A stretch of DNA of 59,971 nucleotides, taken from NCBI GenBank assembly GCA_019112635.1, contig DXIX01000003.1:1-59971 (forward strand). The letters run 5' to 3'. Shown here one piece after another: positions 1 through 59,971 of this stretch; within the stretch, counting starts at the first letter, position 1; every line of letters begins with the position of its first letter. The DNA comes from Candidatus Blautia intestinigallinarum (GTDB lineage Bacteria; Bacillota; Clostridia; Lachnospirales; Lachnospiraceae). The notes below the pieces were generated by a model. It was not told the DNA's origin. It worked only from the letters and a program-made list of their open reading frames with translations, and made no database searches. The position numbers and the translations under genes are program-made.

Positions 1-950
1 CTCTGCCGGAAAAATAATTCAATCGGCCACCGTTTCGTATAGGTGTCCAGGATCTCCTGCGTGGATAACTCTGCATTTGTAGAGAGAAATACACGCAATG
101 CTTTGGGATTCCCAAATCCATCCTTCGGATAGCTGAGGATCACCGCTGCATTTGGAATGCCATTCAACTCCCCTTCATAGCGGTATACATAGAATTCACG
201 GCTGCCAACGGTCACGAGGCTGACATCCGGGTCTGTTTTCCGCAGATGAAGGGCAAATGCACTGGCTTTTTGACGGATCCCGCATGGATAAAGGATCCGG
301 TTGGTCTTTAACGCCCCAACCGTATAGAATCCTTTCTGAATAAAACGGTCCATCACTTTTGCAGTAGTATACCAGCTGTCACAAAGAAAGTAGGAAATGA
401 CCGGCGCAGCGGGAAGTTCTTCCGCGATCTCCTGTACAATCTGGATCTTTGATCTTGATTTATCGTACAGGATGACTGCATAATTCAGGGTAATCCCGTT
501 GCAGGAAAGCATAACGGAGACAACCTGATGCCCATAATCCTGACAGCCTTTTAAATGTGATTGATGAAAATACGCAGCTTCGATTGGATGAACCGCCTGT
601 GACGAAGGCCGGGTATGTGAAGCAATCGTATCATCCACAATACAGTAAATCGGTTGTCCGGAACGCTGTGCTTCCCTATAAATGGCTTGGAGGATGCTGC
701 TTTTTAAAACATCCTGCAATGCATCGTCCTTCCATTTTCCGTGATTCAGGAAATAAGCGGTCGTTGTCCTGTGGCAATGGCTGACTTCTTGGAAATCAAC
801 TGTTTTTCCCCGGTATCCCCGGAGAAAAACAGACAGGATGATGGTCAATAAGTGGTTCAGATACACATCGGATAAAAATAATCCGAGATTTAATGCTTTC
901 AGGTAATTGTAAATATGTTTGGAATGATGTATACTGTTTGCAACGGACAC
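1..950 (-). CDS. DDE transposase, IS4-like, C-terminus beyond window edge
   Basis: The minus strand is open from a GTG at 950 to the left edge (about 316 codons), so the C-terminus is missing. The translation shows the parts of a DDE transposase of the IS4 superfamily: a first acidic site in IVDDTIASH, a second in LCDSWYTTAK, and near the edge YTKRWPIELFFRQ, which fits the IS4 Y-x2-R-x3-E signature. Such enzymes cut and rejoin the ends of their insertion sequence. No ATG is available upstream before an in-frame stop, so GTG is the only reasonable start, although its purine-rich stretch (AAGGGGG) lies too close to be a normal ribosome binding site. I see no frameshift in the visible part. The exact IS family (IS4 or IS701-like) is not certain. 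Confidence 0.85.
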   Translation of the reverse strand, partial: MSVANSIHHSKHIYNYLKALNLGLFLSDVYLNHLLTIILSVFLRGYRGKTVDFQEVSHCHRTTTAYFLNHGKWKDDALQDVLKSSILQAIYREAQRSGQPIYCIVDDTIASHTRPSSQAVHPIEAAYFHQSHLKGCQDYGHQVVSVMLSCNGITLNYAVILYDKSRSKIQIVQEIAEELPAAPVISYFLCDSWYTTAKVMDRFIQKGFYTVGALKTNRILYPCGIRQKASAFALHLRKTDPDVSLVTVGSREFYVYRYEGELNGIPNAAVILSYPKDGFGNPKALRVFLSTNAELSTQEILDTYTKRWPIELFFRQ

Positions 951-1020
951 CCCCTTGTTTGAGTGAGTATGTTGTTTGTTGGTACTTCAATTATACATCA
1001 TTCTACAGAGGGTGTCTTTC
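948..1020. mobile_element. Probable terminal region of the IS element
   Basis: Upstream of the transposase start the sequence ends in GAGGGTGTCTTTC on the plus strand (reading GAAAGACACCCTC inward), a plausible terminal inverted repeat. A TATAAT on the minus strand close to this end could serve the transposase. The partner repeat and target duplication lie outside the window, so the boundary near 1020 is an inference. Confidence 0.4.
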
Positions 1021-1140
1021 TTTTGTGCAATATTTTGGATTTGCTCATTTATAGATATAAAATATTTTTGAATACATATCAACTGTTTTTTACAGAATTT
1101 GTAACGATTTTTATCTATTCCATTTGTTCCCAGATATCTA

Positions 1141-1169
1141 TTGACCCTCATATATATCTCCGATATAAT
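1141..1169 (+). promoter_or_regulatory. Sigma-A promoter of the BlaI-type gene
   Basis: TTGACC at 1141-1146 and TATAAT at 1164-1169 are separated by 17 bp, a near-consensus promoter. The predicted transcription start falls around 1176, inside the dyad described next. Confidence 0.8.
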
Positions 1170-1183
1170 TACTACATTAGTAA
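1169..1183 (+). promoter_or_regulatory. Candidate BlaI/MecI-type operator
   Basis: TTACTACATTAGTAA is a perfect inverted repeat (arms TTACTA and TAGTAA around CAT). It contains TACA and resembles the TACAnnTGTA core of BlaI/MecI/CopY operators. It touches the last base of the -10 box and covers the expected start site, the position expected for autorepression by the gene that follows. Confidence 0.65.
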
Positions 1184-1200
1184 GATTTAAGGAGACCAAA

Positions 1201-1578
1201 ATGAAAAAATTACCACAAATATCGCAGGCTGAATATGAAATTATGAAAATTATCTGGAAAAACTCTCCTATCAGTACCAATGAAGTCTGTGATCAAGTTC
1301 CCAGAGAACACCAGTGGAGCAATAAAACCATTCACACTCTCTTGTCCCGCCTTGTCTCCAAACAAGTAATTTCCTACGAAAAAAGAGGGCGTATGTATTA
1401 CTATACCCCCTCTATATCCCAGGAGAGCTATCTTGCCCAGGAAAATCATATGTTTTTGAAACGTTTTTACAACGGAAATGCTGCTCCTTTGTTTTCTTCC
1501 CTTTTGTCAGACGCAGAGATTTCCTCTGAAGACCTGGAAGATATTTACCATCTTCTCCAGCAAAAACTGAAAAAGTAA
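1201..1578 (+). CDS. BlaI/MecI/CopY-family transcriptional repressor
   Basis: A 125-residue protein starting MKKLPQISQAEYEIMKIIW, the typical opening of the BlaI/MecI/CopY winged-helix family. The recognition segment HQWSNKTIHTLLSRLVSK and the wing YEKRGRMYYYTP follow at about residues 37-65, and the C-terminal half should form the dimerisation helices. The family represses beta-lactamase, mecA or copper-export genes and is usually released when a BlaR1/MecR1 peptidase cleaves it. The ATG at 1201 is preceded by AAGGAG at 1188-1193; an in-frame ATG at 1141 lies upstream of the promoter and is rejected. No BlaR1-type sensor is adjacent: the next gene is ppdK on the other strand. Target and inducer are unknown. 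Confidence 0.9.
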   Translation: MKKLPQISQAEYEIMKIIWKNSPISTNEVCDQVPREHQWSNKTIHTLLSRLVSKQVISYEKRGRMYYYTPSISQESYLAQENHMFLKRFYNGNAAPLFSSLLSDAEISSEDLEDIYHLLQQKLKK

Positions 1579-1599
1579 CCTCTCTTTAAATTTTCTGTT

Positions 1600-1643
1600 A
1601 TAAAAACAAGGCCGGATGCAACTTTTAAAAGTCGCATCCGGCC
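1600..1643 (-). terminator. Terminator of ppdK, convergent with blaI-like gene
   Basis: A stem of GGCCGGATGC with GCATCCGGCC (1610-1619 and 1634-1643), extended by an ACTTTT/AAAAGT pairing, is followed on the minus strand by TTGTTTTTA. It lies between two convergent genes and probably serves both, with the better U-tract for ppdK. Confidence 0.85.
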
Positions 1644-1686
1644 CTGTTCAGCACTATCTTCTCTCGATAGCTTTTTTAATTTTCTA

Positions 1687-4314
1687 TTACTCAGCGTCTT
1701 TGATTGCTGCCTGAGCTGCTGCCAGTCTTGCAATCGGAACACGGAATGGTGAGCAAGATACATAGTCCAGACCAATCTTATGGCAGAACTCTACAGAGCT
1801 TGGATCTCCACCGTGCTCGCCGCAGATACCGATGTGCAGATTCGGGTTAACCGGTTTTCCTAACTTGATAGCCATTTCCATCAGTTTGCCGACACCAGTC
1901 TGATCCAGTTTTGCAAATGGATCATTCTCGAAGATCTTCGCATCATAGTATGCGTTCAGGAACTTACCAGCGTCATCACGTGAGAAGCCGTAGGTCATCT
2001 GAGTCAGGTCGTTGGTTCCGAAGCAGAAGAAGTCTGCCTCTTTTGCGATCTCGTCAGCAGTCAGACACGCTCTCGGGATCTCCATCATGGTACCTACTTC
2101 ATATTTCAGGTCGCTTCCAGCTGCTGCGATCTCAGCGTCTGCTGTCTCAACAACCACTTTCTTCACATATTTCAGCTCTTTCACATCGCCTACCAGAGGA
2201 ATCATGATCTCTGGGCAAACATTCCAGTCAGCATGTGCTTTCTGAACGTTGATAGCTGCGCGGATAACTGCTTTTGTCTGCATCTTAGCAATTTCCGGAT
2301 AGGTAACTGCCAGACGGCATCCACGATGACCCATCATTGGGTTGAACTCATGCAGGCTTGTGATGATTGCTTTGATCTGCTCAACACTCTTGCCCTGAGC
2401 TTTTGCCAGTTTCTCAATATCCTCTTCCTCTGTAGGAACGAACTCATGCAGAGGCGGATCCAGGAAACGAATGGTTACAGGGTTGCCTTCCAGAGCTTCA
2501 TACAGTTTCTCGAAGTCTCCCTGCTGTTCCGGAAGAATCTTCTCAAGAGCTGCTTCTCTCTCTTCTACAGTCTCAGAGCAGATCATCTCACGGAATGCAT
2601 CAATTCTGTTGCCCTCGAAGAACATATGCTCGGTACGGCAAAGTCCGATACCTTCTGCTCCCAGCTCACGAGCTTTCTTAGCATCTGTAGGAGTATCCGC
2701 ATTGGTTCTTACCTTCATAGTTCTATATTTGTCAGCCCAAGCCATGATTCTTCCGAACTCTCCAGCGATTGTAGCATCTACAGTCGGGATGATTCCGTCA
2801 TAGATGTTACCTGTAGATCCGTCGATGGACAGCCAGTCTCCCTCATGGAACTCTTTGCCAGCCAGAGTGAATTTCTTGTTTGCCTCATCCATAACAATGT
2901 CTCCGCATCCGGATACACAGCAGGATCCCATACCACGTGCAACTACAGCTGCGTGAGAAGTCATACCACCACGAACTGTCAGGATACCCTGAGCAGATTT
3001 CATACCAGTGATATCTTCCGGTGAAGTCTCAAGACGAACCAGAACAACTTTCTCGCCTCTTGCTGCCCATTCTACAGCGTCATCTGCTGTGAAGACAATC
3101 TTACCGCAAGCAGCTCCAGGAGAAGCACCAAGACCTCTTCCAAGAGGAGTAGCAGCCTTCAGTGCAGCAGCGTCGAACTGCGGGTGAAGCAGAGTATCCA
3201 GGTTACGAGGATCGATCATAGCAACAGCTTCTTTCTCTGTTCTCATTCCCTCGTCTACCAGATCGCAGGCAATTTTCAGAGCAGCCTGAGCGGTTCTCTT
3301 ACCATTACGTGTCTGCAGCATGTACAGTTTACCGTTCTCAACAGTGAACTCCATATCCTGCATATCTCTGTAGTGTGTCTCCAGAATCTTGCAAACCTCT
3401 TTAAACTGTTTGAAAGCTTCCGGGAATTTCTGCTCCATCTCGGAGATGTGCATAGGTGTACGAACACCTGCAACAACGTCCTCGCCCTGTGCATTGGTCA
3501 GGAACTCACCGAACAGTCCGTTCTCACCAGTTGCCGGGTCTCTTGTAAATGCAACACCGGTACCACAGTCATCACCCATGTTACCAAATGCCATCATCTG
3601 TACATTAACAGCGGTTCCCCAGGAATATGGGATATCGTTGTCACGACGATATACATTTGCTCTTGGGTTGTCCCAGGAACGGAATACAGCTTTGATAGCC
3701 TCTACCAGCTGTACCTTCGGATCAGACGGGAAGTCCTCACCGATTTTTGCTTTGTATTCTTCTTTGAACTGTCCTGCCAGAGTCTTCAGATCTTCAGCAG
3801 TCAGATCAACGTCCTGAGTAACACCTTTCTCAGCTTTCATCTTGTCGATCAGTTCTTCAAAGTATTTCTTACCAACTTCCATAACAACGTCGGAGAACAT
3901 CTGAATAAATCTTCTGTAGCAGTCCCAAGCCCAACGTGGATTGCCAGATTTTGCTGCCAGAACTTCTACAACCTCCTCATTCAGACCCAGGTTCAGGATA
4001 GTATCCATCATTCCTGGCATAGAAGCTCTCGCACCAGAACGAACGGAAACAAGCAGTGGATTTTCTTTGTCACCGAATTTCTTTCCGGTAATCTCTTCCA
4101 TCTTTGTAATTGCTTCCACGATCTGTCCCATGATCTCGTCATTGATCTTTCTGCCGTCTTCATAGTACTGTGTGCAGGCCTCTGTTGTGATAGTGAAGCC
4201 CTGAGGTACTGGAAGGCCCAGATTGGTCATCTCAGCAAGGTTTGCACCTTTTCCGCCAAGCAGGTTTCTCATGTCAGCATTACCTTCTGTAAACATATAA
4301 ACCCATTTTGCCAT
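1687..4314 (-). CDS. ppdK: Pyruvate, phosphate dikinase
   Basis: An 875-residue protein, the usual length of the enzyme that interconverts pyruvate, ATP and Pi with PEP, AMP and PPi. It has the N-terminal nucleotide-binding domain (MAKWVYMFTEGNADMRNLLGGKG), the swivelling phosphohistidine domain with GGMTSHAAVVARGMG (catalytic His about residue 456, the Thr two residues earlier being the site used by regulatory kinases in other species), and the PEP-binding TIM barrel with GICGEHGGDP near the C-terminus, which holds the catalytic Cys. The gene has its own promoter and terminator and an AGGAGG site before the ATG. The neighbouring PPi-type phosphofructokinase suggests a PPi-linked glycolysis. 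Confidence 0.98.
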   Translation of the reverse strand: MAKWVYMFTEGNADMRNLLGGKGANLAEMTNLGLPVPQGFTITTEACTQYYEDGRKINDEIMGQIVEAITKMEEITGKKFGDKENPLLVSVRSGARASMPGMMDTILNLGLNEEVVEVLAAKSGNPRWAWDCYRRFIQMFSDVVMEVGKKYFEELIDKMKAEKGVTQDVDLTAEDLKTLAGQFKEEYKAKIGEDFPSDPKVQLVEAIKAVFRSWDNPRANVYRRDNDIPYSWGTAVNVQMMAFGNMGDDCGTGVAFTRDPATGENGLFGEFLTNAQGEDVVAGVRTPMHISEMEQKFPEAFKQFKEVCKILETHYRDMQDMEFTVENGKLYMLQTRNGKRTAQAALKIACDLVDEGMRTEKEAVAMIDPRNLDTLLHPQFDAAALKAATPLGRGLGASPGAACGKIVFTADDAVEWAARGEKVVLVRLETSPEDITGMKSAQGILTVRGGMTSHAAVVARGMGSCCVSGCGDIVMDEANKKFTLAGKEFHEGDWLSIDGSTGNIYDGIIPTVDATIAGEFGRIMAWADKYRTMKVRTNADTPTDAKKARELGAEGIGLCRTEHMFFEGNRIDAFREMICSETVEEREAALEKILPEQQGDFEKLYEALEGNPVTIRFLDPPLHEFVPTEEEDIEKLAKAQGKSVEQIKAIITSLHEFNPMMGHRGCRLAVTYPEIAKMQTKAVIRAAINVQKAHADWNVCPEIMIPLVGDVKELKYVKKVVVETADAEIAAAGSDLKYEVGTMMEIPRACLTADEIAKEADFFCFGTNDLTQMTYGFSRDDAGKFLNAYYDAKIFENDPFAKLDQTGVGKLMEMAIKLGKPVNPNLHIGICGEHGGDPSSVEFCHKIGLDYVSCSPFRVPIARLAAAQAAIKDAE

Positions 4315-4364
4315 TTTTACATTTCCTCCTAAATTTGTCTTTGCACTAATTTTTTCACATACCT

Positions 4365-4393
4365 ATTTTAAAGATTAAGAGCTCAATAGTCAA
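4365..4393 (-). promoter_or_regulatory. Promoter of ppdK
   Basis: On the minus strand TTGACT and TAAAAT are 17 bp apart (plus-strand 4388-4393 and 4365-4370). About 50 bp separate the -10 box from the ppdK ATG. Confidence 0.7.
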
Positions 4394-4406
4394 GGGCAAA
4401 TGTACC

Positions 4407-4444
4407 AAAAAAAGGGAGAATTCTTCAGCAATCCTCCCTTTTTT
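4407..4444 (-). terminator. Terminator after the PPi-type pfk gene
   Basis: An inverted repeat AAAAAAGGGAG ... CTCCCTTTTTT with a short inner stem lies just after the pfk stop codon and ends in a run of T on the minus strand. It separates this gene from the ppdK promoter. Confidence 0.85.
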
Positions 4445-4457
4445 CCATTTCTATCCT

Positions 4458-5705
4458 TTATTTTCTCTTTAATACCAGGTGTCTTGGCAGACCATTTACC
4501 ATAATCGGCTGATAATCTCCCTGAATCAGAGGTTTCACATAATCAATGAAATCCTTTGTCACGTAAGTGGCATCCCGGTTCATCCAATTCCTCGGAACTA
4601 ATTTCTCCTCATTGGCAATCCGATGTACATCGTAAATTCCGGTAGCACTCATGTAAGGATCATCGGAAACACGGTCGATCACCACCATCTTGCCGGTGTC
4701 TCCCTCATCAGCAGCCTTGACTGCGGCGCCGCCAACCATGAATGCCTCATCGATATCCACCCGGGAAGCCATATGGGAAGCACTCCTCTGCAGTGTGGAC
4801 AATTCCACTCCACGGGTCTTGCATCCCAGTTCCGCCCCCAGGAAATTTGCCAGATACGCAGCAGTTCCCTGAAGCTGTTTGTGTCCGAACGCATCCACAT
4901 AGTCTCCCACGCTGCCCAGCTCACACACATAACGCCCGTCAGACAGTTTGATGCCCTCCGAAACTGCCACAACAATCGAAGATTTCTTCTTCTGCAGCTC
5001 TTTGATTTTTGCCAGGAATTTATCAATGTCAAATGGAACTTCCGGCAGATAGATCAGATCCGGTCCCTCACAGTCCTCGGATTTTGCCAGAGCGGTAGCC
5101 CCGGTCAGCCATCCGGCATTTCGCCCCATCACCTCGATGATTGTGACCATGTTTTTCTTATAAGTCAGGCCATGAGCGTCCCGGATCACTTCTTTTGTGG
5201 AAGCGCCGATATACTTCGCGGCACTTCCGAATCCCGGTGTGTGATCGGTCAAAGCCAGGTCATTGTCGATGGTCTTGGGCACTCCAAGGAATTTCTGTGT
5301 CTGTCCGGTCAGAATCGCATAGTCAGACAGTTTCTTAATCGTATCCATGGAATCATTTCCACCGATGTAGATAAAAGCTTCAATCTGAAGACGATTCAGA
5401 ATATCAAAAATTTTCTCATAAATTTCTCTGTCCTCATGAATCTCTGGAAGTTTATAGCGGCAGGAACCCAGAAACGCGGAAGGTGTCCGCTTCAAAAGCT
5501 CAATATCCAATTCTGAGTGAATCTGTGTGGAAAGATCCACATACTGTTCATCCAGTAACCCCTGTATTCCGTGAAGCATTCCATATACTTTATGGAATCC
5601 ACGCTCAATCGCATTCTTGTACACTCCCGCAAGACTGGAATTGATCACAGAGGTAGGGCCTCCGGACTGACCTACAATAATGTTTCTTCTTTTTGCTGCT
5701 GCCAT
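4458..5705 (-). CDS. 6-phosphofructokinase, PPi-dependent type
   Basis: A 415-residue PfkA-superfamily protein that phosphorylates fructose 6-phosphate. The N-terminal phosphate-binding loop is VGQSGGPTSVINSS. The active-site segment is PKTIDND at about 143-149; Lys at its second position, where ATP enzymes have Gly (PGTIDND), points to pyrophosphate as phosphoryl donor. The substrate loop reads GGNDSMDT (about 115-122), with Asn where PPi enzymes often have GGDD; I take this as a subfamily trait. An AGGAGG-type site precedes the ATG at 5705. Downstream of it is a terminator and then ppdK. Donor specificity is inferred from motifs only. Confidence 0.9.
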   Translation of the reverse strand: MAAAKRRNIIVGQSGGPTSVINSSLAGVYKNAIERGFHKVYGMLHGIQGLLDEQYVDLSTQIHSELDIELLKRTPSAFLGSCRYKLPEIHEDREIYEKIFDILNRLQIEAFIYIGGNDSMDTIKKLSDYAILTGQTQKFLGVPKTIDNDLALTDHTPGFGSAAKYIGASTKEVIRDAHGLTYKKNMVTIIEVMGRNAGWLTGATALAKSEDCEGPDLIYLPEVPFDIDKFLAKIKELQKKKSSIVVAVSEGIKLSDGRYVCELGSVGDYVDAFGHKQLQGTAAYLANFLGAELGCKTRGVELSTLQRSASHMASRVDIDEAFMVGGAAVKAADEGDTGKMVVIDRVSDDPYMSATGIYDVHRIANEEKLVPRNWMNRDATYVTKDFIDYVKPLIQGDYQPIMVNGLPRHLVLKRK

Positions 5706-5806
5706 AAAATTTCCTCCTCCACTATCAGGTTTGACAGATATTCACCCTGTCTTACCTTTGATCTTATTTTTTTATCCCGGTCCGGCAAAGCGGAGCCAGA
5801 GATCTC

Positions 5807-7201
5807 TTAAAATGTGAACTTGTCTGCAAAATAAGCATCCAGTTCCTCAATTTTAATTCGTACCTGCTCCATGGTGTCACGATCACGGACAGTCACAGCT
5901 CCATCTTCTTCCGAGTCAAAATCATAGGTCACACAGAACGGTGTACCGATCTCATCCTGTCTGCGGTAACGCTTTCCGATATTTCCACGGTCATCAAACT
6001 CACAATTATATTTCTTGCACAGATGTTCATAAATCTTCCATGCACCCTCATTCAGCTTCTTGGACAGAGGAAGCACACCGATTTTCACCGGCGCCAATAC
6101 CGGATGGAAGTGCAGAACCGTACGCACATCATTCTTCTCGGCATCCAGAACTTCCTCATCATAAGCACTGCACAGGAAAGCCAGAACCATACGGTCTGCT
6201 CCCAGGGAAGGCTCGATGACATAAGGAATATATCTCTCTTTTTTCTCATCGTCAAAATAAGTGAGGTCCTCTCCGGACACATTCTGATGCTGTGTCAGAT
6301 CATAGTCGGTGCGGTCCGCGATTCCCCACAGTTCACCCCAGCCAAAGGGGAACAGAAATTCCACATCTGTGGTTGCCTTACTGTAGAAGGACAATTCCTC
6401 TTTGTCATGATCACGGTAACGAACCTCGTCTTCCTTCAATCCCAGGCTGCTCAGCCAGTCAAGACAGAATTTCTTCCAATAGTTGAACCACTCCAGATCT
6501 GTATCCGGTTCACAGAAAAATTCCAGTTCCATCTGTTCGAACTCACGGGTACGGAAGGTAAAGTTGCCCGGTGTAATCTCATTACGGAAGGATTTTCCGA
6601 TCTGACCGATTCCAAAGGGAAGTTTCTTTCTGGAAGTTCTCTGTACATTTTTGAAGTTCACGAAAATTCCCTGAGCTGTCTCCGGTCTGAGATATACCGT
6701 GTTCTTCGCGTCCTCTGTGACACCCTGAAAGGTTTTGAACATCAGATTGAATTGACGGATATCCGTGAAATTATGTTTTCCGCAGGTGGGACAAGGCACA
6801 TTGTGCTCTTTGATAAAGTCCATCATCTGCTCCTGCGTCCAGCCATCTACGCTTCCTTCCAGCGCAATGCCGTTCTCCTCACAGTAATCCTCAATCAGTT
6901 TATCCGCACGAAAACGTTCGTGGCATTCTTTACAGTCCATGAGGGGATCGGAAAAACCGCCCAGATGACCGGATGCCACCCAGGTCTGAGGATTCATCAG
7001 AATCGCACAGTCCACACCCACATTGTATGGGGACTCCTGGATGAATTTCTGCCACCAGGCCTTCTTCACATTGTTTTTCAGTTCCACTCCCAGATTGCCG
7101 TAGTCCCAGGTATTTGCCAGACCTCCATAAATCTCAGAACCTGGATATACGAATCCTCTGGCCTTTGCCAAAGCCACAATCTTTTCCATTGTTTTTTCCA
7201 T
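5807..7201 (-). CDS. glyS: Glycyl-tRNA synthetase, single-chain dimeric type
   Basis: A class II synthetase of about 464 residues of the eukaryote/archaea-like homodimeric type (often named glyQS or glyS), which charges tRNA-Gly. Visible features are the N-terminal [23 protein letters not shown], two CxxC pairs that may bind zinc ([12 protein letters not shown] and CPTCGKHNF), class II motif 2 around [10 protein letters not shown] and [14 protein letters not shown], motif 3 in [13 protein letters not shown], and a C-terminal anticodon-binding domain with [16 protein letters not shown] start at the ATG at 7201, about 10 bases after AGGAG; the ATG at 7210 sits almost on that site. It has its own promoter; I find no T-box in its short leader. 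Confidence 0.95.
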
Positions 7202-7293
7202 TTTTCTCATTCTCCTAAATTTTATTTCAGAACTTTTAAAAGTCCTGACGTGAGATTCAGGTCAGCTGACGCTGACATACTGCATTGAATTTT

Positions 7294-7322
7294 ATTATAC
7301 CGTTCAGCTGTCCCTTTGTAAA
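7294..7322 (-). promoter_or_regulatory. Promoter of glyS
   Basis: On the minus strand TTTACA and TATAAT are separated by exactly 17 bp (plus-strand 7317-7322 and 7294-7299). The resulting leader of about 85 nt holds short inverted repeats but not the conserved T-box elements expected for an aminoacyl-tRNA synthetase riboswitch. Confidence 0.75.
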
Positions 7323-7365
7323 CAGTGAAAGTGCCGCCTTCCCTGAATTTGCCGGGATTTCTCTG

Positions 7366-8115
7366 TCAGGAATTGGTCATCATTTTCAGAATTTCCAGAC
7401 TTTTGAAACGCTTGTCCGTATTTCTCAGAAGATACGTATGTATCAGCCGCCCTAATTTCTTCTGCACGGGCTTATCAACGGTAAATGTATACAATCTTCC
7501 CAGCGGAACTGTAGCAATATATTGCAGAGTGTACCGCACATTTTCTTCCACAGGAGTCAGATCCTTGGCATATTTCCCGCATTCCCTGCACAACATGCCA
7601 TGCAGGTTCTGAGAAAAATAGTCCAGATGTTCCTCACGGCCGCAGGACACACATTGAAAAATCTGAGGATACTCCCCCTGGATCACCAGAAGACGAAACT
7701 CAAAAATACTCTGCACCAGCTCATCGGAAATCTTCCCGTGGAGCAGTGCCAGCAGACTTACATAGAGCAGATTTACCGTCTCATGGGCATCTACTCCCTC
7801 CCGGCAGAAATAATCCGCCAGTTCCAGAAAATAGAATCCATAATAGACTCCTGGCTGCTTCTGGGCAAGTTCTGTGAAATAGTGGGTGGGGCTTGCCTGA
7901 TTCACAGAATAACTGGTTCGCCCTTCGTAAAGGGTGAAGCTTCCCAGAACAAAAGGATTCGCAGCCGCCAGCAAAGGGCTGTTCGGCCTTCTTGCTCCCT
8001 TGGCGAAAGCAGAAATCTTTCCTCTCTCCTTCGTCAGCAGTACCACCCTCTTATCATATTCTCCCACCGGAATGGCTGAGATCACCATTCCCTGTACGGT
8101 CAGCAAATCACTCAT
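7366..8115 (-). CDS. recO: DNA repair protein RecO
   Basis: A 249-residue RecO, the recombination mediator that works with RecR to load RecA on SSB-coated single strands. The N-terminal OB fold starts VQGMVISAIPVGEYDKRVVLLT, followed by KGARRPNSPLLAAANPF. A four-cysteine zinc finger follows at about 150-180 (CVSCGREEHL ... MLCRECGKYA), as in many Firmicutes RecO proteins. It lies 35 bp after era in the same direction, the common era-recO pairing. The ribosome binding site is weak, so translation may depend on coupling to upstream genes. Confidence 0.95.
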   Translation of the reverse strand: MSDLLTVQGMVISAIPVGEYDKRVVLLTKERGKISAFAKGARRPNSPLLAAANPFVLGSFTLYEGRTSYSVNQASPTHYFTELAQKQPGVYYGFYFLELADYFCREGVDAHETVNLLYVSLLALLHGKISDELVQSIFEFRLLVIQGEYPQIFQCVSCGREEHLDYFSQNLHGMLCRECGKYAKDLTPVEENVRYTLQYIATVPLGRLYTFTVDKPVQKKLGRLIHTYLLRNTDKRFKSLEILKMMTNS

Positions 8116-8150
8116 ATTCTCATCTCAGCATGCTCAGACATCTCTTATCC

Positions 8151-9056
8151 TCACACTTCTTTCTTGTCATATCCAAAATTTTTAATCAGAAAGTCGCTGT
8201 CTCGCCAGTCCTTTTTCACCTTCACCCAAAGTTTCAGGTTCACTTTGCATTCCAGCATACGCTCCAGCTCAAACCGGGCATTGCTCCCGATCTTCTTCAG
8301 CATGGATCCCTGTTTTCCAATGATAATTCCCTTGTGGGAGTCTTTCTCACAGATAATTGTAGCCTCGATATCCACAATATTGCCTTTATTTCTTTTCTTC
8401 ATCTTGTCAATGGCCACTGCAATTCCGTGGGGGATCTCCGCGTCCAGGGCATGCAGAGATTTTTCACGGATAATCTCTGCGGCAATCTGTCTCATAGGCT
8501 GGTCCGTCACCGTATCTTCATCGTAATACTGTGGACCATAGGGCAGATATTTAAAAATGCACTGGATGATATCCCCGGTATTTTGTCCCCGCAAGGCAGA
8601 GACCGGAATGATCTCATCAAAATCATACAGCTTACGGTAAGTGTCGATGGATTTTAAGATCTCCTCTTTGCTTACCGTGTCCACCTTATTGATAATCAGA
8701 ATCACCGGGAGGTGAAGACCTCCCAGCTGTTCCGCAATGTGTCTGTCTCCGGCTCCGATAAAAGTCCCCGGCTCCACCAGCCACAGAATCACATCCACCT
8801 CTTTGAGTGTTCGCTGCGCCACCTGGACCATATACTCTCCCAGTTTATTTTTGGCTTTATGGATTCCCGGCGTATCCAGAAAGACGATCTGTCCTTCCTG
8901 TGATGTGTAGACTGTCTGAATCCGGTTTCGGGTTGTCTGAGGTTTCTTTGAGGTAATGGCAATCTTCTGGCCGATCAGATGATTCATCAAAGTTGATTTT
9001 CCCACATTCGGCCGGCCAATCAGCGCCACAAATCCTGATTTATAGTTTTCTTTCAT
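8151..9056 (-). CDS. era: GTPase Era
   Basis: A 301-residue Era, a GTPase that binds the 3' end of 16S rRNA and assists 30S maturation. G motifs are clear: GRPNVGKST (G1, about 14-22), DTPGI (G3), NKVD (G4), SALRG (G5). The C-terminal KH domain contains GKQGSMLKKIGSNAR. An AAGGAG site lies just before the ATG, overlapping the stop region of the peptidase gene 9 bp upstream. The gene is followed by recO. Confidence 0.97.
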   Translation of the reverse strand: MKENYKSGFVALIGRPNVGKSTLMNHLIGQKIAITSKKPQTTRNRIQTVYTSQEGQIVFLDTPGIHKAKNKLGEYMVQVAQRTLKEVDVILWLVEPGTFIGAGDRHIAEQLGGLHLPVILIINKVDTVSKEEILKSIDTYRKLYDFDEIIPVSALRGQNTGDIIQCIFKYLPYGPQYYDEDTVTDQPMRQIAAEIIREKSLHALDAEIPHGIAVAIDKMKKRNKGNIVDIEATIICEKDSHKGIIIGKQGSMLKKIGSNARFELERMLECKVNLKLWVKVKKDWRDSDFLIKNFGYDKKEV

Positions 9057-9065
9057 AGGTACTCC

Positions 9066-11984
9066 TTACGAAATTAAATGTTTGACTTCCTGGAAAAGTT
9101 CTCTCTCTTTCTCGATCTCTCCTTCGCTGCCCACCACGCAGATCTGATTCTGGGATAAAACTTCCTCAATCAGAGGTGCCAGCGCCCGGATATCTTCCAC
9201 CTGCGCATTCAGAATCTGATCTCTCTCTTTTTGAATCATTTCTTCTGTAGTGCCTGTGTAATAAGCAGTCCGGGAGACTGCCCCTTTCATCTTCGGAGTC
9301 TTCGGGGTATCCTTGGTACTTATGGTTCCGATAATATATTTTGTCAGATTTCTCTCATCAGACTGGAAATTGCGCACAAAATCCGGAATACCCCGGTAGA
9401 CTTCCAGGGTGTTTCGAAGGTTGGGATCCCGGTAGGAAACAAAATAACTCTCTCCGTTTCTCTTGAATCCACTCATACAGCCATAGGCTCCGCCTTTGAC
9501 ACGAATGTTCAGCCACAGATATTCATAGCTGAGTGCCACTTTCAGAATACACAGTGCTCCTGTATATTTCAGTCCTGCTTTTGCGAAATTACCTGTCTGC
9601 GCCACATACTGCACCTGTCCCGCAGTCTCAAATCCTTCATTTTTCTTCTCGCAGCAGGGAACAAAACCTGTCTTCTCCACAGGCTGGGTATAAAGTTTCT
9701 CTTTCAGATTCCGGATCTGTCCGGTCATCTCTTCCCTTTGCTCTTTCTCGGCAGTGAAGCTGACTTTCAGATTTTCCGGACGGAAAATGTGAAACATCAA
9801 TTCTTTCAAATTCTTCACAGCCGTCTCTTTTCTCTGGTCAAAATTTCTCTCCAGATCTTCCAGAAAATGTACGAAAGAAATTCCCGCAATTTGCTCCTGG
9901 AACCACGCCATGGCAGAATCGTAGGAAGTCGCGCGCAGCACTGCCGTGCCATGCCCGTTTCCTGCCAGATTAACCTCGCTCCTGGATTTCAGCTGAGCGA
10001 TAATCTCATAGAGGCGTTTTTCGTCGTCAATTTTAGAGGTAAACAGAATCTCCTGGATCATCCGGAACACAAAGGAGATCTGACCATAGAGCATCTTCGC
10101 CTGAATGCCGAACATGGCAAGGAAGCCGTATCGTGCATTCTGATTCTCATATACCTCAATTCCACAGTTAATTCCGCCGCTTCCCGCGTTAATCTCATTG
10201 AACAGCTCGCCGTAGGTATAATTCTCCGTGTCCACATACCCCAGCACACTCTTTAAAAGTCCCAGGTAAGGCAGCAGCTCCTGCGGGAGATCTCCCACAT
10301 CGAACTGTACATCCAGATATCCGATTCCATTGGTGACCACATCATGCCACAATAGCAGTGTGCCGTCCACATCATATTCCTCATTGAAAAACTTTCCCGC
10401 ATCTTTTCGGATATCTTCCCTGGAAAGCATGGGGATACATTTCAGCGCTTCCGGATCTTCCTCTGACTCCTGATATGCCTGCAATTCTTTCGTCCTATCC
10501 ACCAGTTCCTGAACTTCTTCGCTGGACAGACTTGCCTTATACTCCGCCAGCTTTCTGGCTGTCTGCAGCTCCCTTTCCTTGTTCAGTCCCTTCTTTGGAA
10601 CCAGCATCAGAGAGGAACCATGGGAATTGTCCAGCAGATATTTCTGGATCAGATTCTCAAAATATCCGGTATTCTTCTCTTTTTTCAGCTCATCATATAC
10701 AGACAGTCTCTGTACCGCGTCAAAAGGACGGTCCTCGTCATACAGCCAGGTCTCCAGAATATCCAGGCCATAGATCAGTCCCTTGGGGAAGGATGCGTAA
10801 TCCGCCTCCCGATAGCGGAATTCATAGAAATTAATTCCCGCCTCAAGAGCTTTCTGATCAATTCCATCTCTCACAATCTCTCTGAGCGTATCCTGAATAA
10901 TCTGTTGGAATTGCTCATTTTTCGCCGGATCACTCTCCTTGGCGATCACAGAAAAATACGGCTGATAGATTCCGTCTTCAAAGGCGCCATAGATATCCTT
11001 TCCAATCTTCGCGTCCAGCAGCGCTTTCTTCAGCGGCGCCCCCGGAGCACTCAAAAGAGCATAGTCCAGCACTTCAAAAGCCGTACACAATTTGACATCC
11101 AAGGCGGTGCCGATCACACGGTTGTAAGACAGATAGGTGTGCTCTGCTTCCTCCTCATTGTCCGCAATCGGGTAATTCTGTGTGATCACCGCAACCTGAT
11201 CAAAAGCCTCCTGTCTCGGAATCTGAGAATCCACCTCCAGTTCCTCATACCTGGAGAGATATTCCTCATCCAAAAAACGAAGCTTCTCCTCGAAATCCAT
11301 CTTTCCATAGAGATAGATATAACTGTTGGAAGGATGATAGTATGTGCGGTGAAAATCCAGGAACTGCTCATATGTCAGATCCGGAATGTGATCCGGATCC
11401 CCGCCGGATTCTTTTCCGTAAGTGGTATCCGGAAACAGAGTATCCATGATCTTCCTCTCCAGAATCTCATCTGAGGAAGAAAAGACACCTTTCATTTCAT
11501 TATAGACCACCCCGTTGTAAGTCAGCTCCCCTTGGGGTTCTTCCAGTTTATAACTCCAGCCCTCCTGTCTGAAAATCTCTTCCCTCTCGTAGATATTAGG
11601 CGAGAATACTGCATCCAGATAGACGTGCATCAGATTCTGAAAATCCTGATCGTTGCAGCTGGCCACAGGATAACAGGTCTTATCCGGATAAGTCATCGCA
11701 TTCAAAAAGGTATTCAAAGACCCTTTCACCAGCTCCACGAACGGATCCTTGAGCGGAAAATTCCTGGACCCGCACAGTACACTGTGTTCCAGAATATGAG
11801 CCACACCTGTGCTGTCAGAAGGTCTGGTCCGGAATGTGATATTAAATACTTTATTGTCATCGTCATTGGAAATAATCAGAACATGCGCCTTACTCTTTTT
11901 ATGTTGGAGAAGATATCCCACACTGTGGATATCCTCCAGATTCTCCTTGCGTATTAGTTGATACGCCTGCTCGTAATCTTTCAT
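9066..11984 (-). CDS. M16C-family zinc metallopeptidase, presequence-protease-like
   Basis: A 972-residue protein of peptidase family M16C, related to mitochondrial presequence protease and bacterial Cym1-like enzymes that degrade peptides inside a closed chamber. The inverted zinc motif HILEH is at about 63-67, with Glu residues further on in EREEIFRQEGW as candidates for the third ligand. The four M16 repeats would account for the length. There is no signal peptide, so it should act in the cytoplasm. It starts one base after the upstream gene's TGA (TGAAATG), which indicates translational coupling, and ends just before era. Its substrate is unknown. Confidence 0.92.
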   Translation of the reverse strand: MKDYEQAYQLIRKENLEDIHSVGYLLQHKKSKAHVLIISNDDDNKVFNITFRTRPSDSTGVAHILEHSVLCGSRNFPLKDPFVELVKGSLNTFLNAMTYPDKTCYPVASCNDQDFQNLMHVYLDAVFSPNIYEREEIFRQEGWSYKLEEPQGELTYNGVVYNEMKGVFSSSDEILERKIMDTLFPDTTYGKESGGDPDHIPDLTYEQFLDFHRTYYHPSNSYIYLYGKMDFEEKLRFLDEEYLSRYEELEVDSQIPRQEAFDQVAVITQNYPIADNEEEAEHTYLSYNRVIGTALDVKLCTAFEVLDYALLSAPGAPLKKALLDAKIGKDIYGAFEDGIYQPYFSVIAKESDPAKNEQFQQIIQDTLREIVRDGIDQKALEAGINFYEFRYREADYASFPKGLIYGLDILETWLYDEDRPFDAVQRLSVYDELKKEKNTGYFENLIQKYLLDNSHGSSLMLVPKKGLNKERELQTARKLAEYKASLSSEEVQELVDRTKELQAYQESEEDPEALKCIPMLSREDIRKDAGKFFNEEYDVDGTLLLWHDVVTNGIGYLDVQFDVGDLPQELLPYLGLLKSVLGYVDTENYTYGELFNEINAGSGGINCGIEVYENQNARYGFLAMFGIQAKMLYGQISFVFRMIQEILFTSKIDDEKRLYEIIAQLKSRSEVNLAGNGHGTAVLRATSYDSAMAWFQEQIAGISFVHFLEDLERNFDQRKETAVKNLKELMFHIFRPENLKVSFTAEKEQREEMTGQIRNLKEKLYTQPVEKTGFVPCCEKKNEGFETAGQVQYVAQTGNFAKAGLKYTGALCILKVALSYEYLWLNIRVKGGAYGCMSGFKRNGESYFVSYRDPNLRNTLEVYRGIPDFVRNFQSDERNLTKYIIGTISTKDTPKTPKMKGAVSRTAYYTGTTEEMIQKERDQILNAQVEDIRALAPLIEEVLSQNQICVVGSEGEIEKERELFQEVKHLIS

Positions 11985-11985
11985 T

Positions 11986-12579
11986 TCATTCCTCCTCTTC
12001 CAATCTTTCGCTTAATTCTTCTCTCGTATCCTTCGCCGCCCGCAGCAACAGATTCAAGGGCTCTGGAATTTGAATGATTCCCGGGAGATCCCGGCAGATT
12101 CCATTCAGATCATTGACAATCTTATTCTGTACTCTCCCTTTTTTCATCTGCATCATTCCCAGGACTGCCGAAGAATAATTCCGGTCGGAAAAGCACAGAT
12201 GCACATACACTCTGGCCACATTCAGACATTCCTGGTACAAAAGCTCCCGTGCCAGATCACTTCTCTCGTAAAATTCATAAAAACCCAGCTTGTTCAATTT
12301 TGCCTGCAGGTTTTTCTGCTCTCTTCGAACCCAGAAGCGCCCAGGCGGATTCTCCGCCAGTGTCTTTAAGTCAATCCAAAGTCTCAGAAACCCGTCTGCC
12401 CTCTCTCTCCTTTGCTCTAAGTCCAGAGAAGAAGAATATCTGCGCTCCCAGATTTCTCTGCGCAATTGATTTCCCTCTCTGTCTTCCCCGTCTTCCAGTG
12501 CTCTCAACAGCAGCTTTCTGCGCTTTGCAGGATTTGTCTCCTCATAGTAACCTTTTAATTTGATCTGTTCTTCTGTCAT
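11986..12579 (-). CDS. Conserved hypothetical protein, DUF6553-like
   Basis: A 197-residue soluble, charged and mostly helical protein (starts MTEEQIKLKGYYEETNPAKR, ends in an acidic EEEE tail). It resembles the Lachnospiraceae family I recall as DUF6553; that name is from memory. No catalytic motif, signal peptide or membrane segment is visible. It begins 10 bp after glf and ends one base before the M16C peptidase, so it belongs to the glf-DUF-M16C-era-recO run. An AGGAG site precedes the ATG. Function unknown. Confidence 0.8.
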   Translation of the reverse strand: MTEEQIKLKGYYEETNPAKRRKLLLRALEDGEDREGNQLRREIWERRYSSSLDLEQRRERADGFLRLWIDLKTLAENPPGRFWVRREQKNLQAKLNKLGFYEFYERSDLARELLYQECLNVARVYVHLCFSDRNYSSAVLGMMQMKKGRVQNKIVNDLNGICRDLPGIIQIPEPLNLLLRAAKDTREELSERLEEEE

Positions 12580-12589
12580 ATGGAATCTC

Positions 12590-13705
12590 CTACTGATTCT
12601 CGTAAGTCGTCTCGCTCTCCGCCAGAGCCAATGCTTCCTCTATCACCTGATCCATGTCCATGTATCTGTACATACCTAAACGTCCTCCGAACAGAACATT
12701 TTTCTCTTTCAGAGCACGCTCCTCATATTTTGCGAAGAGTTCTGTATTCTTCGGATCATTCACCGGGTAATACGGCTCTTTTCCCCTCTCCCAGCTGTCC
12801 GGATACTCTCTGGTGATCACCGTCTTTTTCTGATGTCCGAATTCAAAATGTTTGTGCTCAATGGTTCTGGTATAGGGCACTTCGTAGTCGGTATAATTCA
12901 CCACCGCATTTCCCTGATAATTCTCCATATCCAGCACCTCTGTCTCAAACCGGAGAGAACGGTAATCCAATTCTCCATAGCAATAATCGTAATACTGATC
13001 GATCATACCTGTGAAGAGAACCTTATCCGCCTGGCTGGTCAACTCTTCCCTGTGGTGGAAGAAATCTGTCTTCAGACATACCTGGACACCTTCCAGTAGT
13101 TTTTTTACAATCTTCGTATAGCCGCCCACGGGAATTCCCTGATTTGGATCTTTGAAATAATTATTGTCAAACGTATACCGCACTGGCAGCCGCTTGATGA
13201 TGAAGGAAGGCAGATCTTTGCATTCCCTGCCCCACTGCTTGCGGGTATAACCTTCCACCAGCTTCTCATAGATATCCTTTCCCACCAGAGCTAGTGCCTG
13301 CTCCTCCAGATTCTTCGGATGTACAATATGCATCTGCGTAATCTGCTCCTGAACCTTTGCCTTAGCCTGTGCCGGTGTCTTCACTCCCCACAGCTGATAA
13401 AAAGTATTCATATTGAAGGGCAGGTTATAGAGTTCATCCTTATACACCGCAATCGGTGAGTTGACGAAATGGTTGAATTTGGCAAACTGATTCACATACT
13501 CCCATACTCTCTCATTGGAGGTGTGAAAAATATGAGCCCCATACTTATGCACCTGAATTCCTTCCACTTCTTCTGTATAGATATTTCCCCCGATGTGATC
13601 CCGTTTGTCAATCACCAGACAGGTCTTTCCTTTTTTTACCACTTCATGGGCAAACACTGCTCCGAACAGTCCTGCGCCCACAATCAGATAATCATATTTT
13701 TTCAA
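12590..13705 (-). CDS. glf: UDP-galactopyranose mutase
   Basis: A protein of about 371 residues that converts UDP-galactopyranose to UDP-galactofuranose for surface polysaccharides, using reduced FAD. The N-terminus KKYDYLIVGAGLFGAVFAHE is the typical FAD-binding start of the family, and Arg/Tyr-rich substrate segments such as GYTRKQWGRE, RYTFDNNYFKD and GGRLGMYRYMDMD follow. I choose the TTG at 13705 because AAGGATGG lies 7 bases upstream and the protein then begins where homologues do; an ATG seven codons further upstream is possible. Unusually it heads the run that contains era and recO, not a polysaccharide cluster. Confidence 0.95.
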   Translation of the reverse strand: MKKYDYLIVGAGLFGAVFAHEVVKKGKTCLVIDKRDHIGGNIYTEEVEGIQVHKYGAHIFHTSNERVWEYVNQFAKFNHFVNSPIAVYKDELYNLPFNMNTFYQLWGVKTPAQAKAKVQEQITQMHIVHPKNLEEQALALVGKDIYEKLVEGYTRKQWGRECKDLPSFIIKRLPVRYTFDNNYFKDPNQGIPVGGYTKIVKKLLEGVQVCLKTDFFHHREELTSQADKVLFTGMIDQYYDYCYGELDYRSLRFETEVLDMENYQGNAVVNYTDYEVPYTRTIEHKHFEFGHQKKTVITREYPDSWERGKEPYYPVNDPKNTELFAKYEERALKEKNVLFGGRLGMYRYMDMDQVIEEALALAESETTYENQ

Positions 13706-13747
13706 TGCAACTCCATCCTTTCTCATGATGAATTATCGATGCCACTA

Positions 13748-13756
13748 ATTATATCA
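13748..13756 (-). promoter_or_regulatory. Extended -10 promoter element of the glf operon
   Basis: On the minus strand TGATATAAT is an extended -10 element with no strong -35 box at 17 bp. A small dyad, TCAGA ... TCTGA, lies just upstream. It is the best promoter candidate between the DUF5662 gene and glf. Confidence 0.5.
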
Positions 13757-13788
13757 GATATTTTCTGAAAAAAATACCCCCACGTCAA

Positions 13789-13811
13789 ACAGGAGGGAAA
13801 ATCCCTCCTGT
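13789..13811 (-). terminator. Hairpin after the DUF5662-like gene
   Basis: ACAGGAGGGA pairs with TCCCTCCTGT across a very small loop, directly after the stop codon. Only TTTG follows at once, with a longer T run about ten bases on, so termination may be incomplete. Confidence 0.6.
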
Positions 13812-13814
13812 GCC

Positions 13815-14354
13815 CTAGTCTGTTCTTTTCAGATATACATTTTTTATATAGCGCAATAACTTTTTCTCTCCGTGATCCGCCAGAATCCGCAGCAGCGCCT
13901 CCAGATCACGCTTGGTCTGAGGATGAATGAACCAGAGATCTTCCTTACTCTTCAGATAATATTTCAGTGGTTCCTGATTCGTGTAGAGGTCTCCCATGTA
14001 GTTTCTGGACGCACTGATTCTGTCCATCACCATCTCCGCCACATATTTCCGGGGCATTTTCGCTCCCATAATCACATGCTCCCCGTCCAGTGAATAATCC
14101 ACCCAGTGTTCATAATGGTGTTTGTTTCTGCCTTTGTGGTGAAGCCACGCCAGAGAGACCCCGGTATCCTCTCTCTCCGCATTGTTCGGACTGCGGTTTC
14201 CCTGATAATATTTACATCCCACCAGAAATTCTGTGGGAGAGTATTTGGACAGATCATGCAGAAGTCCCTGCTTATACAGACCGATGCGAAAACAATACTG
14301 CATAACCAAAATCTTATGTCTCGTAATCGTCTTAAAATGCAACCATGGATGCAT
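13815..14354 (-). CDS. Conserved hypothetical protein, DUF5662-like
   Basis: A 179-residue protein starting MHPWLHFKTITRHKILVMQY. Conserved-looking polar clusters HDLSKYSPTEF (about 33-43) and LHHKGRNKHHYEHWVDY (about 71-87) are rich in His and Asp and suggest an HD-like metal site. I recall this pattern from DUF5662, but no activity is established. It starts 15 bp after the GH13-like gene and closes the clc-exoA-GH13-DUF5662 run. No signal peptide or membrane segment is visible. Confidence 0.75.
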   Translation of the reverse strand: MHPWLHFKTITRHKILVMQYCFRIGLYKQGLLHDLSKYSPTEFLVGCKYYQGNRSPNNAEREDTGVSLAWLHHKGRNKHHYEHWVDYSLDGEHVIMGAKMPRKYVAEMVMDRISASRNYMGDLYTNQEPLKYYLKSKEDLWFIHPQTKRDLEALLRILADHGEKKLLRYIKNVYLKRTD

Positions 14355-14369
14355 AATGCCATCTGCCTC

Positions 14370-16232
14370 CTATTTCCCAAGCAATACCAGAATTCTTCTT
14401 GGTTTTACCTCGAAGGTTCTTCTCTTTTTGAGCAAAACCTCCTCTCCTTCCGGCAAAAATCCGCTCCCCTCGGTGTCTGAGGTGTCCGCCGCCAGATACC
14501 AGTTCACATCTTTCGGCACATTGGGCAGCGCAAACTCCTGTGATTCCCAGTGAAAATTATAAGCCACATAGAGGAATTTCGCCGGCTCCTTATCAACATA
14601 TGCGCCGCAGTACATAATTCCCACACTTCTGCAGGTATTTTCCATATTGCAGTACCAGGCTCTCTGTCCGTGAAAAGAGATATCCGGGAATCCGCAGGAA
14701 AGGTAATCATTTCCCTGGAATTTCTCCTTGCAGTGCAATATGGGATGACGCCTGCGAAATGCAAGAGCTTCTTTCACAAACTGATAGAGCTTCTCATTTT
14801 TTCTGAATGCTCCCCAGTCCACCCAGCCGGTGGGATTATCCTGACAGTAAGCATTGTTATTTCCGTCCTGGGAATTTCCAAACTCATCCCCTCCATAGAT
14901 CATAGGCGTTCCCTGGGAGAGCAAAAGCAGCAGAAACGCATTTTTCAGCTGCTGCATTCGGAGCTGACGAACGGCCTTTCTCCTGGTAGGTCCCTCCACT
15001 CCGCAGTTCCAGGAATAATTATAACTGCTGCCATCCCGATTATTCTCGCCATTCTCCTCGTTATGGCGATAATCATAGGAAACCATATCCATCATGGTAA
15101 ATCCATCCTGGCTGGCCATGTAATTGATCACGCCGTGAGTATCCGGATTCTCCCGGATCAGCTGAACTGCCCTGCACATCATGTCCTCATCGCTCTTCAA
15201 CAGCCGGCGCATCACCTGTTCAAATTCAAAATGAGAGATCGCCGCGCTGCGAACCTTCGGCGCACCATCGGGGTAGACCTCATAAGGATTATAACCGGCC
15301 ACAATCACCTTGGTTTTGCGCAGGAGAGGGTCTCTCAACACCAGATCGGTCCAAACACCATCTCCCAGAAGGTGAAAACCATCCACATGATAAGCCTGTT
15401 TCCAGAAATGCAGCACATCCAGCACAGTCATCGGATTGACCATCTTGGAGAAATAAAATTCCATGATGAGATCTATTCCTGCCTCATGCAGCTTTGCCAC
15501 CAGTTCCTGGAATTCCTGTATGGGATTTGAGGAAGCGGCATAGGAAGCTTTCGGCGCAAAGTAATATCCATCTATATATCCCCAGAAGTTCAGACCGCCC
15601 TTGCCCTGGCGCGTGCGTACCGTCTTTCCATTTTCCAGAGCAGCCGGTACCGGAACTTCCCAAAATTCATAGGCCGGCATCAGCTCAATGGTGTTGATTC
15701 CCAGATCTTTCCAATAGGGAATTCTCTCCTGAAGTCCCCGGAAGGTCCCCCGGAATCTCCCTTTCAGCCTGGGACTTTTCGTGTATCCTCTCACATGAAC
15801 CTTATATAAAATCATGTCTTCATAGGGAATACTCTCCCTGTCACTCTCGCTCCATTCTTCTTCCTTGCCATCCCAGAATCCGCATCGTACCTGGTGGACA
15901 TTCAGCGGATCCACCGGTTCGCCGAACTTTCTTCTGCCCACAATCTTTCTGGCGTAGGGATCCTGCACAATCACATCATTAACCTTGTAATTGTACTCAT
16001 AATTTCTCCCGGACAGACGTGGTATAAAGACTGAAACCACCTCTCCCGTCCGGTACTTCTGAGTCAGCAAAATTTCATTCTCCGGCCTGGTCTCTCCTTT
16101 TCGGTACAAAAGCAGAGATACTTGCGCATTCATGGGTGCTTCCACCGCGAAGTTATACCCTCCGTTTCTCTTAGTCACCCCTAATAGTTCAGGCACTCCG
16201 GTTTTTATCTGTCGTTCTTTTCTGTCTTCCAC
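14370..16232 (-). CDS. GlgX-like GH13 protein with degenerate active site
   Basis: About 620 residues with the plan of glycogen debranching enzymes (isoamylase/GlgX, GH13): an N-terminal CBM48-like beta domain (about 20-115), a TIM barrel and a C-terminal beta domain. All four GH13 signature regions are altered. Region I reads LIMEFYFSKM instead of xxDVVYNHT. Region II reads VDGFHLLGD instead of DGFRFDLA, so the nucleophile Asp is absent. Region III reads VIVAGYNPY instead of LIAEPWD, so the acid/base Glu is absent. Region IV keeps Asp in SQDGFT but has lost the His of HDGFT. The scaffold is otherwise well conserved (QGTPMIYGGDEFGNSQDGNNNAY), so this looks like a maintained pseudoenzyme. The GTG at 16232, 10 bases after AAGGAG, fits better than the GTG at 16241. 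Confidence 0.9.
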   Translation of the reverse strand: MEDRKERQIKTGVPELLGVTKRNGGYNFAVEAPMNAQVSLLLYRKGETRPENEILLTQKYRTGEVVSVFIPRLSGRNYEYNYKVNDVIVQDPYARKIVGRRKFGEPVDPLNVHQVRCGFWDGKEEEWSESDRESIPYEDMILYKVHVRGYTKSPRLKGRFRGTFRGLQERIPYWKDLGINTIELMPAYEFWEVPVPAALENGKTVRTRQGKGGLNFWGYIDGYYFAPKASYAASSNPIQEFQELVAKLHEAGIDLIMEFYFSKMVNPMTVLDVLHFWKQAYHVDGFHLLGDGVWTDLVLRDPLLRKTKVIVAGYNPYEVYPDGAPKVRSAAISHFEFEQVMRRLLKSDEDMMCRAVQLIRENPDTHGVINYMASQDGFTMMDMVSYDYRHNEENGENNRDGSSYNYSWNCGVEGPTRRKAVRQLRMQQLKNAFLLLLLSQGTPMIYGGDEFGNSQDGNNNAYCQDNPTGWVDWGAFRKNEKLYQFVKEALAFRRRHPILHCKEKFQGNDYLSCGFPDISFHGQRAWYCNMENTCRSVGIMYCGAYVDKEPAKFLYVAYNFHWESQEFALPNVPKDVNWYLAADTSDTEGSGFLPEGEEVLLKKRRTFEVKPRRILVLLGK

Positions 16233-16250
16233 CTTGTGCACACTCCTTCC

Positions 16251-17006
16251 TTACAGTGAAATATCCAATTCCACCGGGCAGTGATCAGATCCCATAACCT
16301 GGGTATGAATCTTAGCATCCTCAAGCTGGTCTCTCAGCGAACCGGATACCAGAAAATAGTCAATTCTCCATCCCGCATTCTTCTCTCTCGCCCGGAAACG
16401 GTAGGACCACCAGGAATAAATTCCTTCCTGATCCGGATAGAAATAGCGGAATGTATCGATGAATCCGCTCTCCAGAACCTTGGAAAAGCAGGCCCGTTCC
16501 TCGTCGGTGAAGCCGGCATTCTTCCGGTTCGTCTTAGGATTTTTCAAGTCAATCTCTTTGTGAGCCACATTCAGGTCACCGCAGAAGATCACAGGTTTAC
16601 TCTCTTCCAGCTTCTTTAAATAGGCCAGAAAATCCGCCTCCCATTCCATCCGGTAAGACAGTCTGGCCAGTTCGCTCTGGGAATTCGGCGTATATACGGT
16701 GACAAAATAGTAGTTCTCATACTCCAGGGTGATCACCCTGCCCTCCTGATCATGTTTTTCAATGCCAATTCCATAAGTCACCTGCATCGGTTCTTTTTTT
16801 GTAAAAACAGCCGTGCCGGAATAGCCTTTTTTCTGCGCGCCATTCCAGTACTGATAATATCCGGGAAGGTCAAGTTCCACCTGGCCCACCTGGCATTTTG
16901 TCTCCTGAATACAGAAGATATCCGCATCCGTCTCCTTGAAATATTCTTCAAAACCTTTCTTTAAACATGCCCGTATTCCATTCACATTCCAAGATATAAA
17001 TTTCAT
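16251..17006 (-). CDS. exoA: Exodeoxyribonuclease III / AP endonuclease
   Basis: A 251-residue member of the ExoIII/Xth AP-endonuclease family in the endonuclease/exonuclease/phosphatase fold, which cuts DNA 5' to abasic sites. Visible are [19 protein letters not shown] (Asn of the metal site), FCIQETKCQ (metal-binding Glu), FCGDLNVAH (Asp and Asn of the active site) and the terminal GSDHCPVEL (Asp-His pair). The ATG at 17006 overlaps the stop of the ClC gene as ATGA and has GGAG 7 bases upstream. The gene probably depends on the clc promoter. Confidence 0.95.
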
Positions 17007-18580
17007 TCTGTTCTCCTCTCTGATCCCGGATGACACAGCTTCACCATCTCATCGTAGACCTTTCCCTCCCCGCGTGAGGAAGTCATCACCACCAGCATAT
17101 CACTGGGCAAAAGCTTCGTCTCCCCCTTCGGAAGTATTTCTTTTTCTCCCCTCTGAATTGACACAATCAGGCAATCCTTGGGCCAGGCAATCTCACAGAT
17201 CTGCCTGTTCTCAATGGGAGAGCCGTGGCGGATCACAAACTCCATCAGCAGCCGTTCTCCTCCCAACGAATTCTCCTTTTGTCCCCTCTGACTCAGCAGA
17301 TTGTCAAGAAGGCTCTCGTAAATTGGTGCTGATTTCAAAAGCGTAGCCGTCACATAGGCCGCTATAGACACAATGGATAAGGAGAGCATCTGGCTGAGAG
17401 ATCCTGTCATCTCAAAAATCAGAATAATCCCCGTAATCGGCGCCCGCACAATTGCTGTGAAATACCCTGCCATGGCCAAAATAATAAAATTACTCACATA
17501 CTGCTGGGGAATCCCCAAATACTGTACTCCAAGCGACGCAAAAATGGTCCCAATCATCGCTCCCAGAACCAGAAGCGGGAAGAAAATACCGCCCGGAGCG
17601 CCTGAGCCGAAGCTGCACAGAGAAAATGCCAGCTTCAATAAAAATAAAACCACCAGCGTTCCAAGAACCCACTCTCCCTGGGACAATTTCATAACCAGGG
17701 CATGTCCGCTTCCCAACAGCTCGGGAATGGTAAAACCGATCACTCCGGCCATCAGAAACGGAAGAAACAGTCTCGTCGTCTCATTCAGACACGAAATTGA
17801 GCGAAACAACTTCTGTGTCTTCAAAGTCAGACTGTTGTAGCATGCTCCCAGAATTCCCAGTACAATTCCCAGGATCAGTACCATCCAATAGAGATTGGTG
17901 GGAATTTCTCCTGTCAGTTTCAGGTCAAACACCGGATCAAATCCCAGGAATTCCGACGAAATATAATCAGCCGTCACCGAGGCACACATCGCAGACAATA
18001 AAAGAGAGACGGAAAAGCTTTTGTGAACTTCTTCCACGGAAAACATCACTCCAGCCAGAGGAGCATGAAATGCAGCCGACAGACCCGCACTCGCACCGCA
18101 GGTCAATAAAAATTTTTCCTCTGTAATATCCCGTCCCGTAATCCTGGATACACCCTTGCCTGCCATGGCTCCCAGCTGAATGGAGGGGCCTTCCCTTCCC
18201 AGAGAGAGTCCTCCCAGCAGAGAGAGAAAACCGCCGGCAAATTTTGCAAGCAGAACTCTCCACCAGCACTGATCGATCTTCCCTGTCATCTCGCCTTCCA
18301 GCTGCGGAATTCCGCTCCCGGATATCAGTGGCTCCCACCGCAGAAGCCTCCCTACAATCCCGGCCAGAAGGAGCAGAATCAGAAACCATATGGCAATGGT
18401 CACCGGTGATTTCTTCATAAACCGGAGAATCAAAAGCAGCCATTCATCCGCGTATTTCAAAGCTACCCGGTATAACAGCACCACCAGGCCGCTGACAACT
18501 CCCACTGCAATTCCCTCTCCGATCAAGATTACCGGAAGGAATTCTGCCCGTTTTAAAGTCTTGGGTGTATTATTCTTCAA
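17003..18580 (-). CDS. ClC-family chloride transporter with C-terminal RCK_C domain
   Basis: About 525 residues. The ClC core carries the anion-pathway motifs GSGIPQ, GREGPS and GGIFFP. Both glutamates of the proton-coupled type seem present (gating Glu in GREGPS; an internal Glu candidate in [10 protein letters not shown]), so Cl-/H+ antiport is likelier than a channel. The last 80 residues ([20 protein letters not shown] ... [11 protein letters not shown]) look like a TrkA_C/RCK_C regulatory domain. I start at the TTG at 18580, 8 bases after GGAGG; an ATG at 18628 lies upstream of the promoter's expected start site. It leads an operon with exoA, the GH13 pseudoenzyme and the DUF5662-like gene. 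Confidence 0.93.
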
Positions 18581-18610
18581 TTTGACTTCCTCCCCATTCC
18601 TTATGATTTC

Positions 18611-18639
18611 ATTATACGCAAGTCCCATAAAAAAGCCAA
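18611..18639 (-). promoter_or_regulatory. Promoter of the clc operon
   Basis: On the minus strand TTGGCT and TATAAT are 17 bp apart (plus-strand 18634-18639 and 18611-18616). The expected start site near 18604 excludes the upstream ATG as the clc start and supports the TTG at 18580. Confidence 0.7.
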
Positions 18640-18697
18640 GGTAAAATTTTCGAACTTGTTGATTTTGTACTCTTTTTCTGTTAAAGTTAAGAATGTC

Positions 18698-18712
18698 AGA
18701 TTATATCTGATA
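18698..18712. promoter_or_regulatory. Dyad upstream of the DUF1292 gene
   Basis: TCAGATTATATCTGA is a perfect inverted repeat (6-bp arms, 3-bp centre) between the divergent clc and DUF1292 genes, 28 bp before the DUF1292 start. It could be an operator or a small leader hairpin. The DUF1292 promoter itself is not clear. Confidence 0.35.
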
Positions 18713-18739
18713 AATTTCAGACAAAGTGAGGATAAAATT

Positions 18740-19132
18740 ATGAGTGAAGAAAAAAATACAGCAGCCTGCTCCGCAAGCGACTGTGCGTCCTGCTCCTCCT
18801 GTTCTTCCTGCTCTTCCTGTTCTCCTCAGGATGCAGGCGGTTACCACACAGTCTTACTGCCTATGGAAGATGGACGTGAAGTTCCCTGTGCGATTTTGAC
18901 CGTATACAGTATCGAAGAAAATGAATACATTGCCCTGCTTCCCCTGGAGGAAGACGGCAAGAACCACAACGGAGAAGTCTATCTGTACAAATTCTCCCGC
19001 ACAGAGTCAGGAGATCCGATCATGGACAATATCGTTGACGACGAAGAATACACAGCTGCCGCTGAGAAATTCGATGAAATTCTGCAAAGTGCGAGAAAAG
19101 CAGAAATAAATCACGAGCCAATCGAGGACTGA
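18740..19132 (+). CDS. DUF1292-family protein with Cys-rich N-terminus
   Basis: A 130-residue acidic protein. Residues about 35-110 fit the small DUF1292 family common in Firmicutes (HTVLLPMEDGREVPC, NEYIALLPLEEDG, EVYLYKFSRT, DDEEYTAAAEKFDEIL), whose function is not established. The first 28 residues are unusual: seven Cys residues at about positions 9-28, mostly in CxxC spacing, read as serial SSC units. This could bind metal or be redox active. The start at 18740 has GTGAGGAT upstream and gives the Met directly before SEEKN. It is divergent from clc and convergent with fabV. Confidence 0.85.
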   Translation: MSEEKNTAACSASDCASCSSCSSCSSCSPQDAGGYHTVLLPMEDGREVPCAILTVYSIEENEYIALLPLEEDGKNHNGEVYLYKFSRTESGDPIMDNIVDDEEYTAAAEKFDEILQSARKAEINHEPIED

Positions 19133-19170
19133 GATCACAGTCTCTGTCAAAAAACGAACTCGCACCAGAC

Positions 19171-19211
19171 AAAAACTGCCGGAAATCTTCTTCAGATCTC
19201 CGGCAGTTTTT
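19171..19211. terminator. Bidirectional terminator between DUF1292 gene and fabV
   Basis: AAAAACTGCCGGA pairs with TCCGGCAGTTTTT, with an inner ATCT/AGAT pairing and a TCTTC loop. The A and T runs on the two sides make it usable from both strands. Confidence 0.9.
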
Positions 19212-19237
19212 ATGTCCACGCAAGGCGCAGCCTTCAT

Positions 19238-20428
19238 TTATTTTTTCTCATCTTCCAGACTTGGAATCTTCACATCTGTCTCCACGTCTTTCGTGTAGTC
19301 CACATGACTCAGATGGAATCCGAACATACGATAGAAGTCCTCCCAAAAGCCGTCCACATCGGACAGTTCCTTCACATTCTCTGTCTTCACCATCTGCCAG
19401 ATCTTCATCACTTCATCCTGTACCTTGGAGTCCAGTTCCCAGTCATCCATACGAATCAGCCCCTCTGCATCCAAAGGCATGGGATCTGCCAGAAGTTTTG
19501 TGTGGAACAGACGGCTGATCTGCTCGATACATCCCTCATGGCTTCCCTGCTCTTTCATCACCTTGTACAAAATGGCAAAGTACAGAGGAACAATGGGGAT
19601 TGCAGCGCTTGCCTGGGTTACCAAAGCCTTATTGACAGATACCACAGCGGTCAGCCCCTCTATCTCCTGGTTCATCTTCCGGGCTGTCTTCTGAAGATGC
19701 TGTTTTGCATGTCCAATGGTACCATCCTTATAGATCGGATAGGTAATCTCGGGTCCTATGTAGGAATAAGCCACCGTCTTCGCATGTTCTGCCAGAACAC
19801 CAGCCTTGGATAAGGCTTTCATCCAGTCTTCCCAGTCTTCTCCGCCCATCACTTTGATCGTGCCTTCCAGCTCGCCTTCTGCGGCAGGCTCCACAGATTT
19901 TGTCACAATCTCACCGCTTCGAAGATCCAGACTCTTCTCTGTGAAAGTCTCTCCGGTTGTCTTCAGCACGGAAGAATAGGTGACACCGTCCGCAGTAGTC
20001 CTTCGGGGAGCTGCCAGACTGTAGACCACAAGGTCCACCTGTCCCAGATCCTCACGGATCATCTGGATTGCCTGTTCTTTCACAGCCACGGAAAAAGCGT
20101 CTCCGTTGATTGACTTCGCATACAGCCCGTCTTCTGCGGCAAATTTTTCAAAAGCTGCTGTGTTGTACCAACCAGCTGTGGCTGTTCTCTTACCATTTGC
20201 CGGACGCTCAAACATGATTCCCAGTGTTGCCGCTTTACATCCAAATGCTGCCGTGATTCTGGAAGCCAGTCCGTATCCGGTGGAAGCTCCGATTACCAGT
20301 ACTCTCTTAGGCCCTTCCATCTCTCCTTGGCTCTTCACATAGGCAATCTGTTCTCTCACATTTTCCTCACAGCCTGTCGGGTGTGCGGTGGTACATATAT
20401 ATTCTCTGACCTTTGGTTCTACTATCAT
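19238..20428 (-). CDS. fabV: Trans-2-enoyl-CoA/ACP reductase, FabV type
   Basis: A 396-residue FabV/Ter-type NADH-dependent enoyl reductase, which saturates trans-2-enoyl thioesters in fatty-acid synthesis or butyrate-type chain formation. It opens MIVEPKVREYICTTAHPTGC, as the family does. The cofactor loop is IGASTGYGLASRI and the catalytic Tyr-x8-Lys appears in YKDGTIGHAK. The ATG at 20428 has GGGAGGG 6 bases upstream; an in-frame ATG at 20467 would add a tail not seen in homologues. It is monocistronic with its own promoter and terminator. Choosing between fatty-acid and crotonyl-CoA reduction is not possible from sequence. Confidence 0.95.
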   Translation of the reverse strand: MIVEPKVREYICTTAHPTGCEENVREQIAYVKSQGEMEGPKRVLVIGASTGYGLASRITAAFGCKAATLGIMFERPANGKRTATAGWYNTAAFEKFAAEDGLYAKSINGDAFSVAVKEQAIQMIREDLGQVDLVVYSLAAPRRTTADGVTYSSVLKTTGETFTEKSLDLRSGEIVTKSVEPAAEGELEGTIKVMGGEDWEDWMKALSKAGVLAEHAKTVAYSYIGPEITYPIYKDGTIGHAKQHLQKTARKMNQEIEGLTAVVSVNKALVTQASAAIPIVPLYFAILYKVMKEQGSHEGCIEQISRLFHTKLLADPMPLDAEGLIRMDDWELDSKVQDEVMKIWQMVKTENVKELSDVDGFWEDFYRMFGFHLSHVDYTKDVETDVKIPSLEDEKK

Positions 20429-20470
20429 CCTTATCCCTCCCGGAGTTTTCTTTCCTTTGATTCTCAAAAT

Positions 20471-20499
20471 ATTCTAGCAAAAGAAAAAGGGATTTTCAA
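20471..20499 (-). promoter_or_regulatory. Promoter of fabV
   Basis: On the minus strand TTGAAA and TAGAAT are 17 bp apart (plus-strand 20494-20499 and 20471-20476). The -35 box lies in the 3' arm of the dut terminator. Confidence 0.65.
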
Positions 20500-20519
20500 G
20501 ACCTTTCCCGAAATCCCCT
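20482..20519 (-). terminator. Terminator after the dUTPase gene
   Basis: GGGGATTTC and GAAAATCCC can pair on the minus strand with one bulged base and are followed by TTTTTCTTTT, shortly after the dUTPase stop. Confidence 0.65.
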
Positions 20520-20527
20520 GATTTTCT

Positions 20528-21043
20528 CTATTTTGTCGTACTTCCCAGCCCGCCATTGCGGATTTCTGTCACATCATCATCAAAAGTAATGCCGTATTCG
20601 ATAAAAATCCCCTGCATAAAGCCGGTTCCAGCCTCCACATGGGCAGTTTTTTCCTCATTGGAGTCATTGGTGATTTTCGCGAAAATGTGTCCTTCATTGT
20701 CAGAATAAAAATAATCGCTGTCGATGATTCCTACAGTATTATTCAGCTGCAGGCGGTACTTAAATCCAAGACCGCTTCTGGGATAACACTTGAGAACCCA
20801 GCTTGGCTCCATCTCCACCCGGATTCCCGTGGGAATCTTGATCGTCTCGCCCGGTCTCAAAGTAAAGCTGACCGGTGCAAAAAAATCATACCCGGCAGAG
20901 CCTGCCGTGGCTCTTCTCGGAACCGGAATCTCCCGGTAAATCCTGAGGATCTCTTCTTCATCCTCCTGCCCTGGGAAAGTGTCTTTCCAGTCTTCCAGAA
21001 AACGGTGTTCACTTACCTTGTGAAATCTTCCTACTCTTTTCAT
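20528..21043 (-). CDS. dut: dUTP diphosphatase (trimeric dUTPase family)
   Basis: A 171-residue protein with the five dUTPase motifs: AGYDFFAP (I), PRSGLGFK (III region), NNTVGIIDSDYF (substrate loop with the catalytic Asp), and the C-terminal GGLGSTTK arm. The enzyme splits dUTP to dUMP and PPi, keeping uracil out of DNA. It carries an N-terminal extension of about 40 residues (MKRVGRFHKVSEHRF) before the core, longer than the smallest bacterial Dut. It follows nrdG by 12 bp with a GGAGG site, so the two nucleotide genes are probably co-transcribed. Confidence 0.92.
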   Translation of the reverse strand: MKRVGRFHKVSEHRFLEDWKDTFPGQEDEEEILRIYREIPVPRRATAGSAGYDFFAPVSFTLRPGETIKIPTGIRVEMEPSWVLKCYPRSGLGFKYRLQLNNTVGIIDSDYFYSDNEGHIFAKITNDSNEEKTAHVEAGTGFMQGIFIEYGITFDDDVTEIRNGGLGSTTK

Positions 21044-21055
21044 CCTGCCCTCCTG

Positions 21056-21547
21056 TTATTCCGCCTGCAGGACAATCTTCCCCGCACGCAGAGTGGAGGG
21101 AACATCGATCACCTTCTGATTGCTGCTTCCCCTCCATGGAAGCGTCACGTCCTGCAAAGCCGAGACAAATTTTCCATCTATAACCACATCCAGATACTTG
21201 ACAATCTCCCAGCTCTCGATCTCATCCCAGGTATAGCCCGTATACAGCCAGATCGTCTTATCCGGATATCTGCACCGGATCTCTCTGGCCAGAGCCGTCA
21301 CCTCATCCACATTGGCCGGATGAAGAGGATCACCGCCGCTGAATGTAATACCCGAGATATAAGACTTTTCCAGTTCCTGAAAAATCTCATTTTTCTCAAC
21401 TTCCGTGAATTCCAGGCCGCCTCTCGGATCCCAGGTGATGGGATTCTGGCATTCCGGGCATCCATGACTGCAGCCGGCCACCCAAAGAACCACCCTCAGA
21501 CCGTCCCCGTTTAACATATCATCCTTTGTAATATTATGATAACGCAT
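21056..21547 (-). CDS. nrdG: Anaerobic ribonucleotide reductase activating protein
   Basis: A 163-residue radical-SAM protein with CSHGCPEC (CX3CX2C, about residues 26-33) holding the 4Fe-4S cluster and TFSGGDPL for SAM binding. It makes the glycyl radical on NrdD so that ribonucleotides can be reduced without oxygen. No nrdD is adjacent, so the partner lies elsewhere. The start MRYHNITKDDMLNGDG matches the family and has AAGGAGA upstream, partly inside the 3' side of the pnp terminator. dut follows. Confidence 0.95.
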   Translation of the reverse strand: MRYHNITKDDMLNGDGLRVVLWVAGCSHGCPECQNPITWDPRGGLEFTEVEKNEIFQELEKSYISGITFSGGDPLHPANVDEVTALAREIRCRYPDKTIWLYTGYTWDEIESWEIVKYLDVVIDGKFVSALQDVTLPWRGSSNQKVIDVPSTLRAGKIVLQAE

Positions 21548-21561
21548 CTGTCCGTCTCCTT

Positions 21562-21605
21562 AAAAAAGGGGGTGTCCCCGAGTATTTCTCCGGAAACATC
21601 CCCCT
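21562..21605 (-). terminator. Terminator between pnp and nrdG
   Basis: On the minus strand GGGGGATGT ... ACACCCCC closes a stem followed by TTTTTT. It lies after the nrdG start in plus coordinates but upstream of it in transcription: it stops pnp transcripts a few bases before the nrdG ribosome binding site. Confidence 0.6.
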
Positions 21606-21612
21606 GCCGTTT

Positions 21613-23709
21613 TTATTTTTCTTCTGCCGGAACATCCTTGATGCTGAAGCTGAATCTTCCCATCTTGTCTTTGCCAAGGCAGATCACTTTCACCTTGTCT
21701 CCCAGGGTAAGAACATCCTCAACCCGTTTGATTCTCTCCTTGCAGATCTTGGAAATGTGAACCATTCCCTCTTTTCCAGGCGCAAACTCCACAAAAGCAC
21801 CGAACTCTTTGATGCTTACGACTTTACCTGTAAAAATCTGGCCTTCCTCAAAGTCTGTGGTAATCACTCTGATCAGACGTGCAGCCTCTTCCATATCTTT
21901 CTGGTCGACACCACAGATGGACACAGAGCCGTCGTCTGTGATATCAATCTTCACACCAGTCTCATCAATGATGGTGTTGATCGTCTTTCCTCTCTGTCCA
22001 ACCACGTCACCAATCTTCTGGGGATCGATCTGCAGCTGAATAATCTTCGGAGCCAGAGGCGCTACCTGATCTCTCGGCTTGTCGATGCATTTCTCCATAA
22101 CTTCTGTCAGAATATATTCTCTCGCCTCTTTGGTGCGGCGGATTGCCTCCTCCACGATCGGTCTGGTCAGACCATGAATCTTGATATCCATCTGGATTGC
22201 TGTGATTCCGTCATGGGTACCGGCTACCTTGAAGTCCATGTCGCCGAAGAAATCTTCCAGGCCCTGGATATCGGTCAGCACGATATAATCATCATCGGTC
22301 TCCCCTGTCACCAGTCCGGCAGAAATTCCTGCCACCGGCTTTTTAATCGGCACACCGGCTGCCATCAAAGACATGGTGGATGCACAGATACTTGCCTGGG
22401 AAGTAGATCCGTTGGATTCAAAAGTCTCAGACACTGTACGGATTGCATAGGGGAATTCCTCCTCTGTCGGAAGAACCGGAACCAGTGCTCTCTCTGCCAG
22501 GGCACCATGACCGATCTCACGGCGTCCCGGTCCACGGGACGGTTTGGTCTCTCCCACAGAATAGGACGGGAAATTATAGTGATGCATATAACGTTTTGAA
22601 GTCTCAAACTCATCCAGACCGTCCAGTCTCTGCGCCTCTGACAGAGGTGCCAAAGTGGTGACTGTACAGATCTGTGTCTGTCCTCTGGTGAACATCGCAG
22701 AACCATGCACCCTCGGAATCAGATCAATCTCTGCTGCCAGAGGACGGATCTGATTGATTGCTCTTCCATCCGGACGTTTGTGATCTTTTAAGATCATCTT
22801 GCGGACAGTCTTCTTCTGATACTGATAAATTGCCTCTCCCAGTACTTCCAGCCATTCTTCATTATCTGCGAATTTCTCCTCCAGCATCTCTGTGATCTGG
22901 CGAATATTCTCATCTCTCACCTGTTTCTCATCGGCAAAGACCGCTTTTTCCATCTCTTCCGGCGGAACGATCTCCTTGATCGCCGCAAACAGTTCTTCCG
23001 GAACCGCACAGCTCTCGTAGCTGTGTTTCTCCTTTCCGCACTCTTCCACAATCTTATCGATGAATTTGATAATCTCCTGGTTCACATCGTGTGCCAGATA
23101 GATTGCCTCGATCATCTTATCCTCCGGAATCTCATTGGCTCCGGCTTCAATCATGATTACTTTCTCTCTGGTGGACGCAACAGTCAGCTGCAGATCAGAA
23201 ATTTTCTTCTGTCCCAGACCGGGATTGATGATAAACTCTCCGTCCAGCATACCAATCTGGGTTGCCGCACAGGGTCCGTCAAAAGGAATATCTGAGATAC
23301 AGGTACTGATAGAGGAACCCAGCATAGCTGCCACCTCCGGGTTGCACTCCGGATCCACAGACATTACCATATTGCTCAAAGTCACGTCATTGCGGTAATC
23401 CTTAGGGAAGAGAGGACGCATAGGACGGTCAATCACACGGGAAGTCAGAATCGCATGCTCGCTTGCCTTTCCTTCTCTCTTGTTAAAACCACCAGGGATT
23501 TTTCCTACTGCGTACATTTTCTCTTCGTACTCCACACTGAGGGGGAAGAAATCAATTCCCTCTCTCGGTTTATCAGATGCAGTCGCTGTAGACAGAACCG
23601 TAGTATCTCCATAGAAAACCAATGCGGCGCCGTTGGCCTGTTTTGCCACTCTGCCAATGTCAACTCTCAGGGTTCTGCCTCCTAATTCCATCGTATAACT
23701 TTTGTACAT
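21613..23709 (-). CDS. pnp: Polyribonucleotide nucleotidyltransferase (PNPase)
   Basis: A 698-residue phosphorolytic 3'-5' exoribonuclease. Two RNase PH domains (about 1-230 and 310-540) flank a helical linker. Active-site segments include RVHGSAMFTRGQTQ and the SNGSTSQASICAS region, with VAGTHDGITAIQMDIK in the second PH domain. A KH domain (KIGDVVGQRGKTINTI, about 560-620) and an S1 domain (IFTGKVVSIKEFGAFVEF, about 625-695) end the protein. The gene follows rpsO, the standard rpsO-pnp order. Its leader holds a long hairpin that may mediate RNase III/PNPase autocontrol. Confidence 0.98.
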   Translation of the reverse strand: MYKSYTMELGGRTLRVDIGRVAKQANGAALVFYGDTTVLSTATASDKPREGIDFFPLSVEYEEKMYAVGKIPGGFNKREGKASEHAILTSRVIDRPMRPLFPKDYRNDVTLSNMVMSVDPECNPEVAAMLGSSISTCISDIPFDGPCAATQIGMLDGEFIINPGLGQKKISDLQLTVASTREKVIMIEAGANEIPEDKMIEAIYLAHDVNQEIIKFIDKIVEECGKEKHSYESCAVPEELFAAIKEIVPPEEMEKAVFADEKQVRDENIRQITEMLEEKFADNEEWLEVLGEAIYQYQKKTVRKMILKDHKRPDGRAINQIRPLAAEIDLIPRVHGSAMFTRGQTQICTVTTLAPLSEAQRLDGLDEFETSKRYMHHYNFPSYSVGETKPSRGPGRREIGHGALAERALVPVLPTEEEFPYAIRTVSETFESNGSTSQASICASTMSLMAAGVPIKKPVAGISAGLVTGETDDDYIVLTDIQGLEDFFGDMDFKVAGTHDGITAIQMDIKIHGLTRPIVEEAIRRTKEAREYILTEVMEKCIDKPRDQVAPLAPKIIQLQIDPQKIGDVVGQRGKTINTIIDETGVKIDITDDGSVSICGVDQKDMEEAARLIRVITTDFEEGQIFTGKVVSIKEFGAFVEFAPGKEGMVHISKICKERIKRVEDVLTLGDKVKVICLGKDKMGRFSFSIKDVPAEEK

Positions 23710-23736
23710 ACTTTTTCTCCTTTTTCATATTCAAGC

Positions 23737-23817
23737 GACAGAAGCCCGAAACAACTGAAAAATCCACACAAATTCCTTTCTGTGACCTTTTCAGTAGTCT
23801 CGGATATTACTTCTGTC
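23737..23817 (-). promoter_or_regulatory. Long stem-loop in the pnp leader
   Basis: GACAGAAG pairs with CTTCTGTC (23737-23744 and 23810-23817), and CCGAAACAACTGAAAA pairs with TTTTCAGTAGTCTCGG (23746-23761 and 23788-23803) with one mismatch and one wobble. A further CACA/TGTG pair lies in the loop. The duplex ends about 17 nt before the pnp ribosome binding site and has no U-run after it, so it is not a terminator. It resembles the RNase III substrate in the E. coli pnp leader. Confidence 0.7.
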
Positions 23818-23821
23818 TTTT

Positions 23822-23856
23822 GTGCTAAAGGGGCGGATAAAAAGAATCCGCCCCCT
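23822..23856 (-). terminator. Terminator or attenuator after rpsO
   Basis: GGGGCGGAT pairs with ATCCGCCCC around a TCTTTTT loop on the minus strand. The following CTTTAGC is a poor U-tract, so read-through to pnp is likely. Confidence 0.7.
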
Positions 23857-23870
23857 GCCATACCTAATTC

Positions 23871-24137
23871 TTATTTTCTCAGTCCTAATCTCTCGATTAA
23901 GCTACGATATCTCTCAATATCCGTTTTCTTCAGGTAAGCCAGCAGTCCACGTCTCTGACCAACCATTTTCAGAAGACCTCTTCTGGAATGGTGATCTTTG
24001 TGATGCTCTTTCAAATGCTCTGTGAGTTCCTGAATTCTTGCGGTGAGAATAGCAACCTGAACTTCCGGTGATCCTGTGTCACCCTCTTTTCTTGCATATT
24101 CTTTCATGATTGCTGCTTTCTTTTCTTTTGAAATCAT
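23871..24137 (-). CDS. rpsO: 30S ribosomal protein S15
   Basis: An 88-residue S15, a primary 16S rRNA-binding protein of the small subunit platform. Family hallmarks are [38 protein letters not shown] and [24 protein letters not shown], covering the whole chain. The ATG at 24137 follows AAGGAGG with normal spacing and gives the normal start [14 protein letters not shown]; upstream in-frame starts would extend into the leader. It has its own promoter and a structured leader, then a weak terminator and pnp. Confidence 0.98.
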
Positions 24138-24178
24138 CTTGATTTCCTCCTTATCTCTTTTTAATCGCCTCACATTAG

Positions 24179-24202
24179 GAGATGGTCGGAGTGTCCGATC
24201 TC
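24179..24202 (-). promoter_or_regulatory. Structured leader of rpsO
   Basis: GAGAT/ATCTC (24179-24183 and 24198-24202) enclose a CGGA/TCCG stem (24187-24190 and 24194-24197) with a three-base bulge. It sits between the rpsO promoter and its ribosome binding site, where S15 autoregulatory leaders are found. S15 binding is inferred from position and fold only. Confidence 0.45.
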
Positions 24203-24230
24203 TGAATGCGGGCTGAACTCGTACTATCCG

Positions 24231-24259
24231 AGTATACCATAGCTCATAAAATATGTAAA
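24231..24259 (-). promoter_or_regulatory. Promoter of rpsO-pnp
   Basis: On the minus strand TTTACA and TATACT are 17 bp apart (plus-strand 24254-24259 and 24231-24236), about 95 bp before the rpsO start. Confidence 0.8.
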
Positions 24260-24274
24260 CCTTTTTTTCGCCTG

Positions 24275-25210
24275 TCAGATATTTTCCTCAAAAGTGTTTA
24301 CTGCCCATGAGCCTGAATGTTCATCAAAAAATTTCTGTGCTTTCTGAATGTCCTGCATAAGCTGGTTTTTCAGCTTTTCCAGAGATTCAAATTTTCTCTC
24401 CGGTCTTAAAAATTTCAGAAAAGAGACGACGGATTTCTGGCCGTAGAGATTCTGGCTGCACTGAAACAGATAGGTCTCCACTCCCAGAAATTCCTCCCCG
24501 CCCACTGTAGGCTTGTACCCCACATTGGTGATGCCATGAAAACTCTGATCCCCAAACCTTGAATATGTGATATAGACTCCATTGGGCGGCATCAGCTTCT
24601 CCTTAGGCGGAATCAGATTCGTTGTGGGCATCAGTTTGCGGTGTCCCAGTCCCCGTCCATGAAGCACTTCCCCTGTGGTGCTGAAATACCCGCCTAAAAG
24701 CTGCGCAACCTTTTCCATATTTCCCTCGTTGAGCTGTTCTCTCACATAGGTACTGCTGATTTTCCGCCTGCCGTCCATCTCATCCGGGACAATCTCCACG
24801 GTGAAACCATACTGTTCTCCCATCTTTGACAGAAGCTGAGGATTTCCTTTTCTCTCATAGCCGAAATGAAAATCCCTTCCCACTGCCAGATAAGATACAT
24901 GGAGCTGATCCACAAGAATCTTTTTCACAAATTCTTCCGGTTTCATATGGCGCATTTTCTGATCCAGAGGGCATTCCAGAAACAGATCCACACCCATTTT
25001 CTCCAGTTTTTGTATTCTCTCCTCACGGGTCAAAATTGTACGGCTTCCCTGATCGAAGGCAAACACCACAGCTTTAAGGCCCCTTTTCTTCTGCTCCAGA
25101 ATCCGCTGGATCAGCCTCTGATGTCCCAGATGCAGACCGTCAAATTTCCCCAGTGTGACTGCACTCGCAAAAATTTTGCCGATTCCTTCTATTTTATTCT
25201 GATAGTCCAT
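24275..25210 (-). CDS. ribF: Bifunctional riboflavin kinase / FAD synthetase
   Basis: A 311-residue RibF making FMN and then FAD. The N-terminal FAD-synthetase half has the nucleotidyltransferase motif [15 protein letters not shown] (about 22-36) and [10 protein letters not shown]; the C-terminal kinase half has [15 protein letters not shown] and PPNGVYIT. An AGGAG site precedes the ATG. It is the last gene of the rimP-truB run, 18 bp after truB. I do not see an FMN riboswitch upstream. Confidence 0.96.
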
Positions 25211-25228
25211 AAGTCTCTCCTGTCATCT

Positions 25229-26113
25229 TCAAGGGTAAAACATTTTTGCCGGGAAATAGGCCCTTCTCTTCTCATCTTTCTGGTAGATACCGATGAAAGT
25301 CCCATGGCTGTCACACAGACGGAAGATTCCCTCCGCCGGTCCTTCCAGCTCCTGAAAGGAAAACGGATTTCCATTATACAAGCGTTTGTCGAGGGAAGGC
25401 GGACAGCAAATTCTGTCATACTCAGAGAAAACTTCTTCCACTGGCAGGAGAACTTCCTCCATACAGTTTTCTCTTGCCAGATTCTCCACCTCCGAAAGGG
25501 TCAGACTGTCTTCCACGTAGAAATCGCCCACCCGAATCCGTTCCAGAGACTCCATGCATCCTCCGCATCCGAGACGTGCGCCCAGATCATGGCACAGAGT
25601 CCGGATATAGGTTCCTTTGGAACAAGTTACTTCCATAGTAATATATGGAAGTTCCATCTTCTCAATCCGTATCTCATGAATATAGATCTCTCTTGGTTTG
25701 CGCTCCACTTCCCGTCCTTCCCGGGCAAGTTCATACAGCTTCTTCCCGCCCACCTTCAGTGCGGAGTACATGGGAGGAATCTGAAGCTGTTCCCCTTCAA
25801 ACTCAGGCACAGTCTGAACCACTTCCTGCTCCGTGACAGTAACCGGATTTTCCTGGAGAATTTTGCCGGAGGCATCCTGGGTATCTGTCACCACACCAAG
25901 ATGCAGCACTGCACGGTAAGTCTTCGTCTGATCAGTGAGAAATTCACACACCTTTGTCGCACGTCCCAGACACACAGGAAGAACTCCCACTGCATCTGGG
26001 TCCAGTGTCCCGGTGTGACCTATTTTTTTCTGTCTGAGGATTCCCCTCAGCTTTGCCACCACATCGTGGGAAGTAAAGCCTTTTTCCTTATAAATATTGA
26101 TAATCCCATCCAT
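25229..26113 (-). CDS. truB: tRNA pseudouridine(55) synthase
   Basis: A 294-residue TruB that makes pseudouridine 55 in the T loop of tRNAs. The catalytic Asp lies in GHTGTLDPDAVGVLPVCLG (about 33-51), and the family's KTYRAVLHLG and CSKGTYIRTLCHDLG segments are present. A short C-terminal domain follows. It starts 3 bp after the stop of nrnA and is followed by ribF, the standard rbfA-nrnA-truB-ribF order in Firmicutes. Confidence 0.97.
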   Translation of the reverse strand: MDGIINIYKEKGFTSHDVVAKLRGILRQKKIGHTGTLDPDAVGVLPVCLGRATKVCEFLTDQTKTYRAVLHLGVVTDTQDASGKILQENPVTVTEQEVVQTVPEFEGEQLQIPPMYSALKVGGKKLYELAREGREVERKPREIYIHEIRIEKMELPYITMEVTCSKGTYIRTLCHDLGARLGCGGCMESLERIRVGDFYVEDSLTLSEVENLARENCMEEVLLPVEEVFSEYDRICCPPSLDKRLYNGNPFSFQELEGPAEGIFRLCDSHGTFIGIYQKDEKRRAYFPAKMFYP

Positions 26114-26116
26114 GCC

Positions 26117-27073
26117 TTACTCTCCAAGCAACTGCTTTTCCACGTGACTGCTGACATTGTTGATCACATCGTAAAGCGTCCCCTGCATCTCAAATCCTGC
26201 CGCACGGACATGTCCGCCGCCGCCGAAATAGACTGCAATCTCGCTCACATCTACCTTGCCGTTTGAGCGCAGGCTGACTTTGAAACTCTGTGTACTGTAC
26301 TCATAGAGAAACATGGCTACTTCAACCCCTTTGGTCAGACGCAGCTGGCTGACAATTCCGTCCAGATCCTTGGCGGATATGCCATAGAAATTCATCTGTT
26401 TGTGTTTCAGATAACCAATGATGAATCTGCCGTCCAGAATCAGAATGCTCTCGGCCAGCACACGCCCCATCACCTGGTTCTGAATATAAGTCTTCTCATA
26501 AAATGAGCTCTCAATAATTTTTCCAAAGTCCAGTCCCGTCTCCATCAAATTTGCCGCTATCCGCATTGTCTGAGGAGATGTGCTGGAGTACTGAAAAACA
26601 CCCGTATCATGGATGATTCCAGTAAAAATTGCTTCCGCCACCGGGCGTGTCACTTTCTCTTTATCCAGGAGTGTATACAGAACCTCACTGGCCGAACTGA
26701 TATCGCCCTCTACGATATTCACATGCGCAAATCCTTGATTGCTCACATGATGATCGATGCATACCGTTCTCTTCGCCTTCTGAAAGCTTTCCAAGGCCAG
26801 AGCCAGTCTGTCAATACTGCTCACATCCAGCGTGATAAACAGATCATACTCTTTTGCACCGGAACTTTCCATCTTCACTTCATCCATACAGGACAGATAG
26901 GAGAACACCTCCCTTGGATGATCCAAATAGACATCCACTTCAATCTGGGGATACCACTCTTTCACATACAGATACAGAGCCATACAGCTTCCGACACAGT
27001 CTCCATCCGGACGGATATGGCCGGCAATCCCCAATGTTTTTACATTTTCTAAGATATCTGCAATTTTATTCAT
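26117..27073 (-). CDS. nrnA: DHH-family oligoribonuclease / pAp phosphatase
   Basis: A 318-residue DHH/DHHA1 phosphoesterase of the NrnA type, which degrades nano-RNA and dephosphorylates 3'-phosphoadenosine 5'-phosphate. Motifs are GHIRPDGDCVGSCMAL (about 18-33), FITLDVSS, the signature DHHVSN and, in the DHHA1 domain, GGGGHVRAAGF. It lies between rbfA and truB as in Bacillus and Clostridia. Confidence 0.95.
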   Translation of the reverse strand: MNKIADILENVKTLGIAGHIRPDGDCVGSCMALYLYVKEWYPQIEVDVYLDHPREVFSYLSCMDEVKMESSGAKEYDLFITLDVSSIDRLALALESFQKAKRTVCIDHHVSNQGFAHVNIVEGDISSASEVLYTLLDKEKVTRPVAEAIFTGIIHDTGVFQYSSTSPQTMRIAANLMETGLDFGKIIESSFYEKTYIQNQVMGRVLAESILILDGRFIIGYLKHKQMNFYGISAKDLDGIVSQLRLTKGVEVAMFLYEYSTQSFKVSLRSNGKVDVSEIAVYFGGGGHVRAAGFEMQGTLYDVINNVSSHVEKQLLGE

Positions 27074-27084
27074 CGAATTCCCTC

Positions 27085-27483
27085 TTATTCTTCCACATCG
27101 CCTTCATCTGTATTCCCATGATCAGATGTATCTTTATGGGAAACTTCGTCAATCAGTTTTGACATGTGAACTCCGTACTCGATTGACTGATCCAGGATAA
27201 AGCGGATCTCAGGCGTGTTGCGAAGGTTTAGATTTCTGGCGAGCTGGCGGCGCACATAACTCTCCGCGCTTTTCAGCCCTGCCATAGTATCTTCCTGAGC
27301 TTTTTCATTTCCCAGCACGCTGATATACGCTTTACAGGTTTTCAGATCCGGAGCCACCTCCACCGCCGTGACCGAAGTCATGGCGTGGATTCTGGGGTCT
27401 TTTATATCGTTTCGAATAATATTACTCAATTCTCTGAGCACCTCAGTATTGACACGGGTATTTTTAATGCTGTTTTTTCTCAT
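27085..27483 (-). CDS. rbfA: Ribosome-binding factor A
   Basis: A 132-residue RbfA, a cold-shock 30S maturation factor of KH-like fold. The family pattern is visible in RVNTEVLRELSNIIRNDIKDPRI, VTAVEVAPDLKTCKAYISVLG and LRNTPEIRFILDQSIEYGVHMSKLI. The C-terminal 15 residues are acidic and rich in Asp, Glu, His and Thr. It starts 14 bp after infB. Confidence 0.96.
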   Translation of the reverse strand: MRKNSIKNTRVNTEVLRELSNIIRNDIKDPRIHAMTSVTAVEVAPDLKTCKAYISVLGNEKAQEDTMAGLKSAESYVRRQLARNLNLRNTPEIRFILDQSIEYGVHMSKLIDEVSHKDTSDHGNTDEGDVEE

Positions 27484-27497
27484 GATTTACAAATCCC

Positions 27498-30239
27498 CTA
27501 TCTCGGTACTTCTACCATAATATAAGCTTCTACCTGGTCTTCTTCTTTGATATCATTGAAGTCTTCGAATACCAGGCCACATTCATATCCGGCTTTTACT
27601 TCCTTCACGTCATCTTTGAATCGCTTCAGAGAGGCAAGAGCACCTTCATAGATCTGCTCTCCTTCTCTGCTGATGCGGATCTTGCATGCTCTCTGGAATA
27701 CACCATCCAGCACATAGCTTCCCGCGATTGTACCCACACCGGAAGCCTTAAACAGCTGACGTACCTCCGCATGGCCAATCACCTTCTCTTCGTAAATCGG
27801 ATCCAGCATTCCCTTCATCGCTGCTTCCACATCCTCAATCGCCTGATAGATGACGCGATAGAGACGCAGATCCACGCCTTCCTGCTCTGCCAGCTGTTTT
27901 GCCATAGCATCCGGACGCACATTAAATCCGATAACAATCGCGTTGGAAGTTGCCGCCAGCGTCACATCAGACTCATTGATGGCACCCACGCCGCCATGGA
28001 TCACTTTCACCACAACTTCGTCATTGGAAAGTTTTGTCAGACTCTGTTTTACTGCTTCCACAGATCCCTGTACATCGGCCTTGACGATGATCGGCAGCTC
28101 TTTCAGATTGCCTGCCTGAATCTGGCTGAACAGATCATCCAGAGATAATTTTGCCTTCGTATCTTCCAGAAGACGGTTTTTGTTCTCAGAGACAAAGGTA
28201 CTTGCAAAATGTTTTGCTTCTTTGTCACTGTCGAAGGATACCAGTATTTCTCCGGCATTGGGAACATCGGAAAGACCCAGGATTTCCACTGGAGTAGACG
28301 GTCCGGCCTCTTTTACCCGGCGTCCTTTGTCATCCATCATCGCGCGGACTTTACCGGAAGATGCACCTGCGGCGATGAAATCACCCACATGAAGGGTACC
28401 TTTCTGAACCAGGATGGTAGCCACCGGTCCTTTTCCTTTGTCCAGCTCTGCCTCGATGACCATACCTCTGGCGGCACGGTTCGGATTTGCTTTCAGCTCA
28501 CACACTTCCGCGGTCAGAAGAATCATCTCCAGAAGATTATCGATTCCTTCTCCCGTGTGAGCGGAAACCGGCACGAAGATGGTGCTTCCGCCCCAGTCCT
28601 CCGGAATCAGCTCATACTCTGACAATTCTTGTTTCACACGTTCTACGTTGGCACTTGGCTTGTCAATCTTGTTGATTGCCACGATAATCTCAATACCGGC
28701 AGCTTTTGCATGGCTGATTGCCTCCACAGTCTGCGGCATCACACCATCGTCCGCAGCCACAACCAGAATGGCGATGTCTGTGGCATTGGCACCTCTCATA
28801 CGCATAGCTGTAAATGCCTCGTGTCCCGGTGTATCCAGGAAGGTGATCTTCTGTCCGTTAATCTGAACCACATAAGCACCGATGTGCTGGGTGATTCCTC
28901 CTGCTTCCTTGTCTGTCACATGTGTATTCCGGATTGCATCCAGCAGAGAAGTCTTTCCATGGTCTACGTGTCCCATGACACAGACTACCGGCGGGCGCGG
29001 CTGCAGAAGAGATTCATCCTCTTCTTCCTCTTTCAGAAGTTCACCGATCACATCCACTTTTTCTTCCTGCTCTGCGATAATATCATAATCCAGAGCAATC
29101 TCCTGTGCCTTCTCAAAATCAATCTCATGGTTTACGGTCACCATGATTCCTTCCATGAAGAGCTTCTTCACAATCACGGACGGCTGCATTTTCATCTTCT
29201 CAGCCAGCTCACGGATTGTAAGCTTCTCCGGAAGCGTGATCTCTTTGACTTCCGGTTTCTTCTCCTCCTGCTTCTGCTGAGGAGTTGGCTTCTGAAGAGC
29301 TTTCGGAAGACGCATATTCGGTCTCTTTCCTCCCTGGTTCGGTCTGCGGCTGCTCTTCTCATAATCTTTCTTTTTGTTATCCCTTTTGTTATCCCGCTCC
29401 CGTTTTCCTTCTTTGGAAGGTTTGGTCATCTCTGCCACAAAAACGGCATCGGAATCCTGCTGTCTGGACTGGCGTCCGCCGCGTCCCTGGAATCTTCCCT
29501 GATTCTCACGGTTATCACGGCCATCGCCGCGGCCTCCCTGACGATCCTGATAAGAACGTCCGCCGCGTCCCTGGGATCTTCCCTGTCCATCACGATTATC
29601 TGTCCGTCTCTCCTGACGGTCCTGGCCATCGCCGCGGCCTCCCTGGCGGTCCTGATAGGAACGTCCGCCGCGTCCCTGGGATCTTCCCTGTCCGTCACGA
29701 TTGTCTGTCCGTCTCTCCTGACGGTCCTGGCCATCACCGCGGCCTCCCTGGCGATCCTGATAGGAGCGGTTATTGTTTCTTGGAGCTCCGCCGTTCTGCT
29801 GACCTGCTCCGGTATTCCCTTTTGCGTTCATTTCCTGATTCTCAGAAGCTCTCTCCTCCTGATTCCGGGGTGCCTGGGATGACGGGCGGTTGGAATTCTG
29901 ATTTCTTCCCTGTCCCGGCCTTCTGTCTCCTCTTCTGCGCTCCCCTTGTTTTCTCTTGCCGCCGTCACTGGCGTTCTGCGCGTGATAAACGCGAATAATA
30001 TTTTTCTTTTTCTTCGGAGTCTCCTCCTGTTTATTTACATTCTTCTCGTTATTTGGTGCTTCCACTTTTTGTTCCTTTCTTATGATCTCATATTTTTCTC
30101 TGACTCTTTTTGCCAGCGTATCTTCCACACTGCTCATATGGCTTTTCACATCGATGCCCAGGGATTTCAGAGTGTCCATAACCTCCCGGTTTGTCATTCC
30201 AAGTTCCCTCGCCATCTCATGGACTCTTATCTTTGCCAT
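27498..30239 (-). CDS. infB: Translation initiation factor IF-2
   Basis: A 913-residue IF-2 that brings initiator fMet-tRNA to the 30S subunit and promotes subunit joining. The N-terminal IF2_N motif ([20 protein letters not shown]) is followed by a disordered, basic region to about residue 330 made of Arg, Gly, Asp and Gln, with near-identical 35-residue repeats. A second IF2_N segment ([20 protein letters not shown]) precedes the G domain: [10 protein letters not shown] (about 423-432), [12 protein letters not shown]. Domains II and III, then IF2-C, complete it. It belongs to the rimP operon, 21 bp after ylxQ. Confidence 0.98.
29472..29765 (-). repeat. Tandem 105-bp in-frame repeats in infB
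   Basis: Two nearly identical 105-bp units (29556-29660 and 29661-29765) and a shortened third (29472-29555) are joined head to tail. Each unit codes for a 35-residue block containing [19 protein letters not shown] and then [13 protein letters not shown]. The length is a multiple of three, so copy number can change without breaking infB. Confidence 0.9.
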
Positions 30240-30260
30240 GTTGGCCTCAACTCCCTTCTG

Positions 30261-30578
30261 TCAATTCGGGCTGTCTTTTGTGGCTTTCAAAATCGCATTC
30301 GCAAAATTTTCATCTGATACTGCCAAGCTGGCACGATATTCTTTTCCCATACAATGTCCCAGACTGACCTTATCACCGGCAATCAGAAACGGTACCTGAT
30401 AGTACGTACACATGTTGGAAAATTTCTTCTTCGTATTATCTGAGGCATCAGAAGCGATGACAACCAGTTTTGCCTGGCCGCTTTTCACAGACTTCTCTGT
30501 GGAAAATTCGCCGCTTGCCGTCTTGCCTGCTTTGGTGGCAAGGCCAATCAGAGACATCATTTTATTTTGTCTGTTCAA
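30261..30578 (-). CDS. ylxQ: L7Ae/L30e-family ribosomal-like protein YlxQ
   Basis: A protein of about 105 residues of the L7Ae/L30e/Gadd45 RNA-binding family. Its pattern GLATKAGKTASGEFSTEKSVKSG, KLVVIASDASDNTKKKF and GHCMGKEYRASLAVSDENFA matches YlxQ, always found between ylxR and infB. It is expected to bind kink-turn RNA, but its role is not settled. The start is uncertain: the TTG at 30578 (overlapping ylxR by 17 bases) gives a length like homologues, while ATG codons at 30560 and 30557 lack a well-placed ribosome binding site. Confidence 0.9.
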   Translation of the reverse strand: MNRQNKMMSLIGLATKAGKTASGEFSTEKSVKSGQAKLVVIASDASDNTKKKFSNMCTYYQVPFLIAGDKVSLGHCMGKEYRASLAVSDENFANAILKATKDSPN

Positions 30579-30843
30579 TCTCCTCGAACTCCCTGGCGAG
30601 TTTCTCATAAACCTCTTCCGGAATCTCCATCTTCAGGGATCTCTCAAGCCCTTTGTTCTTCCGCGCTTTTTTGAGACATTCCAGATCGTAGCAAAGATAA
30701 GCGCCTCTGCCATTCTTCCTGCCGGTCACATCCAGTACGATCTCCCCGTCTCCGGTTCTCAAAACCCGCATCATCTCTTTTTTATTTTTCATTTCCCGGC
30801 AGCCGGTACACTGCCTCATGGGAACTTTATTCCTCGTCTTCAT
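30562..30843 (-). CDS. ylxR: RNase P modulator RnpM / YlxR-family protein
   Basis: A 93-residue YlxR-family protein (DUF448). The conserved start PMRQCTGCREMKNKKEMMRVL and the GRKNGRGAYLC segment are both present. The family includes Bacillus RnpM, reported to bind RNase P RNA. I start at the ATG at 30843, which gives the family's usual seven residues before PMRQC and overlaps the end of nusA by 17 bases; the ATG at 30819 is the alternative. It precedes ylxQ and infB. Confidence 0.93.
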   Translation of the reverse strand: MKTRNKVPMRQCTGCREMKNKKEMMRVLRTGDGEIVLDVTGRKNGRGAYLCYDLECLKKARKNKGLERSLKMEIPEEVYEKLAREFEEIEQTK

Positions 30844-32020
30844 TTTCCGCAACATCCTCATCTGCCTGGCCGGCCGCTGTGCTCTCATCGGACGGTGTGA
30901 CCTCATCCATACTGGTATCCTCATACTCTTCGTACTCGATTTCATCCAGGTCATCCTCATCCTCGTAGTCATAGAAATCACCGGCTTCGCGGGCCTGTGT
31001 CTCACTCTTGATATCAATCTTGAATCCAGTCAGGCGGGCTGCCAGACGAGCATTCTGGCCCTCCTTGCCGATTGCCAGAGACAACTGATAATCTGGCACA
31101 ACCACCAGAGCAGTCTTCTCATCCGGGTCTGCCATAACCGCAATCACCTTGGCAGGACTTAACGCATTCTCAATCAGGATTGCCGGGTTGTCACTCCAGT
31201 TAATGATATCAATCTTCTCTCCCCGCAGTTCATTGACGATGGCGTTCACCCTGGCTCCATTCATTCCCACGCAGGCTCCCACCGGATCCACGTCCGGATC
31301 ATTGGACCAGACCGCAATCTTCGTTCTGGATCCCGCCTCACGGGCAATGCTCTTAATCTCCACTGTGCCGTCCCGAACCTCGGCCACCTCAGACTCAAAC
31401 AGGCGCTTCACCAGCTCCGGATGAGTTCTGGACACCAGAATTCTCGGCCCCTTCGGTGTGTCCTTAACTTCCAGGATGTAGACTTTGATTCTCTCTGTCG
31501 GGCGGAAATGTTCTGTCTTCACCTGCTCATTCTCATTCAGAATCGCATCGGCTTTTCCCAGATTGATGCTCACATTTCTGCCCAGATTTCTCTGTACAAT
31601 TCCAGTGACTACATCTTTTTCTTTTCCGTAATATTCATTGTAGATTACTTTGCGCTCTTCCTCGCGGATTTTCTGAAGAATCACGTTTTTGGCATTCTGT
31701 GTGGCAATTCTTCCGAATTCCTTGGAATTCACCGGAACCTGAAGGATATCTCCGATCTGGGCTCTTCCACTGATCTGAAGGGCTTTCTCCAGAGAGATCT
31801 GAAGCGCCGGATCCTCCACTTGCTCCACTACTGTGCGTTCTGCATATACATGAAAATCACAGGTCTGAGGATCAATGCTGACTTTTATATTATCCGCCTT
31901 TCCAAAGTGATTTTTACAGGCTTGAATCAGGGATTGTTCTATGGCATCCAGCAGCGTCTCTTTGCTGATGTTCTTTTCTTTTTCCAATAATTCCAATGCT
32001 CCCAATAACTCTGTGTTCAT
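30827..32020 (-). CDS. nusA: Transcription termination/antitermination protein NusA
   Basis: A 397-residue NusA, which binds RNA polymerase and nascent RNA and tunes pausing and termination. In order: an N-terminal polymerase-binding domain (1-125), an S1 domain (about 135-200), KH1 ([21 protein letters not shown]) and KH2 ([17 protein letters not shown]). The C-terminus is a long acidic tail of about 50 residues ([18 protein letters not shown]) in place of the acidic repeats of E. coli. AGGAGG precedes the ATG. It follows rimP by 21 bp and could act on the terminator-like hairpin in the operon leader. Confidence 0.98.
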
Positions 32021-32041
32021 TTTTCCTTTTTCCTCCTAAAA

Positions 32042-32509
32042 TTAAAAATCAATTGCCAGACGAATCAGCGCAATCTCTTTTTTATCAAAAGTCCGCCTGG
32101 TTTTATCTTGTTCTTCGATAGTCACACTATTATTATCATATGCAGTCAAAATGCCATAAAACTCTTTTTGTCGGTCAATGGGGCGGTAAGTTCTGATTTC
32201 CAATTCCTTTCCCATACTTCTGACAAAATCTTTTTCTTTTTTCAGCGGACGTCCAAGACCCGGTGAACTCACTTCCAGGATATAACTGTCTTCAATAAAA
32301 TCCTCTTCATCCAGCTTGTCACTGAAGGCTCTGCTGATCACCTCACAGTCATCCACAGTGATTCCGCCTTCCTTGTCAATATAGGCCCGCAGGTACCAGC
32401 TGCCTGCCTCTTTGACATACTCCACATCAACCAGTTCAAAGTTCTGTGCCTCCACAAGAGGAAGCAGCAACTCTTCCGCTCTCTGCTCATATGTTTCTCT
32501 TCGAGACAA
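32042..32509 (-). CDS. rimP: Ribosome maturation factor RimP
   Basis: A 155-residue RimP required for 30S subunit assembly. The family pattern shows in YEQRAEELLLPLVEAQNFELVDVEYVKE, LRAYIDKEGGITVDDCEVISR and YILEVSSPGLGRPLKKEKDF, followed by the SH3-like C-terminal domain. I choose the TTG at 32509, preceded by GGTGG at 7 bases; an ATG at 32578 would place coding sequence across the leader hairpin. It is the first gene of the operon running to ribF. Confidence 0.95.
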   Translation of the reverse strand: MSRRETYEQRAEELLLPLVEAQNFELVDVEYVKEAGSWYLRAYIDKEGGITVDDCEVISRAFSDKLDEEDFIEDSYILEVSSPGLGRPLKKEKDFVRSMGKELEIRTYRPIDRQKEFYGILTAYDNNSVTIEEQDKTRRTFDKKEIALIRLAIDF

Positions 32510-32545
32510 TTTCTCACCACCTATCCCCCGTAATCGGAATTTTCT

Positions 32546-32575
32546 AAACAAAAGAGTGGACCTTGCGGCCCACTC
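32546..32575 (-). terminator. Terminator-like hairpin in the rimP-nusA leader
   Basis: GAGTGGGCC pairs with GGTCCACTC (one G-U pair) around a GCAA tetraloop and is followed by TTTTGTTT on the minus strand. It lies about 23 nt after the predicted transcription start and 37 nt before the rimP start, so it would stop transcription before the first gene unless relieved: an attenuator. Confidence 0.75.
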
Positions 32576-32604
32576 CATGTTGACGGTATCATTAGATCTG
32601 TTTT

Positions 32605-32633
32605 ATTGTAGCACTATTAATCCGGAAAATCAA
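32605..32633 (-). promoter_or_regulatory. Promoter of the rimP-nusA-infB operon
   Basis: On the minus strand TTGATT and TACAAT are 17 bp apart (plus-strand 32628-32633 and 32605-32610), between the end of parC and rimP. Confidence 0.75.
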
Positions 32634-32700
32634 GACACAATTTTCCAAGATCTCCTAGATCCGTTTTCCTGAAATTTTTCAAGTTCTTCCTTTTCCAGGT

Positions 32701-34950
32701 TTACAGACGGGTTTTTGTCCCTTTCGTATCCCTCTTCGCCAGTCTGAGACGATTGAGAGATACCTTCTTCTCCTTATACTCTACGGTGTAATCGGTATGT
32801 CCTTCCAGCAGATAGGCATGTTCCAGACAATCCCCTTCCCCCAGACGCATACCCCTCACACCGATGGCTCCTTTCTTCTTCTCCGGTATCTCCTGTTTCA
32901 GAAAACGCAGGAAATATCCTTCCCGGCTTTGCAGAACCACATATTCCATGGTATCTGCCATCCCCACAAAGATCAGCCTGTCATCCGGCGATAATTTTGT
33001 CGCCATAATCGTTCTCTTGGAGACATCAAATTCTTCCCCCTGAACCTGCTTGAGCATCGCTTTTTCTGTGACAAACAAAAGAGAAGTCTTTTTCAGTTCT
33101 TCCATTCCAGCCACATAGAGAACCTGTTCTTCCTGGCTGTTATAATTACTCAGGTTGTCCACAGGAATTCCCTTATCCCGGAATTTCATCAGGGGAATAT
33201 CCAGAACCTTGATGGAATGCATCTTGCCTGCATCGGTAAAGACACAGATCTTATCTGTATTCATACAGGAAAAGACGTATTTGTTCTCTCCCACAACATT
33301 CTCTTTATTTCGCTCATACGTAGCCTTGTCAATGGTCTTCACATATCCGAAACGATCCATGAGGAACCATACCTGCATCTGCTCAACCTTTTTCTCCTCG
33401 TAGACTGCCTCCTCAGCATTCTCCAAGGCTGTGCGGCGTTTCCTTCCGAATTCTTTCTTCACCGCATCCAGTTCGCTCATAATCGCGTTCGCCATAGAGT
33501 CATAATGATTCAAAAGATCTTCATAATGCGCAATGTTGGCCAGCGTCTTCTCATGTTCTTCAAGCAAGGCTTCCATCTCCAGACCAATCAGCCGGTAGAG
33601 ACGCATCTCCAGTATGGCCGCAGCCTGGCGTTCTGTGAAATGAAGTTTCGCTGCCTGTCTCTCACTGGTCTTTGTCTTAAACCGGATTCCCTGGGTTACC
33701 CCCCGCACCAGACACTCTTTTACCTGCTGCTGATTCTTGCTGCCCCGCAGAATCTCAATAATCAGGTCGATCACATCCACAGCCTTCATCAGGCCTTCCT
33801 GCACCTCTTTCTTCTCCAGTTCTTTGCCAAGAAGGGTCCGGTATTTTCGATCCGCGATCTCAAACTGAAATTCCACATGGTGTTCAATGATCTGTTTCAG
33901 GCTCAGCGTCTCCGGTCTTCCATCTGCCACCGCCAGCATGTTGACTCCGAACGTGTCCTCCAGACGCGTCTTCTTGTACAGCATATTTACCAGATTGTCC
34001 ACGTCTGTATCCTTGCGCAGTTCCAGCACAATCCGGATTCCCTCCTTGGAAGACTGATTGGAGATATCCAGAATATCCGTGGTCTTCTTACTCTCAACCA
34101 GAGCAGCCACATCATTTAAAAATTTTCCAATGTTCGCGCCGATCATGGTGTAGGGAATCTCTGTAATCACCAGACGCAGGCGTCCTCCTTTGGCCTGCTC
34201 CACTTCCACCTTGCCTCTGAGGCGGATTTTTCCGCTTCCCGTCTCGTAAATCCTGCGCAGGTCATCCTGATTCACCACGATGCCTCCGGTGGGGAAATCC
34301 GGTCCCTTAATATAACGCATCAATCCCTTGGTGGTGATATCATTATTTTTCATATAGGCCTTCACCCCGTCGATGACCTCTCCCAGGTTATGGGGCGGGA
34401 TACTGGTCGCCATTCCCACAGCGATTCCGTCCGCGCCGTTGATCAGCAGATTGGGGATCTTCACCGGAAGAACTTCCGGCTCCTTCTCTGTCTCGTCAAA
34501 ATTGGGGACAAAATCTACCACGTTTTTATCCAGATCCGCCAGATAGACCTCCTGGGTCAGCTTCTCCAGCCTGGCCTCGGTGTAACGCATAGCCGCGGCC
34601 CCATCACCTTCAATGGAACCAAAATTCCCATGTCCGTCCACCAGAGTCTGTCCCTTTTTGAAATCCTGTGCCATCACCACCAGAGCTTCGTATATGGAGC
34701 TGTCACCGTGGGGGTGATACTTACCCATGGTGTCACCCACAATTCTCGCACATTTCCGGTACGGGCGGTCATAACGGATTCCCAGTTCATACATATCATA
34801 CAGAGTTCTTCTCTGAACCGGCTTCAAACCATCCCGCACATCCGGCAAGGCCCTGGAGATAATCACACTCATGGCATAGTCTATATAAGATTTCTGCATG
34901 ATCTCCGCATAGTCCGTGCGGATAATCTGATCACTCATCTCTTCTCTCAT
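32701..34950 (-). CDS. parC: Type IIA topoisomerase subunit A, ParC-like
   Basis: A 749-residue DNA-cutting subunit of topoisomerase IV or a gyrase paralogue. The breakage-reunion domain has [36 protein letters not shown] and [14 protein letters not shown], and the catalytic Tyr in [11 protein letters not shown] (about residue 122). Length near 750 and Glu after SSIY (as in ParC, where GyrA has Asp) favour ParC. The C-terminal domain shows no QRRGGKG GyrA box; [11 protein letters not shown] is at the comparable place. It follows parE by 15 bp. I favour topoisomerase IV, but gyrA-type annotation is possible. Confidence 0.85.
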
Positions 34951-34965
34951 CTATCTGTCATCCTC

Positions 34966-36891
34966 CTATATATCCAGCTGGGCATCCTGTGCATGTTCAT
35001 AGATAAACGCTTTTCTGGGCGGAACCTCTGAGCCCATGAGAACCTCTGTCACACTGGAAGCCAGACGCGCATCCTCAATCTCTACCCGCCGCAGCGTCCG
35101 TGTCTTTGGATTCAAGGTTGTCTCCCACAGCTGCTGGGGATCCATCTCTCCCAGTCCTTTATACCGCTGCAGTGTGAACGTTCCGCTCTTATGCGTTTTT
35201 CGGTATTTTTCCAGAGCTTTGTCATCGTATAAGTACTGCTCTTCCCCTTTCTTTGGCATCACCTTGTACAGGGGCGGCATGGCGATATACACATGTCCCT
35301 CGTAGATCAGCTCCGGCATAAAACGGTAGAACAAAGTCAGAAGCAGCGTGGAGATATGCGCACCGTCCACATCGGCATCTGCCATGATGATAATCTTGTC
35401 ATACCGCAGCTTGGAAATATCAAAGTCATTTCCATAGCCTTCCGAAAATCCACATCCGAAGGCATTGATCATTGTCTTAATCTCTGCGTTGGCCAGAACC
35501 TTGTCAATCGTGGCTTTCTCCACATTCAAGATCTTTCCCCGGATGGGAAGAATCGCCTGATAATTCCGATCCCTCGCTGTCTTGGCAGAACCGCCGGCAG
35601 AGTCTCCCTCCACAATGAAAATTTCACAAAGGGAAGGATCCTTTTTCTCACAGTTGGCCAGCTTGCCGTTGGAGTCAAAGGAATATTTCTGCTTGGTCAG
35701 AAGGTTTGTCTTTGCCCTCTCCTCCGTCTTTCGGATCTTTGCCGCTTTTTCCGCACAAGAAAGCACCGCCTTCAACTCCTCCAGGTTCCGGTCGAAGTGC
35801 AGAACCAGCTGTTCTCCCAGGACTTTGGACGTCGCCCTAGCTGCATCCTGATTGTCCAGCTTTGTCTTCGTCTGCCCTTCAAACCGTGGAGCCGGGTGTT
35901 TGATGGAGATCACCGCAGTCATCCCATTGCGGATATCCGCCCCGGTGAAATTGCTGTCCTTTTCTTTCAGAATTCCCAGCTCTCTCGCGTAGGTATTCAT
36001 GACACTGGTAAAGACAGTCTTAAAACCAGTCAGATGAGTTCCACCCTCGGCATTGTAAATATTATTGCAAAATCCCAGAACATTTTCATGAAATTCATTG
36101 GTATACTGAAAAGCAGCCTCCACGGCAATCCCCTCAGACTCCCCTCGCAGGTAGATCGGTTCGTGAATGGTCTCCTTACTCTGATTCAACTCTCGGACAA
36201 AACCTATAATTCCCTCGGGTTCATGGTAGGTGATCCGCTGGGGCTCCTCACCCCTGAGATCTTCAAAATCAATCGTCAGATTCGGATTCAGGTAGGCGGT
36301 CTCATGAAGACGGCTTTTTACCTCCGTCGCTGAAAAACGAACCTTCTCAAAAATTTCCGGATCCGGGGCAAAATTCACACAGGTTCCTGTCTCTTTGGTC
36401 CGGCCCAGGCGCGGCAGCAGTCCTTCTTCCAGCTCAATCACGGGAATTCCTCTCTCATACCGGTCATGGTGAACATATCCATCCCGGCTGATTTTAATGT
36501 CCAGATAAGTGGAGAGCGCATTGACCACAGAAGAGCCCACCCCATGCAGACCTCCGCTGGTCTTATATGCCGAATCATCGAATTTTCCACCGGCATGCAA
36601 AGTCGTAAACACCAACCGCTCCGCGGAAACTCCTTTCTCATGCATATCCACCGGAATTCCCCTTCCGTTATCCTCCACCGTGCAGGAGCCGTCATGCTCC
36701 AAGGTAACACGGATATGATCACAATAGCCGGCCAGATGTTCATCCACCGAGTTATCTACAATCTCGTAAATCAGATGATTCAATCCTTTTCGAGACGTAC
36801 TTCCGATATACATCCCCGGTCTTTTCCGGACTGCCTCCAGTCCTTCCAGAACCGAAATACTGGCTGCATCGTAAGTATTCTTCTTTGCCAT
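34966..36891 (-). CDS. parE: Type IIA topoisomerase subunit B, ParE-like
   Basis: A 641-residue ATPase subunit. The GHKL ATPase domain has EIVDNSVDE, EDNGRGIPVD and SGGLHGVGSSVVNALS; the transducer domain has EGQTKTKLDNQDA with the ATP-contacting Lys. The TOPRIM domain has VEGDSAGGSAKTARDR and DADVDGAHISTL, and the chain ends with the usual GyrB/ParE tail. The ATG at 36891 follows an AAGGA site; an upstream in-frame start at 36936 gives an unrelated extension. A promoter and a leader hairpin lie upstream, and parC follows. Confidence 0.9.
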   Translation of the reverse strand: MAKKNTYDAASISVLEGLEAVRKRPGMYIGSTSRKGLNHLIYEIVDNSVDEHLAGYCDHIRVTLEHDGSCTVEDNGRGIPVDMHEKGVSAERLVFTTLHAGGKFDDSAYKTSGGLHGVGSSVVNALSTYLDIKISRDGYVHHDRYERGIPVIELEEGLLPRLGRTKETGTCVNFAPDPEIFEKVRFSATEVKSRLHETAYLNPNLTIDFEDLRGEEPQRITYHEPEGIIGFVRELNQSKETIHEPIYLRGESEGIAVEAAFQYTNEFHENVLGFCNNIYNAEGGTHLTGFKTVFTSVMNTYARELGILKEKDSNFTGADIRNGMTAVISIKHPAPRFEGQTKTKLDNQDAARATSKVLGEQLVLHFDRNLEELKAVLSCAEKAAKIRKTEERAKTNLLTKQKYSFDSNGKLANCEKKDPSLCEIFIVEGDSAGGSAKTARDRNYQAILPIRGKILNVEKATIDKVLANAEIKTMINAFGCGFSEGYGNDFDISKLRYDKIIIMADADVDGAHISTLLLTLFYRFMPELIYEGHVYIAMPPLYKVMPKKGEEQYLYDDKALEKYRKTHKSGTFTLQRYKGLGEMDPQQLWETTLNPKTRTLRRVEIEDARLASSVTEVLMGSEVPPRKAFIYEHAQDAQLDI

Positions 36892-36974
36892 ATTTCTAAA
36901 TCCTTTCTCAATCAAACTTCTGCATCCTGAAAACATTTGAATTCCTCTCTATCAGGATTCTCATATTTTCATCC

Positions 36975-37005
36975 CAGAAATACATCATTGGTCTATGTAT
37001 TTCTG
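36975..37005 (-). promoter_or_regulatory. Perfect hairpin in the parE-parC leader
   Basis: CAGAAATACAT and ATGTATTTCTG form an uninterrupted 11-bp stem with a 9-base loop, starting about 8 nt after the predicted transcription start. No T-run follows, so it is not a terminator. It may stabilise the message or bind a regulator. Confidence 0.55.
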
Positions 37006-37018
37006 ATCCTGGCATCAT

Positions 37019-37048
37019 ATTATAGCAATATTTCTCTGGAAAATGCAA
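37019..37048 (-). promoter_or_regulatory. Promoter of parE-parC
   Basis: On the minus strand TTGCAT and TATAAT are 18 bp apart (plus-strand 37043-37048 and 37019-37024). Confidence 0.7.
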
Positions 37049-37051
37049 ATT

Positions 37052-37888
37052 TTATCTTCTCAGATTTTCCCAGAGTTCATATGGGATCCGTAGATTTCCT
37101 TTTCCTGTCCCCATCTCGATACCTGGTTTATTGGAGCCATGGAAATCGGATCCACCCGTGATTTTCAGGCCATGTCTCTTGGCCAACGCCCGCATTTCTC
37201 CTTCGTCATTCCACCGGTTTTGGGAATAAATCGCCTCAATTCCATCTGCCCCGGCCTTTTTCATCTCCCGCACCAATTCTTCCAATTTTCCCTTGGAAAA
37301 GCCGTAAATCAGCGGATGAGCCAGGACTGCGTATCCGCCATTTTCTTTTATCAGCCTCACCGCCTGAAATGGCGTTACTTTTTCTCTGGGTACAAAACAA
37401 CACGCCCGGTCGCCCAGATAACGGTCAAAAGCTTCGTTGGTGGATCCGACAAATTTCTTTTCCACCAGAAACCTTGCGAAATGTGCCCGGGTAATCACTG
37501 CGTCAGGAAAGAGTTTCTCCACTTCTTCCTGCGTAATTGAAATCCCGTGTTCCTGCATTTTCCGGATCATCTCTTCGTTGCGCCGGTCTCTGGAATTTCG
37601 AAATCGATCCAGATTTTCCTGAAAATATTCGTCCTCGGGATCGATTCCAAGCCCCAGAACATGCACATCCCTCTTTTCATAAGAAGTTGAGAACTCAATC
37701 CCCGGAATCACACAGACTTCCGTTCCTTCCGCCGCATGGCGGGCTCTTGCTACTCCCTCCGTTGTATCATGATCCGTCAGAGCAAACGCTGACAGTCCTT
37801 TCTGCTTTGCCAATTCCACCAGCTCTTCCGGTGAACACGTCCCATCTGAACAGTCTGAGTGAACATGTAAATCAATCAGTTTTCCCAT
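37052..37888 (-). CDS. PHP-domain phosphoesterase
   Basis: A 278-residue PHP-domain metal-dependent phosphoesterase of the YciV/TrpH type, which includes RNase AM (5'-3' exonuclease acting on short RNAs and pAp). Metal ligands are seen in DLHVHSDCSDGTCSPEEL, LTDHDTTEG, IPGIEFST, HPLIYG and the final GGSDFHGSN. The ATG at 37888 lies about 10 bases after AAAGGAG; a TTG at 37897 is too close to that site. It is a single gene upstream of, and divergent from, the tRNA genes. The exact substrate is not known. Confidence 0.9.
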   Translation of the reverse strand: MGKLIDLHVHSDCSDGTCSPEELVELAKQKGLSAFALTDHDTTEGVARARHAAEGTEVCVIPGIEFSTSYEKRDVHVLGLGIDPEDEYFQENLDRFRNSRDRRNEEMIRKMQEHGISITQEEVEKLFPDAVITRAHFARFLVEKKFVGSTNEAFDRYLGDRACCFVPREKVTPFQAVRLIKENGGYAVLAHPLIYGFSKGKLEELVREMKKAGADGIEAIYSQNRWNDEGEMRALAKRHGLKITGGSDFHGSNKPGIEMGTGKGNLRIPYELWENLRR

Positions 37889-38078
37889 ATCCGTCAATCT
37901 CCTTTCCTGCAGTTTGCCATAAAAATAGCAGAAAGCGCACCAGAAGCACTCACTGCCATCGAATCTCTTTTTCCTGTCAACAGAGTTTTGAACCTTACCT
38001 ACATTTTACCATGTCTCGAATGTAAAGTCCATTTTCTGTTTGAATCGATAAAAAAATCAAAAAAATTAAAAAAAATGC

Positions 38079-38107
38079 TTGCATTTTATCAAAAGGTGTA
38101 GTATTAT
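38079..38107 (+). promoter_or_regulatory. Promoter of the tRNA-Glu pair
   Basis: TTGCAT (38079-38084) and TATTAT (38102-38107) are 17 bp apart, about 34 bp before the first tRNA. Confidence 0.75.
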
Positions 38108-38140
38108 AAGCAAGCACCGATGAGGTACACAAAAAACTTT

Positions 38141-38212
38141 GGTCTGTTGGTCAAGTGGTTAAGACGCTGCCCTCTCACGGCAGAATCAGGGGTTCGACTC
38201 CCCTACAGACTG
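38141..38212 (+). tRNA. tRNA-Glu (anticodon CUC), copy 1
   Basis: A 72-nt cloverleaf: acceptor GGTCTGT with ACAGACT (first pair G-U), anticodon stem CTGCC/GGCAG with loop CTCTCAC, giving anticodon CUC for GAG codons, and T arm AGGGGTTCGACTCCCCT-like. CCA is not encoded. Confidence 0.95.
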
Positions 38213-38236
38213 TTTCGCTTTCCATATTTGTTTTTT

Positions 38237-38308
38237 GGTCTGTTGGTCAAGTGGTTAAGACGCTGCCCTCTCACGGCAGAATCAGGGGTTCGACTCCCCT
38301 ACAGACTG
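38237..38308 (+). tRNA. tRNA-Glu (anticodon CUC), copy 2
   Basis: Identical over all 72 nt to copy 1, starting 96 bp after it. No separate promoter is visible, so the two should be processed from one transcript. CCA is not encoded. Confidence 0.95.
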
Positions 38309-38316
38309 CTAGTTTT

Positions 38317-38358
38317 AAAACATCGTGTTATCATTTGAGATGGTAATGCGGTGTTTTT
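38317..38358 (+). terminator. Terminator of the tRNA-Glu pair
   Basis: AAAACATCGTGTTATCAT pairs, using several G-U pairs, with ATGGTAATGCGGTGTTTT around a TTGAG loop and ends in a T-run just after the second tRNA. Confidence 0.8.
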
Positions 38359-38372
38359 ATTTTACCACCGGC

Positions 38373-38439
38373 AAAAAAACATCCCCATTGAGATTCTGGC
38401 AAAGACTTCTCTCTCCCAGATCTCAAGGAAATGTTTTTA
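38373..38439 (-). terminator. Terminator of the Nudix gene
   Basis: On the minus strand TTGAGATCTGG can pair with CCAGAATCTCAA, extended by an AACAT/ATGTT outer pairing, and TTTTTTT follows. It lies just after the Nudix stop codon. Confidence 0.7.
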
Positions 38440-38449
38440 GAAACTTTAT

Positions 38450-38944
38450 TCAATTTTCATAAGCAAACACATCTTCATAATAGTTCAGCATCGGCATCAG
38501 CTCGCCTGCTTTCGCCAGCTGCCGGATCTCCTCCGGGTCCATCCAGCGCGCGTCCACCACTTCTTCTGCCTGCAGGCGCAACGGAATGTTCTCTTCCTGC
38601 GAAAACAGATAGACATTGTAAAATACCTGGTGCGCATCCTGCCGTTCTGACTTGAAAAGTCTGCCTTTCTTTCTGTCCAGAGCAACCCCCAATTCCTCCT
38701 GAACTTCACGCATAGCTCCCGTTATGCTGTCTTCTCCTGCCAGAACAGACCCTCCTGTGCACTCCCACAGCAGTGGGTAAGATTTCAAAGGGTGTCTCCG
38801 TGACATCAAATATTTTCCGCTCTCACTTCTGATCCACACATGTATGATGGTATGAAAATAACCTGGCGGTATCGGTTTTCCTCGTTCGTGGAATTTCCCC
38901 GTTTTATTTCCATACTTATCATACAAATCCCATAATTCAGCCAT
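38450..38944 (-). CDS. Nudix hydrolase
   Basis: A 164-residue Nudix-family hydrolase. The Nudix box appears intact (consensus Gx5Ex7REUxEExGU) as GGSVLAGEDSITGAMREVQ followed by EELGV, at about residues 60-83. The N-terminus (ELWDLYDKYGNKTGKFHERG) and HTIIHVWIRSESGKYLMSRR resemble the isopentenyl-diphosphate isomerase-like and YfcD-like subgroup; I cannot name the substrate. Strong GGAGG-type site before the ATG. It is a single gene with its own promoter and terminator. Confidence 0.92.
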   Translation of the reverse strand: MAELWDLYDKYGNKTGKFHERGKPIPPGYFHTIIHVWIRSESGKYLMSRRHPLKSYPLLWECTGGSVLAGEDSITGAMREVQEELGVALDRKKGRLFKSERQDAHQVFYNVYLFSQEENIPLRLQAEEVVDARWMDPEEIRQLAKAGELMPMLNYYEDVFAYEN

Positions 38945-38988
38945 AGCCTTCCTCCGTCCATGTACTTCAATAATCCTTCTCTGAGATT

Positions 38989-39017
38989 AGTGTAGACCAT
39001 TTTATGGAACTTTTCAA
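38989..39017 (-). promoter_or_regulatory. Promoter of the Nudix gene
   Basis: On the minus strand TTGAAA and TACACT are 17 bp apart (plus-strand 39012-39017 and 38989-38994). Confidence 0.65.
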
Positions 39018-39025
39018 CGAAAATG

Positions 39026-39532
39026 TCATAGAAAAGGTGAAATTTCTTCCGACCACCGTTCTGTCAGGGCTTCCAGCCGCCAGGAAGCGTTCGCGGGACT
39101 GGTGGAGGGCAGACACACTGCCTCCCTCTTTGTTTTCTCCTCACAATACCTCCGGTACAGTCGAAACGCGGTGGTCCCGTTGGCAAATATCTTTCGGATA
39201 TCTGCATGATCCAGAATCTGATTCAGATCAGACGGCACGACATCCCGGATACTGCTGTCGCTGGAACCTTTAATCCGGCAGCTTTGAACCACATCCCAGA
39301 TTGCGATATGCCCCCTCAGAAGCATCTCCTTTTTCTCCAAGACTGTCTGCGGCACTGGTTCTTTCACCAGTGCCGCAATCACCTTCCAGAATCGGTTCTG
39401 AGGATGATGGTAATAAAACTGTCCCTCTCTGGACTTCACCGAGGGAAAAGTCCCCAGAATCAAAACTTTGGATTTCTCATCAAAAACCGGAGAAAATTCA
39501 TGAAAAACCTGTATATATTCTCTCCCGTTCAT
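39026..39532 (-). CDS. UDG-superfamily DNA glycosylase, deoxyinosine glycosylase-like
   Basis: A 168-residue uracil-DNA-glycosylase-superfamily protein. It resembles the hypoxanthine/deoxyinosine glycosylase group: VLILGTFPSVKSREGQFYYH at the first motif, NRFWKVIAALV, and SPANAS (in LPSTSPANAS) at the C-terminal motif. It would excise damaged or deaminated bases. The ATG at 39532 lies 4 bp after the ppk stop with AGAGGAAG upstream; upstream in-frame starts overlap ppk heavily. Base specificity is inferred from family likeness. It is the last gene of the folC-to-ppk operon. Confidence 0.85.
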   Translation of the reverse strand: MNGREYIQVFHEFSPVFDEKSKVLILGTFPSVKSREGQFYYHHPQNRFWKVIAALVKEPVPQTVLEKKEMLLRGHIAIWDVVQSCRIKGSSDSSIRDVVPSDLNQILDHADIRKIFANGTTAFRLYRRYCEEKTKREAVCLPSTSPANASWRLEALTERWSEEISPFL

Positions 39533-39536
39533 CAAA

Positions 39537-41687
39537 TCAGTCTTCTTCCTCAGGGTCTTCTGCAGGTTCTGCTGGAATAAACAGTCTTGTCTGCTCTTTT
39601 GCTGTCTTTTCCTTTGCCTGCTCCTGTGCTTCACGGCAGAATTCCATCTGGGAATTCACCAGGGTTTTTCCACGGCGGTCCGGTTTGATATACGTACCGT
39701 CCGCCTGGAGAACATGTGCTTTTCGGTTATCCATCAGTTCCACATCCAGAATATGGATAACCTGTCTCTTAATGTTCTCATCTTCCACCGGAAATACGAT
39801 CTCCACGCGGCGGTCCAGATTTCTCGGCATCCAATCAGCACTTCCCATGAAGACTTCCTCTCCTCCATTGTTGTAGAAATAAAAGATTCGGCTGTGTTCC
39901 AGGAAATCGCCCACAATTGAGCGGACGGTAATGTTCTCACTCACTCCCGGAATTCCCACCTTCAGACAGCAGATTCCACGTACAACCAGATCAATCTTCA
40001 CACCACAGGAGGATGCGTAATACAAAGCTTCCATAATCTTAGGATCGCAAAGAGAGTTCATCTTTGCCATGATTCTGGCCTCTCTTCCTTCTTTCGCGTG
40101 ATTGGCCTCCATCTCGATCATCTTCAGGAATCGGTCCTTCATCCACAGCGGAGCTACAACCAGTTTGTTCCAGTACTTCGGCTCAGAATAACCGGAAAGC
40201 ATGTTAAATACCGCAGTGGCATCCTCCCCGATTCTCGCGTCACAGGTGAACAGACCACAGTCTGTGTAAAGCTTCGCCGTGGAGTCATTGTAGTTACCCG
40301 TTCCAAGATGCACATAACGGCGGATACCTGTGTCTTCCCGGCGTACAACGAGTGTGATTTTACTGTGTGTTTTCAGGCCGACCAGACCATAGATCACATG
40401 GCAGCCTGCTTTCTCAAGTTTCTTCGCCCACACAATATTATTTTCCTCATCAAATCTGGCTTTTAATTCCACCAGAACACTGACCTGCTTGCCGTTTTCT
40501 GCTGCCTGGGCCAGAGCTGCCACAATCGGTGAATGGCCGCTGACACGGTAAAGCGTCTGTTTGATGGCAAGCACGTTGGGATCCTTTGCTGCCTGCTGTA
40601 CAAACTGTACCACCGGGTCGAAACTCATGTAAGGATGATGTACGAAGACATCTCCCTCCCGGATCCGGTCAAACAGGTTATCATAGCCGCGGAAAGCCGC
40701 CACCGGTGCTGGCGTATATCCTTCTGTTTTATATTCGTCAAATCCATCCAGACCGTACACCTTCATCAGAACCGTCAAATCCAGCGGGCCGGGGATCATA
40801 AAAATGTCATCATTTTTGATATCAAACTCTGTCTTCAGAATCTTCAGCAGTCTGGGATCCATCTTTTCTTCCACTTCCAGACGGATCACTTCACCCCACT
40901 GACGTTTCTTCAGCTGTTTCTGAATCTCCACCAGAAGATCCTCTGCCTCATCCTCGTCAATGCTCAAATCCGCGTTTCTCATAATACGGTAGGGGTGGGC
41001 ACAGACCACATCATTATTCAGGAAAAGCTTTCCAATATTTCTCTCAATCACTTCTTCCAGGAAGATAATTGCCTTGGTCTTCTCACTGCTTCCCGGAATC
41101 TGTATGACCCGAGGCAGCACGGAGGGAACCTGAACAGTCGCAAAGTCCAGAACTTTCCCGCCCTTTTTGTCTTTTTTGGCAATCAGAGCGCCGATATTCA
41201 GAGATTTATTCCGAATCAGTGGAAATGGGCGTGAAGAATCCAGTGCCATAGGTGTCAGAACCGGATACACGTTCTCCTCAAAATACTCATCCACATATTT
41301 TTTCTGTTCCTCTGAGAGCATTTCATGTTCCTGAATCACGTGAAGACCGGCTTTTTCCAGGGCTGGAAGCACGGAACGGTTGTAGGTACTGTACTGTACC
41401 TGAACCAGTTCATGTGTCTTCTTGCTGATCTGTGCCAGCTGCTCTTTGGGCGTCAGACCCGCAATGTCAGGTTTCTCATATTTGGCGTGCACCTGATCTT
41501 TCAGAGATGCCACACGCACCATATAAAATTCATCCAGGTTCGAAGAAGTAATGCTCAGAAATTTCAGTCTCTCAAACAGAGGCAAGGTCTTATCTCTCGC
41601 CTCACTGAGAACACGCTCGTCAAATTTAATCCAGCTCAGTTCCCGATTCACATAGTATTCCGGTTTTTCAAACTTTTTAAGGTCCAT
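39537..41687 (-). CDS. ppk: Polyphosphate kinase 1
   Basis: A 716-residue Ppk1 that transfers the ATP gamma-phosphate to polyphosphate, reversibly. The N-terminal domain begins YYVNRELSWIKFDERVLSEA; the head and the two phospholipase-D-like catalytic domains follow, with the phosphohistidine in GLKTHSKITLVVRRE (about 435-449) and RRYVHLGTGNYND next to it. The C-terminus ends in an acidic tail. It starts 13 bp after the exopolyphosphatase gene; making and breaking enzymes are thus in one operon. Confidence 0.97.
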   Translation of the reverse strand: MDLKKFEKPEYYVNRELSWIKFDERVLSEARDKTLPLFERLKFLSITSSNLDEFYMVRVASLKDQVHAKYEKPDIAGLTPKEQLAQISKKTHELVQVQYSTYNRSVLPALEKAGLHVIQEHEMLSEEQKKYVDEYFEENVYPVLTPMALDSSRPFPLIRNKSLNIGALIAKKDKKGGKVLDFATVQVPSVLPRVIQIPGSSEKTKAIIFLEEVIERNIGKLFLNNDVVCAHPYRIMRNADLSIDEDEAEDLLVEIQKQLKKRQWGEVIRLEVEEKMDPRLLKILKTEFDIKNDDIFMIPGPLDLTVLMKVYGLDGFDEYKTEGYTPAPVAAFRGYDNLFDRIREGDVFVHHPYMSFDPVVQFVQQAAKDPNVLAIKQTLYRVSGHSPIVAALAQAAENGKQVSVLVELKARFDEENNIVWAKKLEKAGCHVIYGLVGLKTHSKITLVVRREDTGIRRYVHLGTGNYNDSTAKLYTDCGLFTCDARIGEDATAVFNMLSGYSEPKYWNKLVVAPLWMKDRFLKMIEMEANHAKEGREARIMAKMNSLCDPKIMEALYYASSCGVKIDLVVRGICCLKVGIPGVSENITVRSIVGDFLEHSRIFYFYNNGGEEVFMGSADWMPRNLDRRVEIVFPVEDENIKRQVIHILDVELMDNRKAHVLQADGTYIKPDRRGKTLVNSQMEFCREAQEQAKEKTAKEQTRLFIPAEPAEDPEEED

Positions 41688-41700
41688 TTCTTCCTCCCCC

Positions 41701-43236
41701 TTATCTCTTTCTCTTACGCTTAATTACCGGGCGAATGCCAAAAATCGTCTCAAAGAAAGCCAGTTTGTCTTTCAAAAGTCCCAGCTCCAGGCTGACATCT
41801 TTGCTGGAATCCACAATCACATGCAGCTCATCATCCCGGATCACCGCACGCAGCGCCTCCACTTTCTGATAATGGCTTCTGTCCATGGCATTGGCCAGTC
41901 TCAGAATTGCCACCATCTTCGCAATCAGGAGATAACTTTCTTTGTCCAGCCCTTCCTGCCGGCTGACCTCCTCAAAATCCGCGAAATCTTCCCGATTATA
42001 CCGGACCACATTGGCAATGATCTTCTGCTCCTGCTGGGACAGACCAATGATCTCCGTGTACCGGATAATATTATAGGAACATTCTGCCACATTCGTCATA
42101 CTGATATATTTTCCGCAGTCATGGAGAAGAACCGCAATCTGCAGAAGGAGACGTTCTCTTGCCCCCATACCATGGATCTTTTTCATTCCATCGAAAATCA
42201 TCAGGGCAAGATTCGTGGTTCCCTGAATATGATTTTTCCCGCTGGAGAAACGTTTGCCAATGTTTCTGGCCGCCACCAGGATATCGTTTTCAAAATTGTG
42301 ATTCGTTTTCAATATCTTATGTTTCTCACCATAGTCATAGGCAATTCCGTCCGCAAGACTCACACCCGGCGCCCAGATTGCCTCTGCCCCGAACAGATCA
42401 ATGATATTTTTGTAAATAACCATCATAGGCACCACCAAAGAAGCATACTCTGACGGAATATCCATCTCCAGGGCCAGCGAATCTGCCGTCTTGTAGACAA
42501 GCTGCTCATAGCGCTCATTGAATTCTTCTTTTGTGATAATCCAGTCTGTCAGTTTCTCACGGAAAATAATATCCTGAAGGAAATCTCCCAGCAGAATCAC
42601 ATTTTTGATATTGCGGTCTTTCAGGTATAATCTTTCAAATACAATCAGCTCATTTCGAATGTACTCCGCAATCAGCTGATCATAATGCGTGGTCTCTTTC
42701 ATCAGGTTGCGCAGTCTTTCACGGATACGCAGACTTCCGATTCTTAGATTCTGGGTTGTCACAAGAGTATCCTTGTCGAAAAGGGAAATCTGGGTACTTC
42801 CGCCGCCCACGTCCACAATCGCTGTTCCTTTTTGAATCATTTTTTTAAACCCTGTCTCAATGGCAGCGATCGACTTATATCCCAGAAAATGCTGTTCCGA
42901 GCTGCTCAGAATCTCTACTTTCATTCCCGTGCGGCGGTAAATCTGTTCCAGGGTGATACTGGGATTCTCCAGCTCCCGGAAGGCACTGGTGGCACAGACA
43001 CGGTAATCCTGTACCCGATATCCTTCCATAATCTCCCGGAATCCCTCCAGGACCTTACACAGTTCCTGCAGGCGTTCTCCCCCGAGATGTCTCTGACTGT
43101 AAGTATCTTTTCCCAGATCCATACGGTAGCGAATGTAGTCTACTTCCCGCAGACCTGCCTTCTTCGAGATTTCGAAGACTTTCATGCTTACCTCATAGGA
43201 GCCCAGGTCAATAGCCGCAAATGTGGTAATCGCCAT
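41701..43236 (-). CDS. ppx: Exopolyphosphatase / GppA-family with HD domain
   Basis: A 511-residue Ppx/GppA phosphatase: actin-like ATPase fold with FAAIDLGSYEVSMKVFEI at the N-terminus and IVDVGGGSTQISLF at about 135-150, then a C-terminal HD-like domain with LLHDCGKYISM. It should release phosphate from polyphosphate, or act on pppGpp, as GppA does. The pairing with ppk, which starts 13 bp downstream, supports polyphosphate as substrate. Confidence 0.95.
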   Translation of the reverse strand: MAITTFAAIDLGSYEVSMKVFEISKKAGLREVDYIRYRMDLGKDTYSQRHLGGERLQELCKVLEGFREIMEGYRVQDYRVCATSAFRELENPSITLEQIYRRTGMKVEILSSSEQHFLGYKSIAAIETGFKKMIQKGTAIVDVGGGSTQISLFDKDTLVTTQNLRIGSLRIRERLRNLMKETTHYDQLIAEYIRNELIVFERLYLKDRNIKNVILLGDFLQDIIFREKLTDWIITKEEFNERYEQLVYKTADSLALEMDIPSEYASLVVPMMVIYKNIIDLFGAEAIWAPGVSLADGIAYDYGEKHKILKTNHNFENDILVAARNIGKRFSSGKNHIQGTTNLALMIFDGMKKIHGMGARERLLLQIAVLLHDCGKYISMTNVAECSYNIIRYTEIIGLSQQEQKIIANVVRYNREDFADFEEVSRQEGLDKESYLLIAKMVAILRLANAMDRSHYQKVEALRAVIRDDELHVIVDSSKDVSLELGLLKDKLAFFETIFGIRPVIKRKRKR

Positions 43237-43253
43237 ACCTTTCTTCCTCCCTT

Positions 43254-44558
43254 TTACTTTTGTTGTCCAAGAAGATAGTCAATAAACTGCTGCGCTGTCC
43301 GTCCGGTCAGACCTCCGTGATTTAATTCCCAACGGTTTGCCTCCAGAAGAAGCTGCTCTTCAGGCATGGTAATTCCATAACGGTTTGCCAGCACTTTGAC
43401 GATATTCTGAAACTCTTTCTTATCCGGCGCGCCGAAATAAATGGTCACTCCGAACCGGTAGACCAAAGAAAGCTTTTCCTGGACAGTGTCTGAAGAATGA
43501 AGATCATTATCATCCATTCGCTCCAGTTTGTCCCCATAGTTTTCCCGAATCAGATGACGGCGGTTGGATGTGGCATAGATCAGCACATTCTCCGGTTTTT
43601 TCTCCAGGCCGCCCTCAATGACTGCCTTCAGATATTTATACTCAATCTCAAATTCTTCAAATGAAAGGTCATCCATATAGATGATAAATTTGTAATTTCG
43701 ATTCTTGATCTGAGAGATGACCTCGTTGAGATCCTGGAACTGATGCTTGTACACTTCGATAATGCGAAGTCCCTGATCATAATACTGATTCAGAATTCCC
43801 TTGATGCTGGAGGATTTACCCGTTCCCGCGTCACCGAAAAGCAGGCAGTTGTTCGCCTTTCTTCCCTGCACAAAAGCTTCTGTGTTATCAATCAGTTTTT
43901 TCTTCGCAATCTCATATCCCACCAGATCATCCAGATAGACATGAGCGATTTTCGTGATCGGCTCAATCACCACTTTTCCCTTTTCATCATGGCCGACCCG
44001 GAAAGCCTTGTGCAGTCCCAATTTTCCCACACCGAATTCCCGGTAAAACTCCACCATGTCATCCATGAATTCATCCGTATCCTTCGTCTGGCCAAGTTTC
44101 CTGCTCAGTTCACAGATCCGGTCACGAATTCTCTTGTTGAACAGTTTGCTGTTCTCATTGATATTCTCATAGTGAACCATAAGGTCACTCCACAGATTGC
44201 CGAAAGCCTCATCAAAATCTGTGAAATCAAAATCATAGAGTTCTTTGAAAATTTCAAAATCATGGCGCGCAATCTGATTGATGGTTCCTTCCACAGCTCC
44301 CACAATTTCGCAGGAAGTACTGAAAGCATTCTCGTGGTTTACCAGCAGAAAAGTCAGATAGTTATGCCACAGATTTCCGGAAAATCCGTAAGCGCCTGCC
44401 AGCTCCACCAATTGATTCACACACTGAAAAAATTCTGAACCGCATAATTTTAATTCTTCCCGGCCCTCTTTGCTGACTCCCATCAGTTCCGTCATCAGCT
44501 CCAGGATCTCACCGTGTTCAAAATCACGGTATAAAATACATTCTTTTGTCCCTGTCAT
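43254..44558 (-). CDS. DUF815-type AAA+ ATPase
   Basis: A 434-residue protein of the DUF815 ATPase family. A helical N-terminal half (about 1-210) is followed by an AAA+ core: Walker A FGDAGTGKSSS (about 241-251), Walker B-like FIIYMDDLSFE (about 290-300), and an Arg-containing YATSNRRHLIRENYGDKLER. No membrane segment. The family has no settled function. It lies between folC (29 bp upstream) and ppx (17 bp downstream) in one operon. Confidence 0.88.
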   Translation of the reverse strand: MTGTKECILYRDFEHGEILELMTELMGVSKEGREELKLCGSEFFQCVNQLVELAGAYGFSGNLWHNYLTFLLVNHENAFSTSCEIVGAVEGTINQIARHDFEIFKELYDFDFTDFDEAFGNLWSDLMVHYENINENSKLFNKRIRDRICELSRKLGQTKDTDEFMDDMVEFYREFGVGKLGLHKAFRVGHDEKGKVVIEPITKIAHVYLDDLVGYEIAKKKLIDNTEAFVQGRKANNCLLFGDAGTGKSSSIKGILNQYYDQGLRIIEVYKHQFQDLNEVISQIKNRNYKFIIYMDDLSFEEFEIEYKYLKAVIEGGLEKKPENVLIYATSNRRHLIRENYGDKLERMDDNDLHSSDTVQEKLSLVYRFGVTIYFGAPDKKEFQNIVKVLANRYGITMPEEQLLLEANRWELNHGGLTGRTAQQFIDYLLGQQK

Positions 44559-44587
44559 GGTCTCATCCCCGCTCTGTTTTTATATTG

Positions 44588-45883
44588 TCACTCAATAAGT
44601 TCTCTGTGTTTTTTGACAATCTTTGTCATTTCTCCCAGGAAAGACAGTGATCCAAAAGCCAGAATCACATCCTCATCTCCTGCTTTTTCATAGGCCTTCT
44701 GGGCCGCTTCTTCCAGGCTGTCTGCCGGATGTACGCAGGAGTGATATCTGCCGGCCGCCTCTGCCAGTTCCCCGGCAGTCAGAGTTCTCGTCTCGGGCGT
44801 TGTGGACACTGTGAAAATCTCCTTTGCGTAGGGAGTCATAATCCGCAGAACCTGGTCATAATCTTTGTCCCGGTACATTCCCATAATGAAATAGATATTT
44901 TTCCCCTGGAAATAACGCCGCACAGATTCTTCCAGTCTTCTGGCAGCATCCGGATTGTGAGCTCCGTCCACCACAAAGAGCGGTTTTTGATCGATCACAG
45001 TGAACCTGCCGCCCCAACGGGTATTTTTCAGTCCCCGCTGTGCCGCTTTTGTCCCCACCGGATATCCCCTCTTCGCCAACTCATCCAGAGCTGTCAGGGC
45101 CAGAACCGCATTCTCGATCTGGCAGACTCCCGCCAGCGATATCTCATACTCTGTCCCCCGCCAACGAAATCTCTGTCCCAGGCAAGAGCTCTCCTGTACT
45201 TTTACTTCACTCATATCCGGACAGACCAGAGCGACTTTCTGCTTTTCGCATTCTTCTTCGATCACCCCTGCCGCCTCAGGTTTTTGTACTGCGCTTACCA
45301 CCGTGCAGCCCGGTTTGATTATCCCGGCTTTTACCCTGGCAATTTCACCCAGTGTATCGCCGAGAAAGCCCATGTGATCCATTCCCACCGGGGTCAGAAC
45401 CGCAAGTAAGGTATTCTTCACCACATTTGTGGCGTCTGTGGCTCCTCCCATACCGGTTTCCAGAACTACCAGATCACATTTTTCTTCCTGAAAATATAAA
45501 AAAGCCACGGCTGTCTCTATCTCAAAGGGAGTGGGATGTGCTCTTCCTTCGCCTGCCATCTCTTCTGCGGCAGCGGCGACTCTGGTGAGATGTCTGGCAA
45601 AAGCCTCCCGACTGATGTTTTCACCATTTACTGCCATAATCTCTCTGTATGAATAGATTGCGGGGGAGGTATATCTTCCCACCTTGTATCCTGCTTCCTT
45701 CAATGCCGTGGATATATAAGCCAGCGTGGAACCTTTTCCATTCGTTCCAGCCGCATGAATAAATTTCAGATCATCCTGGGGATTTCCCAGCCGTCTCATC
45801 AATTCTATAATATTTTCCAAACCCAGTACTCTTCCATAACAATTGACCTGTTCAATATAGGCCCTACTCTCCTGGTAATTCAT
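44588..45883 (-). CDS. folC: Folylpolyglutamate synthase / dihydrofolate synthase
   Basis: A 431-residue Mur-ligase-like enzyme that adds glutamates to folates. The ATP loop is HAAGTNGKGSTLAYISTA (about 43-60), with SPAIYSYREIMAVNGE, PTPFEIETAVAFLYF, MDHMGFLGDTLGEIA and DGAHNPDAARRLEESVR as further family motifs. AGGAGG-like site before the ATG. It is the first gene of the folC-DUF815-ppx-ppk-glycosylase operon and has a good promoter upstream. Confidence 0.96.
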   Translation of the reverse strand: MNYQESRAYIEQVNCYGRVLGLENIIELMRRLGNPQDDLKFIHAAGTNGKGSTLAYISTALKEAGYKVGRYTSPAIYSYREIMAVNGENISREAFARHLTRVAAAAEEMAGEGRAHPTPFEIETAVAFLYFQEEKCDLVVLETGMGGATDATNVVKNTLLAVLTPVGMDHMGFLGDTLGEIARVKAGIIKPGCTVVSAVQKPEAAGVIEEECEKQKVALVCPDMSEVKVQESSCLGQRFRWRGTEYEISLAGVCQIENAVLALTALDELAKRGYPVGTKAAQRGLKNTRWGGRFTVIDQKPLFVVDGAHNPDAARRLEESVRRYFQGKNIYFIMGMYRDKDYDQVLRIMTPYAKEIFTVSTTPETRTLTAGELAEAAGRYHSCVHPADSLEEAAQKAYEKAGDEDVILAFGSLSFLGEMTKIVKKHRELIE

Positions 45884-45915
45884 ATATTCCTCCGTCTTTC
45901 AAGTGATTCCATTTC

Positions 45916-45944
45916 AGTATATTACATGAATTCCCATTTTTCAA
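45916..45944 (-). promoter_or_regulatory. Promoter of the folC-ppk operon
   Basis: On the minus strand TTGAAA and TATACT are 17 bp apart (plus-strand 45939-45944 and 45916-45921), about 30 bp before the folC start. Confidence 0.75.
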
Positions 45945-46064
45945 GGCAGGAAAAGGGAAGAATAGGCTTTGAAATGTAAAATTTAAATATATTCCGGTCT
46001 CTCTCATGTTTTCTTCATTTCAGGAGATACTACTCTTACCAGCTCATGATTTTGGAGGTTATAT

Positions 46065-46469
46065 ATGAAAAATCAGTTTTTATTCTGTGGAAGCGTGGGA
46101 TGGGGTTTGGAGATTCTCTGGACTGGTCTTCACAGCCTCCACGATGGAGAACCTACACTCAGCGGGACTTCCTCTCTCTGGATGTTTCCCATCTATGGCA
46201 TGGCCTCTTTGATCGGTCCTGTCTCCCACCATCTGGCCAGACTTCCTTTTTTCCTCAGGGGGACTATCTACGCCGCCGGAATTTATCTGGTGGAATTCAC
46301 ATCAGGCTCTCTGCTTCGCCATTTCCACGCCTGCCCCTGGGATTACAGCGACAGATGCCACTGCCATTACAAAGGTCTGATCCGTCTGGACTACGCACCT
46401 CTTTGGTTCCTGATCGGTCTGTTCTACGAAAAGCTTTTAAATTTTAATGTCCCAAAATCCTCCCTGTGA
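46065..46469 (+). CDS. Small membrane protein, putative ABC transporter CmpB type
   Basis: A 134-residue protein of the group annotated as putative ABC-transporter permease, CmpB type (PF06541). Three hydrophobic stretches (about 5-20, 38-52, 58-85) and a conserved C-terminal CPWDYSDRCHCHYKGLIRL and YAPLWFLIGLFYEK support the family. No ATPase partner is adjacent, so transport is unproven. TGGAGG precedes the ATG. It lies between the divergent folC promoter and pyrB; I see no convincing promoter of its own. Confidence 0.82.
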   Translation: MKNQFLFCGSVGWGLEILWTGLHSLHDGEPTLSGTSSLWMFPIYGMASLIGPVSHHLARLPFFLRGTIYAAGIYLVEFTSGSLLRHFHACPWDYSDRCHCHYKGLIRLDYAPLWFLIGLFYEKLLNFNVPKSSL

Positions 46470-46494
46470 TTCTTTTGGAATTTCTTCTTTCTCC

Positions 46495-46523
46495 TTGAAA
46501 AATGACTCTAAGTATTATATGAT
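46495..46523 (+). promoter_or_regulatory. Promoter of pyrBI
   Basis: TTGAAA (46495-46500) and TATGAT (46518-46523) are 17 bp apart. The leader to the pyrB start is under 40 nt and holds no terminator, so neither E. coli-type attenuation nor a PyrR-binding leader fits here. Confidence 0.75.
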
Positions 46524-46566
46524 GGAAGAAACTATAACATCATAACCATTTATCAGGAGGTAGTAC

Positions 46567-47487
46567 ATGAGACATATAATGAGTCCATTGGACTTGTCTG
46601 TCGAGGAACTGGACCAGCTCCTTGACCTGGCAAATGATATTGAAAAAAACCCTGAGAAATACGCACATGCCTGTGCGGGTAAGAAACTGGCAACTTTATT
46701 CTATGAGCCCAGCACCCGCACCCGCCTCAGCTTCGAGGCTGCCATGCTGAATCTCGGAGGCAGCGTATTAGGCTTTTCCAGCGCGGATTCCAGCTCCGCA
46801 GCCAAGGGTGAAAGTGTTGCCGACACGATTCGTGTCACATCCTGTTATGCAGATATCTGTGCGATCCGTCATCCGAAAGAGGGAGCCCCGCTGGTGGCAT
46901 CCATGGCTTCTTCTATTCCTGTGATCAACGCCGGGGACGGCGGACATCAGCACCCTACCCAGACACTGACTGACCTTCTCACCATCCGTTCCCTCAAAGG
47001 ACGTCTGGGCGACCTCACCATCGGTCTGTGCGGTGACCTGAAATTCGGCCGCACAGTTCACTCTCTGATCCAGGCACTGGTTCGCTATCCAAATGTGAAA
47101 TTCATTCTGATTTCTCCTGAGGAGCTGCGCCTGCCAAGCTATATCCGGGATGGAGTTCTCAACAAGCAGCAGATTCCTTACAAAGAAGTGGAACGCCTGG
47201 AAGATGCACTTCCGGAACTGGATCTTCTGTACATGACCCGTGTGCAGAAAGAACGTTTCTTCAATGAGGAAGACTACGTGCGTATGAAAGACTTCTACAT
47301 ACTGGACAAAGCCAAACTGGAACTTGCCAAACCGGATATGTACATTCTGCATCCCCTTCCAAGAGTCAATGAAATCGCGGTGGAAGTGGACAGTGATCCC
47401 CGTGCCGCTTACTTCAGACAGGCACAGTACGGTGTCTATGTGCGTATGGCCTTGATTCTCACATTACTGGAGGTGAAAGTATGTTAA
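46567..47487 (+). CDS. pyrB: Aspartate carbamoyltransferase, catalytic subunit
   Basis: A 306-residue catalytic chain that makes N-carbamoyl-L-aspartate in pyrimidine synthesis. The carbamoyl-phosphate loop [16 protein letters not shown] (about 45-60) is intact, the [14 protein letters not shown] loop follows, and [12 protein letters not shown] and HPLPRVNEI complete the active site. AGGAGG precedes the ATG. It overlaps pyrI by seven bases, pointing to coupled synthesis of the two ATCase subunits. Confidence 0.98.
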
Positions 47488-47918
47488 ATGTAGGTGCATT
47501 AAAAGAGGGATATGTTCTGGACCACATCAAAGCAGGAAAGAGCATGACAATCTATCATGATCTGAAACTGGACAAACTGGACTGTACTGTGGCAATCATT
47601 AAGAATGCCCGCAGCAACAAGATGGGCAAGAAAGACATCATCAAGGTAGAGTGCCCTATCGATAAACTGGATCTTGATATTCTGGGCTTTATTGACCACA
47701 ACATCACCGTCAACATCATCAAAGATGAGAAAATCGTGGAGAAGAGACAGCTGCGTCTCCCCAAACAGATCACCAACGTGATCAAGTGCAAAAATCCACG
47801 CTGCATCACCTCCGTTGAGCAGGGCTTGGATCAGATCTTCATTCTCACTGATGAAGAAAATGAAGTCTACCGCTGCAAATACTGCGAAGAAAAATACCGC
47901 GGAAGCAGGAAAAAATAA
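47481..47918 (+). CDS. pyrI: Aspartate carbamoyltransferase, regulatory subunit
   Basis: A 145-residue PyrI that binds nucleotides and joins catalytic trimers into the allosteric holoenzyme. The N-terminal allosteric domain ([19 protein letters not shown]) is followed by the C-terminal zinc domain with four Cys in [18 protein letters not shown] and [10 protein letters not shown]. Presence of pyrI implies CTP/ATP-regulated ATCase, as in enterics; Bacillus lacks it. Its start overlaps the end of pyrB, and a strong terminator follows. Confidence 0.97.
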
Positions 47919-47929
47919 GAGCAAAATGT

Positions 47930-48000
47930 AAAGAGACCACTCAGCAAAATTCAGACTTGGACAAAAGCCTTGAATTTTGCGAAATGGTCTCTTTCTTTTC
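47930..48000. terminator. Bidirectional terminator between pyrI and sbcC
   Basis: AAAGAGACCA and TGGTCTCTTT form the outer stem, and CAAAATTCA with TGAATTTTG the inner one, between convergent genes. T-rich flanks are present on both strands. Confidence 0.88.
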
Positions 48001-48017
48001 CCTCTGATGTATCTGTA

Positions 48018-50855
48018 TCACGCCCAGTATGCTTTGCTTCCCTTCGGTGTCTTCTCCACGACCAGTTTCGGGCTGATCTGTTCCTTTAATTCTGTCACAT
48101 GGGAAATGATTCCGATCATTTTCTGGTCGCCTGCCAGTTCCTGCAGAATTCTCACCGCCTGCTCTCTGGAGGTATCATCCAAAGCTCCGAAGCCCTCATC
48201 GATAAACATGGTCTCCAGGCGGATAGCCCCTGCTGTATTCTGGACCACATCCGCCAGCCCCAGCGCCATGCACAGAGCTGCCATAAAAGACTCCCCTCCG
48301 GACAGAGACTTCACATCCCGGACAGAATCGGTGGCCAGACTGTACACGTCCAAGTCCAGCCCCACCTTTCCCTGATTTTTCAGATCCTCCAGGCGTCTGC
48401 ACTGAAGAAGAAACTGCCCGGAGCTCATCTGAATCAGGCGCTGATTGGCATACTCCACAATCTGTTCGAAATACTGTCTTTGCACATAAGCCTCAAAATC
48501 CAGACGGGAACTCTGGCTGAGTCCCCCATTCGCAGTCTTGCTCAGATTGCTGACAAGTGCATATTCTTTTTTTCCTTTTTCATACTGCCCTTCCAGCTTT
48601 CTCAGTTTTTCTCTTACCCGTCCATTTTTCTCCGTCTCATGATAAAGTTCCATCAATTCCGTCTGGAGATTTTCCTTTTCTCTCTCCACCTCTATCTTGA
48701 CTGCCTCTGCCTTCTCCCTTTGAAGAGGCTCTCCCGTCATCTGCCCGAACCGGGCTGCTGTCTCTTCCCATTTTCTCCGGTTATCCTGGAAATTCTCCTC
48801 CAGAGCTTTCTTCTTTCCTCGATTCTCATAAATCTTACGGCTTCGTTCTTCCTGCTCTCTCTGACGGGCAGCCAGATCCAGACGAAGTTTCTCTCTTTCT
48901 TTTTGGACCCGTCCATATTTGTCCTTTGCCTCTTCCCAGGAAAGTTCCAGACCCTCTCTGAGCATCCCCTCTTCCTTCTGCAGAAGAAGGGATTCCTTCT
49001 CAAGATCCCGGTAATTCTTTTCCAGCAGTTCTTCCCATCCCTGCTGTTTTTCTTTCTGCTCCTGAATCCTGCCCAGTTCTCTGCGGATATCTCTTAAATT
49101 TTCTTCCATTTTTCGGAACTTTGCTGCCTCTTCCTTCGCTTTCTTCGTTCCCTCAGAACTCTCCTTCATCTTTCTTTTCAGCCATTCCCGGGGCTTTTCA
49201 CCGGAGGAATCATAATCTCTCTCTTCCTGGGGAAGCCCAGACAGACTCTCTCTCCAGAGTTCTTCCTGAAGCTGACAGTGATTTTGACATTTCTGGTAAG
49301 ACTCCATAGACTGGTTTCTCTTTTCTTCCGCCTGATTTCTCTGTCTCCTGGATTCCTCCACCATATTCTGGTTCGGCGCCTTGCTGGACAGAACGGCTTT
49401 CCCGGGATGATGCCTGGAACCACAGACCGGGCAGGCCTCTCCCTCACCCAGTCTGGAAGCCAGAATTCCAGCCTGTTCCCGCAGAAAAGCTTCCGTGTAC
49501 ATATTGTATCGCCGGTCTTTCTCCTGAAACTCTTCCTGTAACTGCTTCAGTCTTTTGGCCGCTTCCCCGAGACGCCTCCGTTCCTCCATTGCCTTCTCGT
49601 AAATCTGCGCCAGCCTTTGGAAAGTCTGCTGTCGCTCCTCTTTTTCCTGTACGGTCTGAGCCGCCTGCACAGCTCGAACAGATATCTCGGATAATTCTTC
49701 CTGCTTACTTTGCAGTTCCTTCTCCTTTTCTTCCTGACTTTTTCTCTCCTGCCGGAACTTATCCAGCTTTCGGCCGGCAATCTCCTTCTCCTCTGACGCT
49801 TTTTTCGTCTTCTCCTGTACACTTCTTAACTTTTCATATTTTTTTAAATCTTCTTCCAGAGCATGCAGTTCTTTTGCCATCCTCTGGTCTTCCTGCTCCG
49901 ACCGGGTCTGAAACTCTGTCAGTTTTTGCAATTTCTCCTGAGCCAGAGGTTCCTCTCTCTTAAGCCATTCGCAAATTTCTGTCAGCTCTCTTTGGGTCTT
50001 CTCCTCCTGTCTCAGAATCCCGGATGCCTCTGACAAAAGCTCCCACTGTCTTTGCATCTTGGCAAGCATCTTCTTTTTCTGGCTTTCACGTTCCTTTGCC
50101 GCTGCAAGAAGTCTGTCCAGAAACACGATCCCCTCTGAGATCCGAAGCCCCTTCCGAATGCTCTGAAGTTCTTCTTCCCATTCACTCTGGCCGTCACAGA
50201 CAATCTCCTCCAGCTGCAGTTCACAGATCCGTTCCAGATCTTTTAACTGAACATAGATATTCTTTTCCCTCTGTTTCAATTCCTCCTGGACTCTCCCATA
50301 GATTCGGGTGTCAAAAATTTTGGAAAAGATTTCCTTTCTCTCCTCTGACCTGGCATGGAGAAGTTTCAGAAACTCACCCTGAGCAATCATGGAAATCTGC
50401 GTAAACTGTTTGAAATCCAGTCCTACGATCCTTTGAATTTTCTCATTAACCTCCCGCTTGGATCCCTTATATTCACTGCCGTCTGGAAGAAAAAGCTGTA
50501 CCTGCGATTTTTCTTTTGTTTTGCGGTAATTTCCATCTTTATCTTTTCTCTGGCTCAGGCGCTCATATTCCGGGTTTCTCCGGATCCGGTACTCTTCTCC
50601 CCGATAGGAAAAGACAAGTTCCACATACGTAGGGGTATCCAGTGCAGCATACTGGCTGCGCATCATACTGCCATCCCGTACCTGGCCACTTGGCCGGTCG
50701 TACAATGCATAAGTGACCGCATCAAAAATTGTTGTCTTACCTGCACCTGTATCCCCGGTCACCAGAAAAATTCCATGATCCATTTTCCGAAAATCAATCT
50801 CTGTCTTCGCCGCATAGGAACCAAAAGCAGACATTGTCAGTAAAACTGGCTTCAT
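48018..50855 (-). CDS. sbcC: Exonuclease SbcC
   Basis: A 945-residue SMC/Rad50-like ATPase subunit of the SbcCD nuclease, which opens hairpins and blocked DNA ends. The N-terminal half has GDTGAGKTTIFDAVTYALYD (Walker A, about 35-54). Two long coiled-coil arms rich in Glu, Lys and Arg surround a zinc hook EACPVCGSRHHPG (about 475-487). The C-terminus has the ABC signature SLSGGESFMAALCMALGLAD and Walker B TMFIDEGFGALDD. Its ATG overlaps the sbcD stop as ATGA, so the pair is coupled. Confidence 0.96.
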   Translation of the reverse strand: MKPVLLTMSAFGSYAAKTEIDFRKMDHGIFLVTGDTGAGKTTIFDAVTYALYDRPSGQVRDGSMMRSQYAALDTPTYVELVFSYRGEEYRIRRNPEYERLSQRKDKDGNYRKTKEKSQVQLFLPDGSEYKGSKREVNEKIQRIVGLDFKQFTQISMIAQGEFLKLLHARSEERKEIFSKIFDTRIYGRVQEELKQREKNIYVQLKDLERICELQLEEIVCDGQSEWEEELQSIRKGLRISEGIVFLDRLLAAAKERESQKKKMLAKMQRQWELLSEASGILRQEEKTQRELTEICEWLKREEPLAQEKLQKLTEFQTRSEQEDQRMAKELHALEEDLKKYEKLRSVQEKTKKASEEKEIAGRKLDKFRQERKSQEEKEKELQSKQEELSEISVRAVQAAQTVQEKEERQQTFQRLAQIYEKAMEERRRLGEAAKRLKQLQEEFQEKDRRYNMYTEAFLREQAGILASRLGEGEACPVCGSRHHPGKAVLSSKAPNQNMVEESRRQRNQAEEKRNQSMESYQKCQNHCQLQEELWRESLSGLPQEERDYDSSGEKPREWLKRKMKESSEGTKKAKEEAAKFRKMEENLRDIRRELGRIQEQKEKQQGWEELLEKNYRDLEKESLLLQKEEGMLREGLELSWEEAKDKYGRVQKEREKLRLDLAARQREQEERSRKIYENRGKKKALEENFQDNRRKWEETAARFGQMTGEPLQREKAEAVKIEVEREKENLQTELMELYHETEKNGRVREKLRKLEGQYEKGKKEYALVSNLSKTANGGLSQSSRLDFEAYVQRQYFEQIVEYANQRLIQMSSGQFLLQCRRLEDLKNQGKVGLDLDVYSLATDSVRDVKSLSGGESFMAALCMALGLADVVQNTAGAIRLETMFIDEGFGALDDTSREQAVRILQELAGDQKMIGIISHVTELKEQISPKLVVEKTPKGSKAYWA

Positions 50856-52006
50856 TCCCGTTCCTCCTTCACTGCCTGGAATACTTCTTCCATCATCCGT
50901 CTCTCATCCTCCTCCATGGCTCTCCCCTGCATCTGCCGGAAGAATTCCTGAAACAGTAAGACCGGATCTGTGACAATTTTCTCTTTTCTTTCCTGGGACT
51001 GCATCTTCTTCGTCCTGGAATTCTCAATCCGAAGCTCCAACAGATTCGGATAGCACTCCTCCAGCTGTTCCCTCGCCTGATAGGGAATCACCTCATCTGT
51101 CAAAATCACACTCACATAATCTTCGCTGACTCCATCGGTCTGGGAAAGGATCTCCTGAAGTGTCCCTCTTTTCTGACAGAGTTCCCGAAATGGAGCCAGA
51201 GGAATCTCCTCAATCCGGGGCGGCACTCCCTTTTCCCCCAAGGTTACCAGGGTCAGTGTCTTTTTGTCATTGCGTTCGCTGACGGAATACTTCAGCATAG
51301 TCCCGCAGTACCGAAAGCGTTCCTCTCCCATGGACTGCGCACGGTGAATATGCCCCATAGCCGCATAGTCAAACTTTTCCAGAACACTCACATCCACATT
51401 CTGGAGTCCTCCCACCTGGATGGATTCTGAGTCACTCCTGGAAGGACCTTCCCCCTTGGCAGTATAAAACTGATGGGTCAGAATCACCCTGCGAACATCC
51501 GGTTCCATATTCTCCCTCTCCAAGAGCAGACGGATCGCCTCCTGGGTGGAGGGAATCTCCTTCTCAAAAAGTCCCCGGACATATCCAGGTTTCAAAAAAG
51601 GGAGCAAATAAAAATGAACCGGTCCGCATTCATCTTCCAGCACAACCCGTTCGATATACTCTCCCTCTCTCTCCGGCACGTGACCGGCAATATAAATTTT
51701 GGAATCTGCCAGAATTCTGCTGGCATAACTAAGTCTCTGCGCCGAATCGTGATTCCCGGCGATCACCATGATAGAAATTGCCGGCTGGATCTTCGCCAGC
51801 CGGTACAAAAATTCATCAAAAATCTCCACTGCCTGGGCAGAAGGAGCTGCTTTGTCATAGACATCACCGCTGATCAGAATCGCATCTGGATGAAGCTCCC
51901 GGGCTTTTTCGACAATTTGGTCCAGCATCCTGCGCTGATCCTCTGCCAGAGAATAGAAATGAAGCTGCCTCCCGATGTGCAGATCTGATAAGTGAAAAAA
52001 GCGCAT
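50852..52006 (-). CDS. sbcD: Exonuclease SbcD
   Basis: A 384-residue Mre11-like nuclease subunit of SbcCD. The calcineurin-type metal motifs are FFHLSDLHIGRQLH, LISGDVYDKAAPSA, VIAGNHDSAQRLSYAS, ILTHQFY and YAAMGHIHRAQ in order. The C-terminal part should bind SbcC. AGGAGG precedes the ATG. It begins 11 bp after coaX and overlaps sbcC, so the DNA-repair pair rides on the CoA-gene transcript. Confidence 0.96.
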   Translation of the reverse strand: MRFFHLSDLHIGRQLHFYSLAEDQRRMLDQIVEKARELHPDAILISGDVYDKAAPSAQAVEIFDEFLYRLAKIQPAISIMVIAGNHDSAQRLSYASRILADSKIYIAGHVPEREGEYIERVVLEDECGPVHFYLLPFLKPGYVRGLFEKEIPSTQEAIRLLLERENMEPDVRRVILTHQFYTAKGEGPSRSDSESIQVGGLQNVDVSVLEKFDYAAMGHIHRAQSMGEERFRYCGTMLKYSVSERNDKKTLTLVTLGEKGVPPRIEEIPLAPFRELCQKRGTLQEILSQTDGVSEDYVSVILTDEVIPYQAREQLEECYPNLLELRIENSRTKKMQSQERKEKIVTDPVLLFQEFFRQMQGRAMEEDERRMMEEVFQAVKEERE

Positions 52007-52017
52007 ATTCTTCCTCC

Positions 52018-52788
52018 TCAGGAATTTCTGTTCTTGTCGTAAATGATTTTCAGACCTTTCAAGAGCAGGTCATCATCCTGTATAATCCTCTGACGGCAGT
52101 GGGGGATGATGCTCTTGGCCAGACCTCCTGTGGCAACCACAGTCGCCTCCTCGCCCAGTTCCTCATTGATCCGGGTGATAATTCCATCCAGACCGGCAGC
52201 ACTGCTGTAGATCACTCCGCTTTTCATGCACTCGATGGTATTCTTCCCGATCAAATGCTTCGGCGCTTCAAGGCTGATTCCATGCAATTGAGAAGCTCTT
52301 GCCGTGAGGGCATCCAGAGAGACTCCCACTCCCGGAAGAATCATTCCGCCTATATAATTTTTCTTGCCGTCTACCACACAGACCGTCGTCGCTGTCCCCA
52401 TATCAATGAGAATCAACGGCACCGGGTACTCTGCAATTCCTGCCACCGCCGCGGCCACAAGATCACTTCCCAGCTGCGCCGGGTTATCCATGAGAATATT
52501 CAGTCCGGTCTTCACGCCGGGACCCACCACCATGATATTCTTCTTCAAGATCTTTTCCGCTGCCAGCTTGATGATATTCGTAACCTGCGGCACCACAGAG
52601 CAGACAATTCCGCCCTCGATTTCTTTTCTGTGGATCTTATAGATGTCCAAGACATTTTTCAGGTCAATAGCATATTCCAGTTCCGTCTTGGTACGGACAG
52701 TGGAAAGCCTCTCGATAAAATATGTCTTCTCGTCATCTATACATCCCACTACAATATTGGTATTTCCCACATCAATGACTAAAACCAT
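52018..52788 (-). CDS. coaX: Pantothenate kinase, type III
   Basis: A 256-residue type III pantothenate kinase of the ASKHA fold that phosphorylates pantothenate, the first CoA step, and is not inhibited by CoA. Motifs include MVLVIDVGNTNIVVGC, NPAQLGSDLVAAAVAG, LIDMGTATTVCVVD and GVIYSSAAGLDG. The start is one base after the S-component TGA, showing tight coupling with the transporter gene. Confidence 0.96.
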   Translation of the reverse strand: MVLVIDVGNTNIVVGCIDDEKTYFIERLSTVRTKTELEYAIDLKNVLDIYKIHRKEIEGGIVCSVVPQVTNIIKLAAEKILKKNIMVVGPGVKTGLNILMDNPAQLGSDLVAAAVAGIAEYPVPLILIDMGTATTVCVVDGKKNYIGGMILPGVGVSLDALTARASQLHGISLEAPKHLIGKNTIECMKSGVIYSSAAGLDGIITRINEELGEEATVVATGGLAKSIIPHCRQRIIQDDDLLLKGLKIIYDKNRNS

Positions 52789-52789
52789 A

Positions 52790-53458
52790 TCAGACTCCTA
52801 ATTTTGCTCTCACATTTTTGTTCAGTAAAACTCTCCCGATCAGAACCGTCAGAATTCCTGCCACAATAGCCTCCGGAACTCCGTTAATTCCGATCACAGA
52901 CAGGATAAACCCATAGACCGCATTGGCTGCCACACCATTTGCCGCCGCGTAAGCGTCACGGAAAAACACAAAAATCAGATTCATAACCAGCAAGGTGTTC
53001 ACCAGCGCTCCGCTGATGCCGGCGAGAATCAGGCCGACTGTGGATACCTCATTTTTTTTCTGTATTTTCCGCACCCAATGATAAACATAAAACGGGACAA
53101 CTCCCACCAGAATCCTGGGAATAAAACAGATAATCAGACTGCCGATCCCTCCGCTGAATTCTCCAAGGCTGTAAAAAGGTGTGAAGACAAAGGAAGTGAC
53201 CGTGGGATTGATAGTGTTGTTGATAAAACTTGTCAGCCCGAACACGAATCCCAGACCTGCGCCCTTTTTCGGGCCCAGAAGCAGTGAACCGATGATCACC
53301 GGTATGTGAATGATTGTGGCACGTGTAAATCCGAGGGGGATATACCCGAGAAATGGTGTGAAAGACATGAGTACAATCAGTGCAGCGAAAAGTGCCACCT
53401 GAGTCATGCCTTTGGTTTTGGACGCAGCTTTCCGTCCATAGGTTGCATTGTTCGTCAT
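52790..53458 (-). CDS. ECF transporter S component, probably pantothenate-specific
   Basis: A 222-residue membrane protein with about six hydrophobic segments (QVALFAALIVLMSFTPFLG, HIPVIIGSLLLGPKKGAGLG and others), the S component of an energy-coupling-factor importer. The shared EcfA/EcfT module is not in the window. Sitting between coaBC and coaX, one base before coaX, suggests pantothenate as substrate (PanT-like); this is context, not motif, evidence. I start at the ATG at 53458, with AAGGAGGAG upstream. Confidence 0.85.
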   Translation of the reverse strand: MTNNATYGRKAASKTKGMTQVALFAALIVLMSFTPFLGYIPLGFTRATIIHIPVIIGSLLLGPKKGAGLGFVFGLTSFINNTINPTVTSFVFTPFYSLGEFSGGIGSLIICFIPRILVGVVPFYVYHWVRKIQKKNEVSTVGLILAGISGALVNTLLVMNLIFVFFRDAYAAANGVAANAVYGFILSVIGINGVPEAIVAGILTVLIGRVLLNKNVRAKLGV

Positions 53459-53506
53459 TTTGTTCTCCTCCTTGTTATTATTCTCCAATGAGATACAATA
53501 CAATGA

Positions 53507-53530
53507 GCCGGCAGATCTCTCTGCCTGTAA
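53507..53530 (-). promoter_or_regulatory. Small hairpin in the coaBC-ECF gap
   Basis: In the 135-bp gap between coaBC and the S-component gene, GGCAGA and TCTGCC close a GAGA tetraloop on the minus strand. No T-run follows, so it is not a terminator. I find no clear promoter in this gap. Confidence 0.35.
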
Positions 53531-53593
53531 AACTGCTCTCTATCACAATAGGATTTCCGGTCATGCGCACATTCAGTTACACTGACCCCATCC

Positions 53594-54784
53594 TTAATTA
53601 TGATACAAAATCGCGTCGAGGATATGATCGGCTGTCTCCTCCTTACTCATCTTCGGGAGTGAAACTTCCTTATCCTTCGAAATCAGAGTCACCACATTGG
53701 TGTCTCCCAGAAAACCTGCCCCTTCCACTTTCAGGTTGTTTGCCACAACCAGGTCCAGGTTCTTCTTCTCCAGCTTCTTTCTGGAATTTTCCACCATATT
53801 CTCCGTCTCCATGGAAAATCCGCACAGAAACTGTCCTTCTCTCTTATGTTCACCCAAGAACTTTAAAATGTCATCTGTCTTCTCCATCTCAAGGCTGATC
53901 TCGGAAGATGATTTCTTCACCTTCTCATTTTTGACCTCTTTCGGCCGGTAGTCAGCCACCGCCGCCGCCTTGATGATGATATCCTGGTCCGCTGCTCTCG
54001 CTGTGACCGCCTCGAACATCTCTCTCGCTGTTGTGATCTTTACCACATCCACGAACATGGGCTCTGGAATCTGCGTGGGGCCTGTCACCAATGTCACTTG
54101 AGCTCCTCTTTGCATACATACTTTCGCCAGGGCATATCCCATCTTTCCGGAAGAATGATTGGTCACATAACGTACCGGATCTATGGATTCCTGCGTGGGG
54201 CCTGCCGTCACCAGAATCTTCTTCCCCGCCAGATCTTTCTTTCTGGCAATCTCCCGGTTAATATACTCCAGAAGGATCTCCGGCTCTGCCATCTTGCCGG
54301 CTCCTGTGGCTCCACAGGCCAGATATCCCACCGCAGGCTGCACAATTTCCCACCCGTATTTCTGCAGAATCTTCAGATTATCCTGCACCACCGGATTTTC
54401 AAACATATTGGTATTCATCGCCGGCGCCAGAATCTTCGGGCATCTGCAGGCCATCACTGTGGTGGTGAGCATATCATCCGCGATCCCATGGGCGATCTTG
54501 CCGATTACATTGGCACTGGCAGGTGCCACCATCACCACATCCGCCGCAGTTGCCAGGGCAACATGTTCCACCTGAAACTGAAAATTCCTGTCAAAAGTGT
54601 CCACCAGACATTTGTTGCCTGTCAGTGATTCAAAGGTAATCGGATTGATAAAATTCGTCGCATTTTTCGTCATCAGCACATGCACGGTGGCATGCTGTTT
54701 CATCAGAGCACTGGCCAGATTTGCGATTTTATACGCCGCAATACTGCCGCTGACTCCCAGAAGTACCGTCTTTCCTCTTAACAT
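53594..54784 (-). CDS. coaBC: Bifunctional CoaBC (phosphopantothenoylcysteine synthetase/decarboxylase)
   Basis: A 396-residue fusion of the CoaC flavin decarboxylase and the CoaB ligase, which turns 4'-phosphopantothenate and cysteine into 4'-phosphopantetheine. CoaC is marked by VLLGVSGSIAAYKIANLASAL, the active-site His in FQVEHVALAT and PAMNTNMFENP; CoaB by GKKILVTAGPTQESIDPVRY and KMGYALAKVC. The ATG at 54784 has AAGGAG 8 bases upstream; an in-frame ATG at 54853 would lie upstream of the promoter start site. A pantothenate-type S component and coaX follow. Confidence 0.97.
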   Translation of the reverse strand: MLRGKTVLLGVSGSIAAYKIANLASALMKQHATVHVLMTKNATNFINPITFESLTGNKCLVDTFDRNFQFQVEHVALATAADVVMVAPASANVIGKIAHGIADDMLTTTVMACRCPKILAPAMNTNMFENPVVQDNLKILQKYGWEIVQPAVGYLACGATGAGKMAEPEILLEYINREIARKKDLAGKKILVTAGPTQESIDPVRYVTNHSSGKMGYALAKVCMQRGAQVTLVTGPTQIPEPMFVDVVKITTAREMFEAVTARAADQDIIIKAAAVADYRPKEVKNEKVKKSSSEISLEMEKTDDILKFLGEHKREGQFLCGFSMETENMVENSRKKLEKKNLDLVVANNLKVEGAGFLGDTNVVTLISKDKEVSLPKMSKEETADHILDAILYHN

Positions 54785-54806
54785 GGTACATTCTCCTTTC
54801 CGCTTC

Positions 54807-54835
54807 ATTATAATGAACCCCATAGACAAATGCAA
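54807..54835 (-). promoter_or_regulatory. Promoter of coaBC
   Basis: On the minus strand TTGCAT and TATAAT are 17 bp apart (plus-strand 54830-54835 and 54807-54812), supporting the coaBC start at 54784. Confidence 0.75.
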
Positions 54836-54892
54836 GTTCATTTTTCCAAACACGAAGACCGCTCTTTCCCTTCCAATGAGCCTTTTTCTGTC

Positions 54893-55870
54893 TCAATACA
54901 GATAGATGAAATCTCCGCCCATATATTTGCCATGGTCCAGTGTTTCCTGCCAGCACAGAGACTGAAGGCAGGATGTAAAAGAGGCGCTGTCCTGCCGGAC
55001 ATTCCTAAGAAGTTCCTCCGACATTCCCACATGCAAAGTTCTTGATGCTCCCGTCTCCTCTGTGGGATAAAGAGGAATCCCCAGACAGATCCCGTCCTCA
55101 AAAAACTTCCGGTCACGTCGGTACATTTTCTTCTCACCCTTCGTCCCAAACAGGCCGGCCACACAGTGGTAATAAGCCCGCAGATAATCTTCCCTGGAGA
55201 AATCCACAGACACCTGCCTGCTCTTTTCCAGACTGGACTGCCCTGGAATCTGCACCACAGCATTCAGATATCCATTGTCATAATAAGTCATACAGACTGC
55301 TTTGAGAGATACCGGGCTGTCGCAGACTCTCACAAAGTCAGACACTTCCCTGCACCCGATCCGAATCGCTGTCAGACTGTTCTGGCTGCGTCCCTTCACA
55401 GACCACACACTGTATTCCTCCCCAAAGAATGCCCCTCCGATCAGATCGTTTCGGTTGCTGCCGGGCGCCTTTAGATATCCGCCCTCCTTGGCGGGAATCA
55501 CAGACACCGGCAGCAGACAGTCCACCTGAAACATCCGCCTGGCAATCATCTTCGTGAACGCCATTCCAAGATAATAATGAATCAGACTTTTCTCCGAAGA
55601 ATCCAGATGTGAGATTCTCCTGGATTTTACCAGAACATCCCCTCTCACATCCAAAGCCGTCTCAAGCAAAAAAATCCGATAGGCAAGTTCACTTCGAAAG
55701 CGGGCGCCCGTCTCTCTGGGAAGCCGCTGCTGCGGCAGAGAACTCATCACAATCTCATGGAGGAGCTCCAGATTGGAAAACGTGATCTCTGTCAGCTTTT
55801 TCTCCTCTTCCTTCTCCTCCTTCTTCACTTCCACGTACAATTTATAATCTTTTTTCTTTGTCAACAGCAT
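54893..55870 (-). CDS. Hypothetical protein of unknown family
   Basis: A 325-residue protein I do not recognise. It starts with a strongly charged, probably helical stretch (YVEVKKEEKEEEKKL) and has no signal peptide or membrane helix. Features include DSSEKSLIHYYLGMAFTKMI (about 90-110), DCLLPVSVIPAKEGGYL, the phrase NRNDLIGGAFFGEEYSVW and a C-terminal aromatic end GKYMGGDFIYLY. No known catalytic motif. An AGGAAAAGAT site precedes the ATG. It follows the DUF4203-like membrane gene by 20 bp, so the two are probably co-expressed, with the transglutaminase lipoprotein further upstream. Confidence 0.8.
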   Translation of the reverse strand: MLLTKKKDYKLYVEVKKEEKEEEKKLTEITFSNLELLHEIVMSSLPQQRLPRETGARFRSELAYRIFLLETALDVRGDVLVKSRRISHLDSSEKSLIHYYLGMAFTKMIARRMFQVDCLLPVSVIPAKEGGYLKAPGSNRNDLIGGAFFGEEYSVWSVKGRSQNSLTAIRIGCREVSDFVRVCDSPVSLKAVCMTYYDNGYLNAVVQIPGQSSLEKSRQVSVDFSREDYLRAYYHCVAGLFGTKGEKKMYRRDRKFFEDGICLGIPLYPTEETGASRTLHVGMSEELLRNVRQDSASFTSCLQSLCWQETLDHGKYMGGDFIYLY

Positions 55871-55890
55871 ATCTTTTCCTCTTCCTTAGT

Positions 55891-56619
55891 CTACCACTGT
55901 TCAATCCGGTCTTTCTTTTCTCTGTATTCCTGATCTTTTCTCTTCCCTGTTCCCTGCTCTTTCATCCGGCCGCTTCTTGGACGGAAATCGTCTTCTCCGT
56001 CTTCGTCGTCCTCCTCATCATCACCGTCATCTCCTCTGTGCGGCAGGTTGGTGAGAATCTGAAAGAGAAGTCCCAGCACCGTGATCCCGATTCCCACCAA
56101 TCCTTCATAGGCGGTCTGCTGCAGATACAGCAGCTGTACGAGCGCCAGTCCCGCAGTCAGCCCTCCCTGCACAGAAGTCGTGACAATCACAATAGGTTTC
56201 ACAAAAACCACACCCAGTGCCCCCACTCCTGCGGCAATCATCAGGCAGATAAAAAAGGCCAGAGAGCTTCTTGGGTGGATCACATAGATTCCCACCGCCA
56301 GACCAATGGCGGCACACAAAAGGAAAATACCTCCTTTGTAGATATAAAACGCTGCCGCAGCCAGCACCAGCGCCAGTATGCCTGCCAGTATCGCAATGAG
56401 AACCATATCCAGATGCAGGATGCGGTATCCCACATAGAGTCCTCCTACGCCCCCCACAATCAGGCCCACAACAGTGACCCAGAGCCGCAAAAGTTTATAT
56501 CCAAGAAAACAGTTCAAAAGACCTGCCACCAGAACCACCATCAGAAGCCCTCTTCCAATCTGTCCCAGATTCTGTGTCAGATCCACAACCCTCAGTACAA
56601 TCTGCATAATCTCATCCAT
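55891..56619 (-). CDS. DUF4203-like (TMEM198-type) multispanning membrane protein
   Basis: About 242 residues. Some seven hydrophobic segments run from about 22 to 190 (LLMVVLVAGLLNCFLGYKLL, VTVVGLIVGGVGGLYVGYRI, LIAILAGILALVLAAAAFYI and others), in a glycine-rich pattern seen in DUF4203/TMEM198-like proteins. The last 50 residues form an acidic then basic cytoplasmic tail (DDGDDEEDDEDGEDDF, then KRKDQEYREKKDR). The ATG at 56619 lies 6 bases after AGGGGGA; the ATG at 56625 is too close. Function unknown. Confidence 0.8.
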   Translation of the reverse strand: MDEIMQIVLRVVDLTQNLGQIGRGLLMVVLVAGLLNCFLGYKLLRLWVTVVGLIVGGVGGLYVGYRILHLDMVLIAILAGILALVLAAAAFYIYKGGIFLLCAAIGLAVGIYVIHPRSSLAFFICLMIAAGVGALGVVFVKPIVIVTTSVQGGLTAGLALVQLLYLQQTAYEGLVGIGITVLGLLFQILTNLPHRGDDGDDEEDDEDGEDDFRPRSGRMKEQGTGKRKDQEYREKKDRIEQW

Positions 56620-56646
56620 TTTCATTCCCCCTGATTTTCATAATTC

Positions 56647-57870
56647 TCACATCATAAAATAAATCGTATTCAAATCCTCCAGAACACCGTAATGGTACTG
56701 GATCTGCTCCATTCCATAATAATCCATATAATACTGGGCAATCCGCTCCACTGCCTGATTATCGATCAGATCGCTCACCGCCGCCTGGTATCCCGCCGCA
56801 TCTGTGAATTTGAAATGGATCATCCGCATCCCCTGGTCAATCTGACCACAGGCATATTGATAGACCGCATCACTGTCATATCCGGAAAAACAGCTTCCAT
56901 TGCGTACATAGTAATTCTGATCTGTGGCGGTACATTCCGGAAGCGTAAACTGGTCATGGCTTTGAACCATCGCCTCATACTCGGATGGGAAGGGACACAG
57001 ATAGTCATACAGAATGGTTCCCTCACTGACCTCCACTTCATCCTCCTGAAGGAATCCCGGCTGATCTCCGTTCGTGGCATCCAGATAATAGTAAGCTCCA
57101 TCCAGATTCGCCACATTCCAGGCATGATCCTCCGCTGAATCTTTCATGTCTCCCGTCACATACAAACACTCCACTCCCATGCGCTCCAGAAGATACTGAA
57201 CAGCCCCCGCATAACCGGCACAGACTGCCTGTCCATCCCGGAACACTCCGGCGATACTCTGATCATCCTCACTGTATTCATAACTCGTATTTGAAATGAC
57301 ATATTCATAGACTGCCCTTGCCTTGTCATAATCCGTGGCATTCTCTGCAAGACCGGCGGCAATCTGCTGATAGGCTGCCTCCATGGAATCCTGAATCGCC
57401 GGAATCTCATCCTGGGAAATCCGGTACGTTGGCTCTAACTGGGCGTAAGTGGAATAAAAGGTGGTATAGGTAGCCTCCCGGTTGTGGATCCAGAAAATTT
57501 CCGGATGATCCTGCAGTACTGCATGATACGCCAGATCGATGTCATCACTGTCGGCGCTGCTTAGATAAATCTCTTCCTTATACTGCTGCACGCCGTCCAG
57601 AATCTCCCGGTAAACCCTCTGCTGCCCTTCACTCAACTGACGGAAAAAATATTCCGAGTGTACCCCGTCACTTTGCGCCACTTCCTGTCTGCGCAGCTCT
57701 TGAACTTCTTCCGGCTCTGAGCTGGACAGTTCCTGTGCCGCCTCCCGTATATTTTCTATGGCACTTCGTGCCTGCTCTCTGACTGTCTGAGTGTCTGTCC
57801 GGTTACACCCGCTGAAAGTCAAAAGGAAGACCAGTGCTGCCAAAATGCCTGTAATCTTTTTGAAATTCAT
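56647..57870 (-). CDS. Lipoprotein with transglutaminase-like domain
   Basis: A 407-residue exported protein. The N-terminal segment KKITGILAALVFLLTFSGC is a lipoprotein signal with Cys at about 22, so it is anchored in the outer face of the membrane. The transglutaminase-like triad is visible: Cys in GQAVCAGYAGAVQYLLERMG (about 218), His in AEDHAWNVANLDG and Asp in YYLDATNGD. Such domains act as cysteine proteases or peptide crosslinkers at the surface; the substrate is unknown. GAGGAG precedes the ATG. The membrane protein and unknown gene follow on the same strand. Confidence 0.9.
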   Translation of the reverse strand: MNFKKITGILAALVFLLTFSGCNRTDTQTVREQARSAIENIREAAQELSSSEPEEVQELRRQEVAQSDGVHSEYFFRQLSEGQQRVYREILDGVQQYKEEIYLSSADSDDIDLAYHAVLQDHPEIFWIHNREATYTTFYSTYAQLEPTYRISQDEIPAIQDSMEAAYQQIAAGLAENATDYDKARAVYEYVISNTSYEYSEDDQSIAGVFRDGQAVCAGYAGAVQYLLERMGVECLYVTGDMKDSAEDHAWNVANLDGAYYYLDATNGDQPGFLQEDEVEVSEGTILYDYLCPFPSEYEAMVQSHDQFTLPECTATDQNYYVRNGSCFSGYDSDAVYQYACGQIDQGMRMIHFKFTDAAGYQAAVSDLIDNQAVERIAQYYMDYYGMEQIQYHYGVLEDLNTIYFMM

Positions 57871-57909
57871 AAATTCTCCTCAAATTCTGCTGTTTTCATT
57901 ACCAATCCT

Positions 57910-57938
57910 ATCATACCGGATTTTTTCTGAATTTGCAA
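57910..57938 (-). promoter_or_regulatory. Promoter of the transglutaminase lipoprotein cluster
   Basis: On the minus strand TTGCAA and TATGAT are 17 bp apart (plus-strand 57933-57938 and 57910-57915), about 35 bp before the start. Confidence 0.65.
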
Positions 57939-57967
57939 ACAAATGCCGTCGAACCCGGTTTTTGATT

Positions 57968-58009
57968 CAAAAAAAGACAGCTGTGGAAATAGACTCAACC
58001 ACAACTGTC
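57968..58009 (-). terminator. Terminator of fabH
   Basis: GACAGTTGTGG and CCACAGCTGTC pair on the minus strand and are followed by TTTTTTT, directly after the fabH stop. fabH is therefore monocistronic. Confidence 0.9.
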
Positions 58010-58025
58010 CTTCGACACACTTCTC

Positions 58026-58988
58026 TTACCAGTCCAGCAAAGCTGCTCCCCAGGTCAGCCCTGCGCCAAACCCGGATAAAATACACCGGTCCCCTCTCTT
58101 GATCTGTCCGCTGTGATACATCTCATCCAGAAGAATCGGGATACTGGCGGCACTGGTATTGCCGTAATATTCCAGATTCACCGGGAACTTTTCCTCCGGC
58201 TGGTGCATTCTCTTGGCCACGGACTGAATAATTCTCTTATTCGCCTGGTGAAGCAGATACCACTTCACATCATCTGCCTCCACCTGATTTCTCTCCAGCA
58301 GTTCCTGTATACATTCCGGTACCTTTTTCACTGCAAATTTGAACACTGCCTGTCCATCCATATGAAGCGGATGTGCCGCCAGCGCCTCCGACTTCGGTGT
58401 GACCAGAGCTGCCGCGCTTCCGGTCAGCACATGCCCCATCCCGCCGTCAGAATGGAGAACCGCGTCAATGATTCCCGTCTCCTGCGCTTCCACCACACAG
58501 GCCCCGGCGCCATCTCCAAACAGAACGCAGGTCGTCCTGTCCTCCCAGTCAATCAGACGGGAGAGTGTCTCTGCGCCCACCAGAAGAATCTTCCGGTAAA
58601 CTCCGCTCTGGATATAAGCATGAGCTATATGGAGCACAAATAAGAATCCCGAGCAGGCCGCACTCACATCCATGGCCACCGCATTCGTCAGATGAAGATT
58701 CCCCTGTATCTGACATGCCACATTGGGAAAATACACCTCACTGGAACTGGTCGCTGTCAGAACCAGATCGATTTCCTCCGGCGCCGTCCCGGAATCCTCC
58801 AAAGCCTTTCTGGCCGCCTCAGTTCCCAAAGTCACTACATTTTCATCCCGGCCCACCAGTTTTCTCTGACGGATTCCGGTTCTGCTGCTGATCCACTCAT
58901 CACTGGTGTCAACAATCTTTGCCATATCATCATTGGTTATAACTTCTTCCGGAAGCGCACTGCCGGTTCCTATGATTCTTGTTGTCAT
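58026..58988 (-). CDS. fabH: 3-oxoacyl-ACP synthase III
   Basis: A 320-residue KAS III, which condenses acetyl-CoA (or a branched primer) with malonyl-ACP to start each fatty acid. The catalytic triad is intact: Cys in AACSGFLFVLHIAHAY, His in LLHQANKRII and Asn in YGNTSAASIPILL. The glycine-rich end GFGAGLTWGAALLDW is normal. Its promoter carries a FabT-like inverted repeat. In many Firmicutes fabH opens the whole fatty-acid operon; here a terminator follows and the next gene is unrelated. Confidence 0.97.
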   Translation of the reverse strand: MTTRIIGTGSALPEEVITNDDMAKIVDTSDEWISSRTGIRQRKLVGRDENVVTLGTEAARKALEDSGTAPEEIDLVLTATSSSEVYFPNVACQIQGNLHLTNAVAMDVSAACSGFLFVLHIAHAYIQSGVYRKILLVGAETLSRLIDWEDRTTCVLFGDGAGACVVEAQETGIIDAVLHSDGGMGHVLTGSAAALVTPKSEALAAHPLHMDGQAVFKFAVKKVPECIQELLERNQVEADDVKWYLLHQANKRIIQSVAKRMHQPEEKFPVNLEYYGNTSAASIPILLDEMYHSGQIKRGDRCILSGFGAGLTWGAALLDW

Positions 58989-59017
58989 ATCTATTCACCT
59001 GTTACTTTCGATTCGTT

Positions 59018-59036
59018 TACTTTGACTTTCAAAGTA
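59018..59036 (-). promoter_or_regulatory. FabT-like operator at fabH
   Basis: TACTTTGACTTTCAAAGTA is a perfect inverted repeat (8-bp arms, 3-bp centre) with TTTGA and TCAAA half-sites, close to the AnTTTGATTATCAAAnT pattern of the MarR-type fatty-acid regulator FabT. It overlaps the edge of the -10 box and the expected start site. Confidence 0.75.
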
Positions 59037-59061
59037 TATGTTTTTTTTCACCGTTTGTCAA
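59033..59061 (-). promoter_or_regulatory. Promoter of fabH
   Basis: On the minus strand TTGACA and TATACT are 17 bp apart (plus-strand 59056-59061 and 59033-59038), a near-perfect sigma-A promoter. Confidence 0.85.
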
Positions 59062-59144
59062 GTTCTATTCCAAAAGATCCGTCTTTCCACGTCTTTTCCC
59101 GGTCAAAAACGATTCTCATATTTGCGCGGCCTATTCTTTTCCCA

Positions 59145-59179
59145 TAAAAAGCGGCTGCAAAGCTTCACACTTTGCAGCC
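59145..59179 (-). terminator. Terminator of the NlpC/P60 gene
   Basis: GGCTGCAAAG and CTTTGCAGCC pair around a 7-base loop on the minus strand and are followed by GCTTTTT, shortly after the stop codon. Confidence 0.88.
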
Positions 59180-59191
59180 TCTCTCATTTTC

Positions 59192-59971
59192 TCAATCCAG
59201 AACTTCCAGCCCTTTTGTCTCGCTCTTGGCTTTGCTTTCCGTCTTGGAGTCATCCTCCAGGATCGTCAGAGACTTACTCTTGGAACTCTGTCCGCCCCGG
59301 TTCTTCAATTCTGTATCCTTGTTCTCCCCGGATGAGGACAGAATAGAAGTACTCTGGGATTTCTCCTTCTCAATCTCATCCAGCTCCTCCTGTGTCGGAT
59401 AGAAATCCGGCTGGCGGATGTAGCGGAATCCTGCGGAATATGCTTCTCCCACAGTGACTCCATTCTGGCCGGAAGAACAGTGCACCGCAATCCAGTCACC
59501 GGAGTCTGTCTGTCCGCAGATGATTCCCACATGGTTGTCACTGCCTGACTCAGGTCCTCTCTGGAAAACCAGATCGCCCGGCTGGGCATCTTCCTCGCTG
59601 ACCGTATTCGCTTTCAGCCACTGATCAGAAGTTCCGTCACCGATGGAACTTTGCATACCCTGATCCAGATATCCATTGATCACGGCCCATGTCACAAAAC
59701 CGCTGCAATCCAGTCCGTAAGCCCGCAGAGAGCCTGTGGAATTGCTTCCCTCGACACTTACGGTCTCAGCCAGTCCCCATCTCGGGTCCTCGCCGATCAC
59801 AGTAGACTTGCCGCCCCAGAAATATCCCACTTTTCCCACCAGGGAATAAGCGGCGGTGATCACATTCACCCGCTCCTCGGAGACGTCATCTCCCACGCTC
59901 TGGCGCACAAATCCCTTCGCCCCTGTGACAATGGCACACAGAAGCTTACAGTCCGTCTCCGTATACTTCTT
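59192..59971 (-). CDS. NlpC/P60 peptidase, N-terminus beyond window edge
   Basis: The minus-strand frame is open to the right edge, so this is the C-terminal 259 residues of a longer protein. The NlpC/P60 domain (about 40-190 of the visible part) has the catalytic Cys in GLDCSGFVTWAVING, His in DNHVGIICG and a third polar residue in IAVHCSSGQ. Such enzymes cut gamma-D-glutamyl-diamino acid bonds in peptidoglycan. A Ser/Lys/Glu-rich tail of about 60 residues follows. The unseen N-terminus probably carries export and wall-binding parts. Confidence 0.88.
   Translation of the reverse strand, partial: KKYTETDCKLLCAIVTGAKGFVRQSVGDDVSEERVNVITAAYSLVGKVGYFWGGKSTVIGEDPRWGLAETVSVEGSNSTGSLRAYGLDCSGFVTWAVINGYLDQGMQSSIGDGTSDQWLKANTVSEEDAQPGDLVFQRGPESGSDNHVGIICGQTDSGDWIAVHCSSGQNGVTVGEAYSAGFRYIRQPDFYPTQEELDEIEKEKSQSTSILSSSGENKDTELKNRGGQSSKSKSLTILEDDSKTESKAKSETKGLEVLD

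Follow-up and report, generated by a model that had tools for sequence, protein, structure and literature searches.

A predicted non-catalytic GlgX homologue encoded beside a DUF5662 gene in Lachnospiraceae

Why would a relative of a glycogen-debranching enzyme be kept once its cutting site has been lost? This question is raised by a gene, here called pGlgX, in the window, i.e., the whole stretch of 59,971 nucleotides of Candidatus Blautia intestinigallinarum that was analyzed (contig DXIX01000003.1). The gene occupies 14370..16241 on the (-) strand and encodes an apparently catalytically dead GlgX/isoamylase homologue of 623 aa. Its start is GTG 16241 or GTG 16232; the latter, which gives 620 aa and was the start given in the first-pass annotation of this DNA, is better spaced after the GGAAGGAG motif. 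The frame is intact, as had been claimed, and open over 14370-16241, and the proposed membership in the GH13 isoamylase/GlgX family is borne out. TIGR02100 (GlgX) is the top NCBIfam model (E 8e-94), at 315 bits far under its cut-off of 640.9, and the nearest solved structures by sequence include plant isoamylase 1 and archaeal TreX (E ~1e-70 to 1e-69). In Pfam, the CBM48 model and, as a fragment, the alpha-amylase barrel model scored above the cut-offs, and the isoamylase C-terminal models below them. The CBM48-type N-terminal domain spans residues 20-97 (15951..16184 (-); PF02922, 27.5 bits against a cut-off of 22.4), and a CBM48 match at E<=0.01 was obtained for 7 of 42 family members scanned, the window protein counted. 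It should be noted that the same genome (75.5% complete) encodes, on a different contig, a canonical GlgX of 711 aa (all motifs intact, TIGR02100 647 bits), which is 32% identical to pGlgX, as well as a type I pullulanase.

Catalytic residues were read in an alignment of 139 proteins (a few rows are fragments), which included 107 pGlgX and 32 canonical GlgX sequences, sorted by the best BLAST match to either the window protein or the GlgX of its own genome. The 107 sequences comprise 58 from genome searches, the window's own included, and 49 from named loci; the two sets come from separate collections, and some species are possibly present in both. The residue counts cover only the proteins with fetched loci. 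When the window protein is compared with its own-genome GlgX, DVVFNH of region I is replaced by EFYFSK (residues 261-266, 15444..15461 (-)), and GFRFDLA of region II by GFHLLGD, with Leu in the nucleophile position (DGFHLLGDG, residues 287-295, 15357..15383 (-)). Similarly, IAEAWD of region III is replaced by IVAGYN, with Ala in the position of the acid/base Glu (VAGYNPY, residues 314-320, 15282..15302 (-)), and HD of region IV by QD (Q378 and D379, 15105..15110 (-)). The alignment thus agrees with the earlier claim that the nucleophile Asp, the acid/base Glu, the region I motif, including its Asp and His, and the region IV His were lost from this protein; however, the statement that all catalytic residues are lost was overstated, because the protein has kept D379, which belongs to the three catalytic carboxylates.

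The same picture was found in the orthologues. The nucleophile Asp is present in none of the 107 pGlgX (ungapped anchoring), its place being taken by Val, Leu, Met or Ile in 70, whereas both the nucleophile and the acid/base Glu are present in 32/32 canonical GlgX (one row is gapped over region IV); this contrast goes beyond chance. The acid/base Glu is retained in 16/107 pGlgX, and the nucleophile is absent in all 16; the other counts are 0/107 for the region I His, 10/107 for the region II Arg, 28/107 for the region IV His and 53/107 for the region IV Asp. Consequently, the Asp/Glu/Asp triad of GlgX is incomplete in every pGlgX read (n=107). The accessible part of PMC3787081 names eight residues that every active member of the alpha-amylase family conserves. 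Each pGlgX has 0 to 3 of them, and in the window protein only the region IV Asp remains; no intermediates between pGlgX and GlgX were found by this count among the 139 aligned rows. A hidden Asp/Glu pair at shifted positions was considered and rejected, given the region III Glu in 16/107 and the nucleophile-position Asp in 0/107. An acidic residue two positions past the nucleophile site (Asp in 36/107, Glu in 17/107, the window protein among them) is not conserved across the 107, and it possibly has some role. By sequence, the requirements of the GH13 retaining mechanism are lacking in pGlgX, and a non-catalytic protein is supported.

In terms of distribution, pGlgX was found in 36/37 genomes of the genus (E<=1e-20), the sole miss being an 81% complete genome, and, in the window's family, in 232 of the 299 genomes sampled from 298 genera (E<=1e-70), that is, in 231/298 sampled genera, or approximately three quarters. 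The NCBI family label of the named loci was Lachnospiraceae in 38/49, Eubacteriaceae in two and Clostridiaceae in one, and eight had none; on the majority label, the window's family was taken as Lachnospiraceae. In a sample of the order (E<=1e-100), pGlgX was present in 13/15 family genomes versus 0/131 others, and in a sample of the phylum, 3/398 genomes were positive, all three inside the family. Two matches from outside (G601 and G833) carry intact GlgX motifs and are canonical GlgX; among plasmid records, the best 10 of 475 matches are all annotated glgX. Within the genome samples, pGlgX is thus lineage-specific and confined to the window's family. In a quick tree of 41 pGlgX hand-picked from the 107, 32 GlgX and a pullulanase outgroup, pGlgX formed one clade with an SH-aLRT of 99 (no bootstrap; long outgroup branch).

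The neighborhood of the gene is consistent with the operon proposed for it, inasmuch as a run of genes on the (-) strand is present. It is headed by a ClC-type chloride channel (17003..18628 (-), PF00654), followed by exodeoxyribonuclease III (xth, 16251..17036 (-), TIGR00633) directly upstream of pGlgX, then by pGlgX itself and, 15 bp downstream, by a DUF5662 protein of 179 aa (13815..14354 (-), PF18907, E 1.5e-38), whose ribosome-binding motif GGAGG begins within the pGlgX stop codon. A terminator-like hairpin with a T run, found by pattern scan only (13777..13795 (-)), possibly marks the end of the transcription unit; 17 such sites were found in the stretch versus 9.8 expected. XthA lies upstream of pGlgX on the same strand in 39/58 orthologous loci. 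The divergent neighbor of the run, at 18656-19132 (+), is a gene for what we take to be a DUF1292-type protein; it has an N-terminal Cys/Ser stretch (CSASDCASCSSCSSCSSCS), and a relative is found upstream of pGlgX in 17/45 named loci. Elsewhere in the window, a DUF6553 protein (11986-12579 (-)) is encoded between a UDP-galactopyranose mutase and a PreP-type M16C peptidase.

The association with DUF5662 recurs in most of the other loci. Among the 57 genome-search loci with enough sequence, DUF5662 follows pGlgX on the same strand in 53, and in 50 of these the genes are within 41 bp or overlap (first-start-codon coordinates); within the genus this holds for 29/29 assessable loci, while locus L018 leaves its contig. 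For the named loci, DUF5662 is downstream on the same strand in 29/43 and absent within 1.5 kb downstream in 14/43. The distances in 30 named loci with the pair are within 32 bp or overlapping in 21, 99 and 236 bp in two, and 573-784 bp in seven; several of the last contain a gene for a membrane protein, which by our reading is presumably TraX-like. By gene order, pGlgX and DUF5662 thus form a conserved pair. DUF5662 also occurs without its partner: it was found in 246/299 family genomes, including some without pGlgX, and also outside the family within the order, and 20/20 loci fetched from genomes without pGlgX had no pGlgX neighbor. A set of His, Asp and Glu residues is invariant in DUF5662; it includes HD of HDLSK and the motif HHxGRNxHHxE, and from it we read DUF5662 as looking like a metal-dependent hydrolase. 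No other profile and no solved structure matches DUF5662 significantly, and an HD-type domain, considered for it, was not significantly supported by Pfam, PDB or PADLOC. Relatives of DUF5662, up to 59% identical, occur in 9 of 50,697 phage records. Of these records, seven are contigs that come from human faecal samples and carry no annotation, and one is a Moorella phage; a match to PHROG 20637 was found as well.

What the protein could still do is suggested by the parts that stayed. The earlier claim of a preserved GlgX scaffold stands for the domain order (CBM48, barrel and C-terminal domain in the full-length alignment), and is only partly right for the barrel, which is shortened: counterparts of GlgX 285-328, 351-364 and 444-451 are absent in >80% of the 107 pGlgX, so that ~66 cleft residues are missing compared to GlgX. 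The reworked part, residues 256-370 with regions I-III (15132..15476 (-)), is where a domain-B-like stretch and two shorter segments are absent. Over 196 columns conserved in >=93% of GlgX, the retention in pGlgX is mixed for the first 150 GlgX residues (0.52-0.79), 0.77-0.80 for 150-249, 0.19-0.26 for 250-449 (regions I-III) and 0.86-0.95 for 450-699.

We also placed on pGlgX the acarbose contacts of Streptomyces venezuelae GlgX listed in the accessible part of PMC9530166. The placement relied on motifs and offsets, without that sequence itself; a Streptomyces plasmid GlgX bears the same residues at the mapped positions, and the mapped Asn lies 84 residues from the region IV Asp in 31/31 GlgX and 107/107 pGlgX. 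For the Arg212 contact, no position could be mapped. By these contacts, the -1 subsite is mostly gone, the exceptions being Trp222 and Tyr224 (W220 and Y222, 15576..15584 (-)), which are kept in 107/107 and 97/107 (Phe in the other 10). The outer contacts are largely kept: Glu470 corresponds to E399 (15045..15047 (-)), which is Glu in 101/107 pGlgX, and in canonical GlgX this position is Glu in 14/32 and Trp in 18/32. Asn534 and Tyr536 correspond to N463 and Y465 in GNNNAYCQDN (14847..14855 (-)), kept in 107/107 and 89/107 (Trp in the other 18). It should be noted that these contacts lie mostly in the half of the protein where nearly everything stays, so their retention may be structural and supports glucan binding only moderately.

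The cutting site is lost, yet most sampled genera keep pGlgX, usually beside DUF5662; thus, rather than cutting glycogen, the protein probably acts by binding storage sugar or other proteins. Given the pattern of kept residues, the most economical reading would be a protein that binds alpha-glucan and leaves it intact. Our best explanation, which we consider plausible though somewhat short of probable, is that pGlgX is a non-hydrolytic alpha-glucan-binding pseudoenzyme related to GlgX that acts with DUF5662. Its most likely single step, suggested by the retained residues, is glucan binding, which we hold to be slightly on the probable side; the partnership with DUF5662, suggested by gene order alone, is evenly balanced. 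For the explanation as a whole, genome G186 can also be cited, in which pGlgX and a GlgX of intact length belong to one run of genes on the same strand. Against it speak the CBM48 matches in only 7 of 42 members, the Glu in only 14/32 canonical GlgX at the Glu470 position and, for DUF5662, its occurrence in genomes without pGlgX, its absence downstream in 14/43 named loci and the spacing of more than 32 bp in the rest of the 30 named loci with the pair. According to this model, pGlgX would hold alpha-glucan chains (glycogen, maltodextrin) uncut through the groove residues that it has kept beyond the -1 subsite, and it would serve as a glucan-sensing or anchoring partner of DUF5662, its glucan occupancy tuning or localizing DUF5662 or, via DUF5662, glycogen enzymes. 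A role as glycan sensor, scaffold or regulator, as suggested in the first-pass annotation, may be envisaged, and it is narrowed by the kept outer contacts and the conserved DUF5662 neighbor. The more specific picture, an undescribed two-protein Lachnospiraceae module in which a dead debranching enzyme would read the glycogen state and signal to a metal-dependent hydrolase, is speculative and rather doubtful as a whole.

The conserved gene pair would also be expected if pGlgX were a pure protein-protein scaffold or chaperone, in which glucan binding is gone, the retained half is structural, and DUF5662 or another partner is held. The low number of CBM48 matches among the relatives and a catalytic half that is reworked but constrained within the genus point in the same direction; conversely, the outer sugar contact residues are kept in 89-107 of 107. 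Glycogen synthase (GlgA) is present in 228/232 pGlgX genomes, which also speaks against a pure scaffold; however, GlgA is near-universal (289/299 family genomes), so this co-occurrence says little. We regard a pure scaffold as unlikely, although it is the strongest of the alternatives.

A different alternative is suggested by plants. The nearest known precedent for pGlgX is ISA2 of the Chloroplastida, which, as described in the accessible parts of PMC3787081 and PMC12510319, has a GH13_11-type scaffold without the nucleophile, is kept beside an active paralogue and is faster-evolving. Like ISA2, pGlgX has lost the nucleophile family-wide (107/107 read) and is maintained by selection, as seen from its presence in 36/37 genus and 232/299 family genomes and from the within-genus omega. 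According to the same parts of these papers, the Arabidopsis protein has Glu in place of Asp292 and Ile in place of Asp375, and ISA2 enters a complex with ISA1 and carries an additional beta-sandwich at its N-terminus. Many pGlgX are similar in the two substitutions, with Glu at the Asp292 position in 73/107 and Val, Leu, Met or Ile for the nucleophile in 70/107. The window protein has no such beta-sandwich before CBM48, its CBM48 match starting from residue 20. By analogy, pGlgX could be a non-catalytic subunit in a hetero-complex with active GlgX, stabilizing it or altering its specificity.

The co-occurrence data bear directly on such a complex. In the 299 family genomes (canonical GlgX called at E<=1e-120), both genes were found in 92, pGlgX alone in 140, GlgX alone in seven and neither in 60. 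Thus, 92 of 99 GlgX-positive genomes have pGlgX (odds ratio 5.6, p 3e-6, relatedness ignored), and in two genomes (loci L199 and L200), noticed by eye, a glgX of intact length is ~2 kb away from pGlgX; the two genes of L199 stand in one same-strand run, with a gene for an ABC-F-like ATPase between them. Conversely, the active isoamylase is present beside pGlgX in 92/232 genomes, the window's own included, and lacking in 140/232, which means that pGlgX is not an obligate ISA2-like partner of GlgX. Moreover, 11 of 36 pGlgX-bearing genus genomes have no second match at E<=1e-20, including G001, which is single-contig and 99% complete. A standing ISA2-like complex would suit only genomes that have GlgX, and as a general role it is excluded; we consider this alternative improbable. 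Near the canonical glgX (L006:2386-6249), we observed a gene for a 1287-aa, secreted-looking protein with parts that we take to be 5'-nucleotidase-like and papain-like peptidase.

Unlike ISA2, pGlgX is bacterial, has ~66 cleft residues fewer, is paired with DUF5662 and is often without GlgX. In PDB profile scores it is nearer ISA1, TreX and GlgX than ISA2, and from its distribution and these scores (the tree being without ISA2) pGlgX would have arisen independently of plant ISA2. With bacterial GlgX, TreX and ISA1 (GH13_11), it shares the domain order, the N-terminal third and the C-terminal half; it differs from them in having no nucleophile and no region I His, the acid/base Glu in few members, and a TIGR02100 score below the cut-off. 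By description, pGlgX can also be likened to rBAT and 4F2hc, animal membrane glycoproteins that are heavy chains of amino-acid transporters and have GH13-like ectodomains. Among the matches listed in open PubMed Central (mostly titles and abstract starts, subscription papers being outside), no report of a dead bacterial GlgX was found, and open PubMed Central likewise yielded no paper on DUF5662. According to a review (PMC10395257, accessible part), Blautia obeum has two glgX homologues.

As an estimate of selection, omega was calculated by a counting method. The 11 pGlgX pairs, each drawn from within the genus, gave 0.046-0.108, and seven matched GlgX pairs gave 0.016-0.040 (one further GlgX pair was saturated); hence, omega of pGlgX is ~1.8 to 3.4 times that of GlgX in the seven matched pairs. 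These values are rough because several dS are >1.5. The frames are open in nearly all listed relatives, and the view that the gene appears to be selected is upheld; relaxed selection is contradicted by omega well below 1 over the 11 pairs, and within the genus the purifying selection is strong. For residues 256-370, the reworked part, omega was 0.023-0.108 in seven of eight within-genus pairs, with one undefined. Constraint of this kind could also be expected of a neofunctionalized enzyme with a new active site within the reworked cleft, and some new residues are indeed common (Glu261 in 73/107, His290 in 79/107, Gly293 in 81%). However, of the 19 positions that are >=80% conserved in pGlgX yet unlike the GlgX consensus, only Gly293 and Phe340 are within 256-370, and neither is polar, so we rank a new enzyme marginally below the complex with GlgX and likewise improbable.

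The GlgX scaffold is able to bind c-di-GMP in S. venezuelae, with key residues that are conserved among Streptomyces and missing from TreX, a paralogue and E. coli GlgX, according to the accessible part of PMC9530166. A similar receptor role of pGlgX is very unlikely, as the motif ExR(X)6R within the N-terminal 110 residues is found in 4/107 pGlgX and 0/32 GlgX, and the window protein is without it. Finally, a decaying gene or annotation artefact, for which one could cite the longer branches and higher omega of pGlgX compared to GlgX and an in-frame TAA in one family member (G107, C18:26997-28754), can be practically dismissed as a general explanation in view of the low omega, the reworked part included, the open frames and the family-wide retention.

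Thus, a non-hydrolytic, glucan-binding pGlgX acting with DUF5662 remains the reading that we prefer. Present in approximately three quarters of the family genera sampled (231/298), pGlgX is easily mistaken for a debranching enzyme. Why a non-catalytic isoamylase stays selected is not understood, according to plant biologists (PMC12510319, accessible part). pGlgX would be a second, apparently independent non-catalytic isoamylase, in single cells and often without the active enzyme, in which this question of selection on dead isoamylases may be addressed by removal of one gene. The pairing with pGlgX may also provide a functional lead for DUF5662, a strongly conserved protein.
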